Shown: piece after piece, positions 1 to 64,000 of the stretch
How the letters are laid out: the number at the start of each line of letters is the position of its first letter
How positions within the stretch are numbered: position 1 is the first letter of the stretch
Source: Beggiatoa leptomitoformis
GTDB lineage: Bacteria > Pseudomonadota > Gammaproteobacteria > Beggiatoales > Beggiatoaceae
Length of the DNA stretch: 64,000 nt
Direction of reading: 5' to 3'
Assembly: GCF_001305575.3 (NCBI RefSeq)
Contig: NZ_CP012373.2
Span: 372,001-436,000, forward strand
Position numbers and translations under genes: made by a program
The notes under the pieces: generated by a model
Told to the model about the DNA's origin: nothing
Databases searched by the model: none
Seen by the model: only the letters and a program-made list of their open reading frames with translations

Positions 1-1
1 A

Positions 2-253
2 CCTAATGAACATGTTAATACAGAAGCAAATAATGGTAATGTGGGATTGGTAGAATTATCGGTTGCAGATGCTGAAAATTTACACGAATTAGTATTACAA
101 GGGGATATACAAGGAATCATCGATTACGCCGATACCCTACTTAGCGAAAGTCCGCATTTAAAACCCTTTATGGACCAAGTAAAACGGCTCGCAAAAGAGT
201 TTGAAGATGAGGAAATTTTGACGATGATTGAGCCATTTTTACAACCAGCGTAA
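2..253 (+). CDS. C-terminal end of a hybrid histidine kinase / response regulator (partial)
   Basis: The reading frame is open from the window edge, so this is the 3' end of a longer gene; the GTG at 41 is probably internal. The visible 83 residues form an acidic helical tail (LHELVLQGDIQGIIDYADTL, then a KRLAKEFEDEEI-type helix). The same tail type ends the hybrid kinase at 24963-28043 (LYKLAKAGNVNGI, LAKNFKLKQLKNIF), where it follows a receiver domain. The family assignment rests on this similarity only, since no catalytic motif lies inside the window. Confidence 0.6.
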   Translation, partial: PNEHVNTEANNGNVGLVELSVADAENLHELVLQGDIQGIIDYADTLLSESPHLKPFMDQVKRLAKEFEDEEILTMIEPFLQPA

Positions 254-329
254 CTGTTTGGGTAAGACTGAAAATCTTGACTTTTTAAACAATGATTGCA
301 TTATTTAGCATGAGTAAGTTTTTATCTAA

Positions 330-356
330 GGGCGAATTTATTCGCCCTTTTTTTAT
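330..356 (+). terminator. Rho-independent terminator after the partial kinase gene
   Basis: A perfect 7-bp stem GGGCGAA/TTCGCCC with loop TTTA is followed directly by a T-rich run. It lies about 75 bp after the upstream stop codon and about 170 bp before bioH, in the orientation expected to end the upstream gene. Confidence 0.85.
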
Positions 357-526
357 TTTCTAGTCATATCAGACAAACACATTGCATAGTAACCATTTGT
401 TGAGTTGGATTTTTTTAGTTTTGTCAATTCTGGAAATTCGGAAAATGTTGATTCGGACAAAAAATTAAAGCGGGTGTATAACACTATCACTTATATATCC
501 TACATCATCTATAGGTTACTTAATTT

Positions 527-1309
527 ATGCACATTAATCCCCTGTATATTAAACAGCAAGGACAAGGAAACCCCTTAATTTTATTACATGGTTGGGGATT
601 TAATCACACCATTTGGGACAGTATTGCGAATGAATTGGCAAAAACATGGCGGGTTTATCTAGTTGATTTACCGGGACATGGACAAAGTCCACTATGTGAT
701 TATGAATTAACCACATTATGTCAGATATTGGTTGATAATTTACCACAACAAGCCGTTTGGGTAGGATGGTCTTTAGGGGGATTATTCTCAATGGCAATCG
801 CAAATCGTTATCCTACGGCTGTTAAAGCACTTGCACTGGTTGCAACATCCCCTCGCTTTAGCATTGCAGACGATTGGAAATGTGCGATGACAAATACAAT
901 ATTACAAACGTTTGAACAAAACTTACAAGCAGATGCAGTAGGCACACTTAAACGTTTTCTGTCTTTACAAGTTAAAAATAGCGATACTGCCCGCACACAA
1001 CTACGACATTTATATCAACTATTTCAAACGGGGGGCTATCCACAACCCGCTGCTTTACAAGGTGGATTACAATTATTACGCACCGTAGATTTACGAGATA
1101 CGCTCGCACAAATTACCTGCCCTGCTTGGTTGTGCTTAGGCGAACATGATACGCTAGTTCCCGTTGCTGTCGGCGAGGCATGTCAACAGATTTGGCGACC
1201 GTTAGAAACCGTTTATATTCCCTCTGCCGCCCATATTCCTTTCTTATCTCATCCTGAGCTTTTTTTACATCACCTGTCTGATTTTTTCTCACACCATGGA
1301 CTCACCTGA
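527..1309 (+). CDS. bioH: BioH, pimeloyl-[acyl-carrier protein] methyl ester esterase
   Basis: An alpha/beta hydrolase of 260 residues, the usual BioH length (about 256). It removes the methyl group from pimeloyl-ACP methyl ester and so ends the fatty-acid-like elongation that makes the pimelate moiety of biotin. The nucleophile elbow GWSLG is at residues 80-84 (Ser82). The likely triad partners are Asp208 (GEHD) and His236 (AAHIPFL), close to the spacing of E. coli BioH. The oxyanion HGWG motif is at 21-24. The gene overlaps the start of bioC by 14 bp, which suggests translational coupling; the pairing with bioC supports BioH over other hydrolases. Confidence 0.93.
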   Translation: MHINPLYIKQQGQGNPLILLHGWGFNHTIWDSIANELAKTWRVYLVDLPGHGQSPLCDYELTTLCQILVDNLPQQAVWVGWSLGGLFSMAIANRYPTAVKALALVATSPRFSIADDWKCAMTNTILQTFEQNLQADAVGTLKRFLSLQVKNSDTARTQLRHLYQLFQTGGYPQPAALQGGLQLLRTVDLRDTLAQITCPAWLCLGEHDTLVPVAVGEACQQIWRPLETVYIPSAAHIPFLSHPELFLHHLSDFFSHHGLT

Positions 1310-2192
1310 TTTATTAAACTTACGTGCCATTGCCCGTTCATTTGGACAAGCCGCACAAACTTATGAACAGTTTGCACAATTACAAAAAGAAGTTTGTGAA
1401 CAGCTAGTTGCTCGTACAGTGGAATTAAAAATACAACCCACCGTTATTGCCGACATTGGTGCAGGTAGTGGACGTTTAACCCGTGCATTAAGCCAACACT
1501 ACCCAAATGCACAACTTTACGCACTAGATATTGCTATGCCCATGTTGCAATATGCACAACAAAAAGCTCCATGGTCTATCCCCTTTTTTCGTCCTCGTCA
1601 TCAACATTTTATTGCCGCAAATGCCCTACATCTGCCCATCGCATCAGCGAGTGTTGATTTAGTCGTATCCAGCTTAATGTTGCAATGGTGTCCTGATTTT
1701 GCGGGCGTATTTGCTGAGTTTGCTCGCGTTTTAAAACCTGATGGTGTTTTATTATTTTCTACACTCGGTTTAGATACCTTAAAAGAATTGCGCCAAAGCT
1801 GGGCAAGCGTTGACGATACAAACCATATTAATCACTTCACAGACATGCACGAATTAGGCGATGCATTACTCCGTGCCGGGCTACATAATCCCGTTATGGA
1901 TGTTGATTGGCATCGTTATTATTACGCTGATGTTGTCACCCTGATGCGGGAACTAAGAGCAATTGGTGCGCACACAGTGATGACAGGTAAACGTCAAGGA
2001 TTGACAGGAAAACATAAATTTCAATCTATGTTAAGCCACTATGAACAGCATCGAACACCCCAAGGACTCACCGCAACGTATGAGGTCGTTTATGGACATG
2101 CAGGTGGACGTAAAACACCACAAATAAAATCAACGGACGGTATAGTAAAAATTCCCATTTCACAAATCCAACGCCCCAAGCCAACAGATTGA
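1296..2192 (+). CDS. bioC: BioC, malonyl-ACP O-methyltransferase
   Basis: A class I SAM-dependent methyltransferase of 298 residues. BioC methylates the free carboxyl of malonyl-ACP so that it enters fatty acid synthesis as a disguised primer for pimelate. The SAM-binding motif I (ADIGAGSGRLT) is near residues 52-62, followed by an acidic residue in YALDIA and a motif LDLVVSSLMLQW-like strand (SVDLVVSSLMLQW). The C-terminal region with LTGKRQGLTGKHKF is typical of BioC. The start ATG lies inside the end of bioH, so the two form an operon. No other biotin genes (bioA/B/D/F) are in the window. Confidence 0.92.
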   Translation: MDSPDLLNLRAIARSFGQAAQTYEQFAQLQKEVCEQLVARTVELKIQPTVIADIGAGSGRLTRALSQHYPNAQLYALDIAMPMLQYAQQKAPWSIPFFRPRHQHFIAANALHLPIASASVDLVVSSLMLQWCPDFAGVFAEFARVLKPDGVLLFSTLGLDTLKELRQSWASVDDTNHINHFTDMHELGDALLRAGLHNPVMDVDWHRYYYADVVTLMRELRAIGAHTVMTGKRQGLTGKHKFQSMLSHYEQHRTPQGLTATYEVVYGHAGGRKTPQIKSTDGIVKIPISQIQRPKPTD

Positions 2193-2330
2193 AAGCCAAT
2201 ACTATCAGATAGATGAAGAATTACATATTCCATGACAAGCATCTTGAAAAAAGCTATTCTGCGAATGGTTTTATAATGACCAAAATTAAAAGCCGTCAAA
2301 CTATTTAATCCACAATACAAGGGTATCACC

Positions 2331-3536
2331 TTGAACTTCAGAAATATCACTTTCTCCTTTAACAACATAACGGATGTACGCCGTTTATGCACAGTGTTAC
2401 TAGGCATTGCCCTTGCCGTATCAACAGGATTAACCAACATTTTTCTCGCGGCTGCTTTTATCCTATTATTAATAGAAAAAGAAAATCGTAGCCGTTATTT
2501 CACCCTCTTATGCACACATCCCGTTGCACAAATTTCAATGCTACTATTTTTACTATTTATCATTGGATTAAGCTACGGAACAACAGACGTTAAAGAAACG
2601 TGGTTTGTTTTGGGTAAATATAGAGAGCTTGCTTATATCCCATTATTTATTTTACTATTTCAAGATGAAGATACACGTGAAGGCAGTTTATGGGCATTTA
2701 TGCTCGTTATGGCTTATACACTGATTTTATCTTACATCATGTGGGGAACGGGTATTCAAATAGCGAAAGGCACACCAGAAAATGCGTTTATTTTTAAAAA
2801 CCATATTTCACAAGGGCTGATGATGTCCTTAGCGGCCTACTTTCTCGCTGTTTATGGCTGGCAATATCCGCGTTTTCGCTGGTTATGTATATTGGGTGCA
2901 GGACTTGCCATTTTTAACGTCTTATTCATGCTATATGGACGTACAGGCTATATTGTCCTACTGTGCTTGATTCTACTTTTTATCTATCAAGTTGCACGCT
3001 GGCGAGGAATATTGCTAAGTGTTATGCCTATTCTGCTACTTTGCACAGGGGTTTATTTCAGCTCTACACCGATTCAAGAACGGCTGGGACTCATGTTACA
3101 AGAGCTACACACACATGAATCAGGCGCAAAAATTACCTCAATGGGACTACGGGTAGAGTTCAACAAAAATGGCTTTGCCTTGTTTAAAGAACATCCCCTA
3201 TTTGGCACGGGAACAGGTAGCGTCCCCACAGAATATTCACGTTATACCGAAAATATGCACTCAACACCAACCGAAAACTTGCATAATGAATATCTTATGA
3301 TTGCCGTACAACTAGGAATAGTGGGTGTACTATTTTTTCTTGCCCTATTTTACATACTCTGGCGCAATAGTTACCGACTCACACCCTCGCGTTACGTTTA
3401 CATGGCACAAGGATTAATCATAATGATGTCAGTAGGTTGTTTAGCAAATTCGTTTCTTTTTGACATGACAGAAGGGCATCTCTTCGCCTATTTCGTCGGC
3501 TTATTTTATTCAACCCTGCCACGTACTAACGCATAA
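2331..3536 (+). CDS. O-antigen ligase / polymerase family membrane protein (Wzy_C-like)
   Basis: A 401-residue polytopic inner-membrane protein with about 10-12 hydrophobic segments and a larger extracytoplasmic loop around residues 245-335. That loop carries the LFGTGTGSV and ENLHNEYLMI motifs typical of the O-antigen ligase (WaaL/RfaL) and Wzy_C superfamily. Members join or polymerise surface polysaccharide on the periplasmic side. The reading frame offers no ATG near the N-terminus, so a TTG start is used. There are no polysaccharide genes beside it; the exact substrate (O-antigen ligation, polymerisation, or another glycan) cannot be told from the sequence. Confidence 0.75.
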   Translation: MNFRNITFSFNNITDVRRLCTVLLGIALAVSTGLTNIFLAAAFILLLIEKENRSRYFTLLCTHPVAQISMLLFLLFIIGLSYGTTDVKETWFVLGKYRELAYIPLFILLFQDEDTREGSLWAFMLVMAYTLILSYIMWGTGIQIAKGTPENAFIFKNHISQGLMMSLAAYFLAVYGWQYPRFRWLCILGAGLAIFNVLFMLYGRTGYIVLLCLILLFIYQVARWRGILLSVMPILLLCTGVYFSSTPIQERLGLMLQELHTHESGAKITSMGLRVEFNKNGFALFKEHPLFGTGTGSVPTEYSRYTENMHSTPTENLHNEYLMIAVQLGIVGVLFFLALFYILWRNSYRLTPSRYVYMAQGLIIMMSVGCLANSFLFDMTEGHLFAYFVGLFYSTLPRTNA

Positions 3537-3540
3537 ATCA

Positions 3541-3576
3541 TAAAAAATGGAGGCATATCATCCGACATGCCTCCAT
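3541..3576 (-). terminator. Rho-independent terminator of the repeat GTPase gene (possibly bidirectional)
   Basis: A perfect 10-bp stem ATGGAGGCAT/ATGCCTCCAT (3547-3556 and 3567-3576) lies between two convergent genes. On the minus strand it is followed by a T run (complement of 3542-3547), so it best fits the gene ending at 3598. On the plus strand there is no T run, although the hairpin also lies just after the stop at 3536. Confidence 0.75.
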
Positions 3577-3597
3577 GATAAATAACAATTTATCCTG

Positions 3598-6500
3598 CTA
3601 TAAGAATAATTCAGTCAATGTATTCAACAGCCCTTCATATTCAAATGCCTGAATATCTTGTAGTTCTTTCAAAACGGCGATTAAATCTACATCAGCTTGT
3701 TGTGTAACATCCGCAACCAATGGTGCGAAAGTATATGTTAATGCTTCAACAGGCGTATGTCTTTGATGAGTATCATGATTAACATCTAAAACGCCAGTAT
3801 AAATAATCTGATGTGATTCTTTCCCTAAATTTTCCAAAATGGGCTGAATAGATGAACAATACTGCATACAATCACTATAAACATCAATATATTCAACGGC
3901 ACATCTAAATAACTCCGTTGCAAAAACAGCAGGATTTGTTGTTTGTAGCGCGCTATTCAATTGCTCTTCTAACGTATTATTAATATGTAATATTTGCCAT
4001 AATCGCCATGTATTGTGCGTATCCTCTACAACAGCAATACAACGGTTATCAGACAAAATAGGGCTACAGTGAATATGTAATGCAATTTGTTGACGGAATG
4101 CAGTACGGGCTTCTGCTTCGCTGGCAAACTGCCATGACGATTTAGAGAAACACCGCCAGCCATTTTTACCACTAATACTCCATAAATCATTTGCTTGTAA
4201 ATGTGGACGTAAAGGATTTTTCAACACTTCGCTTATCATCTGCCGTCCTGCAAGTGGTGGCCAAATCCATTTAGAAGAAGTTTCTTCATCAGGAAAAGGT
4301 GGCAAGCGTTTACTGGTTCTTAATTTTGGCGGTACAACAGTTTTAACAGGTGCTTCTTCTGTAGGCAATATTGGCGATTGAGTGAATGTTTCTAGTTCCT
4401 CGTTCAATAACTCAGGCGCAGATAACAAGGTTTGTTCAAGCAGATTTTCCTCTACTGCATCCTGCTTTTCAGTCAACAATGCATTATCAATATTATCAAT
4501 CGGTAATGGCGTTTCTTCATTTGATGCTAATAACTCAGGTGCATCTGCAAATAAAGAAATCTCTTCTTCTTTTTTTGTTGATAATTCAACAATATCAGAA
4601 TCTTCTGCGAGTAAAGCCAATTCTTCGGGTGATAAAGCTTCAAGATTTAATTCGTCAGGTTCGGATTCAGCTATTTCTGCTAAAGGTTCAACAACATCAG
4701 AATCTTCTGCGAGCAAAGCCAATTCTTCAGGCGATAAAGCTTCAAGATTTAATTCGTCGGGTTCGGATTCGGCTATTTCTGCTAAAGGTTCAACAATATC
4801 AGAATCTTCTGCGAGTAAAGCCAATTCTTCAGGCGATAAAGCTTCAAGATTTAATTCGTCAGGTTCAGATTCAGCTATTTCTGCTAAAGGTTCAACAACA
4901 TCAGAATCTTCTGCGAGTAAAGCCAACTCTTCAGGCGATAAAGCTTCAAGATTTAATTCGTCAGGTTCGGATTCGGTTATTTCTACTGGTGATTCAACAA
5001 CATCAGAATCTTCTGCGAGCAAAGCTAATTCTTCAGGCGATAAAGCTTCAAGATTTAATTCATCGGGTTCAGATTCGGCTATTTCTGCTGGTGATTCAAC
5101 AATATCGGAATCTTCTGCAAGTAAAGCCAATTCTTCAGGCGATAAAGCTTCAAGATTTAATTCGTCAGGTTCGGATTCGGTTATTTCTGCCAAAGGTTCA
5201 ATAATATCAGAATCTTCTGCGAGTAAAGCCAATTCTTCAGGCGATAAAGCTTCGAGATTTAATTCGTCAGGTTCGGATTCTGCTATTTCTGCTGGTGATT
5301 CAACAACATCAGAATCTTCTGCGAGCAACGCCAATTCTTCAGGCGATAAAGCTTCAAGATTTAATTCGTCAGGCTCGGATTCAGCTATTTCTGCTGGTGA
5401 TTCAACAACATCAGAATCTTCTGCGAGTAAAGCTAATTCTTCAGGCGATAAAGCTTCAAGATTTAATTCGTCAGGTTCAGATTCGGCTATTTCTGCTAAA
5501 GGTTCAACAACATCAGAATCTTCTGCGAGCAAAGCCAATTCTTCAGGCGATAAAGCTTCAAGATTTAATTCGTCAGGTTCAGATTCGGCTATTTCTGCTA
5601 AAGGTTCAACAACATCAGAATCTTCTGCGAGCAAAGCCAATTCTTCAGGCGATAAAGCTTCAAGATTTAATTCGTCGGGTTCGGATTCGGCTATTTCTGC
5701 CAAAGGTTCAACAATATCAGAATCTTCTGCGAGTAAAGCCAATTCTTCAGGCGATAAAGCTTCAAGATTTAATTCGTCAGGTTCGGATTCGGCTATTTCT
5801 GCCAAAGGTTCAACAATATCAGAATCTTCTGCGAGTAAAGCCAATTCTTCAGGCGATAAAGCTTCAAGATTTAATTCGTCAGGTTCGGATTCGGCTATTT
5901 CTGCTAAAGGTTCAACAACATCAGAATCTTCTGCGAGCAAAGCCAATTCTTCAGGCGATAAAGCTTCAAGATTTAATTCGTCGGGTTCAAACTCAGTTAT
6001 TTCTACTGGTGATTCAACAACATCAGAATCTTCTGCGAGCAAAGCCAATTCTTCAGGCGATAAAGCTTCAAGATTTAATTCGTCAGGTTCGGATTCTGCT
6101 ATTTCTGCTAAAGGTTCAACAATATCAGAATCTTCTGCGAGCAAAGCCAATTCTTCAGGCGATAAAGCTTCAAGACTTAATTCGTCAGGTTCGGATTCGG
6201 TTATTTCTGCTGGTGATTCAACAATATCAGAATCTTCTGCGAGCAAAGCCAATTCTTCAGGCGATAAAGCTTCAAGATTTAATTCATCGGGTTCGGATTC
6301 GGTTATTTCTGCCAAAGGTTCAACAATATCAGAATCTTCTGCGAGTAAAGCCAATTCTTCAGGCGATAAAGCTTCAAGATTTAATTCATCGGGTTCGGAT
6401 TCGGTTATTTCTGCCAAAGGTTCAACAATATCAGAATCTTCTGCGAGTAAAGCCAATTCTTCAGGCGATAAAGCTTCAAGATTTAATTCGTCAGGTTCGG

Positions 6501-7887
6501 ATTCGGCTATTTCTGCTAAAGGTTCAACAACATCAGAATCTTCTGCAAGTAAAGCTAATTCTTCAGGCGATAAGGCTTCAAGATTTAATTCGTCGGGTTC
6601 AGACTCAGCTATTTCTGCTGGTGATTCAACAATATCGGAATCTTCTGCGAGCAAAGCCAATTCTTCAGGCGATAAAGCTTCAAGATTTAATTCGTCAGGT
6701 TCAGATTCTGCTATTTCTGCTAAAGGTTCAACAATATCAGAATCTTCTGCGAGTAAAGCTAATTCTTCAGGCGATAAAGCTTCAAGATTTAATTCGTCAG
6801 GTTCGGATTCGGCTATTTCTGCTAAAGGTTCAACAATATCAGAATCTTCTGCGAGTAAAGCTAATTCTTCAGGCGATAAAGCTTCAAGATTTAATTCGTC
6901 AGGTTCGGATTCGGCTATTTCTGCTAAAGGTTCAACAATATCAGAATCTTCTGCGAGCAAAGCCAATTCTTCGGGTGATAAAGCTTCAAGATTTAATTCG
7001 TCAGGTTCAGACTCAGCTATTTCTGCTGGTGATTCAACAACATCAGAATCTTCTGCGAGTAAAGCTAATTCTTCAGGCGATAAAGCTTCAAGATTTAATT
7101 CGTCTGTTTCTGCTAAAGATTCAACAATATTAGAATCTTCTACTGGTAAATCAGTTTGTTCTAAATCACTTGTTAATTCTATGGTTTCTGGAATGACATT
7201 TGCTGAAGGAGTGGCTGTAATCATGTTAGGAACATGACTTTGCAATAATGCAAATAACTCTTGTCCTGTGCTAACATCTGGACGATCTACACGGAGTTTA
7301 CCTTTCATCATCAGGGCTTCCGCACGTTCTACCGCGTAGCGCACAGCCAGTACAAAAGTATCACGAATGCCCTTACCACTTTTTGCAATGGTTTCAACCA
7401 GTTTAATATCAGAATAGTCGCTGAATAGTGTTTGTATGTCTTCTAGCGAAAATGCTTCTTTATCAAGATGTTTATTCGCTTGAATAATAAATTTTACCGC
7501 ATCTTCCCCATCATGGGGCAGTGAGGCGTGTAATGCTCGAAAACGGTGAAGGGATTCTTCAAGCGTGTCAACATCGCTGATGTCAATGATAAAAATAACA
7601 ACATCCGCCATATTGAGTAAAAATTGGCGATGTGCTTGTAATGCAGGATCACTTGGGACGGTGATAATTTGACAAGCAATACCATGCCCTCTGAAAAAAC
7701 CACCTATGTAGTCAATCCATTCAAAATAATGAGTTTGTCCTGCATCTGCTTGCGGTGTATAAATCGTGTTGGTTCTTCCCAGCACATTCGCAAGTGAATA
7801 TAGACTGGTGGTTTTCCCAGATAATGGTAGCCCGTCATATACCATGCGAAAAACGATAACATCGTGTTCTTTATCAATAATTGCCAT
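3598..7887 (-). CDS. MglA-like small GTPase fused to a 25-copy acidic repeat region and a C-terminal domain
   Basis: This 1429-residue protein has three parts. Residues 1-205 resemble bacterial Ras-like GTPases of the MglA/gliding type: P-loop GLPLSGKT (19-26), a switch-II-like TVPSD (77-81), a G4-like NKHLD (138-142) and a G5-like AKSGKGI. Residues about 260-1120 hold 25 tandem copies of a 34-residue acidic unit with the core EALSPEELALLAEDSD, alternating between VEPLAE and VESPAE variants. Residues about 1170-1429 form a globular domain I do not recognise. MglA-type GTPases act as polarity switches for gliding and pili; a role in filament motility or polarity is inference. Switch II lacks the TVPGQ seen in MglA, and G4 has one extra residue, so nucleotide hydrolysis may be altered. 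The divergent neighbour encodes a phosphoesterase. Confidence 0.8.
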   Translation of the reverse strand: MAIIDKEHDVIVFRMVYDGLPLSGKTTSLYSLANVLGRTNTIYTPQADAGQTHYFEWIDYIGGFFRGHGIACQIITVPSDPALQAHRQFLLNMADVVIFIIDISDVDTLEESLHRFRALHASLPHDGEDAVKFIIQANKHLDKEAFSLEDIQTLFSDYSDIKLVETIAKSGKGIRDTFVLAVRYAVERAEALMMKGKLRVDRPDVSTGQELFALLQSHVPNMITATPSANVIPETIELTSDLEQTDLPVEDSNIVESLAETDELNLEALSPEELALLAEDSDVVESPAEIAESEPDELNLEALSPEELALLAEDSDIVEPLAEIAESEPDELNLEALSPEELALLAEDSDIVEPLAEIAESEPDELNLEALSPEELALLAEDSDIVEPLAEIAESEPDELNLEALSPEELALLAEDSDIVESPAEIAESEPDELNLEALSPEELALLAEDSDVVEPLAEIAESEPDELNLEALSPEELALLAEDSDIVEPLAEITESEPDELNLEALSPEELALLAEDSDIVEPLAEITESEPDELNLEALSPEELALLAEDSDIVESPAEITESEPDELSLEALSPEELALLAEDSDIVEPLAEIAESEPDELNLEALSPEELALLAEDSDVVESPVEITEFEPDELNLEALSPEELALLAEDSDVVEPLAEIAESEPDELNLEALSPEELALLAEDSDIVEPLAEIAESEPDELNLEALSPEELALLAEDSDIVEPLAEIAESEPDELNLEALSPEELALLAEDSDVVEPLAEIAESEPDELNLEALSPEELALLAEDSDVVEPLAEIAESEPDELNLEALSPEELALLAEDSDVVESPAEIAESEPDELNLEALSPEELALLAEDSDVVESPAEIAESEPDELNLEALSPEELALLAEDSDIIEPLAEITESEPDELNLEALSPEELALLAEDSDIVESPAEIAESEPDELNLEALSPEELALLAEDSDVVESPVEITESEPDELNLEALSPEELALLAEDSDVVEPLAEIAESEPDELNLEALSPEELALLAEDSDIVEPLAEIAESEPDELNLEALSPEELALLAEDSDVVEPLAEIAESEPDELNLEALSPEELALLAEDSDIVELSTKKEEEISLFADAPELLASNEETPLPIDNIDNALLTEKQDAVEENLLEQTLLSAPELLNEELETFTQSPILPTEEAPVKTVVPPKLRTSKRLPPFPDEETSSKWIWPPLAGRQMISEVLKNPLRPHLQANDLWSISGKNGWRCFSKSSWQFASEAEARTAFRQQIALHIHCSPILSDNRCIAVVEDTHNTWRLWQILHINNTLEEQLNSALQTTNPAVFATELFRCAVEYIDVYSDCMQYCSSIQPILENLGKESHQIIYTGVLDVNHDTHQRHTPVEALTYTFAPLVADVTQQADVDLIAVLKELQDIQAFEYEGLLNTLTELFL
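4585..7107 (-). repeat. Tandem array of about 25 copies of a 102-bp coding repeat
   Basis: The period is exactly 102 bp (for example GAATCTTCTGCGAG recurs at 4598 and 4700), which keeps the reading frame. Copies are nearly identical at the DNA level, with a few linked variants (AAAGGTTC versus GGTGATTC; TCAGCT/TCGGCT; ACATCA/ATATCA). A rarer variant, TTCTACTGGTGATTCAAC, occurs at 4981 and 6001, exactly ten periods apart. The array is part of the GTPase gene. Because the unit length is a multiple of three, long open frames also appear on the opposite strand; these are not genes. Confidence 0.97.
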
Positions 7888-8029
7888 GCTCTTTATAGTC
7901 CTTAGACTGTGCTGGAATCTATCATCATGTTACAAAGAATTTAGATGAAAAAACAAGCGCAACTTAGCACAAAATCACATAAATTCTTCTTGGTTTTGTC
8001 GTAATTTTGGAAAGATTTAAGAGGTTATC

Positions 8030-9556
8030 ATGACTTATAAAGTCACCATTGTTGGTGCAGTTGGAGAAAATGTTGTTTATAACGAACAAACTATTATCAA
8101 TTTATTAAGTACTCAACAGCAAGCGTTGTTACACGGAAATTTATTTACAGGTAAGCCTAGTACTAAATTATATGTTGATACACAAAACGCGCTTAAAATT
8201 CGCGGGGAAATCCGTTTAGATGGACGTGCCGCGTTAAAGTGGGCAACACAAGCATTGGTTAAAGAGCAAACTTATCAGGTACATCATCCGCATAAAACAT
8301 GGTTTGTTGCTGAAGAATCTGAACAATCTATTGCTCTAATTGGTAATATTTGTCCACGCTTGCATCCCATTCATGATTTGTTTACTCAAGAATCCGTCGA
8401 TATTAAGTTACGTTTACAGTATTTAGCGATGTTATTCGAGCATTATTTACGTTTGGCAAAAAATACTGGCATTAGATTAGATGAGGGCTTATCTAATTTT
8501 GGTGTAACGACTGATGGTCAATTGTATTATTTAGATGATGATTTTTATACATGGGATCGTTTTATTGCTTGCGCTCAGGTGATGGGGGTTTATTTTCGTA
8601 AGTTACAGTGGTTAAACAGTGATACTGCTGTTGTGTTCGCCCATTCTGTCCGCGCACTCATTTTAGAACATTTTAAGGATAAACAGTATTTGACTGTGCT
8701 GGCTGAACAGTTGGAAGATGTTTTTATTCCTGCTGAAACACAGCGTATCGCATTAGAAAGCTTTATTCGGGCATTAGACGAGCGACATGATGCAACACAT
8801 GTGCATCTGACTAAAACACGTTATTTTGCTTTATTAGCGGATATTCATGCAAATTTCCCTGCATTGCAAACAGTGCTTGCTTATTTGAAAAACCGTAGCA
8901 TTAAACAAGGTGTAGTATTAGGTGATATTGTAGGATACGGACCGCATCCAAGTGAGTGTATTGATTGTATTCGTGAGGCTGGTTTTCATATTGTGAAGGG
9001 TAATCATGATCATGGATTAGCAACAGGCAACTTTAAAAAAGGATTTTCTAATAGCGCAAGTTGGGCTTTAGAATGGGCAACACATCGTATAACAGCAGAA
9101 CAAAGGGCTTGGCTGGCTGACTTACCGCCAATTTTACATGATGAAAAATGGCTTGCTTTACATGGCGCACCGCTTGATCCAACCTTTTTTAATGCTTATG
9201 TTTATGAAATGACTTATGAGGATAATTTGGATACCTTAGAAAGAAAAAGTATCCCATTGTGTTTTCATGGTCATACGCATCAACCCGTTACTTATGCACG
9301 TAAAGCGGGTTTTGTGGATAGTTTATATAAAGGGCAACAGATTGATTTAACACCTTTTGATTACGCTTTAGTTTGTCCCGGCTCTATTGGACAACCGCGT
9401 AATGGACAAGTGGGTGCGCAATTTGCGATTTATGATCAAGAAACGCATAAAATTCATTATCACAATTTAGCCTATCCAATTGAAATAACACTGCAAGATA
9501 TGCAAAATGAGGGTTTCCCTGAAACCTTATTAAAAATGTTACACGGTATTATGTAA
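8030..9556 (+). CDS. Two-domain calcineurin-like metallophosphoesterase
   Basis: This 508-residue protein carries a complete calcineurin-like phosphoesterase domain in its C-terminal half: DIH (271-273), GD (298-299), GNHD (324-327), LHGAP (His378) and GHTH (414-417), which together bind two metals. The form is that of the YfcE/Ap4A-hydrolase-like group, so a phosphodiester or nucleotide substrate is likely but unknown. Residues 1-260 are a separate domain; LDEGLSNFGV followed by LYYLDDDFY (150-172) recalls the catalytic loop and metal-binding Asp of small-molecule kinases, in degenerate form. A good ribosome site (AGAGG) precedes the ATG. It is transcribed away from the repeat GTPase across a 142-bp gap, suggesting shared regulation. 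Confidence 0.85.
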   Translation: MTYKVTIVGAVGENVVYNEQTIINLLSTQQQALLHGNLFTGKPSTKLYVDTQNALKIRGEIRLDGRAALKWATQALVKEQTYQVHHPHKTWFVAEESEQSIALIGNICPRLHPIHDLFTQESVDIKLRLQYLAMLFEHYLRLAKNTGIRLDEGLSNFGVTTDGQLYYLDDDFYTWDRFIACAQVMGVYFRKLQWLNSDTAVVFAHSVRALILEHFKDKQYLTVLAEQLEDVFIPAETQRIALESFIRALDERHDATHVHLTKTRYFALLADIHANFPALQTVLAYLKNRSIKQGVVLGDIVGYGPHPSECIDCIREAGFHIVKGNHDHGLATGNFKKGFSNSASWALEWATHRITAEQRAWLADLPPILHDEKWLALHGAPLDPTFFNAYVYEMTYEDNLDTLERKSIPLCFHGHTHQPVTYARKAGFVDSLYKGQQIDLTPFDYALVCPGSIGQPRNGQVGAQFAIYDQETHKIHYHNLAYPIEITLQDMQNEGFPETLLKMLHGIM

Positions 9557-9610
9557 CTTTTTCATCTTTTTCACGGTAAATAGTAGATAAATGTCAAAAA
9601 GGATAAGGTC

Positions 9611-12286
9611 ATGTTGCACTTTTTTAATCGATTAAAAGTAGGTACAAAGATTTTAGTAGGATACTTTGTTGCGCTAGTGCTGATGCTTATGATTGGTTCA
9701 ATCACACTTGTACAACTGAATAAAGTTAATGGCACTGTGGTGACGTTAACAGATAACTTGGCACAAGAATTACATTTTACCAACGAGCTGATGAATCAGA
9801 TTTTAGTTGTCCGACTTTACACTAGTCGTTATGTCAATTCCAAAAACGATGCAGATTTAAAGCTATATACGGCAGAAATAGAAAAGTTCTACCAACTGAT
9901 TAAAACCGCTAATGAAAAAAACTTATTGAAAACACGCCCACGTATAGAACAAGTACAAAAAAGTGTAGAACAGTATCAAGCCTTACTTATGCAATTAGTT
10001 GATGTTTATAAACAACGCCAACAGAACATAGAGCAGGTTATTCTAGCACAAGGTGTTTTTATAGAAAATGAGTTACATCAACTAGTTACAGAAAATTTTA
10101 AAGCACAGGATATTAATCAGATTTATCAAACAAGTGCAATTCAACAATCATGGCTTTCAGTGCGGTTGAATGCGTCTAAATTTCTGGAAAAAGGCGATAA
10201 TGCATGGATAGACAAATTTGAGGAAAGCCATCAAGCGGTACAAACGGAAATTGCTACCTTAAAGCAGACTGGCAATAGTCCCATTATTGCAGAGATAGAA
10301 AAAGCCATTCAAAAATATATGGAAAGCTTTAATCAAATTAAAGCAGGTTATGCCTATGAAGTAGATGCGACTAAACAATTACGTATTTATGGCGCAGATG
10401 TCCGTGATAACGTTGAAAATATTATTAATGATATTACGGCTGATTTTGAATCGGCCAAACAAACAGCACAAGCAACGGTACAGCAAACAGTTATTAGTAC
10501 GGGTAGCACCTTGCTTGGCGCAATTATTATTAGCTTAGGTTTTGGTTTTGGTATTACGCGTAGTATTACTCGACAATTAGGGGGTGAACCTGCCGAAGTA
10601 GCAAGCATGGCTGAACGTATTGCGAATGGTGATTTAGCCTTCAACTCGGGTAAAAGACGCGAAGGATTATTTGGTTCTATGCAACTCATGCAACAACAAT
10701 TACGTGAGCGTATAGAAGAAGATAAACGTATTGCTGACGAAGCACTACGGATTAATCAAGCCCTAGATAGCGTTACGACCAACGTTATCATTGCCGACAG
10801 CCACTTTAAAATTATTTATGCTAACAAAGCAGTACAAACCCTATTTCAACGTGAACAAGATAAATTCCGTCAAGAATTACCACAACTCAACACCACAAAT
10901 CTTTGCGGACAAACTATTGACAGCCTGCATAAAGATTCACAAGCTCACCGCCGCATCCTCCAAAATCTTCAAAGAAGTGAACATTCCCGACTGGATTTAA
11001 CCAGCCTTGTGATTGAATACATTGTCACGCCCGTAATAAGCCCACAAGGTGAACGTGTTGGCTATGTTAAAGAACTCCAAGACCGCACAGTAGAAGTGGC
11101 AACAGAACAAGAAATAAACAACGTTATTCATGCAGCCTCTCAAGGCGATTTTGAAAAACGGGTTGGACTAGCAGGAAAAACAGGGTTTTTTAAGTCTTTT
11201 AGTGAAGGCGTTAACCAAATCATGAACTACAACCAACTTGCGGTTGAAGATACCATGCGTATGTTTGCGGCATTAGCAAAAGGCGATTTAACCCAAAAAA
11301 TTGACCGTAACTATCTTGGCTCACTAGAACAACTCAAAAACGATGCAAACAGCACTGTTGATAAACTAACTGAAATTATTACTTTTATTAAAGAAAGTGC
11401 AGATACAGTCAGTACCGCCTCTGAAGAAATATCTACAGGTAATATTAGTTTAAGCCAACGGACTGAAGAACAAGCCGCCTCGCTAGAAGAAACCGCTGCT
11501 AGCATGGAAGAAATGACCAGCACGGTGCAACAAAATGCGGACAATGCCCGCCAAGCCACCCAACTTGCCAGCACTGCCCGTGAACGCGCTGCTCAAGGAC
11601 GTGGTGTTGTAGGGTCAGCCGTTCAAGCCATGAGTGCTATCAGCGAAAGTAGTCGACGTGTAGCTGATATTATCAGCGTTATTGATGAAATAGCCTTTCA
11701 AACCAACCTTCTTGCCCTTAATGCTGCTGTTGAAGCTGCTCGCGCGGGCGAACAAGGACGTGGTTTCGCAGTCGTCGCAACTGAAGTACGCAACTTAGCC
11801 CAGCGTAGCGCGAATGCAGCTAAAGAAATCAAAAACCTCATACGCGACAGTGTAGAAAAAGTCAAAGAAGGTACACAATTAGTCAATGAATCGGGTAATA
11901 CCTTGCAAGAAATCGTCACTGCAGTCAAAAAAGTCAGTGATATTATTGCCGAAATTGCGGCCGCTAGTCAGGAACAATCATCAGGTATTCATCAAGTTAA
12001 TAAAGCTATTAGCCAAATGGACGAGATGACCCAACAAAACGCTGCACTTGTTGAAGAATCTGCCTCTGCTAGTGAATCCATGACCGAACAAGCCCAACGA
12101 TTACGGCAACAAGTCGCCTTTTTTCAAACAAACCGTACAATACAACGCAATAGCACACAGAAAACTGAACCCACGAAACCAAAAGCCGTTGATAAAGCCA
12201 GCCATTTTTTAGAAAAGGTTCAGAATAAAACCGAAAAATACAAAAAAACACCTGATACCACAGGTGGAGAATGGGAAGACTTTTAA
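9611..12286 (+). CDS. Methyl-accepting chemotaxis protein with PAS domain and C-terminal CheR/CheB tether
   Basis: An 891-residue transmembrane chemoreceptor. Membrane segments lie at about 12-34 and 295-316, with a roughly 260-residue helical periplasmic sensor domain between them. A HAMP domain follows ([16 protein letters not shown], from about 317), then a PAS-like region ([20 protein letters not shown]), a second HAMP-like stretch, and the MCP signalling domain with the highly conserved tip [20 protein letters not shown]. The protein ends in EWEDF, matching the xWxxF pentapeptide that docks CheR/CheB in high-abundance receptors. The ligand is unknown. It probably feeds a CheA/CheW pathway encoded elsewhere and may control gliding or pili. 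Confidence 0.95.
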
Positions 12287-12361
12287 CCCTTAACTAGAAC
12301 ATATCGTTAGGAAATCCTAATACCTCTTTTCTACCCTCACGACAACAGATATTACGCTATC

Positions 12362-13414
12362 ATGGAACAATGGACACAATTTTTACAACAAGCAGGCGCG
12401 CATATTGAAGCCCGCACGGTTCTAGACTTTGGACAAGCTGCTGTGGAACAACAAGCTGTTTTACAATCAGATTGTATTTTAGATTTATCCACATTAGGGT
12501 TACTCCAAGTAACAGGCAACGATGCGGAAAAATTTTTACAAGGACAATTCACCAACGATGTGCGCCAAGTTAATGGACAACGTAGCCAACGGAGTGCATG
12601 GTGTAATGCTAAAGGGCGTGTACTCTATACTTTTCAATTAATTAAACGTGATAATACTTATTTAATTCTATTACCTCATGAAGTCTTAGACGCAGTTCAA
12701 AAACGCTTGAAAATGTTTGTGTTACGTTCGGATGTCCAATTTACGGATGTATCTGACCAACTCCCACCTATTGGCGTTGTTGGTAAAAACAGCCAGCAAC
12801 TGCTCGCAAACGCGCTCGGTTTCTCTGTTCCTGAAGAAACAAATGCCAGTATCACCCAAGAGCAAACAACGATTGTCCGCATCGCGGGACAAATCCCACG
12901 CTATATTGTTATCAGTGACTTAACAACACAAAGCCAAACATGGCAAGCACTACAAAAACACGCGAAACCTGTTGGTACACACGCATGGCAGTTGCTTGAC
13001 ATTCTTGCAGGTATCCCACAAATTGCGACTGTTTTAAGTGACGAGTTTATTCCACAGATGTTGAATTATCAGGCAATTGGTGGGATAAACTTTAAAAAAG
13101 GTTGTTATGCAGGACAAGAAATTGTTGCCCGTATGCAATATCTTGCGACACTTAAACAACGTCTTTACTTGGTTAAAATTGCCAATTCCTCAACCACACC
13201 TCAAGCGGGCGATAATTTATATGGCACAGCAGATACTCAGAGTATTGGTAAATTAGTGAATATTCAAGCTCATCCCGAAGGTGGCTATGTTGGGCTTGCG
13301 GTATTAAATATTGAACAAGCAGATAGTAACCCTGTGTATTTACAGCAAACAAATGGCACAGTGTTAGATTTATTAGAATTACCCTATGACCCAACGGCAA
13401 CGATGGCAGCGTAG
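12362..13414 (+). CDS. ygfZ: YgfZ/GcvT-domain folate-binding protein
   Basis: A 350-residue tetrahydrofolate-binding protein related to the glycine cleavage T-protein. It carries the YgfZ signature KGCYAGQEIVAR, whose cysteine is important in E. coli YgfZ. YgfZ supports assembly and repair of some iron-sulfur enzymes, such as MiaB. The N-terminal VTGNDAEKFLQGQFTND block is the usual folate-fold start. The gene stands alone, about 75 bp after the chemoreceptor; no glycine cleavage genes are nearby, which agrees with YgfZ rather than GcvT. Confidence 0.92.
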   Translation: MEQWTQFLQQAGAHIEARTVLDFGQAAVEQQAVLQSDCILDLSTLGLLQVTGNDAEKFLQGQFTNDVRQVNGQRSQRSAWCNAKGRVLYTFQLIKRDNTYLILLPHEVLDAVQKRLKMFVLRSDVQFTDVSDQLPPIGVVGKNSQQLLANALGFSVPEETNASITQEQTTIVRIAGQIPRYIVISDLTTQSQTWQALQKHAKPVGTHAWQLLDILAGIPQIATVLSDEFIPQMLNYQAIGGINFKKGCYAGQEIVARMQYLATLKQRLYLVKIANSSTTPQAGDNLYGTADTQSIGKLVNIQAHPEGGYVGLAVLNIEQADSNPVYLQQTNGTVLDLLELPYDPTATMAA

Positions 13415-13432
13415 AAACTTAAAAATCTTGCT

Positions 13433-13453
13433 TGAATCAGAATTATCAGAATT
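13433..13453 (+). repeat. Dispersed short repeat TGAATCAGAATTNTCAGAATT, copy 1
   Basis: This copy lies 19 bp after the ygfZ stop and matches 46102-46122 in 20 of 21 bases. Function is unknown. Confidence 0.55.
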
Positions 13454-13472
13454 GAGATAACTTTTTAAAAAC

Positions 13473-13512
13473 GGATAACATCGCGTTAGGCGGTGGTATC
13501 CGCGCTGTTTTT
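13473..13512 (+). terminator. Candidate terminator after ygfZ
   Basis: An imperfect 12-bp stem (GGATAACATCGC with GCGGTGGTATCC, loop GTTAG) is followed five bases later by a T run at 13508-13512. It lies 60 bp after the ygfZ stop. The spacing between stem and T run is longer than ideal. Confidence 0.45.
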
Positions 13513-13570
13513 ATCAGTGATTTACTTAAATAATGCTTTGTTTCTGCCTGTGTAAAATGGTTGAAATATC

Positions 13571-14116
13571 ATGAAAATCTTTATTGTTTTACTATTACTA
13601 ACTGCGAGTAGTGTGCAAGCAACGCCTGTGGTTGATACTGAAACAGAATACTATGTTGTAGATGGTAAAGATGCTCGCGCAATCCGAGCGGATATGAATG
13701 CTAAACGAGAGGGGCGTTATGATGCCTATACCGCATGGCATGTAAAGTGGCGTTTTTTCTGGGATAAACAACCGAATACTTGCACAATAACGAAGGTTAA
13801 AAGTACCGTTTCAGTTAAATTTACATTGCCTAAATTGGCAGAACATACGATTGCTAATCAAGATGCTAAAAACCGATGGAATCGTTATTACCATGCGTTA
13901 ATTGACCATGAAAATGGGCATCGAGATTTCGGCGTGAATGCCGCAAAAGAAATTGAAGCGGCACTCTTGAATATGAATAGTTATAAAAATTGTACGATAT
14001 TGGAAAAAGCAGCGAATGCGTTAGCCCACAAAATTGTGGATGAATATATTGTAGATGAGAAACAATATGATATTGATACAAATCATGGTTTGAATAACGG
14101 GGCGTTTTTTCCGTAA
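13571..14116 (+). CDS. DUF922 family secreted protein, putative zinc protease
   Basis: A 181-residue exported protein. The N-terminus MKIFIVLLLLTASSVQA is a clear Sec signal peptide with an Ala-x-Ala-like cleavage site. The mature part carries DHENGHRDFG (about residues 116-125), matching the HExGH-type motif of the DUF922 family, which is annotated as secreted zinc-dependent protease by motif only. The pair CTITKVKSTVSVKFTLPKL upstream of it is the usual conserved strand of the family. Substrate and role are unknown. Confidence 0.8.
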   Translation: MKIFIVLLLLTASSVQATPVVDTETEYYVVDGKDARAIRADMNAKREGRYDAYTAWHVKWRFFWDKQPNTCTITKVKSTVSVKFTLPKLAEHTIANQDAKNRWNRYYHALIDHENGHRDFGVNAAKEIEAALLNMNSYKNCTILEKAANALAHKIVDEYIVDEKQYDIDTNHGLNNGAFFP

Positions 14117-14127
14117 AATGACGCTAT

Positions 14128-15264
14128 TTAATCCAATGTTTCCCGATATTTTAACGTGCCTATCATAATCACCACTAAGGTAAAAATAACGATGGGAATT
14201 AAATGCGGAATGCTGTCTGCAATGCCATTGCCTTTTAATAAAATCCCACGCACCAAACGCAAAAAATGTGTTAATGGCAAACATTCTCCAATGATTTGCG
14301 CCCAATTTGGCATTCCACGAAACGGAAACATAAACCCTGATAATAAAAGCGATGGCAGAAAAAAGAAAAATGCCATTTGCATGGCTTGTAATTGATTTCG
14401 CGCAATTGTTGAGTAGGTAATGCCTACGGCTAAGTTGGCTGCAATAAAAATCATGCTGACTATCAGCAACAACCATATACTGCCTAACATTGGTACATTA
14501 AACAGTAGCCGTGCTGCAAGCAGAATTAGAGCGACTTGAATATAACCAATCATAATATACGGCACGATTTTTCCCATCATCACTTCTAATGGACGCACGG
14601 GCATTGCCAATAGGTTTTCCATCGTGCCACGTTCTCGTTCTCGGGTAATCGCTAACGCGGTAATCATCACCATTGTCATGGTCAGTACTACCCCCATTAA
14701 TCCGGGGACAATATTGTATTGTGTGATACCTTCTGGGTTATATAAACGGTGTGTGCGTAGCTCTACTGCGGGTGATTGGCTGTGTAAAAAGCCTAATGCA
14801 CCTTGAAAATCACGGTCTAAACTTGTTTGCACAATCGCAGTTAAGGCGGCTAGTGCGTTGCTGGTAGCAGCGGGGTCTGTTGCATCTGCTTGTAGTAAGA
14901 CAACAGGGCGTTCACCACGGACTAAATCACGGGAAAAATTAGGCGGAATAATCAGTGCAAATTGAATCTCACCCTGACGTAATAATGTTGCTAACTCAGC
15001 CTCGGTCTCTGGTGTGCTAACCACTTGAAAATATCCACTATAGCGAATGGCATTTAATAAAGTACGTGCATGTGGGCTGTGGTCAGCTTGTAATATGGCT
15101 GTTGGTAAACTTTTGGGGTCAGAATTAATGGCAAAACCGAATAAAGTAAGTTGTAACAGTGGAATACCTATAATCATTCCAAAAGTGAGACGGTCTCTAC
15201 GCATTTGAATAAATTCTTTGACTACAATGGCCCACCAGCGATGCAGGGTAAAGCGTGTATTCAT
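14128..15264 (-). CDS. ABC-2 type exporter permease (YbhR/YbhS-like)
   Basis: A 378-residue inner-membrane permease: one N-terminal membrane segment (TFGMIIGIPLLQLTLFGFA), a large periplasmic loop, then five or so membrane segments at the C-terminus, the ABC2_membrane_3 architecture. The ATG at 15264 overlaps the stop of the ATPase gene as ATGA, so this start is preferred over the in-frame codon 72 bp upstream. It works with the ATPase and the HlyD-type subunit encoded just upstream to move an unknown hydrophobic substrate or drug. Confidence 0.9.
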   Translation of the reverse strand: MNTRFTLHRWWAIVVKEFIQMRRDRLTFGMIIGIPLLQLTLFGFAINSDPKSLPTAILQADHSPHARTLLNAIRYSGYFQVVSTPETEAELATLLRQGEIQFALIIPPNFSRDLVRGERPVVLLQADATDPAATSNALAALTAIVQTSLDRDFQGALGFLHSQSPAVELRTHRLYNPEGITQYNIVPGLMGVVLTMTMVMITALAITRERERGTMENLLAMPVRPLEVMMGKIVPYIMIGYIQVALILLAARLLFNVPMLGSIWLLLIVSMIFIAANLAVGITYSTIARNQLQAMQMAFFFFLPSLLLSGFMFPFRGMPNWAQIIGECLPLTHFLRLVRGILLKGNGIADSIPHLIPIVIFTLVVIMIGTLKYRETLD

Positions 15265-16217
15265 AAACTGGTATCCTGTGCGGTTTGCATCAAACTGATG
15301 AATACATCCTCTAAACTGGGATGTGCTAATGTCCATTGATAGCGTGTATCTTGTTGATAGCTTTGTAAACTGGTATTTAGTGCATCGATATCGCGTCCGC
15401 TCACATGTAGTTGATTACCAAAAGCGACCGCTTGTTCAACCGCAGGTAGTTGTTTTAACTGTGATTGTAGTTGCCATAAATCTATTCCACAGACTACCCA
15501 TGTCGTGAGTCCTGACCCGTCTAACACTTCTTGAACCGTGCCATCTGCCAATAAGTTACCATAAGCAATATAGGCTAAACGATGACAACGTTCTGCTTCA
15601 TCCATGTAGTGTGTGCTAACTAGGGTAGTCATCCCTGTTGCAGATAGGTGGTGAATTTGTTCCCAAAAATCACGACGGGCAGCGGGGTCAACGCCTGCGG
15701 TAGGTTCATCTAAGAGCAGTAATTGGGGTTCGTGCAATAAACAGGCAGCGAGTGCAAGGCGTTGTTTCCAACCACCTGATAATACACCCGCTAATTGATT
15801 TGCTCGGGTACTTAATCCTAATTGTTCTAAACTTGCCCACACACGTTCTTGGCGATGTGGAAGGTGATATAGTCGTGCAACAAAATCTAAATTTTCTCTA
15901 ATCGTTAAGTCTTCATATAAACTGAATTTTTGCGTCATATACCCCACTTTTTGTTTAATTTTATTGGAGTCACGCAAAATATCATAATTTAAACAAATAC
16001 CTTTTCCCGTGTCTGGGGTTAATAAACCGCATAGCATCCGCATTGTCGTGGTCTTACCACTGCCATTTGGGCCTAAAAAACCATAAATTTCGCCGCGTTT
16101 AATACGCAAAGCTAAGTTATTAACCACACAGCGCGTACCAAATGTTTTACTTAATTGTTCTACCTTAATAACAAAATCCGCTGTTTCTGTTGCCCGTAAA
16201 TTAATAAGTGCTGACAT
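15261..16217 (-). CDS. ABC transporter ATP-binding protein of an ABC-2 exporter (YbhF-like)
   Basis: A 318-residue cytoplasmic ATPase with Walker A GPNGSGKTT, signature LSGGWKQRLALA and Walker B LLLLDEPTAGVDP, followed by the H-loop STHYMDEAERC. The SGGWKQRL form of the signature is common in DrrA/YbhF-type exporter ATPases. It contains one nucleotide-binding domain, so it acts as a dimer with the permease whose start codon it overlaps by four bases. Confidence 0.92.
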   Translation of the reverse strand: MSALINLRATETADFVIKVEQLSKTFGTRCVVNNLALRIKRGEIYGFLGPNGSGKTTTMRMLCGLLTPDTGKGICLNYDILRDSNKIKQKVGYMTQKFSLYEDLTIRENLDFVARLYHLPHRQERVWASLEQLGLSTRANQLAGVLSGGWKQRLALAACLLHEPQLLLLDEPTAGVDPAARRDFWEQIHHLSATGMTTLVSTHYMDEAERCHRLAYIAYGNLLADGTVQEVLDGSGLTTWVVCGIDLWQLQSQLKQLPAVEQAVAFGNQLHVSGRDIDALNTSLQSYQQDTRYQWTLAHPSLEDVFISLMQTAQDTSL

Positions 16218-16247
16218 GTGAATAAAACCTCTTTGCAGTACGTTTAA

Positions 16248-17261
16248 TTAATGGGGTTTATCCGATTCAGATAACCATACTGTTACGGGTTGTCCTGTGT
16301 GTAGGGATGGCGCAATTTCTGCCGAGGGACGGGCTTCTAGCATGTAAACTAATTTTACACGGGTTTCTTGGCTATAAATGATGGGCGGGGTGTATTCTGC
16401 TTGTGTTGCAATATAGCTAATGGTGGCAGTGAGGTTTTTTGTGCAACTGTCACAGTGAAAATTAACTATTTTACCGAGTTGCATTTGTCCTAAATCGGTT
16501 TCGGGTATGAAAAAACGAAGTTTTATATGTGTTGGCGGCAGTAGTGCAAGAACGGGATTACCCGATGCAACCCATTCACCTGCATAATGAAAGACATCAG
16601 TAATTTGTCCTGCTGTTGGGGCGGTTATGCGTTTTTGTTCAACGCGCCAACGGGCTTGGGCAACAATAGCTTGGGCTGCAACGACTTCCGTCTGTAGTGC
16701 TTGTAGTGCATCTGTCCGACCACCCAGTTGTGCAATCTCTAGTTGCGTTTGTAATTCGCTTAAACGGGCGTTTTGTCGTTGTACTGTGGCACGGCTAACA
16801 TCTATACTTTCTTGTTGAATAGCTTGTTTTTGAAACAGTTTTTCGGTACGTTTTAATTCAATTTGCGCAAGATTTACATCCGCTTTGGTTTGGGCGATGC
16901 GGGCTTGTATTTCAGCTAATTCTGCTGGACGTGAGCCTTTTTGTGCATCCGCTAAACGGGCTTGCGCGGTTTGTTGTTTTTGTTCGGCTTCTTGAAGTGC
17001 TAAATTGTCGGGTTCTGCAACTAAACTAAAAAGAATATCTCCTGCATTGACTTGTACACCTTTTTCTACGTTGACCTGTGCGAGTTGTCCCGCGATGACA
17101 GGCGATAACCAAATAAACTCACCTTCTACATAACCTTGCCAGCGGGTTGTATCGGTATGCTTGTTAGTGAGCGTATCCCACCCTGTTTGTAAAGTAGCGG
17201 GTAAGGTAAGATTGAGGAGGTAGAAACTGAGTATAAAGATTGAAGTATTCATTATAACCAT
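16248..17261 (-). CDS. HlyD-family membrane fusion protein (YbhG-like)
   Basis: A periplasmic adaptor of about 335 residues: an N-terminal membrane anchor (TSIFILSFYLLNLTLPA), a biotinyl/lipoyl-like half (VIAGQLAQVNVEKGVQVNAGD), a long helical hairpin rich in Ala, Gln and Glu (about 70-200), the second lipoyl half (RITAPTAGQITDVFHYAGEWV) and a beta-barrel region. It is the first gene of a three-gene exporter operon with the ATPase and permease. The start is uncertain: ATG at 17261 or 17252, or a TTG at 17297; none has a strong ribosome site. Confidence 0.88.
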   Translation of the reverse strand: MVIMNTSIFILSFYLLNLTLPATLQTGWDTLTNKHTDTTRWQGYVEGEFIWLSPVIAGQLAQVNVEKGVQVNAGDILFSLVAEPDNLALQEAEQKQQTAQARLADAQKGSRPAELAEIQARIAQTKADVNLAQIELKRTEKLFQKQAIQQESIDVSRATVQRQNARLSELQTQLEIAQLGGRTDALQALQTEVVAAQAIVAQARWRVEQKRITAPTAGQITDVFHYAGEWVASGNPVLALLPPTHIKLRFFIPETDLGQMQLGKIVNFHCDSCTKNLTATISYIATQAEYTPPIIYSQETRVKLVYMLEARPSAEIAPSLHTGQPVTVWLSESDKPH

Positions 17262-17367
17262 TAAGCTGTGATGTATTTTGGAAGAAATCACCGACAAAAA
17301 TAGGAAAGAAGAAACTTTATCGTAATGCGCGGTTTATTTAGTGATTATAAGACAGCGTGGCGTTATG

Positions 17368-17440
17368 CGCCCTGAGCGGGAATCGAACCCGCGACCACTC
17401 CCTTAGGAGGGGAGTGCTCTATCCACTGAGCTACCAAGGC
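17368..17440 (-). tRNA. tRNA-Arg (anticodon CCT)
   Basis: The minus strand folds as a full cloverleaf of 73 nt: acceptor GCCTTGG pairing with TCAGGGC, D-arm GCTC...GAGC, anticodon stem CTCCC/GGGAG with loop CTCCTAA (anticodon CCT, reads AGG), and T-arm GCGGG-TTCGATT-CCCGC. The CCA end is not encoded. Confidence 0.95.
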
Positions 17441-17505
17441 ATTAAAAAAAGTCGGTGGAAATAGATTTGGCTTGCAGATTGGTATTTTTAGAATAAATCA
17501 AGATA

Positions 17506-17581
<76 letters not shown>

Positions 17582-17667
17582 AAACAAAGCAGAATGCGAA
17601 TTATATATTTTCGCTGATAGTGACGCAAGCATTTTCTCTTATCAGGTTTATCGCTGAACACAGATTT

Positions 17668-19431
17668 TTATAATGTAATTTTTTTGGTTTCTTTGGATGT
17701 TTCTAGTGCTTGGTCTATCGCCGTTAGGAATTTTTTTATGTCTAATGGTTTGATGATATAGCTCAAAAAACCAACTTGACGACTACGTTCTAAATTGTGC
17801 GCGGTATCATTCGCACTCAATGCCAGCACGGGAATATATTGTGTATCCGTCGTTTGACGTAAGTTTTCTAGCACTTCAAAACCATCCATACCGGGGAGGT
17901 TAATATCTAGCAGGATAATATCTGGGTGGTGCAAGTGTGCAAGTTCTAAACCCATTTCTCCTGTCTGTGCAGACATTAGGGCGATATCGGGACGGGCTTT
18001 GAGGATTTGAGCGACAAGGCTTACATTTGTTCGGCTGTCTTCTACATAGAGTAATAGGTGTTTACGGTGGGTTTGGGCCGCGTCTAAACCCATATTATCG
18101 ATTTGTCCTGTTGGGAGTTCTACTTGGAAACGACTGCCCACGCCTGATTCACTTTCTACATTGATGCGTGCGTCCATCATTTCTAATAGACGTTTGGTAA
18201 TCGTTAAACCAATCCCCGTGCCTTCAATCAAATTCAAGCCACTCACTCGGGTAAAAGGTTCAAATATCTTGTCTTTTTGTTCTGCGGTTAGACCAATACC
18301 TGTATCGATGATGGTGAGTTGAACACATTCAACCTTAGGTTGTATTAATTGAATGGTAATAATTCCTTGTTCTTTATTATATTTAACAGCATTAGATAAT
18401 AAATTAATCAATACTTGTTTTAAACGTCCTCTGTCAACAAGCGCGAAATGTGGCGGTAATGAAATGGTTTCATTAGTAATTTTGATACTACGTTTTTCAG
18501 CAAGTGGTAGTATGAGGTCGACACACTCTTTAATTAGGTCAATTAATTCAACCTCTTGAATAGATATTTCTAATTTACCTGCTTCAATGCGCGTTAAATC
18601 TAATACTTTGTTAATTAGCTCTAATAAGTGCCAACCTGCTTGTAATATATTGCTCACATATTGGCGCATATCAACAATATAGTCGTCATCTAATTCGTTT
18701 AATGGTGTATTTAGGTCGTCTTTGAGCAGTTCACCATAGCCTAGGATTGCATTCATGGGGGTGCGCAATTCATGGCTCATACTGGATAAAAATTGAGATT
18801 TAGCCTGACTGGCTTTTTCGGCGGATTCTTTAGCGGTGATAAGTTCAGTTTCTATATTTTTTAAATCACTAATATCTTCAAATAATAGGGTAAATTGTTT
18901 AATCTCTTGGTCAACAATAATTGGGTCAAATACACAAGAAACAGGTAGTTTACGATGGGTTTGTTGTAAACAGGCATTATGGTCATAAAATGCGTGCCCT
19001 TTTGCCAAGCGTTTTAACAGGTCATCTACAACAAAAGGCTTATTGATTGAAATATCATGAAGTTCAAAGTATTCCAAAATTTTCGCTGTAGGCGTTGATG
19101 TATCTTGAATTTCAAAATAGTGTTGTGCTGCTGGATTGATAAATAATGGCTGTCCTTGTATGTCAAAAATACATAACCCACTGCTAAGTGAAAACGCCAT
19201 GTTATGTAACAAAGGCATTTGTTCAATGTTCATTGGGTTCGCAATAGTATTTGCAACAACGTTTTCAGTCGATTCTGTCGGATGACGTTTCAGTAATTCA
19301 CGTTCATGGTCGGCATTTGCATAGGAACGTTCAATCCGACTGAGAAACTCGCGCCATACGGTGGGGTCTGTGGGTAAATCATCTGGGGTAAACCCCGCTC
19401 TACGCAATTGGCGTTCTAATAATGAGTGCAT
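17668..19431 (-). CDS. Hybrid histidine kinase (PAS-HisKA-HATPase-REC)
   Basis: A 587-residue soluble sensor kinase. The N-terminus (LLERQLRRAGFTPDDLPTDP) is the helical segment often seen on soluble hybrid kinases and chemotaxis-linked regulators. A PAS domain lies at about 75-190, HisKA with phospho-acceptor His220 (SSMSHELRTPMNAILGY), then HATPase_c with N, G1 and G2 boxes (NLLSNAVKY, DTGIGL, GTGIGLTI), and a receiver domain from about 460 with DINLPGMDGF. No membrane segment is visible, so it senses a cytoplasmic cue or a partner protein. It has no DNA-binding output, so it must pass phosphate to another protein. Confidence 0.93.
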   Translation of the reverse strand: MHSLLERQLRRAGFTPDDLPTDPTVWREFLSRIERSYANADHERELLKRHPTESTENVVANTIANPMNIEQMPLLHNMAFSLSSGLCIFDIQGQPLFINPAAQHYFEIQDTSTPTAKILEYFELHDISINKPFVVDDLLKRLAKGHAFYDHNACLQQTHRKLPVSCVFDPIIVDQEIKQFTLLFEDISDLKNIETELITAKESAEKASQAKSQFLSSMSHELRTPMNAILGYGELLKDDLNTPLNELDDDYIVDMRQYVSNILQAGWHLLELINKVLDLTRIEAGKLEISIQEVELIDLIKECVDLILPLAEKRSIKITNETISLPPHFALVDRGRLKQVLINLLSNAVKYNKEQGIITIQLIQPKVECVQLTIIDTGIGLTAEQKDKIFEPFTRVSGLNLIEGTGIGLTITKRLLEMMDARINVESESGVGSRFQVELPTGQIDNMGLDAAQTHRKHLLLYVEDSRTNVSLVAQILKARPDIALMSAQTGEMGLELAHLHHPDIILLDINLPGMDGFEVLENLRQTTDTQYIPVLALSANDTAHNLERSRQVGFLSYIIKPLDIKKFLTAIDQALETSKETKKITL

Positions 19432-19536
19432 GGTGAGTTATTCCGTATTAAAACCCTTAATTTTTCTTGTAATTTACAGATAATTTATACCCAATGAAAC
19501 GTTAGGCACGGTCAGTTAGAACTCCCAACGGTTGTT

Positions 19537-20142
19537 TTAACGAACTGATAAACGAAACCGCTTTTGTTGATAATTAATCACTACATCATTTGAACGAATA
19601 GATTCCACAGTCATTCCTTCCTGAATCGACATACCCTCACGATAGCGTCGTCCATTAATCAACACAAATCGTTGTTGTGCCTCCGTCGCGTAAACATGCG
19701 CATTAATGGTTAATGCAGGCAGTTTTTGTTGTAGATAAGCAGGTATTTCAGATAATGCGGGTAATGTTGCAGTCTCTGGTTTAGGCGCGACAGATGGTAA
19801 CGGATTATACACAACTGGCGGTGATGGCTGTGCAGTGGGTATCGTTTTTGTGAGTAATGAAACCTGCGCTTGCTGTGCTAATGGGCTTGGCGTATCCGTT
19901 GGCAAGCGAACAACAGGCATATTAACGGTCGTTTGTGCGTCTATAACAGGTGATGTTTTCATCCCATGCCAGACCAAACTCGCGCTTATCAATCCTATAA
20001 CCCCTATCCCTGCAAATAATAACCAACGCGAATATTCGGCTGGTGGCGTAAATAAAGGCGGATAGGTACTGTCTAGGCTTGGAATTTTACCCAAACCGCG
20101 TTCTCGTTCTGCTTTTTTTAAGGCATCTAATATGTACGACAT
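19537..20142 (-). CDS. gspB: GspB-family type II secretion accessory protein
   Basis: A 201-residue single-pass inner-membrane protein. It begins MSYILDALKKAERERGLG, the characteristic GspB/ExeB start, has one membrane segment at about 40-58 and a proline-rich periplasmic linker. It ends in the GspB domain (LPALTINAHVYATEAQQRFV, then INGRRYREGM). GspB works with GspA to place the GspD secretin in the outer membrane. No other gsp gene is in the window. It lies 23 bp after the YejF-like ABC gene on the same strand. Confidence 0.85.
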   Translation of the reverse strand: MSYILDALKKAERERGLGKIPSLDSTYPPLFTPPAEYSRWLLFAGIGVIGLISASLVWHGMKTSPVIDAQTTVNMPVVRLPTDTPSPLAQQAQVSLLTKTIPTAQPSPPVVYNPLPSVAPKPETATLPALSEIPAYLQQKLPALTINAHVYATEAQQRFVLINGRRYREGMSIQEGMTVESIRSNDVVINYQQKRFRLSVR

Positions 20143-20165
20143 TGTTAATTTCTAATGCGAAAGCG

Positions 20166-21761
20166 TTATAAACTCGCCTGTAATAAAAGTTGGGTGTAAG
20201 GATGTTGTGGATTATTAAACAAGGTTTCGGTTTTCCCTTGTTCTACAAATCGTCCTTGTTTCATCACAATAACACGGTGTGCCATTGCGCGAATAACTTT
20301 TAAATCATGGCTGATGAAAAGATAACTAATATTATGTTTTTTTTGTAAATCACTTAGCAACGTTAAAACTTGTTTTTGCACAGAGACATCTAACGCGCTC
20401 GTGGGTTCGTCTAACAACACTAAACGTGGTTCTAAAATAATAACCCTTGCAATTGCAATACGTTGGCGTTGTCCACCCGAAAATTCATGCGGGTAACGCC
20501 ATAGCATTTCCTTACTTAAACCAACTTCCTCTAAAACAGCAATAACTTTTTCACGTCGTTGTTGTCGGTCTAACTGTGGACTGTGAATTTCTAAACCTTC
20601 ACCAATAATCTGTTCAACAGTCATGCGAGGTGATAAAGAGGAATAAGGGTCTTGAAACACTACTTGAAAATGTTGTCGTAAAGGGCGTAATTTCTGCTGT
20701 GATAAGGTATCTAAGCGTTGTTTATTAAACTTAATTTGTCCCTCTGCTGTTTGCAAGCGTAGCATACAAAGCCCTAAAGTGGTTTTACCCGAACCTGACT
20801 CACCCACAATCCCTAAGGTTTCTCCCGGATATAAATGTAAATCAACATTATCTACAGCAATAAATTTTTGCCTAGGGCTAAAAAATCCTGTTTTATTTAA
20901 GAAAAAATGACAACTAATGGCTTCACAATCTAAAAGAGGTTCTGAACGATTAATATAATCATAAGGTGCTTGTAAATTTTCAGGCTGGCTATTTAATAAA
21001 TGTTGCGTATATTCATGTTGTGGACGTTCAAACAAGTCTGCTGTACTTGCCTGTTCAACCAGTTTACCTGTTTGCATTACACAAATACGATCGGCAAAAC
21101 GTTTGACCATATTTAAATCATGCGTAATTAATAAAACTGCCATTCCAAACGTTTTTTGCATATTATTCAGTAATTCGATAATTTGTAACTGAATAGTGAC
21201 ATCTAACGCAGTTGTTGGCTCATCGGCAATTAATAATTTCGGTTGACAGGATAACGCCATTGCAATCATAACTCGTTGCCGTTGTCCACCTGATAGCTGA
21301 TGTGGATAAGCATTAAAACAACGGTGTGGCTCAGTAATCCCTGTTAATTCTAATAACTCTAGCATCCGCCGTTTAGCATCTGCTTTTTTAATGCGTTGAT
21401 GAATTAATAACGGTTCAACTAATTGTTGTCCTATGGGATAAACAGGATTTAAAGCTGTCATAGGCTCTTGAAAAATCATAGCAATTTCCTTGCCACGAAT
21501 TTGTCGCATCTGAGCATCACTGAATTTTAATAAATCCTTGCCTTGAAAGTTAATTTTTCCTGTTGGATAACGCACCTGCTCTTTATCTAGCAAGCGGAGA
21601 ATTGACATTGCTGTCACAGATTTCCCCGAACCTGATTCACCCACTAACGCCATTTTTTCACCTGTATGAATATCAAAGCTCACATTTTGCACAACAGTGG
21701 TTTGTTGATGCGTAAAAGTAAGGCTGAGGCGTTCAATAGTCAGTAGGGGAAAAACATTCAT
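20166..21761 (-). CDS. Double-ABC ATPase of a peptide transporter (YejF-like)
   Basis: A 531-residue protein with two complete ABC domains, each with its own Walker A (GESGSGKSV and GESGSGKTT), signature (LSGGQRQRVMIA and FSGGQRQRIAIA) and Walker B (LLIADEPTTALDV and LVLLDEPTSALDV). The length and fusion match YejF, the ATPase of the oligopeptide/microcin C importer YejABEF; GsiA is a related double ABC protein. The permease and binding-protein genes normally beside yejF are absent here, so the membrane partners are encoded elsewhere. Confidence 0.85.
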   Translation of the reverse strand: MNVFPLLTIERLSLTFTHQQTTVVQNVSFDIHTGEKMALVGESGSGKSVTAMSILRLLDKEQVRYPTGKINFQGKDLLKFSDAQMRQIRGKEIAMIFQEPMTALNPVYPIGQQLVEPLLIHQRIKKADAKRRMLELLELTGITEPHRCFNAYPHQLSGGQRQRVMIAMALSCQPKLLIADEPTTALDVTIQLQIIELLNNMQKTFGMAVLLITHDLNMVKRFADRICVMQTGKLVEQASTADLFERPQHEYTQHLLNSQPENLQAPYDYINRSEPLLDCEAISCHFFLNKTGFFSPRQKFIAVDNVDLHLYPGETLGIVGESGSGKTTLGLCMLRLQTAEGQIKFNKQRLDTLSQQKLRPLRQHFQVVFQDPYSSLSPRMTVEQIIGEGLEIHSPQLDRQQRREKVIAVLEEVGLSKEMLWRYPHEFSGGQRQRIAIARVIILEPRLVLLDEPTSALDVSVQKQVLTLLSDLQKKHNISYLFISHDLKVIRAMAHRVIVMKQGRFVEQGKTETLFNNPQHPYTQLLLQASL

Positions 21762-21809
21762 ATTTGTTTAAAATTCTATCGCAACGTATAAGAGACATCA
21801 TAACAATCT

Positions 21810-21844
21810 AAGACCCTCTCTATGTTAGACACAGAGAAGGTCTT
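21810..21844 (-). terminator. Candidate terminator after phaC
   Basis: An inverted repeat AAGACCCTCTCT/AGAGAAGGTCTT (one mismatch) lies 26 bp beyond the phaC stop and before the YejF-like gene. There is no real T run on either strand, so it may be a Rho-dependent or attenuating hairpin. Confidence 0.4.
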
Positions 21845-21869
21845 AATTTATCTAAAAGTCAGACAAAAC

Positions 21870-23618
21870 TTAATCTACCCGTTTTGCTACATACCGACCG
21901 GGAGCGGGTTCGATAACAGCATAATCCTTACTGCCTAACTCTTTAGGGGCTGGAACTTGCTCTCCCCCTTGTGCTTTTAACCATTGGCTCCAATGATTCC
22001 ACCAACTGCCTTTTTGTGATTGAGCTGTGTCCAACCAATGAGCAGCTCCTTTACCCTTTTCGCCACCCATCCAGTAATTACGTTTATTTTTACTGGCGGG
22101 ATTAATCACGCCTGCAATGTGTCCACTTGCCCCTAAAACAAACTCTAACGGACCTGAAAACAATTCCGTTGCGGTAAATGTGGTTTTCCACGGCGCGATA
22201 TGGTCATCTATCGTGGATAAGAAATAGCTTGGTGTTTTAATGTTACGCAGGTTGATTGGTGCGTTACATAGTGTCAACGCATCTGGCTCTATCAACTTAT
22301 TATCTAAATACATGTTCCGTAAATAATAAGTGTACATTTTTGCAGGCAGATTGGTTGGGTCGCTATTCCAATAAAGAATATCAAAGGGGGCGGGTGTTTG
22401 CCCTTTCAAATAGTTATTCACAACATACGACCAAATCAAATCATTTGCCCGTAACATAGAGAACGCGGTAGCTAAATCTTTACCAGACAAATACCCCTTA
22501 TGTTTTAGCTGCGATTCCCGTTGCATAAATTGCATTTCATCAATGAATACACCTAACTCACCGGGGTCAGAAAAATCTAACATGGTGGTGAAGAAGGTTG
22601 CTGAATTGACAATAGCTTGTTTTTTACGGGCATGTAACACCGCTAATGCAGTCGCTAAAATAGTGCCGCCAACACACCAAGAAACAGCATTGATTTTCTT
22701 TGCACCTGTTACTTCTTTTGCAACATCAAAGGCTTTTAAAACCCCTTTGTCAACATAATCGTCCCAAGCCAATTGACTGAGCTTTTCATCAGGGTTCATC
22801 CATGAAATGACAAATACATTATTGCCTTGGTCAACAGCATATTTAATAAAAGAATTATCGGGTTGTAAATCTAAAATGTAAAATTTGTTAATACAAGGAG
22901 GAACAATAACAATCGGCTTATCTAACACTGTTTCAGTGGTAGGCTTATATTGCACCACTTGCATGATGTCGCTTTCATACACGACAGCACCTTGTGTAAC
23001 AGCAATGTTTTTCCCTAACTTAAAGGCAGATTCGTCGGTCATACTGATACGACCTTTTTCTAAATCACCCAGTAAATTCTTCAATCCATCTAACAAGCTT
23101 TGTCCCTTGGTTTCAACGACTTGTTTAATAACTTCGGGGTTGGTCGTTGCAAAATTTGTAGGCGACATCGCATCAATAAAATACTTAGTATAAAACTGTA
23201 GCTTACGCTTATTATCATCATCTAACTGCGCCCGTTCCGCAGATTGCATCAGCAAATTCGAGGCTAACAAATAAGACTGTTTTAAATAATCAAAAACGGG
23301 GTTTTCTTCCCATTCTTTTGCAGAAAAACGGCGATCTGTTGGGTCAGGTGTTGCGACTGCCTTGCGTTCTCCCCCCATGGGTGCGCCCATCACGTTCATC
23401 CACAGTTGCATCTGAGCTTGTTGATATTGTGTAATAATATCCATCCACTTTTGCGGGTCTTGAGCCGATTGTGACGCAATGGCATTCCACGCATTCGTAA
23501 ATTGCTTCAACATTTCTTGGGATTGGTTTGTGCCAAACCCTTCCATCCATTCGTTGGTCAACTTGTTAAACTTTTCCAGTAATTCTTTTGGTGTTTGATA
23601 AAGTTGTTGAGTCGTCAT
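21870..23618 (-). CDS. phaC: Class I poly(3-hydroxyalkanoate) synthase PhaC
   Basis: A 582-residue PHA synthase that polymerises (R)-3-hydroxyacyl-CoA into storage granules. The N-terminal PhaC_N region is followed by an alpha/beta hydrolase core. The nucleophile is Cys315 in SWCVGG (313-318); the general base pair is probably the Asp in STIDDHIAPW and the His in ASGHIAG. The usual lipase-like box G-x-C-x-G begins here with Ser instead of Gly. Length and single-subunit form indicate class I. phaA, phaB and phasin genes are not adjacent. Confidence 0.95.
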   Translation of the reverse strand: MTTQQLYQTPKELLEKFNKLTNEWMEGFGTNQSQEMLKQFTNAWNAIASQSAQDPQKWMDIITQYQQAQMQLWMNVMGAPMGGERKAVATPDPTDRRFSAKEWEENPVFDYLKQSYLLASNLLMQSAERAQLDDDNKRKLQFYTKYFIDAMSPTNFATTNPEVIKQVVETKGQSLLDGLKNLLGDLEKGRISMTDESAFKLGKNIAVTQGAVVYESDIMQVVQYKPTTETVLDKPIVIVPPCINKFYILDLQPDNSFIKYAVDQGNNVFVISWMNPDEKLSQLAWDDYVDKGVLKAFDVAKEVTGAKKINAVSWCVGGTILATALAVLHARKKQAIVNSATFFTTMLDFSDPGELGVFIDEMQFMQRESQLKHKGYLSGKDLATAFSMLRANDLIWSYVVNNYLKGQTPAPFDILYWNSDPTNLPAKMYTYYLRNMYLDNKLIEPDALTLCNAPINLRNIKTPSYFLSTIDDHIAPWKTTFTATELFSGPLEFVLGASGHIAGVINPASKNKRNYWMGGEKGKGAAHWLDTAQSQKGSWWNHWSQWLKAQGGEQVPAPKELGSKDYAVIEPAPGRYVAKRVD

Positions 23619-23768
23619 GTGATAGTACCCTCCTAATGAAATTGATGCAGACCATAGTGTATTACACTGTTATATAAAATGGGTAAAAAAACGTTTCGGG
23701 CGATTAATTCACAAAAATGCAGTTATAAACAGTTGTTATCCCTTATTCAGGTAATCTGGTTTTTCCGA

Positions 23769-24959
23769 CTACCAGCGCGCCTCATTACAAAGTGGTTGGT
23801 CAACCTTTCGCACAGCAGTCTGTTCATTTTTGGCATGACAAGCCTGAAAAGCAATTCCGAATATAGAGCCTATTCCTACCGTACTTTGACACCAAACATC
23901 ACCATTCATCAGTTCCATTAATTTTTTAACAATGAATAAACCTAGGCCATTCGAGGTTTCCTGAGCGGTAGGACGGGGTTTGAGGCGGCTAAACTTGCGA
24001 AACAAAATTTGTTGGTCTTCTTCATCAATTCCTTGCCCTTGGTCTTGGATTTCACAACAAATTTGTTTATTACGTTGGAATAGGTGAATACGAATTAATT
24101 TACCCAATGGCGAATATTTTACTGCGTTAGATAACAAATTATCTAAAACTTGATTTAATGCGTTTTTATCCACCATAGCCCAATAACTGGTTTCTTGTAC
24201 ATTAAAATCAATGGTTAGTCTTTTATTGTCTGCACGTTCTTTATAATTATCAATTATTTTTATGACTATTGGTAATACATCCACTTCTTGCATACAAATT
24301 AAATGCTGTCCCGATTCAATCGCATTAACATCCAACAAATTGCTTATTATATCAAACATCTGTTTTGTGCCAATATTAATTGTATCAAGATAATACATCG
24401 TTTTATCAACAGATAGTTTATGAAAATCTGTTCTTAATTTATCCGTGAGTGTTTGAATAGCAAATAATGGATTTTTTAAGTCATGCGCTGCAATACCCAA
24501 TAATTCATTTTTCTCTTGATTAAGATACATTAAATGCTCATTTTGTATAGCTAATTTTGCTCTTAATTGCTGAATTGTTATATGCGTATTAATGCGTGCT
24601 AAAACCTCTTCTTGTTGAAAAGGCTTAGTAATATAATCTACAGCACCCAGAAAAAACCCATGTACCTTATCAGGAAGGTCAGATAGTGCGGTAATAAAAA
24701 TAATGGGAATATCTACTGTTTCAGGGTTATTTTTTAGACGGCGACAAGTTTCAAAACCATCCATTTTTGGCATCATAACGTCGAGCAAAATTAAATCGGG
24801 TTTGGTTTCTTGCACACTTTCTAACGCACTCTCGCCATCTTCCGCAACAAGAATATCAAACTTGTTTGTTGCTTGTAGAAAGTCAAACAAAACATGAATA
24901 TTTTCTGAGGTATCATCAACGATGAGTAACGTTGCTCTTACGCCATTGTCTGCTACCAT
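23769..24959 (-). CDS. Receiver-domain histidine kinase (REC-HisKA-HATPase)
   Basis: A 396-residue soluble protein in which the receiver comes first: phospho-acceptor Asp60 (LLLDVMMPKMDG), switch residues ITAL and conserved Lys in TKPF. A short coiled coil follows, then HisKA with His159 (GIAAHDLKNPLFAI) and HATPase_c (DNLLSNAVKYS, QDQGQGI, NGLGLFIVKK). The order REC-kinase suggests that it receives phosphate from a partner and then controls its own kinase domain. The partner is probably the large hybrid kinase encoded three bases upstream in the same operon. Confidence 0.93.
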   Translation of the reverse strand: MVADNGVRATLLIVDDTSENIHVLFDFLQATNKFDILVAEDGESALESVQETKPDLILLDVMMPKMDGFETCRRLKNNPETVDIPIIFITALSDLPDKVHGFFLGAVDYITKPFQQEEVLARINTHITIQQLRAKLAIQNEHLMYLNQEKNELLGIAAHDLKNPLFAIQTLTDKLRTDFHKLSVDKTMYYLDTINIGTKQMFDIISNLLDVNAIESGQHLICMQEVDVLPIVIKIIDNYKERADNKRLTIDFNVQETSYWAMVDKNALNQVLDNLLSNAVKYSPLGKLIRIHLFQRNKQICCEIQDQGQGIDEEDQQILFRKFSRLKPRPTAQETSNGLGLFIVKKLMELMNGDVWCQSTVGIGSIFGIAFQACHAKNEQTAVRKVDQPLCNEARW

Positions 24960-24962
24960 GCA

Positions 24963-27900
24963 CTATTCTCCCAAAATATCTTTAAAAATATTTTTAAGTT
25001 GTTTTAACTTGAAATTTTTTGCCAGTCCAATAAGTTCTTCCATAAAAGCAGTATATTCTACATTTTCTTGTTTTGTCGTATTAGCTAATAGAATAATTCC
25101 ATTAACATTACCTGCTTTTGCCAATTTATAAAATAAGCATAATTTACTTTTAGGTAATTTTGCCAAAAATTGAATAAATGTATTACTATTTGTTAAGTAA
25201 CGACTATCATCTTCATTTTTCCATTCAATAAAGCTATTTTTTTCTAAAATAGAAAAAAACTTCTCCGCATCGACGGGTTTTGCTAAAAAAGCATTACACC
25301 CAACGGTTAAACTTTGTTGTTCATCTTCCTTAAACGCGCTTGCGGACAGTGCGATAATAAAGGGTTGTTTAAGCGTTTTTTGTTGACGAATAAGGTAAGT
25401 TGCTGTTAGTCCATCCATAACAGGCATTTTTAAATCCATGATGATAACATCCGCTTGAAAAATATTATTTTTATCTACCGCAATTTGTCCATTTTCAGCT
25501 TCTTCAATTTCTACATCTAAATTACTCAATAAATGCAATAAAACATAACGATTAATATCTATATCATCAACAACCAAAAATTTATATTTTTTCCCCTTAA
25601 AACTAGCGGGTCTTCTTTTCTCTGTTGTTTGGGAATTGTTTTGCAATTTTTCTGTGTATTGCACAACCGTTAGTTTTAACTCAAACCAGAAAATACTACC
25701 TTTACCAACAATACTTTGTACATATAAAGTGCTACCCATTAACTCGACTAATTTTTGTGTAATAGAAAGACCTAAGCCTGTTCCTTCTACGTTGTGTTGT
25801 AAAACATGTTGATTAATTTGTTGAAAAGGAATAAAAATTTTGCAAAGCATATCTTCTGAAATGCCCATACCAGTATCTTCTACTTCAAAACGCATGGTTT
25901 CATTATGAAAAATCACATTCAAACTAACATTACCACGTTCAGTATATTTCACTGCGTTACTGAGTAAATTTAAAAGTATTTGTCGTAAACGTTTTTCATC
26001 AGCAACAATAATATTAGGAAACCCCTGATTTTTTTCATTAATGAGTGTTGAAGGAGGTGGGATTTTTCTATATGTGAAAGCTAAACCTTTTTGTTCAGCA
26101 CGTAGTTTAAAAATACTAATAATATCATGTAGAAAGTTGGGTAAATTGAGTTCGTGAGGATTAAGTTCAAACTTACCTGACTCAATCTTAGATAAATCTA
26201 AAATATCATTGATGAGGTTAAGTAAGTGTTGACCGCTCCGCAGAATAACGTTGGTTTGTTCAGTTTGTTGTTCGTTTAGATTGGCATCGCGCAAAAGAAT
26301 TTGTGCATACCCCAAAATACCATTAAGCGGGGTACGCAGTTCATGGCTCATATTCGCAAGAAAAGTGCTTTTTGCCTGATTAGCGGACTCAGCCGTAAGG
26401 CGGGCTTGTTCTGCTTCATTGATAGAGTGTTGTAAATCATTTAGGGCTGTTTTTAAACGTATTTCTGCCTGTTTCCTGCGGGTAATATCGCGGACAGTTC
26501 CAACCGCGTGCCATTGTCCTTTGAGTTTAAGAGGAACAACTGATATTTCTACAGGAAACGCTTCTCCATTTTTGCGGACAGCCGTTACTTCACTGATTCT
26601 TCCAAGAAAATTATCTGTTCCTGTCTGCTTAAATTGGGGGAATTTAGTTTGATGATCTGTCCAAGAGCGTTTGGGTAAAATTTTTTCATGTAAGCCTTTA
26701 CCCAGTACCTCTTCTGCTTTATAAGCAAATATCTTTTCAGCTGATTGATTCCAATAAATAATATGATTATCACCATTGACTATAATAATAGCGTCTTGTG
26801 AAGAGGCACTTGCTTGACGAAACATTTCTTCACTGTCTTTTAAGGCTAATTCGGTTTCTTTTCTATCGGTTAAGTCAAATATAATGCAAACAACAGCGAA
26901 GATATCGCCTGTCTTGTTGATGAGTGGCGATACCCAAGTTGCCCCCCAAAATATCACTCCATTTTGTTTAACATAGCGTTTTTCTGAGTAAAATTGGGGG
27001 ATTTGTTTCTGCGATAGGGCTTGTAATTTATTTTGGCTGGCTTGTTGGTCTTCGGGGTGGCAAAGGTTGAAGAGTGTAAAAAAGGAAAGTTCTTCAATGG
27101 TGTAGCCCAGTAGAGAGGCAAGTTTGTCGTTGACCATGAGAAAACGCCCTGTGTGATTATCTAATACGGCAATGCCAACAGCCGTATTGTCAAAAATGCC
27201 TTTAAAGCGTGCTTCGCTTTCGTTAAAGGCTTGTTCAGTGAGTTTTCGTTTAGTAATATTTAGCCACGAGCCAGATAGTTGTACAGTATTATCTGCTTTA
27301 TTATAAATAAGATACATGACATCTTGTATCCAAATATAGACACCATTTGCATGTAAAAAACGGTATTCATATTCAAAAGAGCAATTTTCTTTAACCGTCT
27401 GCAATTTTTCTAAAATAATAGATTTATCTTCAGGGTGTATATTGTTAAACCAAAAATTAGGCTCACTCAGAAAGATAATAGCAGCATGACCCGTCAGGTT
27501 TATTACATTTTGGCTAACAAAATAAGTTATAAATGTATTTAATGGATTACCCACCGCGTTGAAAGTATAAATAACCGCTGGATTATATTGTAGAATATGA
27601 CCAAAATGTTGTTTGGTTTGCCAATCAGCGACACTGGCAAAATGTGGATTTTCGGCGATAGGGCAATAAGTTTCATGTTCTATGGCTTTTGTTTTAAAAT
27701 TTGTAATATCTCTATAATAAACAGCAATGTAATCAACTCGCGTTTGTGTCGAGTTCATAACAGGAAAATACCGCCCTTCGTACCAATAAGCAGCCGTTTT
27801 ATCGATGAGTGTTTTTGGTTGTTGTGTTTGAATAACGGTGCGCATGACTGTTTGACGGTATTTGGCGACATTGGTGGGCAGAAAATGCCAAATACATCGT

Positions 27901-28043
27901 CCAATCATTTCTTCCGGTATTTTGTTAAACCATTGTGCGCCAATAAGATTAGTGAAAAGAATAATGCCGTTTGCTTCTAGTAGAAATACGCCATCTGTTA
28001 TTGAATTTAATAGACTTATTTCTAGGCAACTTGAGTTACTCAT
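24963..28043 (-). CDS. Multi-PAS hybrid histidine kinase
   Basis: A 1026-residue soluble kinase with four PAS domains (about 8-125, 148-275, 285-400 and 405-530; for example NTAVGIAVLDNHTGRFLMVN and DAIIIVNGDNHIIYWNQSAE). HisKA follows with NMSHELRTPLNGILGY, HATPase_c with NLLSNAVKYTERG and GTGLGLSI, a receiver domain (VVDDIDINRYVLL, MDLKMPVMDG, Lys in AKPVD), and the helical tail also seen in the partial gene at the window start. It is the first gene of a two-kinase operon. PAS_3-type sequence suggests redox, light or small-molecule input, which cannot be decided here. Confidence 0.93.
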   Translation of the reverse strand: MSNSSCLEISLLNSITDGVFLLEANGIILFTNLIGAQWFNKIPEEMIGRCIWHFLPTNVAKYRQTVMRTVIQTQQPKTLIDKTAAYWYEGRYFPVMNSTQTRVDYIAVYYRDITNFKTKAIEHETYCPIAENPHFASVADWQTKQHFGHILQYNPAVIYTFNAVGNPLNTFITYFVSQNVINLTGHAAIIFLSEPNFWFNNIHPEDKSIILEKLQTVKENCSFEYEYRFLHANGVYIWIQDVMYLIYNKADNTVQLSGSWLNITKRKLTEQAFNESEARFKGIFDNTAVGIAVLDNHTGRFLMVNDKLASLLGYTIEELSFFTLFNLCHPEDQQASQNKLQALSQKQIPQFYSEKRYVKQNGVIFWGATWVSPLINKTGDIFAVVCIIFDLTDRKETELALKDSEEMFRQASASSQDAIIIVNGDNHIIYWNQSAEKIFAYKAEEVLGKGLHEKILPKRSWTDHQTKFPQFKQTGTDNFLGRISEVTAVRKNGEAFPVEISVVPLKLKGQWHAVGTVRDITRRKQAEIRLKTALNDLQHSINEAEQARLTAESANQAKSTFLANMSHELRTPLNGILGYAQILLRDANLNEQQTEQTNVILRSGQHLLNLINDILDLSKIESGKFELNPHELNLPNFLHDIISIFKLRAEQKGLAFTYRKIPPPSTLINEKNQGFPNIIVADEKRLRQILLNLLSNAVKYTERGNVSLNVIFHNETMRFEVEDTGMGISEDMLCKIFIPFQQINQHVLQHNVEGTGLGLSITQKLVELMGSTLYVQSIVGKGSIFWFELKLTVVQYTEKLQNNSQTTEKRRPASFKGKKYKFLVVDDIDINRYVLLHLLSNLDVEIEEAENGQIAVDKNNIFQADVIIMDLKMPVMDGLTATYLIRQQKTLKQPFIIALSASAFKEDEQQSLTVGCNAFLAKPVDAEKFFSILEKNSFIEWKNEDDSRYLTNSNTFIQFLAKLPKSKLCLFYKLAKAGNVNGIILLANTTKQENVEYTAFMEELIGLAKNFKLKQLKNIFKDILGE

Positions 28044-28133
28044 AATAGCCTCTTATTTTAAAGCATTATTTTTATATTAGTCTTTATTGGACAGGCTAAC
28101 CAATGGCTTTTAATGTAAGTGATGGGGTAGTTG

Positions 28134-29051
28134 TTAAGTGAGTAGTTGCTTATGTCCATTGAGAAAATCGGCAACGGACAGCATTTTTCCACCCGATTTT
28201 TGCACTTTTAAAAGGCGTAATACGCCTGCACCCGTCGCAATATCAATACCTTGTTTATTAATACGCAAAATATCGCCAGCGGTTGCCGTTTCCGCAGGCA
28301 GTGCCTGTGCTTCACCAATTCGCAGGGTGTAACCTGCAAGTGTGGTTTGTGCCATTGGAAAGGGGTTATAGGCGCGGACTGCGCGTTCTAGTTCTAGGGC
28401 GGATTTTGTCCAATCTAATTGAGCTTCTGCTTTGTCTAACTTGTGGGCATAAGTGGCTTGGCTTGAGTCTTGATTTTTTCTTTCTAAATTTTCTATATTA
28501 TCAATAGACTGGCTTAGAATAGTAGCTCCTAATAAAGAAAGTTTATCGTGTAAGGTTTGTCCTGTATCTGTTGGTTCTATCGGACAGTGTTTTGTTGCGA
28601 GCATCGCGCCTGTATCTAGGCCTATATCCATTTGCATCAGGGTAATACCCGTTTCAACATCTCCTGCTAATAAGGCTCGCTGAATAGGGGCAGCACCACG
28701 CCAACGCGGTAGTAAGGACGCATGGACATTGATGCAACCAAAGCGAAAAGCATCTAATACCGCCATAGGAAGTAATAAACCATAGGCAACGACAATCATC
28801 AGGTCAGCTTGTAGGGTATGTAATTCAGTCTGTGCCGCAGTTGTTTTAAGGGTTGGGGGTTGGTAAATAGGAATTTGATGAGCAAGTGCTAGTTGCTTAA
28901 CGGGGCTGGCTTGTAATTGTCGTCCGCGTCCTGCGGGTCGGTCTGGTTGGGTATAAACAGCGCAAACCGTGTGCTGAGAGTCAAGCAGTGCTTGTAAGCA
29001 GGGAACGGAAAACTGGGGCGTGCCTGCAAAAATAATTTTTTTAATGGACAT
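28134..29051 (-). CDS. fmt: Methionyl-tRNA formyltransferase
   Basis: A 305-residue enzyme that formylates initiator Met-tRNA using 10-formyl-THF. It has the N-terminal formyltransferase fold with the family signature NVHASLLPRWRGAAPIQRA, which includes the catalytic Asn-His, and DIGLDTGAML. The smaller C-terminal tRNA-binding domain (RAYNPFPMAQTTL) follows. It lies 22 bp downstream of def, the usual def-fmt pairing. Confidence 0.97.
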   Translation of the reverse strand: MSIKKIIFAGTPQFSVPCLQALLDSQHTVCAVYTQPDRPAGRGRQLQASPVKQLALAHQIPIYQPPTLKTTAAQTELHTLQADLMIVVAYGLLLPMAVLDAFRFGCINVHASLLPRWRGAAPIQRALLAGDVETGITLMQMDIGLDTGAMLATKHCPIEPTDTGQTLHDKLSLLGATILSQSIDNIENLERKNQDSSQATYAHKLDKAEAQLDWTKSALELERAVRAYNPFPMAQTTLAGYTLRIGEAQALPAETATAGDILRINKQGIDIATGAGVLRLLKVQKSGGKMLSVADFLNGHKQLLT

Positions 29052-29073
29052 GAGTGATGACTATTTCGCGTGG

Positions 29074-29577
29074 TTAAGCTGTTTTACGTTCTTGTTTTTC
29101 CAGTTTTTTACGAATACGTTGGCGTTTTAGGCTGGAGAGGTAATCAACAAATAATTTCCCTTCTAAATGGTCAAGTTCGTGTTGAATACACACAGCAAGT
29201 ATGCCACCCGCAGAAAGCTCGAAGGGGTCGCCAGCGGCATTTAGTGCTGTTACGGTCACAAATTCAGCCCGTTCTACTTCATCATAAACACTAGGAACGG
29301 ATAAACAGCCTTCTTCTGTGACTTCTACACCTGATTGGTGGGTAATTTTTGGATTAATCAGGCATAAAGGTTGATTTTTTTCTTCCGAAATATCGATAAC
29401 AACAATCTGTTGGGTAATGTTTACCTGTGTTGCCGCTAAGCCTATCCCACGCGCATGATACATTGTTTCAAACATGTCATTGATTATCTGTCGAACTTCA
29501 GGATTAATCTGTTGTACAGGTTTTGCCTTGTTGCGTAAACGGGGGTCGGGAAAATGGAGTATTTCAAGTAATGCCAT
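29074..29577 (-). CDS. def: Peptide deformylase
   Basis: A 167-residue metalloenzyme that removes the formyl group from nascent proteins. All three family motifs are present: [16 protein letters not shown] (metal-binding Cys) and QHELDHLEG (HExxH with catalytic Glu). It is the first gene of the def-fmt operon. Confidence 0.97.
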
Positions 29578-29781
29578 AAATTTAAGATGCCTTGTTACGT
29601 CGTAATTTGTTATAAATATAAGGGAGGTTTGTTATTTTAACTAGCTAACCTATTAATAAATTGCATTGATAATTAATTATGTGTGAGCATTATTTTTAAA
29701 CAGGTTATTGATGGTTGTTTATTAGTGATTAGAAGAAATTTTTTTCAGTAAAAACTAACATTATCAGATAATAGCACAGTT

Positions 29782-31665
29782 ATGACACAAACACCTTTAG
29801 TGAAAAAAGATTCTATAGAATTAATAAATGCACTTGATCATTTTAAAACAACGTTAGATATGACGTTAGATTGTGTTTTTATGTTTCATTTGCATAGCTT
29901 TTTACTTTTTTATGTTAATCAAGGTGCTGTAAAATTATTAGGGTATAGTCAAACAGAATTATTACAAAAAACGGTTTTGGAGATTCAGCCGCTTATTAAG
30001 CATGAAAAGTTTGATGCACAAATTAAATTGTTATTAGAGGGACAGCAACCAACCTTGAAGTTTGAAACTTGTTATCAGCATAAGCAAGGGTTTCTTATTC
30101 CTGTTGAAGTTTTTATCCAGTTTATTCAAATTGATAGTGAAGATGGTCGATTTGTTGCAATTATCCGTGATATTACAGAGCGTAAACAAATCGAGGATAG
30201 TTTAGAAAAAGCCTTAGAATCAGCAGAACAAGCACGTTTAGAAGCAGAGAAAGCCAATCGCAGTCGTAGTGCTTTTTTAGCAAATATGAGCCATGAAATT
30301 CGTACCCCCTTAAATGTTATTCTTGGGTTCGCCGAGTTATTACATGGGCAAACACAGGACTTACACCACAAAGAATATTTGGCGGCTATTCAGGCAAGTG
30401 GTCATTCGTTAATGCGTTTATTGAATGATATTTTGGATTTGTCAAAAGTTGAAGCGGGTAGAATGGTATTGGAATATACCATGTTGAATCCATTGACCGT
30501 TTTTTATGATATAGGTAATATTTTTTCCGAAAAAATTAAGGATAAAGGTTTAGAACTCATTATTGAACCTTCACCTGCTTTACCGCCTTATTTAATGTTA
30601 GATGAGGTTCGTTTACGCCAGATTTTACTCAATTTGGTTGGGAATGCGGTTAAATTTACGCATCATGGATACATTAAAATCAAAATAGGTTGTGCCGACT
30701 TTCTAAGTGATGCGCAAAAAACGACAGTAACGTTGTTATTTTCTGTAGAAGATACAGGCATCGGAATTCCATCAACGCAGTTGGAAAATATTTTTGCGGT
30801 TTTTGAACAATATACAGAACAAAATCCACAATATGGTGGTTCTGGATTAGGTTTAACGATTACTAAGCGATTAGTTGAGATGATGGGGGGACGCATTTGG
30901 GCAAGTAGTAACGTTAATCAAGGCAGTGTTTTTACTGTCGCTATTGAACATTTGACAGTTGCATTAGTACATAAATCGTTAGCTGTTGAAATAGAAAATA
31001 AAAAAACCATTGATATAAATACAATTTGTTTCGATAATCAGCGGATTTTATTGGTGGATGATGTTAAATTTAATCGGGATTTAATCAAGATTTTTTTAAA
31101 AGAGACGCAAGTTCATTTTTTAGAAGCCAATAACGGTCAGGAGGCCATTGAACAAGCCCGCCGTTACCAACCCGATTTAATTTTAATGGATATTGTTATG
31201 CCAATAATGGATGGACATAGTGCAGCCCGTATTTTAAAAGAAGACGCACGTTGTGCAGGTATTCCCATTATTGCTGTAACCATTTCAGTGGTTGAAAATG
31301 AGGAATTGACGCTACAAACATTATATGACGGCTTTTTGAAAAAACCATTGCATAAAAATATGTTATTACTGGAACTTATCAAATTACTTCCTTACACTTT
31401 AAACACGCGGATACCCAAAAAAAACGACCTACCTGCTACATCAGTATCTCAATCATCAGAAACCAATTTACCATCAGCCTCTCCGAATTTGTCCGCCTTG
31501 CTCCAAACATTACGAGAAGCTAAAGTGGAATGGGATGAAATCAATAACACGTTAATCATTAATAATATTGAGGAGTTTGCAAATAGAATGCAACAATTAG
31601 GGCAACAATACGCATATATTGCCTTGATTGAATGGGGTAAATCCTTAGAGCCTGTCATCAAATAA
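29782..31665 (+). CDS. Hybrid histidine kinase, C-terminus replaced by an IS insertion
   Basis: A 627-residue soluble kinase: PAS (about 20-135), coiled coil, HisKA with His171 (NMSHEIRTPLNVILGF), HATPase_c (NLVGNAVKFT, DTGIGIP, GSGLGLTI), a receiver (LLVDDVKFNRDL, MDIVMPIMDG, Lys in KKPLH) and a helical tail. The tail is cut at the SL of EWGKSL by the IS element; five IS-encoded residues (EPVIK, preceded by the junction codons) and a stop follow. The original last 32 codons survive beyond the IS at 32501-32596. The catalytic and receiver domains are intact, so activity may be kept. Confidence 0.93.
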   Translation: MTQTPLVKKDSIELINALDHFKTTLDMTLDCVFMFHLHSFLLFYVNQGAVKLLGYSQTELLQKTVLEIQPLIKHEKFDAQIKLLLEGQQPTLKFETCYQHKQGFLIPVEVFIQFIQIDSEDGRFVAIIRDITERKQIEDSLEKALESAEQARLEAEKANRSRSAFLANMSHEIRTPLNVILGFAELLHGQTQDLHHKEYLAAIQASGHSLMRLLNDILDLSKVEAGRMVLEYTMLNPLTVFYDIGNIFSEKIKDKGLELIIEPSPALPPYLMLDEVRLRQILLNLVGNAVKFTHHGYIKIKIGCADFLSDAQKTTVTLLFSVEDTGIGIPSTQLENIFAVFEQYTEQNPQYGGSGLGLTITKRLVEMMGGRIWASSNVNQGSVFTVAIEHLTVALVHKSLAVEIENKKTIDINTICFDNQRILLVDDVKFNRDLIKIFLKETQVHFLEANNGQEAIEQARRYQPDLILMDIVMPIMDGHSAARILKEDARCAGIPIIAVTISVVENEELTLQTLYDGFLKKPLHKNMLLLELIKLLPYTLNTRIPKKNDLPATSVSQSSETNLPSASPNLSALLQTLREAKVEWDEINNTLIINNIEEFANRMQQLGQQYAYIALIEWGKSLEPVIK

Positions 31666-31679
31666 GAAGGGTTAAAGGT

Positions 31680-32012
31680 TCAAGCTAAAAGAATCAAGGT
31701 AGAAGCCAAATAAACCCCACTTAAGAAATTCCTAGCGCGTTTATCATATCGTGTAGCTATTGCACGATATTGCTTTAATTTACCAAAGAAATGCTCGATT
31801 AAATAACGTGCCTTATAAAGAGCTTTATCATAATCAGGTGGATTTAAACGATTTTTCCTGAACGGAATCACAGGTTCTATGCCTTGCTGTTTTAAAACAT
31901 CTCTAACCCGTTCATCTGCATCATAAGCCTTATCAGCCAATAAAGCGTTTGCCTTTATCTGAGGAATAAGAGCATCAGCCCCTTCAAGGTCGCTTGCCTG
32001 TCCCGCAGTCAA
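31680..32012 (-). CDS. IS5-family transposase, second frame (OrfB, DDE C-terminal part)
   Basis: A 110-codon frame carrying the second Asp (LADKAYDADERV) and the Glu of the DDE triad (LIEHFFGKLKQYRAIATRYDK). It has no usual start; it is expected to be made as a fusion with OrfA by a -1 slip on a run of nine T (minus strand, complement of 32011-32019). The fusion would read GNPTLFF then LTAGQASDLEGA, as in intact IS5-type transposases. Confidence 0.9.
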   Translation of the reverse strand: MTAGQASDLEGADALIPQIKANALLADKAYDADERVRDVLKQQGIEPVIPFRKNRLNPPDYDKALYKARYLIEHFFGKLKQYRAIATRYDKRARNFLSGVYLASTLILLA

Positions 32013-32428
32013 AAAAAAAGGGTCGGATTGCCCAGTGCGTCAACAACGGAGTTAATCTTGGTACTTAAACCCCCTGCGCTACGTCCAATGGCTTCATCTG
32101 CGCCACCACCACTACTATGTTGATGCGCTCTAACTATTGTGCTGTCTATCATGGCATATTCATTATCGGCATCGGCACTTAGTATCTTGAAAACACGTTC
32201 CCAGACACCTTTCTTAGACCAACGACTGAAGCGGGTATGGACGACACGGAAATCACCAAAGCGTTCGGGGAGGTCGCGCCAAGGAATGCCACTGCGATAA
32301 CGGAATAGAACAGCATCAATAAACAAGCGGTTATCTTTAGCCGTCATCCCGACATGTCCTTTACGCCCAGGGAGTAGCGGTTCTAGTTTTGACCATTGTT
32401 CATCGGTTAAGGCATAGCGACGACTCAT
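32009..32428 (-). CDS. IS5-family transposase, first frame (OrfA)
   Basis: The N-terminal half of the transposase, starting MSRRYALTDEQWSKLEPLLP at 32428; an upstream extension to 32494 would include the IS end and is unlikely. It contains the DUF4096 region (YRSGIPWRDLPERFGDFRVV) and the first catalytic Asp (MIDSTIVRAHQHSSGG). The frame stops just after the T9 slippery run, and the C-terminal half continues in the -1 frame. Confidence 0.9.
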   Translation of the reverse strand: MSRRYALTDEQWSKLEPLLPGRKGHVGMTAKDNRLFIDAVLFRYRSGIPWRDLPERFGDFRVVHTRFSRWSKKGVWERVFKILSADADNEYAMIDSTIVRAHQHSSGGGADEAIGRSAGGLSTKINSVVDALGNPTLFF

Positions 32429-32500
32429 TGTTTTATCCTTGGCGATATCTGGGTATATGATTATAATATAACATTTTTTACTATTTGATGACACGCCCTA

Positions 32501-32596
32501 GCATCGCAAGCCGCAATGTTTGAAATTCAAGCCTTGTCAGCAACATTACAAACTTTCCCAACACTTATTGATGAAATAGAACGGCTATATCGCTAA
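32501..32596 (+). pseudogene. Displaced C-terminal tail of the kinase interrupted by the IS
   Basis: Thirty-one codons read ASQAAMFEIQALSATLQTFP and continue to a stop at 32594-32596. This is a helical tail of the type found after receivers in this genome. It is in frame with codon TTA (Leu) at 31645-31647 once the IS is removed. It has no start or ribosome site of its own and is probably not translated. Confidence 0.85.
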
Positions 32597-32651
32597 TCCA
32601 TTTATTAAAAAGCATTAAAGATATTTATTCATTTGGCTTTACAAAAAAGAT

Positions 32652-32670
32652 GATAATGATTATTATTAAT
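32652..32670 (+). promoter_or_regulatory. Fur-box-like operator upstream of tonB-exbB-exbD
   Basis: GATAATGATTATTATTAAT matches the 19-bp consensus GATAATGATAATCATTATC at 15 of 19 positions. It lies 93 bp upstream of the tonB start, where iron-dependent repression by Fur would be expected. The surrounding region is AT-rich, so some chance similarity must be allowed for. Confidence 0.6.
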
Positions 32671-32762
32671 ACCTAAGTTATCAGGTAACTATTATCTTCA
32701 AAGATTAATGGTTTCACACTAAAAACTTATTAATCATATTAAGTTGTTATAGAGATACAGGT

Positions 32763-33539
32763 ATGAAATACGCGAGTGATATGGCAAAAAGTAGTTTACT
32801 AATTGGAACGGTCATTCTGTTGCATATACTCGCAATATGGCAATTATGGGCGCATGGCGTTGCGGCAACAGTAATACCGCCTACTCCTCCAACAATCATG
32901 CAAGTGAGTTTAACAACGCTTGTTCAAGAACAACCTGTTCCAAAACCCGAAGCTGTTGTAACGCCACCACAGCCCACTATACCAACGCCTGTTATAGAGA
33001 AAGTTGTTGAAAAACCACGTACACCTGAAAAAAAAATCATAGAAAAACCGCGTCGTGTTAAAAAAATTGAAAAACCAAGAAAAATTACCCCAAAACCTGT
33101 AGAAGTTACCCCCCCCACACCACCCATTGAAAAAACGATTGAAATACCTGTACAAGTGGCTAATTCTCCTGCTAAAGAGATACCCAAAACAGCAACACCT
33201 TCTGTTAGCACACCTACTAAAACAAAAACAGATACACCAACGACATCAACACCGACAAGCCAACCTGTTTTCAATGCGGCTTATTTAAATAATCCTGCGC
33301 CTGTTTACCCCTTATTATCTAAACGACGTGGTGAACAAGGGAAAGTCAGATTGCGTGTTAATGTCAATGCTGAGGGGCGAGCTGAAAAACTGGAAGTTGC
33401 TATTTCTAGCGGTTATGAGCAATTAGACCAAGCAGCATTAGTAACAGTAAAACAATGGCGATTTGTGCCTGCTAAACGCGGGACAGAAGCTGTCAGTGCG
33501 TGGGTTATCGTGCCTATTAATTTTCAACTAGAGGGGTAA
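32763..33539 (+). CDS. tonB: TonB energy-transducing protein
   Basis: A 258-residue TonB: N-terminal membrane anchor (SLLIGTVILLHILAIWQLW), a long Pro/Lys/Glu-rich periplasm-spanning region (PKPEAVVTPPQP, EKPRTPEKKI and similar) and a C-terminal TonB domain (NPAPVYPLLSKRRGEQGKVR, QAALVTVKQWRFVPA). It couples the proton gradient to outer-membrane receptors for siderophores and vitamin B12. ATG at 32763 or 32781 could start it. It heads a tonB-exbB-exbD operon. Confidence 0.95.
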   Translation: MKYASDMAKSSLLIGTVILLHILAIWQLWAHGVAATVIPPTPPTIMQVSLTTLVQEQPVPKPEAVVTPPQPTIPTPVIEKVVEKPRTPEKKIIEKPRRVKKIEKPRKITPKPVEVTPPTPPIEKTIEIPVQVANSPAKEIPKTATPSVSTPTKTKTDTPTTSTPTSQPVFNAAYLNNPAPVYPLLSKRRGEQGKVRLRVNVNAEGRAEKLEVAISSGYEQLDQAALVTVKQWRFVPAKRGTEAVSAWVIVPINFQLEG

Positions 33540-33545
33540 TTTATA

Positions 33546-34289
33546 ATGCAAACATCACACTTTGGTATTGATGGTTTTTTACTACATGTCGCGGAAAATC
33601 CGTTAGCACTAACAATCGGCGTGATTTTACTGTTTATGTCATTACTTTCATGGTACTTACTATTTAGTAAAACGATTACGTTAATATTTATCAAAGCACG
33701 CACCCGTCGTTTTCGCCGACAGTTTGAAAAAGTTGATTCTTTACAAGCATTAAATAAAATATTACGTCAAGAAATCACACACGATCCTTTCTCGCGTCTG
33801 ACATTGCACGGTATTCAAGCTGCAGTACATCATGAAAGAATCGCCCCTAATCGTGCAAACTTGATTTGTTCGCACAGCGAGTTTATTACACGGGCAATGC
33901 GGCGGATTATTAATAAGGAAACTGAATCGTTAAAAGCTGGCTTGAGTATTTTGGCAAGTATTGCCAGTACCGCGCCATTTATTGGTTTATTAGGAACTGT
34001 TTTAGGTATTTATGGTGCTTTAATGCAAATTAGTTCTGCGGGTTCAGCTTCCTTAGAAACGGTTGCCGCACCTGTTGGAGAAGCCTTGATTATGACCGCC
34101 ATTGGTTTAGCCGTTGCGATTCCAGCGGTTTTAGGCTATAACGCCCTAGTACGCGGTTATCAAGCCTATTTTAGCGAGTTAGATGCTTTTGCGCATGATT
34201 TATATGCCTATTTAAATACAGGCGATAAGGTCATGCAGCAATTAGGCGCATTACCACCACAACCATTAACTTTACAAGAGGCAGCATAA
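33546..34289 (+). CDS. exbB: ExbB, MotA/TolQ/ExbB proton channel
   Basis: A 247-residue three-span membrane protein with the family core GLSILASIASTAPFIGLLGT and VLGIYGAL, then PVGEALIMTAIGLAVAIPAV. It forms the proton-driven motor with ExbD that energises TonB. It starts 6 bp after tonB and ends 1 bp before exbD, so the three genes are one operon. Confidence 0.95.
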   Translation: MQTSHFGIDGFLLHVAENPLALTIGVILLFMSLLSWYLLFSKTITLIFIKARTRRFRRQFEKVDSLQALNKILRQEITHDPFSRLTLHGIQAAVHHERIAPNRANLICSHSEFITRAMRRIINKETESLKAGLSILASIASTAPFIGLLGTVLGIYGALMQISSAGSASLETVAAPVGEALIMTAIGLAVAIPAVLGYNALVRGYQAYFSELDAFAHDLYAYLNTGDKVMQQLGALPPQPLTLQEAA

Positions 34290-34290
34290 A

Positions 34291-34722
34291 ATGGCATTTG
34301 GTAATTTTGATGATCAAAGTGAAGATAAAACGATGGCGGAAATTAATATTATTCCCTTAGTTGATGTGATGCTGGTCTTATTGATTTTATTCATTGTAAC
34401 CGCGCCATTGCTAACACCGCACGCATTCCAACTAGAACTTCCTAAGGCAAGCACTGAGCCTGTTAAGGAACAGCCCAAGATGGTTGCCATTACTTTTGAT
34501 GCGGCAGGGGATTTATTTTGGGAAAAAGAGAAAGTTAATATTGAACAATTAACGCAGTATTTGCACAAAGCGGCCTTACAAACACCAGAACCTTCGCTGC
34601 AATTACAAGCCGATAAAAGCACACCGTATGAAAAAATTGCGCTGTTATTATCCGCCATTCATGAAGCAGGTTTAAACCAAGTTGGCTTTGTGACCGAACC
34701 TAACCAGACAACTACGCCTTAA
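34291..34722 (+). CDS. exbD: ExbD/TolR-type motor subunit
   Basis: A 143-residue protein with one N-terminal membrane span that contains the essential proton-carrying Asp (IIPLVDVMLVLLILFIV), followed by a periplasmic domain (LQLQADKSTPYEKIALLLSA). It completes the ExbB-ExbD motor for TonB. It is the last gene of the operon; a short 6-bp hairpin (GGGCGA/TCGCCC at 34735-34752) lies after it but lacks a T run. Confidence 0.95.
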   Translation: MAFGNFDDQSEDKTMAEINIIPLVDVMLVLLILFIVTAPLLTPHAFQLELPKASTEPVKEQPKMVAITFDAAGDLFWEKEKVNIEQLTQYLHKAALQTPEPSLQLQADKSTPYEKIALLLSAIHEAGLNQVGFVTEPNQTTTP

Positions 34723-34768
34723 CACACCAGATGAGGGCGAATCAACTCGCCCCATGTTAGAACCGTTA

Positions 34769-35668
34769 CTAATCGTCAGAGTAACCTAATTGACGCAAAG
34801 CACGATCATCATCATGCCAGCCTTGTTTGACCTTAACCCACAGTTGCAAGAAGACTTTCTGCGCTAACATCACCTCGATATCTTTGCGTGCTTCTTCTCC
34901 CACTTTTTTCAAAACATGCCCTTGTTTACCAATAACAATCGCTTTTTGTCCTTCTCGTTCAACCCAAATAATCGCGCTAATATGGGTAAGTTTCTCTTCT
35001 TCGGCAAAGTGTTCAATCTGCACACTCAATCGATAAGGTAATTCAGCCCCTAAACGTCGAACCAATTTTTCACGTATCATTTCTGCTACGAAAAAACGTT
35101 CGCTCCGATCAGTAACTTGGTCTGCAGGAAATAAGGGAGGACTTAATGGCAATTGTACGATAATTTTTTCTTCTAATTCGGTTAAATTAACGCCCCGCAA
35201 TGCTGATAAAGGAAAAACCTCTAAAAAGTCGCGCTTTTGCGTAATTTCTTCTAAATAAGGTAATAATGATTCCTTATTTGCCACCTTATCAACTTTATTC
35301 ACGCCAAGAATAACGGGTAATGTCGTACTTTCCAAAATATTCAAGACATGTGCGTCTTCTTCTGTCCATACCAACGCCTCCACCAACCAAACAATCAAAT
35401 CCACGCCATCTAAACTGCCTAATGCCGTGCGATTTAAATAACGATTCATCGCCGTATGCTTATCCTGATGAATACCGGGCGTATCAACATAAACGATTTG
35501 CGCATTTTCTTCTGTTTTAATGCCCAACAAACGATGGCGTGTCGTTTGAGGTTTACGCGAAGTAATGCTAATTTTTTGTGCAAGTAAGTGATTTAATAAA
35601 GTTGATTTCCCTACATTAGGGCGACCAACGATTGCTACATACCCACAACGATAATTGTCAGTTTCCAT
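34769..35668 (-). CDS. era: Era GTPase (ribosome assembly)
   Basis: A 299-residue GTPase that binds 16S rRNA and checks 30S maturation. The G1 motif GRPNVGKST, G3 DTPGI and G4 NKVD are present. A C-terminal KH domain carries the EREGQKAIVIGKQG block. The ATG at 35668 gives the normal Era length and overlaps the end of rnc by 11 bp; the in-frame upstream extension lies inside rnc. It is the last gene of the lepA-lepB-DUF4845-rnc-era run. Confidence 0.97.
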   Translation of the reverse strand: METDNYRCGYVAIVGRPNVGKSTLLNHLLAQKISITSRKPQTTRHRLLGIKTEENAQIVYVDTPGIHQDKHTAMNRYLNRTALGSLDGVDLIVWLVEALVWTEEDAHVLNILESTTLPVILGVNKVDKVANKESLLPYLEEITQKRDFLEVFPLSALRGVNLTELEEKIIVQLPLSPPLFPADQVTDRSERFFVAEMIREKLVRRLGAELPYRLSVQIEHFAEEEKLTHISAIIWVEREGQKAIVIGKQGHVLKKVGEEARKDIEVMLAQKVFLQLWVKVKQGWHDDDRALRQLGYSDD

Positions 35669-36335
35669 GTAAAATATTAAGTGCCTTGTGTGCTGCCGCT
35701 TGTTCTGCCCGCCGCCGACTATCACCTGTGCCATACGCGGGAACTGCTAATCCATCAATCATACATTCCACTTCAAAATGTTGGGTAGGTGGATCACCCT
35801 GTATAGTGAGTACACGATAAATAGGCAACGGTCGTTGTTGTGCCTGTAAATATTCTTGTAAACACGTTTTAGGGTCTTTGTTGATTTTGTGTGGCGATAG
35901 GTTGTCTAACCGTGTCTGTAATAGCCGTAAAACAACCTGTCGACAAGTATTCATATCACTATCTAAGTACACAGCACCAAAAACTGCTTCCAGTGCGTCT
36001 GCTAAAATAGAAGGTCTGCGCCAACCACCACTTTTTAATTCTCCCCCCCCTAATTGCAAATAATCGCCCAGATTCATCTGTTGCGCAATTTCTGCAAGGG
36101 TTTCTTCTCTAACGAGTGTTGCACGTGAACGGGTTAACTCTCCCTCACTGGCTGTTGGAAAACGTTCAAATAAGGCTTCGGCGGCGATGTAGTTGAGTAA
36201 CGAGTCGCCCAGAAACTCCAGACGCTCGTTATTTTGACTACTTGCACTACGGTGTGTCAGTGCCATAGTCAGGTAAGTTTCTTGTCTAAACAGATAGTTT
36301 AAGACTTTATATAAAGCTGAATAGTCCGTCTTCAA
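35658..36335 (-). CDS. rnc: Ribonuclease III
   Basis: A 225-residue endonuclease for double-stranded RNA, needed for rRNA processing. The signature NNERLEFLGDSLLNY is at about 33-47 with the catalytic acidic residues, a second acidic site is in DALEAVFGAVYLD, and a double-stranded RNA-binding domain (DPKTCLQEYLQA ... GTGDSRRRAEQAAAHKAL) follows. It overlaps the upstream DUF4845 gene by 4 bp (ATGA) and era by 11 bp. Confidence 0.97.
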   Translation of the reverse strand: MKTDYSALYKVLNYLFRQETYLTMALTHRSASSQNNERLEFLGDSLLNYIAAEALFERFPTASEGELTRSRATLVREETLAEIAQQMNLGDYLQLGGGELKSGGWRRPSILADALEAVFGAVYLDSDMNTCRQVVLRLLQTRLDNLSPHKINKDPKTCLQEYLQAQQRPLPIYRVLTIQGDPPTQHFEVECMIDGLAVPAYGTGDSRRRAEQAAAHKALNILHGN

Positions 36336-36721
36336 GGTTCAATGGTATGTTCGTAGTCGTATAAAAAATAAAACTTGTCAAAAAGAGGTTCTCGAGCTTG
36401 ATAAGGCACGGTAATCCGCATCCCTTTCGGTACCCGTTCAAAAATTACCGCATCTTGTACTTCTTTGTTGTAAAGGCGGTTAATGCCATCAATTTCCAAT
36501 CGCTTAGTAACTTGTTTAAAAAACTCAGGTTTTGTGATACTGGCAAAATCAGGTTGTGAGCGAACACTTTCTAACGCCATGGTTATTTTTTTACCTTCCA
36601 AATACAAAGGAACCAATTTTAAGCCAACCCATGCGATAGTACCTAAGACGGCTAATAAAAATAACAGACTCCACATCCCCATGCCTTGTTGTTGATGCTT
36701 ATTTATCTTCATGCACTTCAC
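36332..36721 (-). CDS. DUF4845 family protein
   Basis: A 129-residue protein with an N-terminal membrane span (GMGMWSLLFLLAVLGTIAWVGL) and a small extracytoplasmic domain (LESVRSQPDFASITKPEFFK, then VPYQAREPLFDKFYFLYDYE). DUF4845 proteins are found between lepB and rnc in many gammaproteobacteria, as here. The function is unknown; the pilin-like N-terminus has been noted in the family only by similarity. ATG at 36721 or 36712 could be the start. Confidence 0.85.
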   Translation of the reverse strand: MKCMKINKHQQQGMGMWSLLFLLAVLGTIAWVGLKLVPLYLEGKKITMALESVRSQPDFASITKPEFFKQVTKRLEIDGINRLYNKEVQDAVIFERVPKGMRITVPYQAREPLFDKFYFLYDYEHTIEP

Positions 36722-36767
36722 TCCTCATATAACGACTGGGTTTCAGGGTATTTCATTTCGTAAAAAC

Positions 36768-37637
36768 CTAATCCAAACTGTTGCCAATTCTTCCCCAATT
36801 AATACAACTGGTTGGAGAGAAAAGCTGACAATTAGGTAGTTTTGTATCCCAACTCATCCAAATAAAAAAAGCCTTACCTATCAAGTTTTCTTCTGGCACA
36901 ATGCCCCAAAAACGGCTATCTAAACTATTATCCCGATTATCTCCCAGCACAAAATACTGATTTTTTTCAATATTCCAACTGCTGATTGTTTGTGGAATAG
37001 GCGTTCTTTTTTCGGGGATGATTAAAATAGAATGCTTTTTGTCAAACAAGTGTTCTGTTAATTCTTCCGCTTTTTGTTGTGTCATATCAGCACTAGAACC
37101 CATACCAATATAAGCACCTAATGGAACTTGTAAAATAGGCTCACCATTAACATACAACATCTTGTTAATATGATGATATTCAATCTTATCACCGGGAACA
37201 CCGACTACCCGTTTGATATACGGAATGGTAGGGTTTTCTGGGTAACGAAACACAACCACATCACCACGTCGTGGTTCGTTAATGTTTAATATTTTCCAGT
37301 TTAGGACAGGTAAGCGGATACCATAGGTATATTTATTCACCAGAATAAAATCACCAACCAACAAGGTAGGCATCATAGAGCCTGATGGAATTCTAAACGG
37401 TTCAACCAGAAAAGAACGTAAGACAAGCACAATGATAAAAACAGGTAGTAGTGAACGTGCTAAATCCACGAAAAAAGGGATTTGCCCAACATCTTGATAA
37501 TCCCGCTCACTGGCATTTTCTGATAAGCGTGCCAACGCAGCTTTACGTTTAGGCGCGAGCAGTAATACATCATATAGCCATATTACCGTACTAACTGCAA
37601 CCAATATCACTAAATAAGCAGCTAAATCCCAATTCAT
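36768..37637 (-). CDS. lepB: Signal peptidase I
   Basis: A 289-residue inner-membrane serine protease that removes Sec and Tat signal peptides. Two N-terminal membrane spans are followed by the catalytic Ser87 in PSGSMMPTL and Lys142 in YIKRVVGVPGD, the Ser-Lys dyad. The C-terminal GDNRDNSLDSRFWG box is typical of S26 peptidases. It starts directly after the lepA stop codon, so the two are co-transcribed. Confidence 0.97.
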   Translation of the reverse strand: MNWDLAAYLVILVAVSTVIWLYDVLLLAPKRKAALARLSENASERDYQDVGQIPFFVDLARSLLPVFIIVLVLRSFLVEPFRIPSGSMMPTLLVGDFILVNKYTYGIRLPVLNWKILNINEPRRGDVVVFRYPENPTIPYIKRVVGVPGDKIEYHHINKMLYVNGEPILQVPLGAYIGMGSSADMTQQKAEELTEHLFDKKHSILIIPEKRTPIPQTISSWNIEKNQYFVLGDNRDNSLDSRFWGIVPEENLIGKAFFIWMSWDTKLPNCQLFSPTSCINWGRIGNSLD

Positions 37638-39431
37638 TTATTTTTTTCCAACGTGTAAAACAGCTAAGAAGGCATCTTGTGGAATCGAAACAGACCCTAC
37701 TTGTTTCATGCGTTTCTTCCCTTCTTTCTGTTTTTCTAATAGTTTACGTTTACGACTAATGTCACCACCATAGCACTTTGCTAACACATTTTTTCGTAAG
37801 GCTTTGACGGTTTGTCGCGCAATAATCTGTGAGCCAATCGCTGCTTGTATAGCTACATCAAACATTTGGCGAGGAATCACATCTTTCATTCTTTCTACAA
37901 GGTCACGTCCTCGTGAAACACTTTGGTCACGGTGAACGACAATAGAAAGCGCATCAACTTTTTCCCCATTGATTAACACGTCTAATTTTACCAAATTCGC
38001 TTCCTGAAAACGGAGGAAGTGATAATCAAGAGAAGCATAACCACGGCTAACGGATTTTAAGCGGTCAAAAAAATCTAATACCATTTCGCTCATGGGCAAT
38101 TCATACCCAAGGGAAACTTGTGAACCAGTATATAACAGCTTATTTTGCACACCACGTTTTTCAATACATAGACTGATAACATTGCCTAAAAACTCTTGTG
38201 GTAAGAGCATATTGACTTCCACAATAGGTTCTCGCATTTCTGCTACATAATTTTGTAAGGGCAATTTAGCGGGATTATCAATCATGACAATATCGCCTTT
38301 TGTCGTCACCACTTCATAAATAACGGTTGGTGCGGTTGTGATGAGGTCTAACTCATACTCTCTTTCTAACCGTTCTTGCACAATTTCCATGTGCAACATG
38401 CCTAAAAAACCACAGCGAAACCCAAAACCCAATGCCAATGAAGTTTCTGGTTCATAATGCAGTGCTGCATCATTCAATCTTAATTTAGATAATGCTTCAC
38501 GAAATGCTTCATAATCAGAGGCATCAATCGGATACATACCCGCAAAAACACGCGGTTGAATGGGTTTAAAACCGGGTAATGGGACAGTGACAGGTTGCTC
38601 GATACCCGTTAGGGTGTCGCCAACAGGTGCGCCATCAATTTCTTTAATCCCCGCAACGACAAAGCCGACTTCTCCAGCACTTAAAAATTCGCAATCTAGT
38701 GGTTTAGGTGTGAAAACCCCCACTTTTTCCACTTGGCAACGTCGGCCATTAGACATTGCCATAATTTTTTGTCCTTTAGTTAAGCGTCCATCTACAACAC
38801 GCACTAAAGAGACTACACCTAAATAATTATCAAACCATGAATCTATGATTAAGGCTTGCAATGGCGCATCGACACTCCCCTGTGGTGGTGGAATACGCTT
38901 TAATAATTCCTCGAGTAAATCGACAATCCCTACCCCTGTTTTAGCACTGACGCGCACGGCATTTTTTGCTTCAATACCGATAATTTCTTCAATTTGTTGA
39001 ATAACCCGTTCTGGTTCGGCTGAGGGTAAATCAATTTTATTCAAGACAGGTAGGACTTCTAAGCCTTGTTCGATAGCGGTGTAACAGTTTGCAACACTTT
39101 GTGCTTCAACGCCTTGTGCAGCATCTACAACCAATAAAGCCCCTTCACAAGCGGCTAAAGAGCGGGAAACTTCATAGGAAAAATCGACATGTCCCGGCGT
39201 ATCAATAAAATTTAATTGATAGGTTTGTCCATCTTGTGATTTGTAGTGCAAGGTTACGCTGTGTGCTTTAATCGTAATGCCGCGTTCGCGTTCTAAATCC
39301 ATAGAATCCAGCACTTGCTCTTCCATTTCTCGGTCAGCAAGACCACCACAAGTTTGAATAAAACGGTCGGCGAGTGTGGATTTACCATGGTCAATATGGG
39401 CAATAATAGAAAAATTTCGGATGTTTTTCAT
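37638..39431 (-). CDS. lepA: Elongation factor 4 (LepA)
   Basis: A 597-residue translational GTPase able to back-translocate or remodel ribosomes. G1 [10 protein letters not shown]3 DTPGHVDF and G4 NKIDLP are present, and the LepA C-terminal domain ends [19 protein letters not shown]. The ATG at 39431 gives the standard start [14 protein letters not shown]; a TTG three codons upstream is less likely. It heads the lepA-lepB-DUF4845-rnc-era run. Confidence 0.97.
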
Positions 39432-39462
39432 GTAAAACAACGTGTTTGAGCGGTAATAAGCT

Positions 39463-39497
39463 AAAAATCACATGCGCTATAACGCGGTGCGATTTTT
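39463..39497 (-). terminator. Candidate terminator after the glutaredoxin-like gene
   Basis: An imperfect hairpin (AAAAATCACATGCGC with GCGGTGCGATTTTT) ends in a short T run on the minus strand. It lies about 105 bp after the stop of the gene at 39601 and just upstream of lepA, so it could also be a lepA leader structure. Confidence 0.35.
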
Positions 39498-39600
39498 AGA
39501 AGAAAATACAATAACAATTGTGCTATCACAACTATTATGAAACGGTTATATCAGTATTCTTGATTTTTACACCAGAAAATACGCTGTATTCTAACGGATT

Positions 39601-39849
39601 TCACAATTCCCTGAAATATGCCTCTAAGGACTCTTCTTCTAGGAAGTAGTAACAAAGTTCCGTTTCCCCAACAGCAAGTACAGGCACACGCGTATTATAC
39701 CGTTGTTTCAAGGTCACATCGTTATCAATATCGATGAGTTCTATCGTGAAAGGATAACGTTGTTGTAAAACAACTAACTCTCGTTGCATGTCTGTACAAA
39801 GATGACAACCTGCACGGGTATAAACCGTTAGCAATAGGGGTGCGTGCAT
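39601..39849 (-). CDS. Glutaredoxin-like protein (DUF836)
   Basis: An 82-residue thioredoxin-fold protein starting TVYTRAGCHLCTDM, with a CHLC redox-type motif (CxxC) near residues 15-18, and a cis-Pro in TRVPVLAV. Proteins of this family are small glutaredoxin-like proteins of unknown partner. It lies between mucD and lepA, a position seen in other gammaproteobacteria (inference from general gene order). Confidence 0.85.
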   Translation of the reverse strand: MHAPLLLTVYTRAGCHLCTDMQRELVVLQQRYPFTIELIDIDNDVTLKQRYNTRVPVLAVGETELCYYFLEEESLEAYFREL

Positions 39850-39876
39850 AACAAAAAGTATTTGCGTTTCTCAGTT

Positions 39877-39913
39877 AAAAAGACCTAGCAAGTTTTTAAA
39901 ACCTGCTAGGTCT
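39877..39913 (-). terminator. Rho-independent terminator after the mucD-type protease gene
   Basis: A perfect 10-bp stem AGACCTAGCA/TGCTAGGTCT (39881-39890 and 39904-39913) is followed on the minus strand by a T run (complement of 39877-39881). It lies 44 bp after the protease stop codon and separates it from the glutaredoxin-like gene. Confidence 0.85.
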
Positions 39914-39956
39914 TGTGTAAGCGTAAAATAGTAGTCACTGTAATAAGCGACTTATT

Positions 39957-41414
39957 TTATTCCTTTTTACTACCTTCTTTTTTCTCTTCCTTTGGCATTT
40001 TTAGCGCGAGGAACAGTTGTGAGCCACCCCGTTTAATCAGAATGGGGACTGCTTGCCCCGGTTGTAAACTGGCAATAATTTCTTCGCTCTGTGCGACATC
40101 TTTTATCATGGTATTCGCCATCATCAAGACAATATCATCTGCACGCACACCCGCTTCTTCAGCAACACCTTCTACCGCCTTAACCAATACACCCCCTTCA
40201 GCAAGGTCTATTTCTTTACGTTGATTATCATCAAGGTTTTCTAAGGTTAAGCCTAATTTATTACGACTAGATTTTGCCTGTCCTGTGATGTTTTTTTGTA
40301 AATCTTCTTCTGGTGGTAATTCGGCAATGGTGACTTGTAAACTCTGTTCTTTACCCGCACGGATAATTTTGGTTGTCGCCACTGTATCTAACGGGGTAAT
40401 GCCAACAATGGGCGGTAAATCAGAAGAATGGTCAATTTTCTTGCCATTAAACTCGATAATAATATCGCCAACCTGAAAACCAGCCGTTGCCGCGGGGCTA
40501 TTTGGCAACACTTTTGCCACTAATGCACCTTGTGGTTTCTGCATCCCGAAAGACTCAGCCAGTTCACGAGTAACATCCTGAATTAAAACACCTAACCAAC
40601 CCCGAGAAACCTTGCCACTTTCACGCAATTGGTCAATAATATTTTTCATCACATCAACAGGAATAGCAAAAGATAACCCCATAAATCCGCCTGTACGGCT
40701 ATAGATTTGTGAGTTAATCCCCACCACTTCCCCATCAAGATTAAATAAAGGGCCGCCTGAATTACCCGGGTTGATAGCGACATCTGTTTGAATAAACGGA
40801 ACATAACTATCTGACGGCAAGCTACGTCCTTTCGCACTCACAATACCTGCCGTTGCAGAATATTCAAAACCAAAGGGTGAACCAATGGCCAACACCCACT
40901 CGCCCACTTTTAAATCATTTGAACTGCCTAATTTTACAAAGGGCAAATCTGTTGCGTTCAATTTGAGTAAGGCTAAATCTGTTCGTTGGTCTGCGCCAAT
41001 CAACTCCGCAGTAAATTCCCGACGGTCAGTTAAACGAACAATAATTTCATCTGAATCTTCTATGACATGGTTATTGGTGACAATGTAACCATCAGCCGAA
41101 ATAATAAAACCCGAGCCTAACGAGGTTGATGGAATTTCATTAAGATAAGGTGCATTCTCTTCATCTTCAAAAAAACGGCGAAAAAACTCATTAAAAGGGC
41201 CATCTTCAGGCAAGTTCGGAATTACTTGGGGGAGTTTTTTCTCTTTGCTCGTATTTGGTTCTTTTTTGGCCGTTGTACTGATATTGACAACAGCAGGACC
41301 ATATTTTTCCACTAATTCTGTAAATTCAGGCAAGCTGCGCGCCTGTAAAATACCACTGAATAGTCCAATTGTTAAACCCGCTACTAACAAAGGATAAACA
41401 AAAATCTTCCGCAT
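39957..41414 (-). CDS. mucD: Periplasmic serine protease of the DegP/MucD family
   Basis: A 485-residue Do-family protease/chaperone. From the ATG at 41414 it has a signal peptide (MRKIFVYPLLVAGLTIGLFS, cleavage near LQARS) and a trypsin-like domain with His116 (VTNNHV), Asp146 (TDLALLKL) and Ser219 (GNSGGP). Two PDZ domains follow (SRGWLGVLIQDVTREL from about 270 and one near the C-terminus). It degrades or refolds damaged envelope proteins. The neighbouring rseC/mucC gene supports MucD, but algU, mucA and mucB are not adjacent here. Confidence 0.92.
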   Translation of the reverse strand: MRKIFVYPLLVAGLTIGLFSGILQARSLPEFTELVEKYGPAVVNISTTAKKEPNTSKEKKLPQVIPNLPEDGPFNEFFRRFFEDEENAPYLNEIPSTSLGSGFIISADGYIVTNNHVIEDSDEIIVRLTDRREFTAELIGADQRTDLALLKLNATDLPFVKLGSSNDLKVGEWVLAIGSPFGFEYSATAGIVSAKGRSLPSDSYVPFIQTDVAINPGNSGGPLFNLDGEVVGINSQIYSRTGGFMGLSFAIPVDVMKNIIDQLRESGKVSRGWLGVLIQDVTRELAESFGMQKPQGALVAKVLPNSPAATAGFQVGDIIIEFNGKKIDHSSDLPPIVGITPLDTVATTKIIRAGKEQSLQVTIAELPPEEDLQKNITGQAKSSRNKLGLTLENLDDNQRKEIDLAEGGVLVKAVEGVAEEAGVRADDIVLMMANTMIKDVAQSEEIIASLQPGQAVPILIKRGGSQLFLALKMPKEEKKEGSKKE

Positions 41415-41455
41415 ATTCGCTCCCAACGGTGCTTATGGTAAACAGTTAAAAACCG

Positions 41456-41935
41456 TTACTTGTTAAAATTAGGTTGATAATACAACGTAGGTGTGGCGAT
41501 TTTTAATAAAATAGGCTGATAACGACTATCTTCAGACAAAAGAGCCGAAAGATAACGCGCAACACCCAAACCACCCGCCAAACCAACCAAACCCGCTAAT
41601 GCTGTCCATCCATCGCCACTGGGTAAACCAACAGAAGCCGCGATATTTTCATAGCTAACGGCAACAGCGAATAAAAACAAAAGCGGTAAAATATAAAGGA
41701 GTAACGAACCACGGACTAAGGCTTGTTCTTCCAAACCAATCACCACTTTATCCCCCAACTTAGCAGATAAATTATTAATGACTTTGACCTCATTAACCTT
41801 CTGTCCAAACAAGCCATCCAAACTGCCTGTTCCACAGCTATTCACCGTACAATGCGAACAACCACTTGTCCGTTGCGTCCGCACCCAAACAAATTGTTCA
41901 GTTGCTTCAACCACAACCCCTTCTTCTTCTAACAT
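41456..41935 (-). CDS. rseC: RseC/MucC-family envelope-stress and SoxR-reducing protein
   Basis: A protein of about 159 residues with the family's N-terminal cysteine cluster (GCSHCTVNSCGTG), which may bind an Fe-S centre, and two membrane spans in the middle (LLLYILPLLFLFAVAV and GWTALAGLVGLAGGLGVA). RseC takes part in sigma-E regulation and, as part of the Rsx/Rse system, in reducing SoxR. The ATG at 41935 (MLEEEGVVVEA) fits the family start; the longer frame begins at 41971. It is followed 41 bp later by mucD. Confidence 0.88.
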   Translation of the reverse strand: MLEEEGVVVEATEQFVWVRTQRTSGCSHCTVNSCGTGSLDGLFGQKVNEVKVINNLSAKLGDKVVIGLEEQALVRGSLLLYILPLLFLFAVAVSYENIAASVGLPSGDGWTALAGLVGLAGGLGVARYLSALLSEDSRYQPILLKIATPTLYYQPNFNK

Positions 41936-42364
41936 AAAATTCACCCTTAAACTAATAACGCGACTTTGCACACCAACCTAAAATATCTGAAGATTGTAGT
42001 CTCTTTGTTTAATAGTAGCATTAACGATAACTTTATAGGCATTTTGTAAATTAAGGTTCTTAACAGCCAACGCCACACCAAGCCATAATGATGCTAAACG
42101 TAAATAAAAGGATAAACGCAATAATCACCTAAATTAGACTTTTCAACATTAGCCAAGATAAAAACAATGACACTTAATAACGCTGATTACCTGATAATCC
42201 TAAAAATATTTATTCAGACAGTCTCCAATCACGTTATTCAACGATGCGCCTATCACAAAATCCTTACTTGTTTAACATGTCCTCACATTTCTTGCCTGAC
42301 GGTTAATTTGCTATAGTGCAATCGGATTTAGACGATAACAATACTGCAAAGAGGTTGCGCTACT
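41936..42364. other. Intergenic region, no gene seen
   Basis: This AT-rich stretch separates the divergent rseC and GNAT/C39 genes. I see no conserved ORF, tRNA or clear hairpin. It is expected to hold the promoters of both neighbours; a TATAGT at 42312-42317 could be a -10 box for the gene at 42365, but I could not place a convincing -35. Confidence 0.5.
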
Positions 42365-43471
42365 ATGATTCGTCCTGCTCACCTAGACGATATTGATGCA
42401 CTGTTAGTGATTGAAAACGAATGTTTTAACACTGACCGCTTATCTCGCCGTAATTTTCGCTACCTACTCAGCAAAGCCCACGCACACACCATAGTAGAAG
42501 AAGAACAAGGAGTTATTCGTGGTTATACAATGTTATTGCTTAGTCGTGGTACTTCAATGGCGCGATTATATTCACTAGCCATTCGTCCAGCCTACCAACA
42601 ACGCGGCATTGCTAAAACACTGTTTGCCACCGCTGAAGAAATTGCGTTAGCACATGATTGTGTTTCATTACGCCTAGAAACGCGCGGTGATAATATCATC
42701 ATGCAAGGATTGGTTAAAAAAAATGGTTATAAATACTTCGATGAAGTTTCCGACTACTACGAAGACCACATGCGCGCGTTGCGATTTGAAAAATTCCTTG
42801 CTCCTCATATCGCCCGTGAAATGGTCAGCGTTCCGTTTTATCAACAAACGCTAGAGTTTACCTGTGGTCCCTCAGCACTCATGATGGCAATGCGGGCGTT
42901 GGACAATAGTTTGGAATTAAATCGTCGTTTAGAATTGCGTATTTGGCGTGAAGCAACCACCATCTTTATGACATCAGGACATGGTGGCTGTGGTCCTTAT
43001 GGCTTGGCACTTTCTGCACATCATCGTGGTTATGACGTGGAGATTTATGTCAGTGACAAAGCAGCAACTGATGCAATGTTCATTGATTCTGTACGTAATC
43101 CTGAAAAAAAATCAGTTATGCGTTTAGTAGAAGCGGATTTTTTAGATGAAATTAGTCGCTTACCCATCAATCTTGTCTATGGTAATTTAAACGTTGCTGG
43201 CATTAAGGCAAAATTTGATGTAGGCGCAATTCCCCTTGTTTTAATTAGTTCATACCGTATTTATCGAGAAAAGTTCCCGCATTGGGTTGTTATTACAGGA
43301 TTTGATGACAAATACATTTATGCACATGACCCACTTGTTGACGATGCCGCTGATGAAAGTATCATGGACTCTATCAACATGCCGATTTTGCGTAAAGACT
43401 TTGAACGCATGGCGCGGTACGGCAAATCAGCTCAGAAAGCCGTGTTATTTCTTAGAAAAAAGACCGCCTAA
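42365..43471 (+). CDS. GNAT acetyltransferase fused to a C39-like cysteine peptidase
   Basis: A 368-residue fusion. Residues 1-140 are a GNAT N-acetyltransferase of the RimI type, with acetyl-CoA-binding motif RPAYQQRGIAKTL (74-86) and a LRLETRGDN strand. Residues about 150-368 are a papain/C39-like peptidase: nucleophile Cys167 in LEFTCGPSA, His306 in FPHWVVITGF and Asp322 in YAHDP complete a credible triad. No membrane span is present, so it is cytoplasmic. It is followed by a RimK-type ATP-grasp ligase; this pairing is known from comparative genomics of ATP-grasp amidoligases, where peptide synthesis or protein tagging is proposed but the substrate is unknown. Confidence 0.88.
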   Translation: MIRPAHLDDIDALLVIENECFNTDRLSRRNFRYLLSKAHAHTIVEEEQGVIRGYTMLLLSRGTSMARLYSLAIRPAYQQRGIAKTLFATAEEIALAHDCVSLRLETRGDNIIMQGLVKKNGYKYFDEVSDYYEDHMRALRFEKFLAPHIAREMVSVPFYQQTLEFTCGPSALMMAMRALDNSLELNRRLELRIWREATTIFMTSGHGGCGPYGLALSAHHRGYDVEIYVSDKAATDAMFIDSVRNPEKKSVMRLVEADFLDEISRLPINLVYGNLNVAGIKAKFDVGAIPLVLISSYRIYREKFPHWVVITGFDDKYIYAHDPLVDDAADESIMDSINMPILRKDFERMARYGKSAQKAVLFLRKKTA

Positions 43472-43700
43472 TGCTCGCCCAGCGAATTATTGTGACAGCT
43501 AAAAATGTTTGCAAGTACCCAAAACTTGCCTTTTTTTGTGACACTACAAATTCCCTTACAACACAATAATGCTGACCATTTGCTCACGATTACTAACCAA
43601 AATTTAATGTGTTATCTCACCGTTTTATCGTGCAGATTAAAACCCATCCTCTTATTATTTTGTTATTCCATCATGTATTCATTGAGGTTAAACAATTAAT

Positions 43701-45173
43701 ATGCCCCCCCACCTTGTGGTTGTTGAAAACACAACAGATTGGCATTCATCTTTTCCTGAAATGCAAATTGTCTCCGTTAAAGATTATATTTCTCAGCCTT
43801 ATTATTTCTCACTCAAAAACGTGCGTGTCATTAATTTATGTCGTAGCTATCGTTATTTAAGTCGCGGCTACTATTGCTCGCTCCTTGCTGAAGCACGCCA
43901 CCACAAAATCATTCCTAGCGTGCGCACCCTGCGTGATTTAAGCAGTAAAGCGATTTATAGCCTAGACACTGATAGCCTAGATGATTTTCTGCATAAATGT
44001 TTAGGCAAACACAATGGCAACATGCCAACAGTGCTAGAAACTTATATTTTATTTGGGTTTTGTGATAAATCTGACTTGAAGAAAATTGCACGACAGATAT
44101 TTGCAACTTTTAGTTGTCCCTTAATGAAAGTAGAGTTTAGCTATTCAGGTTCATGGCATATCTCATCGATTAAACCCATTCAACTAAATGCGTTACCGCT
44201 AGACCAATACCCTCTTTTTATTGAAGCCCTGAATGTTTACACCCGTCGAGAATATGATAATAGCGAGAAAACCAAACACACCACCCGTTATGACCTAGCC
44301 ATTCTCTATGACCCCAATGAAAAACTGCCCCCCTCAGATGCAGAAACCCTAGAAAAATTCATCACCATTGGTAATGAATTGGGTATCGATGTTGACCTTA
44401 TCAAAAAGAAAGATTACGCCCGTTTAGCGGAATATGATGCCCTGTTTATCCGTGAAACGACTAATATTGAACATTACACCTACCGCTTTGCAAAAAAAGC
44501 CGAAAGTGAAAACCTAGTAGTCATTGACGACCCCGATTCTATTTTACGTTGTACCAACAAAGTCTATTTAGCCGAACTACTCAAGGCTAGTGGTACACCA
44601 ATACCAAAAACTTTTATTTTACATAAGGATAATTTACATCTACTGGAAAATGAAATCCCTTATCCCGTGGTTTTAAAAATTCCCGATGGCTCTTTCTCGC
44701 GGGGTGTATTTAAAGCAGAAAACGCAGAAGAAGTCTTAGAAATGACCAATAGACTGTTTAAAGATTCAGATATTTTGCTTGCCCAAGAATATCTCTATAC
44801 TACTTTCGACTGGCGTATTGGTATCTTGAACCGTAAAGCCATTTTTGCCTGTCAATACTTCATGTCAGAAGCGCACTGGCAAATTGTCAAACATGATAAA
44901 AACGGTGAGTTTAATTATGGCAACTTCCGCACTTTTGCTATTGAAGACACCCCAAAGAAAGTGATAAAAACGGCAGTTAAAGCCGCCAACCAAATCGGCA
45001 ATGGATTTTATGGTGTTGATTTAAAACAAACTGATAAAGGGATAGTTGTAATTGAAATCAATGACAACCCCAATTTAGATGAAGGGGTGGAAAATGCCGT
45101 TAGTAAAGACAAGATTTATCACACTATTCTTAAAGAATTTATCCGCCGTATTCGTAAAAAACAACAACGTTAA
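43701..45173 (+). CDS. RimK-family ATP-grasp ligase with RLAN N-terminal domain
   Basis: A 490-residue protein. Residues about 1-200 match the RimK-like ATP-grasp N-terminal (RLAN) domain (LSRGYYCSLLAEARHHKIIP, VRTLRDLSSKAI). Residues about 275-485 form the ATP-grasp fold: LRCTNKVYLAELLKASGTPI, the lysine strand YPVVLKIPDGSFSRGVF, and the metal-binding VVIEINDNPNLDEG. Such enzymes join an amino acid or amine to a carboxylate through an acyl-phosphate. It is downstream of the GNAT/C39 gene and upstream of a HupH-like gene, all on one strand; the 229-bp gap before it leaves room for its own promoter. Confidence 0.9.
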   Translation: MPPHLVVVENTTDWHSSFPEMQIVSVKDYISQPYYFSLKNVRVINLCRSYRYLSRGYYCSLLAEARHHKIIPSVRTLRDLSSKAIYSLDTDSLDDFLHKCLGKHNGNMPTVLETYILFGFCDKSDLKKIARQIFATFSCPLMKVEFSYSGSWHISSIKPIQLNALPLDQYPLFIEALNVYTRREYDNSEKTKHTTRYDLAILYDPNEKLPPSDAETLEKFITIGNELGIDVDLIKKKDYARLAEYDALFIRETTNIEHYTYRFAKKAESENLVVIDDPDSILRCTNKVYLAELLKASGTPIPKTFILHKDNLHLLENEIPYPVVLKIPDGSFSRGVFKAENAEEVLEMTNRLFKDSDILLAQEYLYTTFDWRIGILNRKAIFACQYFMSEAHWQIVKHDKNGEFNYGNFRTFAIEDTPKKVIKTAVKAANQIGNGFYGVDLKQTDKGIVVIEINDNPNLDEGVENAVSKDKIYHTILKEFIRRIRKKQQR

Positions 45174-45203
45174 TCATCGCCTTTAAAAACCGAGATAAAA
45201 CCA

Positions 45204-46058
45204 ATGTCATATTATCCGCTGAATGTGGGCATAGGCAGCCAGCCTGTTGCTGAAGATGAAGCATTGAATTACTTATCCATGCCGACGGAAATGCACACCT
45301 ACCGCCCGCCACGCCTGCCAGAACCCGAAACGCTAACGGCAGAAATGACGGGGGCAAAAACGACCCTGCAAAAACTTTATGAGATGGTACAAGCATTTAA
45401 TCTAACACAAACAGCAAACACCATAGAATTAGGTGAGTTAGATGCCAAAAATCTCAATTTTATTGGGCAAGTGCTGGGTGATGGCGAAGTTAAAATTAAA
45501 TGTACAGGTAAATCCATTGTTAATATTCAAGAATCCGTCATGGCAGGGATTTGGCATTTACAACGCCTAGATGAACAAGGAAAAATCGTTCATCAACAAT
45601 TGGATATAGGCGAAGTTCCCAACTTATTACGCGACATTATTCATGAAGAAGGACAAACACGGCTTACATTAGGGGATGTACCCACTAATCTGATGAATGC
45701 ACCCGCAATTTTGGTTGAAGTAGATGCTAAACAACAAACCTGCGCACCAAACCAGCCTGCACATGTGATTAATCTTAGCCTGTTACCTATCAGCGAAGAA
45801 GACCAAACTTTTATGATAAATTGCCTAGGAACGGGGACAACAACAATTTTATCAAAAGGATATGGTAACTGTCGGATTACTAGCACCGCGATTCGCTATG
45901 TTTGGTGGGTACGCTATTATAATTCAATGGATAATTTAATTTTAAATACCATTGAAATTGTTGATATTCCCCAAGTTGCAAAGGCAGCAAAAGAAGATTT
46001 AGAAGACAGCGAAAAACGCTTGCAAGGTATTATGCGGGATTATTTAAATTGGTTATAA
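45204..46058 (+). CDS. HupH/HyaF-like hydrogenase expression protein (orphan)
   Basis: A 284-residue protein. The start SQPVAEDEALNYLSMPTEMH matches the N-terminus of HupH/HyaF proteins of [NiFe]-hydrogenase operons. Two similar domains follow: FIGQVLGDGEVKIKCTG ... ESVMAGIWHLQRLDEQG (about 85-145) and MINCLGTGTTTILSKGYGN ... RYVWWVRYYNSMDN (about 203-255), an internal duplication typical of the family. HyaF is linked to small-subunit maturation of uptake hydrogenase. No hydrogenase gene is in the window; it sits 30 bp behind the RimK-type ligase, so it may serve that cluster or be a displaced maturation gene. Confidence 0.75.
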   Translation: MSYYPLNVGIGSQPVAEDEALNYLSMPTEMHTYRPPRLPEPETLTAEMTGAKTTLQKLYEMVQAFNLTQTANTIELGELDAKNLNFIGQVLGDGEVKIKCTGKSIVNIQESVMAGIWHLQRLDEQGKIVHQQLDIGEVPNLLRDIIHEEGQTRLTLGDVPTNLMNAPAILVEVDAKQQTCAPNQPAHVINLSLLPISEEDQTFMINCLGTGTTTILSKGYGNCRITSTAIRYVWWVRYYNSMDNLILNTIEIVDIPQVAKAAKEDLEDSEKRLQGIMRDYLNWL

Positions 46059-46101
46059 AACAACCGTAAGCTGCAAATCTAGCGATACTTAAAAGCCTGT
46101 C

Positions 46102-46122
46102 TGAATCAGAATTCTCAGAATT
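46102..46122 (+). repeat. Dispersed short repeat TGAATCAGAATTNTCAGAATT, copy 2
   Basis: Twenty of 21 bases match a copy at 13433-13453 after ygfZ. Both lie about 20-45 bp beyond a stop codon and in the same orientation as the gene before them. No clear hairpin or T run accompanies either copy. Confidence 0.55.
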
Positions 46123-46246
46123 ATCCAAATTTTCGGAACTTAAAAATAAGCGTAATACCAAAAATAAAAAGGTAACGATGAGTCATTTTCCTAATTCAGA
46201 CAATGCGATATAACACCGCTACTTTTATGCAAGTTATTATTACATT

Positions 46247-46354
46247 AACCTGAGTTCGGGATAAGAAATTCTCGTTCCCACGCTCCAGCGTGGGAACGAG
46301 ATAAACCAATTAAATTTATTAATTTTTCCCTATTTCTTATCCCGAACTCAGGTT
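46247..46354. mobile_element. MITE-like palindromic element, 108 bp, with 5-bp target duplication
   Basis: Perfect 23-bp terminal inverted repeats (46247-46269 and 46332-46354) begin AACCTGAGTTCGGGATAAGA. Inside is a second perfect palindrome at 46271-46300 (14-bp stem CTCGTTCCCACGCT, loop CC). ACATT flanks both sides (46242-46246 and 46355-46359). No coding capacity is present. The right end forms part of the sixA stop codon; removing the element and one ACATT still leaves sixA with a TAA at the same codon. Confidence 0.9.
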
Positions 46355-46862
46355 ACATTGGGAATGTGCGCAACTGATTGGGGGTTAGCATCCAACACAA
46401 TTGCGCCTCTCCCACATCCACTTTATTTTCAAAACTTAGCAAACAGGCTCCGCCTTTTTTAAGAGAGAGCCAATTATAGACATGTTTGGTCAGTAACCAT
46501 GTAGCCAATTCGCCCAAATCAGGTTCATGCCCGACAAGTGCGATAGTATGATGCGTGTTAGCCTCTGCCTGTATAGCCGTTAAAATATCATGAATAGAAC
46601 TATTCGGGGCAAGTGTAGGTAAAATATGGCGATGTGCATCTGGATAAAGTTCAGATAAGATGTCAGCCGTTTGCACAGCACGCATAAAAGGACTGCTGAA
46701 AATATGCTGAATAGTTGAAAGTTGTGTTCTAATTCCTAACGCATTTTGGCGCATTTTACTAATCCCTTTAAGCGTTAAGGGACGTAAATCGTCTGTATTG
46801 CCTGTCATAGCAAAAACATCACGGTCTTCAGCAATGGCATGACGGACTAATAAAACGTTCAT
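46353..46862 (-). CDS. sixA: SixA-type phosphohistidine phosphatase
   Basis: A 169-residue histidine phosphatase. The catalytic RHG-type motif is LVRHAIAEDRD at the N-terminus (phospho-His9-like position), with IFSSPFMRAVQTADIL and the second catalytic His in IALVGHEPDLGELA. SixA removes phosphate from phosphohistidine proteins such as ArcB or the nitrogen PTS. In E. coli SixA has 161 residues. The last codon and stop lie at the edge of the MITE. Confidence 0.92.
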   Translation of the reverse strand: MNVLLVRHAIAEDRDVFAMTGNTDDLRPLTLKGISKMRQNALGIRTQLSTIQHIFSSPFMRAVQTADILSELYPDAHRHILPTLAPNSSIHDILTAIQAEANTHHTIALVGHEPDLGELATWLLTKHVYNWLSLKKGGACLLSFENKVDVGEAQLCWMLTPNQLRTFPM

Positions 46863-46931
46863 AATTTAATCCTTTAAAGACTACAGACGGTTAGCAATAG
46901 AAAATATTCACCTAAACAGCCTATTAACAGT

Positions 46932-48527
46932 CTATTTTTTAAATCGTTTTCTGCTGTCTAAGGCTTTTTCAAGACGTTCACAGACGGTTTTCAACACTTC
47001 AAGACGCGCCAGTTGTTTATCATTCGCAGGAATTAACGTCCAAGGGGCATAATCTGTACTTGTCCGTGAGACCATATCATTAACAGCTAACGCATAAGCA
47101 TCCCATTTTTCTCGATTGCGCCAATCTTCACTGGTAATTTTATGGCGTTTATAAGCAACCGATTCACGTTCTTCAAAACGGCGTAGCTGCTCTTCTTTAC
47201 TAATGTGTAGCCAGAATTTCAGCACAATGCCACCGCCATATCCTTGACGGTCATCCCCTTGTTGTACATAAGCATTAACTAATTGCTCTTCAAAACTATT
47301 AATTTCTAAATAAGCACGCTTCCATTCATGTTCTTGCGCAAAGCCTTCTACACGTTCAACTAATACACGTCCGTACCATGAGCGGTCATAGAGTGTAAAA
47401 CGTCCTGCACGGGGAACATGTCGCCAAAACCGCCAAAGATAATGATGCGCTCGTTCCTCATCCGTTGGTGCTGCGGTAGAAATAACCCGATATAAACGTG
47501 CGTCTAATGGTTGAGTAATGCGACGAATTGCACCGCCTTTGCCTGCGGCATCCCAGCCTTCAAAAACAATGACTGTTGAGAGTTTTTCTTTATTTGCTAA
47601 CCAACTTAAACGGTGTAATTTGCCTTGATAGTGGCGTAACTCTTCATTATATTTTTTGTTGGTTATTGTCTGGTTTAAATCGACCCTGTCTAAGACAGTT
47701 AGTGGTGTATTGAGTTGTGCAACCAGTGGATTACAAGGGGCTATCTGGTCATCATCAATTTGTGTTTGACTGGCGGATTGTAGCGTTGCAATGTCTTCGG
47801 CTAATCGCGCTTTTTCATGGCTATTAAGAAATTTTTGTAATATTTCCAATAAGGTTCTTGCAACCATTGAATTGCGATATCGTTCATCTGTCGCTTCTAC
47901 TAATGTCCATGGTGCAGCCCCCGAATCTGTGTGGCGAATGGCACGTTCAGCGGCATGTGCAAAATTATCATATAAATCCGCTAACTCCCAATCATTCCCT
48001 GAGACGCTACGAATACTATTAGGGTCTTTTTCCAACTTCTTTAAGCGTTTATTCTGGTCTTTTTTCGACAGATGCAACCAAAACTTGAGGATAATTGCGC
48101 CGTCTTCAACCAACATATTTTCAAATCGACGAATCGCAACAAGACTTTCATCAAATAAACTGGTTTCTATATTACCAAGCGCGTATTCATTAATTGCATC
48201 GGCATACCATCCACCAAAGAAAATGCCTATGCGTCCACGCGCAGGTAAGTTACGCCAGAATCGCCATCCATAAGGACGTTCTAATTCTTCATCCGTGAGC
48301 ATGTCTAGTGAAATGGTTTCTAATCCACGTGTATCTAACCATTCATTGAGTGCATTAACCGTTTCTCCCCGTCCTGCGGCGTTAACCCCTGAAATAATGA
48401 TAATAACGGGTGCATTGGTTTTACTTAACGCAAACTGGGCTTGTAATAAACCTGCACGCAGTTCAGGCAATAGGGTTTTGTATTCTTCTTTACTCGTTTT
48501 ACGACCTAATTCAACGGCTTCAAACAT
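46932..48527 (-). CDS. pap: Polyphosphate:AMP phosphotransferase (two-domain PPK2)
   Basis: A 531-residue protein with two PPK2 domains. The C-terminal half has a full active site: Walker A FEGWDAAGKGG, lid-region arginines (YLWRFWRHVP) and Walker B LYDRSWYGR. The N-terminal half is degenerate: GVNAAGRGE replaces Lys by Arg, and GGWYAD replaces the DRSWY motif, as in known two-domain Pap enzymes. It makes ADP from AMP and polyphosphate, linking energy stores with nucleotide pools. It lies 69 bp upstream of sixA on the same strand. Confidence 0.92.
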   Translation of the reverse strand: MFEAVELGRKTSKEEYKTLLPELRAGLLQAQFALSKTNAPVIIIISGVNAAGRGETVNALNEWLDTRGLETISLDMLTDEELERPYGWRFWRNLPARGRIGIFFGGWYADAINEYALGNIETSLFDESLVAIRRFENMLVEDGAIILKFWLHLSKKDQNKRLKKLEKDPNSIRSVSGNDWELADLYDNFAHAAERAIRHTDSGAAPWTLVEATDERYRNSMVARTLLEILQKFLNSHEKARLAEDIATLQSASQTQIDDDQIAPCNPLVAQLNTPLTVLDRVDLNQTITNKKYNEELRHYQGKLHRLSWLANKEKLSTVIVFEGWDAAGKGGAIRRITQPLDARLYRVISTAAPTDEERAHHYLWRFWRHVPRAGRFTLYDRSWYGRVLVERVEGFAQEHEWKRAYLEINSFEEQLVNAYVQQGDDRQGYGGGIVLKFWLHISKEEQLRRFEERESVAYKRHKITSEDWRNREKWDAYALAVNDMVSRTSTDYAPWTLIPANDKQLARLEVLKTVCERLEKALDSRKRFKK

Positions 48528-48793
48528 AATTTCCCTCTATCAAGTTTAACAATCATTGTACGTTATTATGTAAACAGCTATTTATTATGGTTACTTCACA
48601 CAACGGCTTGTACAGACTTTTTTATTCTACCCGTTCCACGCTTTATGCGTCAGGGCTATTGTAATGATATTCTTTACAACGGGTAAGTAAATATTGACGT
48701 TTGTTAAGTGTTATTAAACATTCTGCTATCCGATAATAATGATAAATTACAATCTGACTGTTACCACTGTCTGATTTATACACTGAGAGTTAA

Positions 48794-49768
48794 ATGAACA
48801 AAAAACATAAGCTTATTATTGTAGGGACATTATTCAGTTTATTATTACTGATTTTTGTTCTTGCACGCCTAGATTGGCAATTATTTTTGACAGCACTAAC
48901 ACAACTTTCCTTTAACCACCTCTTATTTGCCATATTGGGGATTTTATGCATTGTGCTACTCCGTGCTTTCCGTTGGTTATTAATTGCCAATACAGGCTTA
49001 CAACAATTTAAAGCCTTTTGGCAAGCGGCGGCAATTGGATTTTTAGGCAATATGATTTATCCCTTGCGAGCGGGGGAAGTATTGCGGGTTTTAGCCATTC
49101 ATCACTTTATTGGATTACCCTTTGGGAAAGCCCTGTCTAGTTCAGTAATAGACCGTATGTTGGATATGATGATGGTTGGTATTTTTATGTTATTTGTTAT
49201 CTGGTTACATGGCAGTCAAATTGATGCCAGTGTTGGCGTTGGTGCGGTAGGGGTTTTTATTATCTGCGTGCTTATCCTGTCCATCTTACTGTTTATGGCG
49301 GATAAACTACTGATTTATGCAAAAAAATGGCATTTTCAAAAACATTGGCAAACACGATTATTACATTGGTATAGTCATGGATTACAAGGGATTATAGATT
49401 TTCGTCAAGCCCCGTACGCGCTTGCGGTCGTACCTATAACCTTAATTATTTTTTTAGGCGATTATTATATTCTTTGGCAAATCATGACGGCATTTGGTTG
49501 GACACTCCCTTATAGTGCGGCGATTACGGTTGGCGTATTTATTATGTTGGGTGCGTCGTTACCCTCTGCACCGGGATATATTGGGATTTATCAAGTTGCT
49601 GCGATTCTTGCTTTAAAACTTTATGATATTGATAGCAGCACCGCTGTTGCTTATTCCGTTGTGTTACAACTTATTCAATTTGCTGTATTAGGCATACAGG
49701 GCGGATTAGTAACTTTATACTGTGGCTTTCACTTATCTAAAGACCCACAAACGGTGTCTAATCATTAA
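48794..49768 (+). CDS. Flippase-like membrane protein (LPG_synthase_TM / UPF0104 family)
   Basis: A 324-residue integral membrane protein with about eight spans. It has conserved blocks of the lysylphosphatidylglycerol-synthase transmembrane/AglD family: LRAFRWLLIANTGLQ, GFLGNMIYPLRAGEVLRVLA and GASLPSAPGYIGIYQ. The soluble synthase half of MprF is absent. Family members are proposed to flip or handle lipid-linked substrates; the substrate is unknown. It is a single gene with no clear operon partner. Confidence 0.85.
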   Translation: MNKKHKLIIVGTLFSLLLLIFVLARLDWQLFLTALTQLSFNHLLFAILGILCIVLLRAFRWLLIANTGLQQFKAFWQAAAIGFLGNMIYPLRAGEVLRVLAIHHFIGLPFGKALSSSVIDRMLDMMMVGIFMLFVIWLHGSQIDASVGVGAVGVFIICVLILSILLFMADKLLIYAKKWHFQKHWQTRLLHWYSHGLQGIIDFRQAPYALAVVPITLIIFLGDYYILWQIMTAFGWTLPYSAAITVGVFIMLGASLPSAPGYIGIYQVAAILALKLYDIDSSTAVAYSVVLQLIQFAVLGIQGGLVTLYCGFHLSKDPQTVSNH

Positions 49769-50122
49769 TATGGTTTGATAGCGCGTAGGATACAGTAGAG
49801 ACTTCTTTTCGTATTGTAATGCACCCGACACTTGTTTGATAAAGACCCACTAGGTTTTAAAAATCTAGTATAGCTAACGCACTTTAAAATGATTATTGTA
49901 GGGTGGAATAGGCGCAAGCCGTATTCCACAATAGTGCAAGCTTTCTGCATAAACTCAGCTATTTGTGGCGTTTTATGGTGGAATACGCTACGCTATTCCA
50001 CCCTACATTAAGCTGCTTTCTAAGTTGCGTTAGCTATAGGTCTATTTCTTATTTACAAACCCGCGTAGAATGCGTCAGGTATAGGTTTATATACCGTAAC
50101 ATGCTGATTATTTATAAAAATA
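49769..50122. other. Intergenic region dominated by a palindromic repeat element
   Basis: The stretch between two convergent genes holds the repeat described at 49868-50038 plus short AT-rich flanks. An imperfect hairpin (CACTAGG...AATCTAGT, 49849-49868) sits at its left edge. No conserved coding frame was seen. Confidence 0.6.
49868..50038. repeat. Palindromic repeat element (MITE-like), 171 bp
   Basis: The outer ends are 13-bp perfect inverted repeats (TATAGCTAACGCA at 49868-49880; TGCGTTAGCTATA at 50026-50038). A second inverted pair lies inside: TGTAGGGTGGAATAG (49896-49910) and CTATTCCACCCTACA (49993-50007). The arms between them are similar but imperfect. The inner GTAGGGTGGAATA motif is common in bacterial intergenic repeats. 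The outermost TATA bases could include a TA duplication. Confidence 0.8.
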
Positions 50123-50902
50123 CTATGCTTGTAATAAAGCCAATGCTTGTTTATGCGTATATTCATCACCCGCAGCAATAACCCGCCCGTCAGATTCCAA
50201 CGATAAAGCCTGTCCTTGCCAATCTGTCATAACCCCGCCAGCGTTTTCAACAATTGGGGCTAAGGCGCAATAATCATACGGTTTTAATGAAGACTCTACG
50301 ACCAAATCGACAAAACCCGTTGCTAACAAAGCATAAGCGTAACAATCACCGCCATAAACCGTCATTTTAACCGACTCGCGCACCCGTCCAAACGACGTAA
50401 AATCTTCCCCTTCAAACATAGCAGGGGTTGTCGCATATAACGCTGCTTTTTTCACGTCTGCACAAGCACGTACATGCACAGGATGCCCGTTTAATGTCGT
50501 AGGCAACCCTGCGCCACCAATCCATCGCTCGCGTAAAATCGGTTGGTCTAACAAGCCTAAAATAGGTTTACCTTCATAAGCAAGCGCGATTAGCGTACCA
50601 AACAATGGCTTACCTGTAATAAAAGACTTTGTCCCATCAATAGGGTCTATAACCCATGTAAATGCTGCCTCTCTATTTTTCACGCCAAATTCTTCACCAT
50701 AAATACCATCATTTGGATAGGCTTTTTCAATCATCTCCCGCAAGGCTTGCTCGACTGCTCTATCAGCTAACGTTACGGGGCTAGTATCGGGTTTATCGTC
50801 AACTGTTAAATGTGTGCGAAAATAACTTTTAATAATTGTACCGCTGACAGTTGCCATTTGATTTATAAAATCAAACAATTGTGCATTAATTAACGTTTTC
50901 AT
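50123..50902 (-). CDS. hisN: Inositol-monophosphatase-family phosphatase, likely histidinol-phosphatase
   Basis: A 259-residue metal-dependent phosphatase. The IMPase motif WVIDPIDGTKSFITG (about 83-97) and the upstream Glu of YGEEFGV bind the metals; the second metal site is in SLKPYDYCALAPIVENAGG. The match to HisN-type histidinol-phosphatases is better than to SuhB because of the KSFITGKPLFGTLIAL stretch. If correct, it catalyses the next-to-last step of histidine synthesis. Other his genes are absent, so inositol monophosphatase activity remains possible. Confidence 0.8.
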   Translation of the reverse strand: MKTLINAQLFDFINQMATVSGTIIKSYFRTHLTVDDKPDTSPVTLADRAVEQALREMIEKAYPNDGIYGEEFGVKNREAAFTWVIDPIDGTKSFITGKPLFGTLIALAYEGKPILGLLDQPILRERWIGGAGLPTTLNGHPVHVRACADVKKAALYATTPAMFEGEDFTSFGRVRESVKMTVYGGDCYAYALLATGFVDLVVESSLKPYDYCALAPIVENAGGVMTDWQGQALSLESDGRVIAAGDEYTHKQALALLQA

Positions 50903-51084
50903 ATTTTGGATACAGGTGAGTAAAAAGGCAAAAAGAGACCTTTAAAAGTATTATCAGTCGCTATTATTTTAAACAAAAGACCCTGTTTAAACAGGTCACA
51001 AACATTATCCACGCCTTATTTTACGCGGATATGATACGCATCGTTGTAGGATTTTTTCTTTATAAAGTCATAGGAATAATTATC

Positions 51085-51900
51085 ATGTTTGAAAAAACTG
51101 GTTTTTTTGCACTGCCACTGGTTTTATTTTTTGTTTATGCCGTTTATTTTTATTTTTCTCATCAAGAAACCGTTCCTTTAACAGGACGTTCTCAATTAGT
51201 TGATATGAGTCGTGCAGATGAAATGACTTTAGGTGCAAAGGCTTATAGCGATATTTTGCATAAAGAAAAAGTTATCCCCTCGGGCAAATTGGTTGATAAC
51301 ATTCGTACAATTGGCAAACGTCTAGCCGTTGTTGCAGATGACCCCGGATTTGAATGGGAATTTAATGTGATTAATTCCCCACAAGCCAATGCTTTCGCGC
51401 TGCCCGGTGGAAAAGTTGCTGTTTATACAGGGATTATACCCATTGCAGAAAATGCTAATGGATTAGCAATTATCATGGGACATGAAATTGCTCATGCTAT
51501 CGCTCGTCATGGTGCAGAACGAATGGCATATCAAAAACTTAAAAATTTAGGCATGTTGGCTGTTAGCACCTCATTAGGTGATATGGATGTAGGTAAACGA
51601 CAAATGATTATGGGGGCGTTGGGTGTCGGTGCACAATATGGGGTCATGTTACCTTTTTCGCGTGAACATGAATCAGAAGCGGATTACATGGGCTTAATTT
51701 ATGCGGCAAAAGCTTGTTTTGACCCACGAGAAGCCCCGAAGCTATGGGAACGCATGGCACAGGCAAGCGGTGGTAAAAGTCCTACAGAATTCATGTCCAC
51801 CCACCCTAGCCATGATACTCGTATTCAACAGTTCACCCAGTGGATGCCAGAAGCCTTGAAAATACGGGAACAATATTGCGGAAATAAAAGTAAACAGTAA
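51085..51900 (+). CDS. M48-family metalloprotease (membrane-anchored or exported)
   Basis: A 271-residue zinc protease. A hydrophobic N-terminus (FFALPLVLFFVYAVYFYF) anchors or exports it. The zinc motif is MGHEIAHAIARHGAERM (HExxH), with the third zinc ligand in REHESEADYMGL. The C-terminal MSTHPSHDTRIQQ block is typical of the LoiP/BepA-like M48B group, which acts on outer-membrane proteins. The ATG at 51085 has a ribosome site (AGGA) upstream and the clean signal sequence; the frame extends to 51031. Confidence 0.9.
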   Translation: MFEKTGFFALPLVLFFVYAVYFYFSHQETVPLTGRSQLVDMSRADEMTLGAKAYSDILHKEKVIPSGKLVDNIRTIGKRLAVVADDPGFEWEFNVINSPQANAFALPGGKVAVYTGIIPIAENANGLAIIMGHEIAHAIARHGAERMAYQKLKNLGMLAVSTSLGDMDVGKRQMIMGALGVGAQYGVMLPFSREHESEADYMGLIYAAKACFDPREAPKLWERMAQASGGKSPTEFMSTHPSHDTRIQQFTQWMPEALKIREQYCGNKSKQ

Positions 51901-51925
51901 TTTATTGAAATAAGTGCTTAAATCA

Positions 51926-52372
51926 TTATCGTTGCCATATTGCCATAATATTGTTTACATATTGTTCTGTTTCACGAAAGGGTGGACATGCCCCTAAACG
52001 GCGCACCCGATTTGCCCCCGCGTTATAGGCACAAAGGGCTTTTTTAATACTTTGAAATTCCTGATAGTTTCGCGCAAGATGCCATGCACCACAATCAAGA
52101 TTTTGATAAGGATAATAACGCTCTATGTCCGTTAAGCCGCAATCTTGTGCGGCAGACGGCATAAGTTGTGTTAAGCCTACCGCCCCCTTAGATGAGACAG
52201 CTAGCGGATTCCAATTAGATTCTTGAGTGATAACTGCCCGAAACAATTTCGGGTCAATACCATGTTTTTTAGCGATTTGGTCGGCGAGTACTGTTGTTGG
52301 AATATCAATCGTTGCAACGAAATATAGCAACAATATCAAGAAGGTCGTAGCGAGTGTTTTAAAGTGTGCCAT
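51926..52372 (-). CDS. Soluble lytic transglycosylase (SLT domain)
   Basis: A 148-residue secreted enzyme: N-terminal signal sequence (TFLILLLYFVATIDIPTTVLA), then the SLT domain with catalytic Glu51 (VITQESNWNP), SSKGAVGLTQLMPSAA and CAYNAGANRVRRLG. It cleaves peptidoglycan glycan strands with formation of 1,6-anhydroMurNAc. It starts 14 bp after the unknown exported protein gene on the same strand, so the two are probably one operon. Confidence 0.93.
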   Translation of the reverse strand: MAHFKTLATTFLILLLYFVATIDIPTTVLADQIAKKHGIDPKLFRAVITQESNWNPLAVSSKGAVGLTQLMPSAAQDCGLTDIERYYPYQNLDCGAWHLARNYQEFQSIKKALCAYNAGANRVRRLGACPPFRETEQYVNNIMAIWQR

Positions 52373-52386
52373 ACGACAACCTGACT

Positions 52387-53259
52387 TTATTCCTCACGAA
52401 CAACCTTTATTTTTGCTGTACCTTTTATATTGTCTATGTCAAATTTATCCTGTTTCACGGGAATTAGAAGGGTTTGTCCATCAATAAAACGCAGTTGTAC
52501 GGTGTAAACGGGAACCAATTTATTCTGTCCATTTGTCACGGCTTCTAAAACTAATTGCGTTTCTTCTTGCTTTTCTGTGAGTAAATGAACTTTAGGTGTA
52601 TTAGCAGAATATTCATCATTATCAGATAGTAAAATAACTTTATCTTCTACCCCCTTTTTGGAGTTGAGGGTTAATGTACTAATGGCATCTTTGGCATTTT
52701 CGTCAAAACCAATACTGGCAGCACTGGATAAATAAGCGATGAGACGCGCACTACTGCTATTTTCTACGTCTAAAATATCTACTTTGGCTAATTCACCCGT
52801 GAAAATAGTGATTAACTTACCTGTTTGTAAATCAAATAATTTATAGGTTGTTTCTTGTGCGCAACAGCCATATTTGACCGTTTTATAATAATCGTCCCAT
52901 AACATGCCTTCTTCTGCTTCGTCTTCGAAACTCCATAACAGGTGTTCGTATTGGTCTTTAACTGATGTAAAAGCACTGACTTTAACGCTAGAAGATGCAA
53001 TGGCTTCCATGTCTTCACGTTCAACCCGTTCAAATGTTTGTTCGAGCAGGATTTCTGTTACGCCGACATTGACATCTTCATTAAAAAAACGCGAAAAATC
53101 AAACCGTTGATTGTGTAACTTTCGCACACGCACGGTTTCTTCGAAGCTTTCTGACACACTAGAAGTTGCCTGTTTTTTAAACCCTGTTGCGGGTTCTGCA
53201 TAGACAACTATATTGATATTAATAAAAAAAAGGCTACAGAAAATTATATGTTTCATCAT
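52387..53259 (-). CDS. Exported protein of unknown function
   Basis: A 290-residue protein. A signal peptide is clear (MMKHIIFCSLFFININIVV, cleavage near YAEP). The mature part is acidic with mixed alpha/beta pattern; a GCCAQETTYKLFDLQTGKLI stretch contains adjacent cysteines. I recognise no family. It is co-transcribed with a lytic transglycosylase, which suggests a periplasmic envelope role, but this is inference from position only. Confidence 0.7.
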   Translation of the reverse strand: MMKHIIFCSLFFININIVVYAEPATGFKKQATSSVSESFEETVRVRKLHNQRFDFSRFFNEDVNVGVTEILLEQTFERVEREDMEAIASSSVKVSAFTSVKDQYEHLLWSFEDEAEEGMLWDDYYKTVKYGCCAQETTYKLFDLQTGKLITIFTGELAKVDILDVENSSSARLIAYLSSAASIGFDENAKDAISTLTLNSKKGVEDKVILLSDNDEYSANTPKVHLLTEKQEETQLVLEAVTNGQNKLVPVYTVQLRFIDGQTLLIPVKQDKFDIDNIKGTAKIKVVREE

Positions 53260-53606
53260 AGTTAATATCGTGATAATTAAAGATACTTAAAATAGTACAA
53301 GTTTATATCATAGAAAAAATGATATTGTAATAAGCCAGCAGATGCTTATCTTGCTGTTTATGCACACACAAGTCTGACATGCTATGAACACATTTATTTA
53401 AAATTACAATAAGATTTCATCATGTTATCAAGTTTATGTATATTAATAATTGTGTCGTGCTAACCTTATGGCTGTTTCTAAATAGGGTGATATTTCAACC
53501 GCTTTGAGCTGTTGTCATCCCTGTATTCAGATAGATGTAATAACCTTCATTTCTAAAAGTTGTTGTCTATAATATACTGGGAACAGATTCTAACGCTCAC
53601 AATTCA
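53260..53606. other. Intergenic region, no gene seen
   Basis: This AT-rich stretch lies between divergent genes. I see no ORF or RNA gene. Apart from a possible promoter near 53545-53573, nothing recognisable was found. Confidence 0.5.
53545..53573 (+). promoter_or_regulatory. Possible promoter of the SPOR protein gene
   Basis: A perfect -10 box TATAAT (53568-53573) lies 34 bp before the start codon. The hexamer 17 bp upstream (CTTCAT, 53545-53550) is a weak match to TTGACA, so the -35 is uncertain. Confidence 0.4.
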
Positions 53607-54194
53607 TTGACGATTATGACAATACAAAACCGCCGTCTTATCACTGATGCTTATGATCCTAAACAGCGAATTGTTGGAGGAATTGTATTATTTCTGCTCA
53701 TGCTGATTATTTATTTCTTCTTAAAAGTAGTCTTAAGTGTTGGGGTAAGTGATATAGAAGGTACTTATCGTTTGCATGCAGCCTTACCTGATGAAGTTGT
53801 AACCGCCAATAATACGGGGCAACCCACCAGTGCAACGGTAACGACCAATTCACGGACATTGCCTACGCATTTTGTTTTTCTGGGCTTAGATGGTAATCCC
53901 ATCACAAAAGAAGACAGCCAACAAGCCGCCCAAGCGACAGAAACCATTTCCGCTGAACTCCCAAAAACAGGCTTTTATTATGTTCAAGCCGCAAGCTTTA
54001 GAGAAGAAGCCCGCGCGCTTGCTTTGGTTAATAAACTGCGGGAAAAAAGTTTAGAGGCAGAAGTTGCTAAAGTGGGCGATTGGTACACTGTGCGATTACT
54101 TCCGCAGGAAAGTCGGCGGGTTGCAGAACAGCAATTGCGTCAATTGCGCGACCGTCCCTTGAGTATCAGAGGGCAAATTAAACAAGTTGAGTAA
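53607..54194 (+). CDS. SPOR-domain membrane protein
   Basis: A 195-residue single-pass protein: cytoplasmic N-terminus, membrane span (IVGGIVLFLLMLIIYFFL, about 23-40), a Thr-rich linker, and a C-terminal SPOR domain (TGFYYVQAASFREEARALAL ... VGDWYTVRLLP) that binds denuded peptidoglycan at the division septum. FtsN and DedD/DamX are examples; the identity among these cannot be decided. It is a single gene, 134 bp before serS. Confidence 0.88.
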   Translation: MTIMTIQNRRLITDAYDPKQRIVGGIVLFLLMLIIYFFLKVVLSVGVSDIEGTYRLHAALPDEVVTANNTGQPTSATVTTNSRTLPTHFVFLGLDGNPITKEDSQQAAQATETISAELPKTGFYYVQAASFREEARALALVNKLREKSLEAEVAKVGDWYTVRLLPQESRRVAEQQLRQLRDRPLSIRGQIKQVE

Positions 54195-54319
54195 CATACT
54201 ACTTCTCAACTGCGCACTTGAGTGTATTAAATACAATAAATTATCCCCTGCTTGTCAACCAGTTATCACCTCTGTTGTCCGCGCAGTGACAATAGACGTG
54301 ATAATTGATCATTTTTTGA

Positions 54320-55606
<1,287 letters not shown>

Positions 55607-55622
55607 TTGTTTATCATCTTAA

Positions 55623-55650
55623 AGGGGTGATTCGCTTCGCCCCTATAGAA
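55623..55650. terminator. Hairpin between convergent serS and msbA
   Basis: AGGGGTGA pairs with TCGCCCCT (one G-T pair) around a short loop, just after the serS stop and just before the msbA stop. T runs are short on both strands, so it is a weak candidate bidirectional terminator. Confidence 0.4.
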
Positions 55651-57382
55651 CGTCTATTTGCTCCTGTACCCGATATAACATCGCATAAGTCCCTTGCAAC
55701 ACTAACAATTGTGCGTGTGTTCCCATTTCAACAATGCGTCCTTTATCCATCACAATAATACGGTCAGCCTGAGCGATGGTGGATAAACGGTGCGCAATAA
55801 TAATGGTGGTACGCCCTCGTTTTAAATAATCTAAAGAATCCTGTACATGGCGTTCTGATTGTGTGTCTAAGGCAGAAGTTGCCTCGTCAAAAATCAATAT
55901 AGGTGCGTCTTTTAGTAAAGCCCGTGCAATTGCCAACCGTTGCCGTTGTCCACCCGATAATTTCACGCCACGTTCACCGATAATTGTTTCTAACCCGTTG
56001 GGCATTTTCTCGATAAATTCCATAGCATGTGCTGCTTTTGCTGCTGCAATGATTTTTTCACGCGGTGTATTTGCCATTGCACCATAAGCAATATTCGCCG
56101 CAACCGTGTCATTAAATAACACGACTTCTTGACTCACCAATGCAATATTTTCTCGCAAGTTAGCTAAAGGCAACTCATTGATATTAAGTCCATCTAATAA
56201 AATTTGTCCCTGTGTAATGGTATAAAAACGCGGGATTAAATTTGCTAATGTTGTTTTTCCACTACCCGATGCACCCACTAAAGCAATTGTTTCCCCAGCA
56301 TTAATTGTTAGTGATAAATCATGCAAAGCGTTTGAGGTATTTTCTTGATAAGTGAAATTTAATTGTTGAAAATCAATCTTACCCACTAAGCGCGGTAAAA
56401 CCTGTGTGCCACTGTCCTGTTCCGATGCTTGGTCTATCAATGTGAAAATACTTTGGGCTGCTGCAAGCCCTTGTTGTAGCTGTTCATTAACCTTAGTAAG
56501 ATGTTTAATCGGTGTAAACATCATGCCCATTGCGGTAAATAAAGAGACAAAACCACCAACGGTAATCGCCGCAGATTGTGCTTCTTGTGCCGCAATATAG
56601 ATAATAAGTGCTAAGACAATGGCGGTGAGCATTTGCACAATAGCAATGCTGATGGCGGAAATCGTTTGTGATTTTACGGTTGCATTTAAGACTGCTGTAC
56701 AAGCAAGACTAAAACGATTTTTTTCATAGGGTTGCCCACCAAAAATTTTAACTAATTTATGTCCGCTGATAGTTTCTTCTAAAATGCGCGTCATATTGCC
56801 CATTGCATCCTGTGTCAGAATATTCATACCACGCAGGCGTTTACTCACAATTCGCATGGTTACAACAACAACGGGCGCGACTAAAAAAACAATCAAGGTT
56901 AATTTCCAATTTAAATAAAACATCCACGCCAATAAACCTAACACGGTTAAACTGTCACGAATAATAACCACTAATGATTCTGTTGAGGCGGCCATAACAC
57001 GGCTTACATCATAAGTGACTTTAGACAGTAAAATCCCCGCAGAAATATTGTCAAATGCAGTGGTTGGTAAAGATAAAATTTTCTCAAACATGGCTTGTCG
57101 TAAGTCTGTAACAACCTGCGTAGCAACTTTAGCTAAACAAGTTGTACTAATAATCATCGCTATGCCCTTAATGAGCATGACAAGTAACAATAAAAGCGGG
57201 ATGATTTTTATAATATCAGGATTTTGTTGTACAAAACCTTCATCTAACAAAGGCTGTAATAGTGCAGGTAAAGCAGGCTCGGTTAATGCCATCACAACCA
57301 TGCTCACAATGGCAATGGCGAATAAACGACTATGTGGTTTTACATAACGTAACAAGCGTAAATATAAAGTTGAGCTATTCAT
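55643..57382 (-). CDS. msbA: Lipid A export ABC transporter MsbA
   Basis: A 579-residue half-transporter: six membrane spans (about 20-305), then the ABC domain with Walker A GASGSGKTT, signature LSGGQRQRLAIA, Walker B ILIFDEATSALD and the H-loop IIAHRLST. It works as a homodimer that flips core-lipid A across the inner membrane. The MsbA-type N-terminus and length support the name; related lipid or drug exporters are possible. lpxK, its usual neighbour, is not adjacent. Confidence 0.9.
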   Translation of the reverse strand: MNSSTLYLRLLRYVKPHSRLFAIAIVSMVVMALTEPALPALLQPLLDEGFVQQNPDIIKIIPLLLLLVMLIKGIAMIISTTCLAKVATQVVTDLRQAMFEKILSLPTTAFDNISAGILLSKVTYDVSRVMAASTESLVVIIRDSLTVLGLLAWMFYLNWKLTLIVFLVAPVVVVTMRIVSKRLRGMNILTQDAMGNMTRILEETISGHKLVKIFGGQPYEKNRFSLACTAVLNATVKSQTISAISIAIVQMLTAIVLALIIYIAAQEAQSAAITVGGFVSLFTAMGMMFTPIKHLTKVNEQLQQGLAAAQSIFTLIDQASEQDSGTQVLPRLVGKIDFQQLNFTYQENTSNALHDLSLTINAGETIALVGASGSGKTTLANLIPRFYTITQGQILLDGLNINELPLANLRENIALVSQEVVLFNDTVAANIAYGAMANTPREKIIAAAKAAHAMEFIEKMPNGLETIIGERGVKLSGGQRQRLAIARALLKDAPILIFDEATSALDTQSERHVQDSLDYLKRGRTTIIIAHRLSTIAQADRIIVMDKGRIVEMGTHAQLLVLQGTYAMLYRVQEQIDVL

Positions 57383-57424
57383 CTGGTAAATTCGGGTTAA
57401 TGGTTCTATACTATTCTATCACTT

Positions 57425-57773
57425 GGGGGCGACTTGGTTTCGACGTGGGTTACAAAACCTAAGGGGCATGTCGAGGGGCAGATACCTCGTAAATACTCTG
57501 CAAACTTTCTAGTTGCGAACGAAGACAACTACGCTTTAGCTGCTTAGGCAGCTAAACTGTCACCCGAATGAGCCTGCGCGTTTGGAATGACAGTCACTTT
57601 AGTAGGATCGTGAATTCATGCGTCTAGGGTGGATTCATTAAACTTTACTTGGACTCACCTTTAAACTTTCCTGCCCGTCGGAGAGTTGAAGGTTAAATTG
57701 AAGACTGGCTAAACATGTAGGCCCAAGGGCGGAGGATTTACGGACGCGAGTTCGATTCTCGCCGCCTCCACCA
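57425..57773 (+). ncRNA. ssrA: tmRNA (SsrA)
   Basis: A 349-nt one-piece tmRNA. The tRNA-like ends pair (5' GGGGGCG with CGCCTCC, one G-T pair) and the 3' end encodes CCA; the T-arm GCGAG-TTCGATT-CTCGC and the 5' TGGTTTCGACG block are conserved. The resume codon GCG at 57515 starts a tag reading ANEDNYALAA to TAG (57545-57547). A -10-like TATACT lies at 57407-57412, 12 bp upstream. It rescues stalled ribosomes and tags the product for ClpXP. Confidence 0.97.
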
Positions 57774-57780
57774 AGTTTCT

Positions 57781-57811
57781 AACCCCAATCGGTTTCGGTT
57801 GGGGTTTTTTA
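57781..57811 (+). terminator. Rho-independent terminator of tmRNA
   Basis: An 8-bp perfect stem AACCCCAA/TTGGGGTT runs into a T6 run (57805-57810), seven bases after the CCA end. Confidence 0.9.
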
Positions 57812-57902
57812 TTGCCCATCGTTTAAGAATAGGGTATATAGCAACAGTACTATAAAAAGATTAAATAGAATATGAGTAAAAAGAGCGCATCAATAGAACA
57901 AT

Positions 57903-58049
57903 TTGCTCGTTACCAAGCTCTGCTTGGTAATGCCCGCCTTGCAAGCTCCGCTTGCCGAGTACAAGCGGACTTAAGCGGGGGGCGTTCAAGTATCAGCCAA
58001 GCAGAGCTTGGCGAATAGGCATTACTAAGTGAAACTTGGTAACGAGCAA
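57903..58049. repeat. Palindromic repeat element (MITE-like), 147 bp
   Basis: The ends are 32-bp inverted repeats (57903-57934 and 58018-58049) with 27 of 32 bases matching; both start TTGCTCGTTACCAAG. Internal smaller palindromes occur (CAAGCTCCGCTTG; CCAAGCAGAGCTTGG). There is no coding capacity and no obvious target duplication. Confidence 0.75.
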
Positions 58050-58310
58050 TACTTTTTTACGGAAATCTGTTGAATAGGTCATTTCTTATTCTCTTTTTAA
58101 AATACGGTTACTATATCAAGTGACCGGTGTTATACACCGCTTTTGTCTGCTTGTCTGAGTCATCGGCAACGTGGATTTAAAAATAAAGAAATTTTCTACC
58201 TAAAAATGATTAGACTTCTTGCAAAAGTATGTTAAGAAAGATAAACAATGGATAATACCGCCAAATGGTGGTGGTATCCGTGCTACTTTCGCAAGAGGTT
58301 TATATTCTCC

Positions 58311-58886
58311 ATGTCCCCTACCTGTATCCTTCTCGCCGCTGGTAATAGCCAACGCTTTGGCAGCCCTAAATTATTGCATCCTGTTGCACAGCAAACACCG
58401 TTAATTCTTATGACAGCACGATTGTTACAATCCGTTGTTAAACAATTAATCATTGTAGTCCGCCCTGAAGATATTGCTTTACAAACCGTAGTAAGCGCGG
58501 CGGGTTATCACTGTTTACCCTGTTCTGAGGCGCGATTAGGGATGGGACATAGTTTAGCGTGTGGGGTGCGGGCAAGTGCAGGAGCTGAGGCGTGGTTGGT
58601 TGCGTTGGCGGATATGCCGTTTATTCAGGTGCAAACCTTACAACAACTAACAGCAGGATTAGCGCAAGGTGCAGCATTGATTGCGCCGTTTTATCAGGGA
58701 AAACGTGGGCATCCTGTGGGGTTTGCACGGCAATTTTATCCGCAATTATGCCAGTTGACGGGAGATAATGGGGCGCGAACCATTATTGAAGCGCATCATG
58801 CGGCATTGGTGCGGGTGGTTTGTGACGATGCGGGAATTTTACAAGATATTGATACGCCCGCCGATTTACCGACCGCGCAGAAATAA
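58311..58886 (+). CDS. MobA-like nucleotidyltransferase (MocA-type)
   Basis: A 191-residue NTP transferase starting MSPTCILLAAGNSQRFGSPK, the LAAGxSxRfGxxK nucleotide-binding signature; DMPFIQVQTLQQL carries the metal-binding Asp, and GHPVGFARQFYPQLCQLTGD matches MocA/CoxI-associated molybdenum cofactor cytidylyltransferases. It probably adds CMP to molybdopterin for hydroxylase-type enzymes. The ATG at 58311 is chosen because the extra upstream residues do not belong to the fold. Its 3' end overlaps the convergent mutL by 21 bp. Confidence 0.8.
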   Translation: MSPTCILLAAGNSQRFGSPKLLHPVAQQTPLILMTARLLQSVVKQLIIVVRPEDIALQTVVSAAGYHCLPCSEARLGMGHSLACGVRASAGAEAWLVALADMPFIQVQTLQQLTAGLAQGAALIAPFYQGKRGHPVGFARQFYPQLCQLTGDNGARTIIEAHHAALVRVVCDDAGILQDIDTPADLPTAQK

Positions 58887-60665
58887 GCTATCTAATTCTT
58901 TTAAACTCAATTGTATCCATGTAGGTCTGCCATGATTACACTGGTTACTGCGTTCAGTGGCTTCCATATCGCGTAATAAGGCATTCATTTCACTTAAACT
59001 CAGTTGGCGATTGGCGCGCACAGCATTATGACATGCCATCGTGGCAAAAATTTCGTTGATATGGGTTTCTAAAATCGCGCTACTGCCAAAACGGATTAAA
59101 TCGCCTAAAACTTGTTGTATAAGCAGGGGAATATCGGCATGAATAAGAAGTTGTGGAACTTGGCGGACTAAGAGACTTTCGCGCCCTGAACGGGTGATTT
59201 CAAAACCTAAGCGGGTGAACGTCTCGATAAAAGTTTCTGCTTGGTCGGCTTCCGTCTCGCTCACGCTAACCATAACGGGCATCAGTAAATATTGTGCGGT
59301 TAAGCGATGCGTTTCCCATGCAGTTTTCATGCGTTCATAGGTAATGCGCTCGTGTGCGGCGTGCATATCAACCAGAATTAAACCTTGTGCATTTTCGGCA
59401 ATAATAAAAATACCATGTAGTTGAGTGCGGGCGTAACCTAACGGGGGAATGGGTTGTTCAGTTGTTGGAATGGCTTGGCTTAGCGCATGGTAAAGCTGTT
59501 GATTTTCTTGCACTGCAAGCGGTGTGGACATTAATAAAGCGGGTTGGTAAGAAGGATAAGGGCTTGTTGTGGGCGACACTTTGGGGGCGGATATAAGCGG
59601 TTTATCGATGTTATCTGCAATATTAACTGTAGCTTGTGGGCGAGTTTGTTCTAAGGTTTGTTGCAAACTGCTCACAAGCAGGTGATGTACCCAACCACTT
59701 TGTACGAAACGAACTTCGTGTTTAGTGGGATGAACGTTTACGTCGACTTCGCTGGGGTCTATGTCTAAATAAAGAACATAGCAAGGATGACGACCGCCAT
59801 AAAGTACGTCGCTGTAGGCTTGGCGCACGGCATGGTTGACCAATTTATCACGTACAATGCGACCGTTGACGAAAAAATATTGTTGGTCAGCTTGTCCACG
59901 TGCATGGCTTGGTGGGCTTATCCAGCCTGACAAACGCATTGCACTGTTTTCATTACTAACCGTTAGGGCCGTTTGCATAAATTCTGTACCGCATAAGCTA
60001 CCAATACGGAGTAAACGACTGGTTTCATCATCCGTTTTTTTTAGGCTTACGGTTGTTTTACCCTGATGTCGTAGGTTAAAGCTGACATTAAAACGGCTTA
60101 AAGCAAGGCGTTTGACGATTTCTTGAATGTGTCCGAATTCCGTTTTTTCTGCACGGAGAAATTTGCGCCGTGCAGGCGTGTTATAAAATAATTCGCGTAC
60201 TTCTACGGTTGTGCCTATAGGATGGGCAACAGGTTCAATAATTACCTCATCACTTAAGGTATTGAGCAGTAAGCTATAGCCGTTTTCTGCGTTGTAAAAA
60301 TGGGAGTGAATGACAAAATGCGACACAGAGGCAATACTAGCCAGTGCTTCGCCGCGAAAACCTAAACTATGTAGTTTTTCTAAATCGGTTAATTCTTTAA
60401 TTTTATTGGTAGCGTGTCGACTAACCGCTAGCGGTAATTCTGCTTCACGGATGCCACAACCATTGTCTCGAATCCGAATAAGTCCTATTCCACCTTTTTC
60501 AATATCAATTTCAATCTGGTCTGCGCCTGCATCTAAACTATTTTCTAATAATTCTTTCACCACCGAGGCAGGACGTTCAATGACCTCACCCGCAGCGATT
60601 TGGTTGGCGACTTGTAAAGGCAATAAACAAATAGGAGGAATATCAGATAAATTAGGTGTATTCAT
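58866..60665 (-). CDS. mutL: DNA mismatch repair protein MutL
   Basis: A 599-residue GHKL ATPase: VIERPASVVKELLENSLDAG, DNGCGI and GFRGEALASI are present in the N-terminal domain. After a linker the C-terminal dimerisation domain carries DMHAAHERITYE, which fits the endonuclease motif DQHA(x2)E(x4)E with Met for Gln. It therefore probably nicks DNA itself, unlike E. coli MutL. The 3' end overlaps the convergent nucleotidyltransferase gene by 21 bp. Confidence 0.96.
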   Translation of the reverse strand: MNTPNLSDIPPICLLPLQVANQIAAGEVIERPASVVKELLENSLDAGADQIEIDIEKGGIGLIRIRDNGCGIREAELPLAVSRHATNKIKELTDLEKLHSLGFRGEALASIASVSHFVIHSHFYNAENGYSLLLNTLSDEVIIEPVAHPIGTTVEVRELFYNTPARRKFLRAEKTEFGHIQEIVKRLALSRFNVSFNLRHQGKTTVSLKKTDDETSRLLRIGSLCGTEFMQTALTVSNENSAMRLSGWISPPSHARGQADQQYFFVNGRIVRDKLVNHAVRQAYSDVLYGGRHPCYVLYLDIDPSEVDVNVHPTKHEVRFVQSGWVHHLLVSSLQQTLEQTRPQATVNIADNIDKPLISAPKVSPTTSPYPSYQPALLMSTPLAVQENQQLYHALSQAIPTTEQPIPPLGYARTQLHGIFIIAENAQGLILVDMHAAHERITYERMKTAWETHRLTAQYLLMPVMVSVSETEADQAETFIETFTRLGFEITRSGRESLLVRQVPQLLIHADIPLLIQQVLGDLIRFGSSAILETHINEIFATMACHNAVRANRQLSLSEMNALLRDMEATERSNQCNHGRPTWIQLSLKELDSLFLRGR

Positions 60666-60822
60666 AGCAGTTGTACAAAATTTGATAAGTGGATGATAAC
60701 TGTTTTTTTAGATGAACTCGTTTATCCTTTCTGAATAAGCACTCTCCATTAGCGTTTAGTGGCATGGTTAAAGTACAGTATAATGTCACACTTAAAACTA
60801 CACATGTTTTTAGGAACAGGCT

Positions 60823-61305
60823 ATGTATTCAAGAACATTAGAAATTTGGGTTGGTATATTCGTTACACTAGGATTTCTCGCCTTATTATTATTGACTGTA
60901 AAAGTGAGTAATTTAGGCGCGTTGTACAGTGATGCGGGATATTTGGTGACGGCAAAGTTTCAAAATATTGGCGGTTTAAAAGTCAAAGCCCCTGTTAAAA
61001 TCAGCGGTGTGACGATTGGGCGCGTTACAGATATTCAGTTTGATAATAACACTTATAAAGCAGTTGCAACCCTGCGCCTAGAACCAAAGTTCGATAAATT
61101 GCCTGCGGATACTTCGGCGAGTATTTTCACTTCAGGCTTATTAGGGGAGCAGTATATCGGGCTAGAACCCGGTGGCGATACCGTGTTTTTAACAGATAAA
61201 AGCGAAATTTATCTAACACAATCGGCAATGGTGCTAGAACAATTAATCGGACAATTCTTATACCGCAGTGCTGCTAGTGGCGTTGATGGAAATGAGAAAA
61301 AATAA
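60823..61305 (+). CDS. mlaD: MlaD, MCE-domain subunit of the Mla phospholipid transport system
   Basis: A 160-residue protein: N-terminal membrane span (LEIWVGIFVTLGFLALLLLTV), then an MCE domain (LVTAKFQNIGGLKVKAPVKI, SGVTIGRVTDIQF, SGLLGEQYIGLEPGGD). MlaD forms the hexameric periplasmic ring of the MlaFEDB phospholipid transporter, keeping outer-membrane lipid asymmetry. mlaF, mlaE, mlaC and mlaB are not adjacent, which is unusual; the rest may be elsewhere. Confidence 0.9.
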   Translation: MYSRTLEIWVGIFVTLGFLALLLLTVKVSNLGALYSDAGYLVTAKFQNIGGLKVKAPVKISGVTIGRVTDIQFDNNTYKAVATLRLEPKFDKLPADTSASIFTSGLLGEQYIGLEPGGDTVFLTDKSEIYLTQSAMVLEQLIGQFLYRSAASGVDGNEKK

Positions 61306-61352
61306 GATGTTACAGTGTTAGTAACACAATTATTAAAATTAATCATGGTTAT

Positions 61353-62513
61353 ATGCGTATTGCTCATATAGAAAGTAGTCTGCACTGGGGTGGACAAGAG
61401 CTCCGTATTATTGAGCAAATGCTCTGGTTACGTCTGCAAGGGCATACCGTTTGGCTGATTGCACATAGCCATTCGGCCATTTTACGCGAGGCTCGACGAG
61501 CAGGATTAGCCTGTTTTCCCTTAGATATTCATAATGCGTTTAGCTTGCCTATTTTGTGGCGATTGTATTGGTTTTTACGTAATCATCAAATTGATATTAT
61601 TGATACACACAGTCAAAAAGACAGTTATCAAGTATGTTGGATAAAATGGCTCACAGGTATCACCGTTGTGCGCTCGCGCCACATTACGAATCAATTACGG
61701 AATAGTTTCGCGCATTATCTGGTGTGGCGATATGGTAATGATCGCGTCGTTGTAACAGCGCAAACGATTAAAGCGCAATTGATTTCTCTAGGCTTAAAAT
61801 CGGCTCAAGCGATTGATGTTGCTGTTGCAGGGGTTGATGAGAAACGCTTTCATCCCTGTTTACGCGAAAAAAATCAAGCCTTACGTGCCATGTTGGGTAT
61901 TCCTGCTGACCACTGGGTGATTGCAAATATCGGCATGATTCGTGAGGATAAAGGACAACTGATTTTTGTCCATGCCTGTAATGAAATCGCAAACCACTTT
62001 AATAATGTTACCTTTTTACAAATTGGTGAGGCGACTAACAGCTCACAAACTTATAAACAACAAGTATTAGCAACGGTTGCCAATCTGCCCAATAAACAGC
62101 ACATACATTTTTTAGGTTATCGGGTAAATATTGAAGATTATTTAAGTATTTGTGACATAGTTGTTATTGCTTCCATTGCAACAGAAGCCCAAACGCGGCT
62201 AGTCTCGCAAGCCTTTTTAACGAAAACGGCAGTTGTTGCAACATTAACAGGCGGATTAGTTGAAATGATTGAACCTGAAAAAACAGGGTTGCTTTGCCCT
62301 GCTAATTCCGCTACTGCACTGGCAGAGAGTACCATGCGCTTATTGCGGGATGCAGAATTGCGCGAGTATATTTGTGCAAATGCCTATCAACAAGCTCATC
62401 AATATTGGACGTTTACACAGATGATGAATGGCATGTTAGCAAGTTATCAACACGCCTTTGTTGCCAACAAAAAATTACAGCTTGCCCAAGCAATTAACTA
62501 TGCAACCAGTTAG
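61353..62513 (+). CDS. Glycosyltransferase family 4 protein
   Basis: A 386-residue GT-B fold glycosyltransferase. The N-terminal half begins MRIAHIESSLHWGGQELRII with the usual glycine-rich acceptor loop, and the C-terminal half has VIANIGMIREDKGQ (donor-binding strand) and MIEPEKTGLLCPA. The EX7E motif is replaced by EAQTRLVSQAF-like sequence, so the donor is unclear. It lies 47 bp after mlaD and may be an LPS-related enzyme. No other sugar gene is close. Confidence 0.85.
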   Translation: MRIAHIESSLHWGGQELRIIEQMLWLRLQGHTVWLIAHSHSAILREARRAGLACFPLDIHNAFSLPILWRLYWFLRNHQIDIIDTHSQKDSYQVCWIKWLTGITVVRSRHITNQLRNSFAHYLVWRYGNDRVVVTAQTIKAQLISLGLKSAQAIDVAVAGVDEKRFHPCLREKNQALRAMLGIPADHWVIANIGMIREDKGQLIFVHACNEIANHFNNVTFLQIGEATNSSQTYKQQVLATVANLPNKQHIHFLGYRVNIEDYLSICDIVVIASIATEAQTRLVSQAFLTKTAVVATLTGGLVEMIEPEKTGLLCPANSATALAESTMRLLRDAELREYICANAYQQAHQYWTFTQMMNGMLASYQHAFVANKKLQLAQAINYATS

Positions 62514-62658
62514 GCTGTTGGGAAGTTTGAATCGTGTAAGGTGGGGCATTGCCCCACTAGCCTTAATTTAAAGATAAATACCAACAAAAACGCAAAACCC
62601 ACGCATTTACTAAATCCAATCGTATATCACAGTTGTTGTGTGAATTGTGGTTCAGACA

Positions 62659-62958
62659 CTACGATACATTCCCATTATAAACGCAGAGCAAATAAGCGGC
62701 AGCACCTGCTGAACCTAGCGTTGTATCACTCACATGATGCCCTGCACTATCAAATACTTGTCCTTGTGTATCCACGCAACCAATAACATGATTATGTGCA
62801 TCATAAACATTGCCATCTGTGCCTGCGTGTCCCAGTAAATCATTATGGGTATTGGTCACATTACCATTATGAATATCAGCAACATGAGTCGTGTTACCAT
62901 CGTGATGAGAATAAATCCAGCCGTCTTGGTCAATGGTTGTATAGGGGTCGCTATTCAT
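62659..62958 (-). CDS. Small 4-fold beta-flower-like repeat protein
   Basis: A 99-residue protein starting MNSDPYTTIDQDGWIYSHHD. It is built of short repeats of the type DGNVYDAHNHVIG / TQGQVFDSAGHHV, each a Gly-rich beta hairpin, which resembles the 4-fold beta flower family. A strong ribosome site (GGGAGG) 6 bp upstream of the ATG at 62958 decides this start over the longer frame to 63018. His and Asn are abundant. No signal peptide is seen. Function is unknown. It is divergent from the coiled-coil gene at 63071. Confidence 0.7.
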   Translation of the reverse strand: MNSDPYTTIDQDGWIYSHHDGNTTHVADIHNGNVTNTHNDLLGHAGTDGNVYDAHNHVIGCVDTQGQVFDSAGHHVSDTTLGSAGAAAYLLCVYNGNVS

Positions 62959-63070
62959 CGTAAACCTCCCAAAATAATTAAATGATAAAACCAGATAGTA
63001 AATGACTTGATTCAGCAAGTTTTACAATTATGATATGTAGCTACTACGCTCAATAACAAGGGGTTTTATA

Positions 63071-64000
63071 TGACGCTATATCTTCCTTCTCCAGATGGGA
63101 TTAAAAAAAAATTTTTTCAAAAGCTTTGGGGTGGTATGAAGTCCATTTTTACGCCACAAGCATATGTTGCCGATAAAAATCAAGAAACACAGTTTTATTT
63201 AGAAGCCAGTCGTCAAGCGCAAAATCAGCAATTACATGAAGAACGTCAAGCCTTGCAGAAAGCTGAAATGCAGTTGCGAGCATGGCAACATCAAAGCAAT
63301 TTAGACTTTCAAGCAGAACAGCAGGAAGCACAACGTTTATTAACGTTGCAAGAAGGTGAGCGTAATCGAGCGATGATGCGCGAATTAGAAGAATTACGAC
63401 AAGATTTTCAAGCGCACGAAAATCAATTAAGTCGTGAACATAGTTTAAAAGTTGAAGAATTCCGCGCAAATATGCAACGTTGGGTGATTACTGAGCAGAA
63501 AGCAACACAATTACGACTTAAAGAAATTGATGTGCAACTTGCGCGGGAATTGCGTTTGTTTGACCGTGAAACGGCATTAGGCAATATTCGCGAGCAACGA
63601 CGTTTACAAAATTTGCCGATTTGTGTTACAGCTGACCAGTTGTTAAGCAGTTCTGAGTTTATTTCTCCGTTGCATGTGTTTATTTCTCCACCACGTTTGC
63701 GGGCGGAGCGGGTGGCTCATGCCTCGACAGTGGAGGAAAAAGACCCAACGCGCTTGTTACCGCCGATGGAAACGCATTTAGCGACAAAATTGCGGGCGTT
63801 TTTTCAGCGTTATAACGAGCAACAACGTCCCGTTGGTTTGGTCAGTGGCGCGTGGATGAGCAAGACTTTGTATGGTGATGCAGCCGCATTACAAGTGTTT
63901 ACCGAGTTAAAAACGGAGGCGGTGTTAATTTTAGAATCCAGTTTAGAAGGCTATACCTTTACGTTAAATTATGCGTTTTGGGGGATGAATTGGGATAAAC
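63071..64000 (+). CDS. Coiled-coil protein of unknown function (3' end beyond the window)
   Basis: An open frame of 310 codons runs off the right edge. Residues about 40-185 are a Gln/Glu/Arg/Leu-rich coiled coil (EASRQAQNQQLHEERQALQK, MMRELEELRQDFQAH). A globular part follows (NLPICVTADQLLSS, VFISPPRLRAERVAHAS, RPVGLVSGAWMSKTLYGDAA, VLILESSLEGYTFTLNYAFW). A ribosome site (AAGGGG) precedes the ATG. I do not recognise the family; the long coiled coil and globular part recall scaffold proteins of accessory systems, but this is not established. Confidence 0.75.

Follow-up and report, generated by a model that had tools for sequence, protein, structure and literature searches.

One open reading frame in the window (the whole 64,000-nucleotide stretch of the Beggiatoa leptomitoformis genome analyzed here) combines, in a single chain of 1429 residues, an MglA-like P-loop domain, a long acidic repeat arm, and a C-terminal domain that is predicted to be kinase-like. 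With somewhat less than even confidence, we assign this protein to an older two-domain family, in which an MglA-type GTPase is fused to a probably inactive kinase-like domain, as an arm-expanded member that probably does not switch and would work as a scaffold. The first-pass annotation had described the same anatomy, with 25 copies of a 34-residue acidic unit between a P-loop domain and a C-terminal domain, and the open reading frame, the exact count of cores, and Tandem Repeats Finder all agree with it. The frame starts with ATG, and the contig that carries the window is the whole genome (4,265,317 bases). The parts of the protein and its neighbor are the following.

3598..7887, minus strand: whole open reading frame, 1429 aa, MglA-like P-loop domain, acidic repeat arm, and kinase-like C-terminal domain (from the frame, its anatomy, and the relatives that both ends have in the order)
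7273..7887, minus strand: N-terminal MglA-like P-loop domain, residues 1-205 (Pfam, PDB profile, Foldseek, and motifs)
7090..7272, minus strand: acidic linker ahead of the array, residues 206-266
4594..7089, minus strand: repeat array, 25 units of 34 aa with the core EALSPEELALLAEDSD, from first to last core, residues 267-1098
4294..4593, minus strand: post-array linker, residues 1099-1198, predicted to be disordered
3601..4293, minus strand: C-terminal domain, residues 1199-1429, kinase-like by model, with the catalytic Asp apparently missing (pseudokinase-like)
8030..9556, plus strand: head-to-head neighbor, 508 aa, with a C-terminal calcineurin-like phosphoesterase (Metallophos; Pfam and conserved residues)

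By profile and by model, the N-terminal domain is MglA-like, as had been proposed. A family GTPase profile, built from 17 of the 19 sequences of the window's order, retrieved MglA structures as its top four PDB matches (3.1e-26 to 6.9e-25), followed by Arl1 at 1.9e-11, and Foldseek with the model of a relative gave MglA at all of ranks 1-12. Residues 1-216 of the window protein, searched alone, brought only Pfam Arf above the cut-off (2.2e-6). The Group 1 MglAs of Myxococcus xanthus and Thermus thermophilus (PDB 3t12, 6h17, 6izw) share this P-loop domain along most of its extent, in profile as in model. They differ in being single domains of no more than 240 aa, whereas the fusion protein adds an arm and a kinase-like tail, has lost its switch motifs in the window's genus, and has no adjacent roadblock gene. 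The survey of the MglA family in PMC4316618 covered GTPases that do not exceed 240 aa. A tree places the fused forms apart from six single-domain gammaproteobacterial MglAs, with a support of 87/100.

In the window's genus, the switch motifs of the head have decayed. The G1 P-loop (GLPLSGKTT) fits GxxxxGK[T/S], and its GKT is kept in all 19 order loci (L033 and L036 included). At G2 the window protein reads GQT, having lost the arginine finger beside the G2 threonine; at G3 it reads TVPSDP instead of TVPGQ; and at G4 it reads NKHL and its congener NQYL, so that NKxD is lost in both. The window protein and the congener (L020) both lack the G2 arginine, PGQ, and NKxD. Among the relatives, the arginine is kept as GRT in L024, L026, L027, L035, L095, L096, L097, and L098 and as RRT in L099; PGQ is intact in 7 of the 19 order loci (L033 and L036 again counted) and in four of five Myxococcota ORFs; and NKxD is intact in 13 of the 19. 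The best-preserved fused relatives (L024, L095, L096, and L098) keep GRT, VPGQ, and NKxD together.

Because the genus keeps only the P-loop, without arginine finger, PGQ, or NKxD, the polarity switching that the first-pass annotation had envisaged seems unlikely for the window protein, at least in its normal form. Group 2 MglAs also deviate in G4, yet CvnD9, one of them, has GTPase activity (PMC4316618), and the loss of NKxD is for that reason no proof of lost nucleotide binding. One alternative, close to the idea of the first-pass annotation, is a working MglA-type switch for gliding or pilus polarity, in which other residues or a GAP in trans would compensate for the G2-G4 changes and the arm would tether the protein to the envelope or a filament. 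Such a switch would accord with the intact P-loop, with MglA as the best profile and structural match, with the PGQ kept by fused relatives, with the lack of a second GTPase of the fusion-head type in the genome (family profile, E 0.1), and with the presence of two Robl_LC7 proteins and an unlinked roadblock-like homolog (contig about 1101414-1101788). However, the arginine finger, the catalytic Gln, and NKxD are all gone in the genus, and the unlinked gene is only weakly identified as a roadblock gene (best PDB match 7yh1, E 0.049); we consider this alternative unlikely. No MglB/roadblock gene lies near the window ORF, both Robl_LC7 genes and the roadblock-like gene being distant. A Robl_LC7 gene at contig 1413743 with a GTPase (GTPGQ) at 1414194 was considered as a canonical MglAB pair and rejected; the sequence is of another type and is not matched by the family profile.

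The fusion itself is not peculiar to Beggiatoa leptomitoformis. The GTPase domain is present in 19 of the 42 genomes of the order, and 15 of these 19 loci hold both ends in one open reading frame (in two others a contig end cuts the locus, and two have the GTPase alone). A few Myxococcota (ORFs L095-L099) carry fused forms as well, mostly beside small roadblock-like genes: in L096, L098, and L099 a small gene lies immediately upstream of the fusion, in the L097 locus one lies upstream, and L095 has none; the roadblock identity of these small genes is weak. Within the order the fusion is thus conserved. The first-pass annotation knew it from no described system, and no published description of an MglA/arm/kinase-like fusion was found in searches of open-licence PMC papers.

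The arm of the window protein is strikingly regular. The core EALSPEELALLAEDSD is present in 25 copies, each 34 residues from the next, which start at residues 267 to 1083, and the final unit deviates from the consensus past its core. Tandem Repeats Finder reports 24.7 copies of 102 bp with 92% matches (4585-7104), and the period-34 self-match of the arm is 0.80 versus 0.17 in shuffles. Across 833 residues of the repeated stretch there are 294 D/E and no K/R. When a two-unit query was run against the genome (E up to 1), all 19 matches fell inside the array, and no second copy of it was found elsewhere. The Beggiatoa leptomitiformis D-402 genome is a closed PacBio assembly of 4,265,296 bp (PMC4675945), and the copy number is probably no assembly artefact if the present genome is D-402 or a sister strain.

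AlphaFold predicts the arm to be mostly disordered (pLDDT mostly <50), with one short helix per unit, mostly of low confidence (block pLDDT about 50-62; 75 for the helix at the model end). The helical moment of SPEELALLAED is equalled by 35% of shuffles and that of an 18-residue version by 68%. The long amphipathic helix array that had been suggested is therefore not supported, whereas the companion suggestion of a multivalent docking scaffold may still hold. A PIN-like domain on the arm (Pfam PIN_10, 4.2e-16) was likewise discarded as a sum of weak repeat matches: the 59.2 bits belong to the whole protein, and no single stretch passes alone.

A comparison of repeats across relatives, as the first-pass annotation had advised, recovered a common acidity without a common sequence. 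Arms range from 12 to 991 residues among the homologs, their sequences are unrelated, and their net charge is negative in all 22 ORFs measured. Of the arms with at least 60 aa, 8 out of 14 have a period z >5, with differing units, and several genera carry acidic repeats of their own with another sequence. The congener has only a few degenerate units. Arm length and sequence thus vary freely between genera, and net acidity persists. Compared by eye, arm length has no clear link with switch decay, as long arms accompany an intact PGQ in L022, L023, and L099 and short arms a lost PGQ in L028, L034, and L037.

These data speak to two further alternatives. The arm could be an entropic acidic spacer only, drifting in length by unequal crossing-over and slippage, in which disorder and negative charge matter and no unit binds a partner. 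The span of unrelated and uniformly acidic arms, together with the few degenerate units of the congener, fits such a spacer. On the other hand, the 16-residue core of the unit has 9 variable nucleotide sites in 24 units, all of them synonymous (pN 0 vs pS 0.15 for the units compared, in a core that was selected as invariant after inspection of the data), and the congener arm keeps a similar motif (LSPEEQALLAED, LSEEERALLAED), which is beyond what charge alone needs. Recent homogenization could account for part of the core uniformity. On balance, a mere spacer appears improbable to us. A second alternative, in which the array is inert and expanded at the level of DNA in a gene that is dispensable or decaying, could invoke the decayed GTPase motifs and the nearly homogeneous array. 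Yet the frame stays open over 1429 codons, the tail is 81% identical between the window and its congener, the whole unit has a pN/pS of 0.154 (276 pairs, 24 units), and other genera hold acidic repeats of different sequence, which makes an inert array very hard to credit.

The C-terminal domain had been called unrecognized, and by sequence it remains so: the tail has no match in Pfam or NCBIfam, and its separate search against the PDB gave nothing better than E 0.31. When 22 tails were compared with Pfam, 10 scattered weak families appeared, with at most two members each. The model, on the other hand, resembles protein kinases, a likeness that is moderate. The tail is modelled at about 90 pLDDT, and among the best 50 of 924 Foldseek matches, all are kinases, pseudokinases, or aminoglycoside phosphotransferases (best E 5.6e-4, with 6 of these 50 at E <=0.001), at target-normalized TM-scores of about 0.2-0.4 and an rmsd mostly around 10 A. 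The 50 matches that VIA lists are likewise all kinase-like (Z 7.2 to 8.2), but they are tied, come from the Foldseek list itself, and, at a Z below or close to 8, may reflect no more than a shared arrangement. The predicted fold resembles those of GRMZM2G135359, DRIK1, ILK, MLKL, and APH(3')-Ia; no sequence similarity of the tail to such proteins was found (the structural alignments give 6-15% identity), and its HRD Asp position is mostly not Asp.

Judging from positions assigned by eye, the window has Q at this HRD position, and D occurs there in 2 of the 22 tails. The candidate catalytic-loop Asn N155 is kept in 14 of the 22, the candidate DFG Asp D170 in 18, and K51 in 16; none of the four positions reaches 90% across all tails. 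All of the 10 closer tails have K51, and at least 90% of them have N155 and D170. As the catalytic aspartate is apparently missing from the kinase-like model, we term the tail pseudokinase-like and probably inactive. Some kinase activity or ATP binding is possible, since N155, D170, and K51 are partly kept.

Put together, the tentative scaffold reading would run as follows. The head would bind phosphate or a nucleotide through its intact P-loop and dock MglA-type partners without cycling. The arm (about 990 residues) would act as a disordered and strongly negative polymer with 25 copies of the same short docking motif, so as to hold many copies of a partner or recruit basic surfaces, and would space the head from the tail; no binding partner of the arm was found. 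The pseudokinase-like tail would offer a second docking module, perhaps for the kinase-like/phosphatase neighbor, and the whole may serve gliding or pili. A bolder generalization, which we regard as doubtful, is that bacterial Ras-like proteins include a class with an MglA-type head wired in cis to a pseudokinase tail by an acidic arm, the length of which repeat expansion would have set independently in several large sulfur bacterial genera. The member in the window's genus would have a pseudo-GTPase head, and its 25-unit arm would make it a multivalent scaffold, possibly one that forms condensates, in envelope signalling or surface motility.

In the literature covered, MglA work has so far dealt with single-domain GTPases with partners in trans. 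In the M. xanthus MglA-MglB-SgmX-FrzS module, FrzS is a pseudo-receiver with a coiled coil (PMC11580455). The fusion protein would share the logic of that module, an MglA-type domain that recruits effectors, but would do so in cis instead of in trans. Roco and other multidomain bacterial GTPases likewise hold a Ras-like GTPase in cis with other domains (PMC4316618); unlike Roco, the window protein has no COR or LRR domain in Pfam, and its partner domain is kinase-like by model and lies beyond an acidic arm. The present family, which occurs in filamentous sulfur bacteria that glide and in some Myxococcota, joins a GTPase to an adjustable acidic arm and a kinase-like module within a single chain. 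With natural variants of every part (heads intact or decayed, arms short to very long, tails fused or separate), it would allow one to ask for the role of each part and whether acidic repeat length tunes signalling.

The 508-aa neighbor is a possible functional partner of the fusion protein. It lies head-to-head in 8 of the 19 GTPase loci and is not adjacent in the other 11. Its N-terminal domain matches nothing of weight in Pfam or the PDB, and its putative kinase-like motifs were read by eye. Aligned with hhalign, the tail and this domain share only 21 columns (probability 26%, P 7e-4), and as the aligned segment looks like a catalytic loop, their kinship is suggestive only.

The window protein is best read as a scaffold that may act in motility. 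Its head would dock MglA partners without cycling, its disordered, acidic arm would present 25 equal docking motifs, and its tail would be pseudokinase-like.

Features of the window ORF and its neighbor
3598-7887, minus strand: whole ORF, 1429 residues
Residues 1 to about 205: P-loop domain (head)
Residues 267-1098: repeat array, 25 identical copies of EALSPEELALLAEDSD, one every 34 residues
Residues 1199-1429: conserved C-terminal domain (tail)
8030-9556, plus strand: 508-aa gene, 142 bp from the window ORF and head-to-head with it

The exact count and constant step confirm the 25 copies of a 34-residue acidic unit reported by the first-pass annotation. The repeated part holds 294 acidic and 0 basic residues among 833, and a search of the genome, a single contig of 4,265,317 bases, located the array in this ORF only (19/19 matches fall inside it). 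Opposite the array (window 4382-7237, plus strand), one frame is open for 951 codons and another over long stretches, a by-product of the repeat that automated gene prediction might wrongly report as a gene. Likewise, the Pfam PIN_10 match on the arm (59.2 bits, summed from weak repeat matches) is a likely source of wrong annotation.

The MglA kinship of the head is sound, because a PDB search with a profile built from 17 of the 19 order sequences ranks four MglA sequences first (3.1e-26 to 6.9e-25), ahead of Arl1 (1.9e-11), and because Foldseek ranks 1-12 are all MglA for the AlphaFold model of a fused relative (L078, 492 aa; mean pLDDT 79). The N-terminal MglA-like GTPase domain proposed earlier is thereby supported; residues 1-216 of the window protein match Pfam Arf (2.2e-6). 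Switch motifs were tabulated for 17 order sequences and five Myxococcota ORFs, with two order loci (L033 and L036) added by reading. The P-loop GKT is retained in 19/19 order loci, whereas NKxD is intact in 13/19 and PGQ in 7/19 (and in four of the five Myxococcota ORFs). The G2 arginine, PGQ, and NKxD are jointly absent from the window and its congener locus (L020), which makes a classical GTP cycle unlikely in the genus. A rival reading is a compensated switch; CvnD9 shows that GTPase activity is compatible with a deviant G4 alone (PMC4316618). A separate pair in the same genome (C1:1413743-1414625; L061, L065) encodes a GTPGQ-type small GTPase, which by its G3 motif belongs to another MglA-like group, and a Robl_LC7 protein.

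In Myxococcota, a small gene lies directly upstream of the fused gene in three of five loci (L096, L098, and L099) and about 760 bases upstream in L097; L095 is without one. For an alignment of L096-/L098-type small proteins with order homologs, the best three PDB matches are roadblock proteins, at E 0.049-0.47 only, and Pfam Robl_LC7 is absent among five such proteins. A homolog occurs unlinked in the window genome, at about 1101414-1101788. L097 (5558-9794, a Myxococcales MAG) brings together a fused GTPase ORF of 519 aa, its roadblock-like small gene, and another GTPase-like protein (490 aa).

Across arms, acidity is conserved and sequence is not. Net charge is negative in all 22 arms measured from fused or GTPase ORFs (-0.03 to -0.41 per residue; lengths 12 to 991), a set from which the pattern used dropped L033 and L036, and in which two arms end at contig ends and one ORF (L030) is GTPase-only. 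Eight of the 14 arms of at least 60 residues are periodic (z above 5), with differing units: the period is 26 residues in L026, 72 in L027 (by eye, three of 24), and 34 in L032, where the sequence is unlike the window's. Others, L031 and L099 among them, are acidic without a period. Rival readings of the arm are a pure spacer and an inert expansion. Within the window array, pN/pS between units is 0.154 (24 full units, 276 pairs), and the 16-residue core has nine variable nucleotide positions, all third position and all synonymous, zero nonsynonymous change being partly by choice since the core was selected for invariance. The synonymous variation in the core nevertheless indicates that the units are not just recent duplicates. 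The long amphipathic helix array once suggested is not supported: the predicted model has one short helix per unit, at the core and mostly of low confidence, with disordered stretches between, and the helical moment of the core is ordinary. Contigs break inside the repeat arm at the ends of L029 and L027 and the start of L055; therefore, arms in draft genomes may be under-counted or truncated.

The C-terminal domain had been called unrecognized, which holds for its sequence (no match in Pfam, NCBIfam, or PDB) but not for its predicted structure, which resembles kinases. In a model of four repeats plus tail, the tail reaches ~90 pLDDT, and the 50 listed of 924 Foldseek matches are protein kinases, pseudokinases, or aminoglycoside phosphotransferases. 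Among the matches listed, the best E is 5.6e-4 and at least six are at 0.001 or better, but TM-scores are low (about 0.2-0.4 by target) and most rmsd values lie near 10 A. In a VIA comparison restricted to Foldseek's first 1000, the 50 rows listed are all kinase-like at Z 7.2 to 8.2 (near 8 is middling, and rows differing by 1 or less are tied); the best match listed is a plant pseudokinase (rmsd 4.7, 188 residues). A kinase-like fold is likely on this model. Seven columns (P, P, W, W, S, W, and L) are invariant in 22 tails (L050 excluded), and W, A, L, Q, Y, and G are further conserved at 90% or more. Assigned by eye, the catalytic-loop Asp position holds N in nine, Q in three (including the window), and D in two, a candidate loop Asn is present in 14/22, and a candidate DFG Asp in 18/22; K51 is present in 16/22. 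We call the tail pseudokinase-like; it may retain some ATP binding.

The GTPase domain occurs in 19/42 order genomes (E 1e-4) and the tail in 22/42 (E 0.001), with an extra tail in genome G041 read by eye in L037. Head and tail share one ORF in 15 of the 19 GTPase loci; L027 and L029 end at contig ends, and L030 and L036 have the GTPase alone. Because L029 and L055 both carry an ADESVLVQEDD repeat, L055 is probably the missing half of L029. Seven order genomes are tail-only (244-267 aa), with no GTPase match in the order search at E 1e-4. In the class sample, 4/369 genomes carry the tail, all in the window's family, and the GTPase profile matches 10/369 at 1e-20, the six matches outside the family being single-domain proteins of 218-248 aa. 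Among Myxococcota, 3/188 genomes have the tail, one being the sample's centre, chosen for having a match. Five fused ORFs from this phylum were read. In the tree, fused proteins from the two phyla cluster together, separate from single-domain MglAs, at 87/100 (a star requires 95). The outgroup is very long, a long branch intervenes, and L035 lies outside the remaining order sequences. From its distribution and the tree, the fusion thus predates the genus and may have passed from one phylum to another; the giant arm was elaborated late. As the first-pass annotation supposed, no description of the fusion was found in open-licence PMC papers.

A T2SSF-family gene (PilC/GspF type) lies upstream of tail-only genes on the same strand in four of seven loci. 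It is immediately adjacent in L048 and L054, and a single ORF intervenes in L052 and L053 (family assigned by Pfam, or by BLAST cluster for L052). This is no more than a hint that the tail is connected with type IV pili. The 508-aa gene is placed head-to-head in 8/19 GTPase loci, and its conserved product occurs in the window, L020, L022, L023, L025, L027, L028, and L029. The N-terminal half of this product has invariant K56, D151-N156, and D169-D171, kinase-motif-like by eye and unconfirmed by any library searched, and a calcineurin-like phosphoesterase forms the C-terminal half. A candidate kinase and a phosphatase in one chain would be interesting in their own right.
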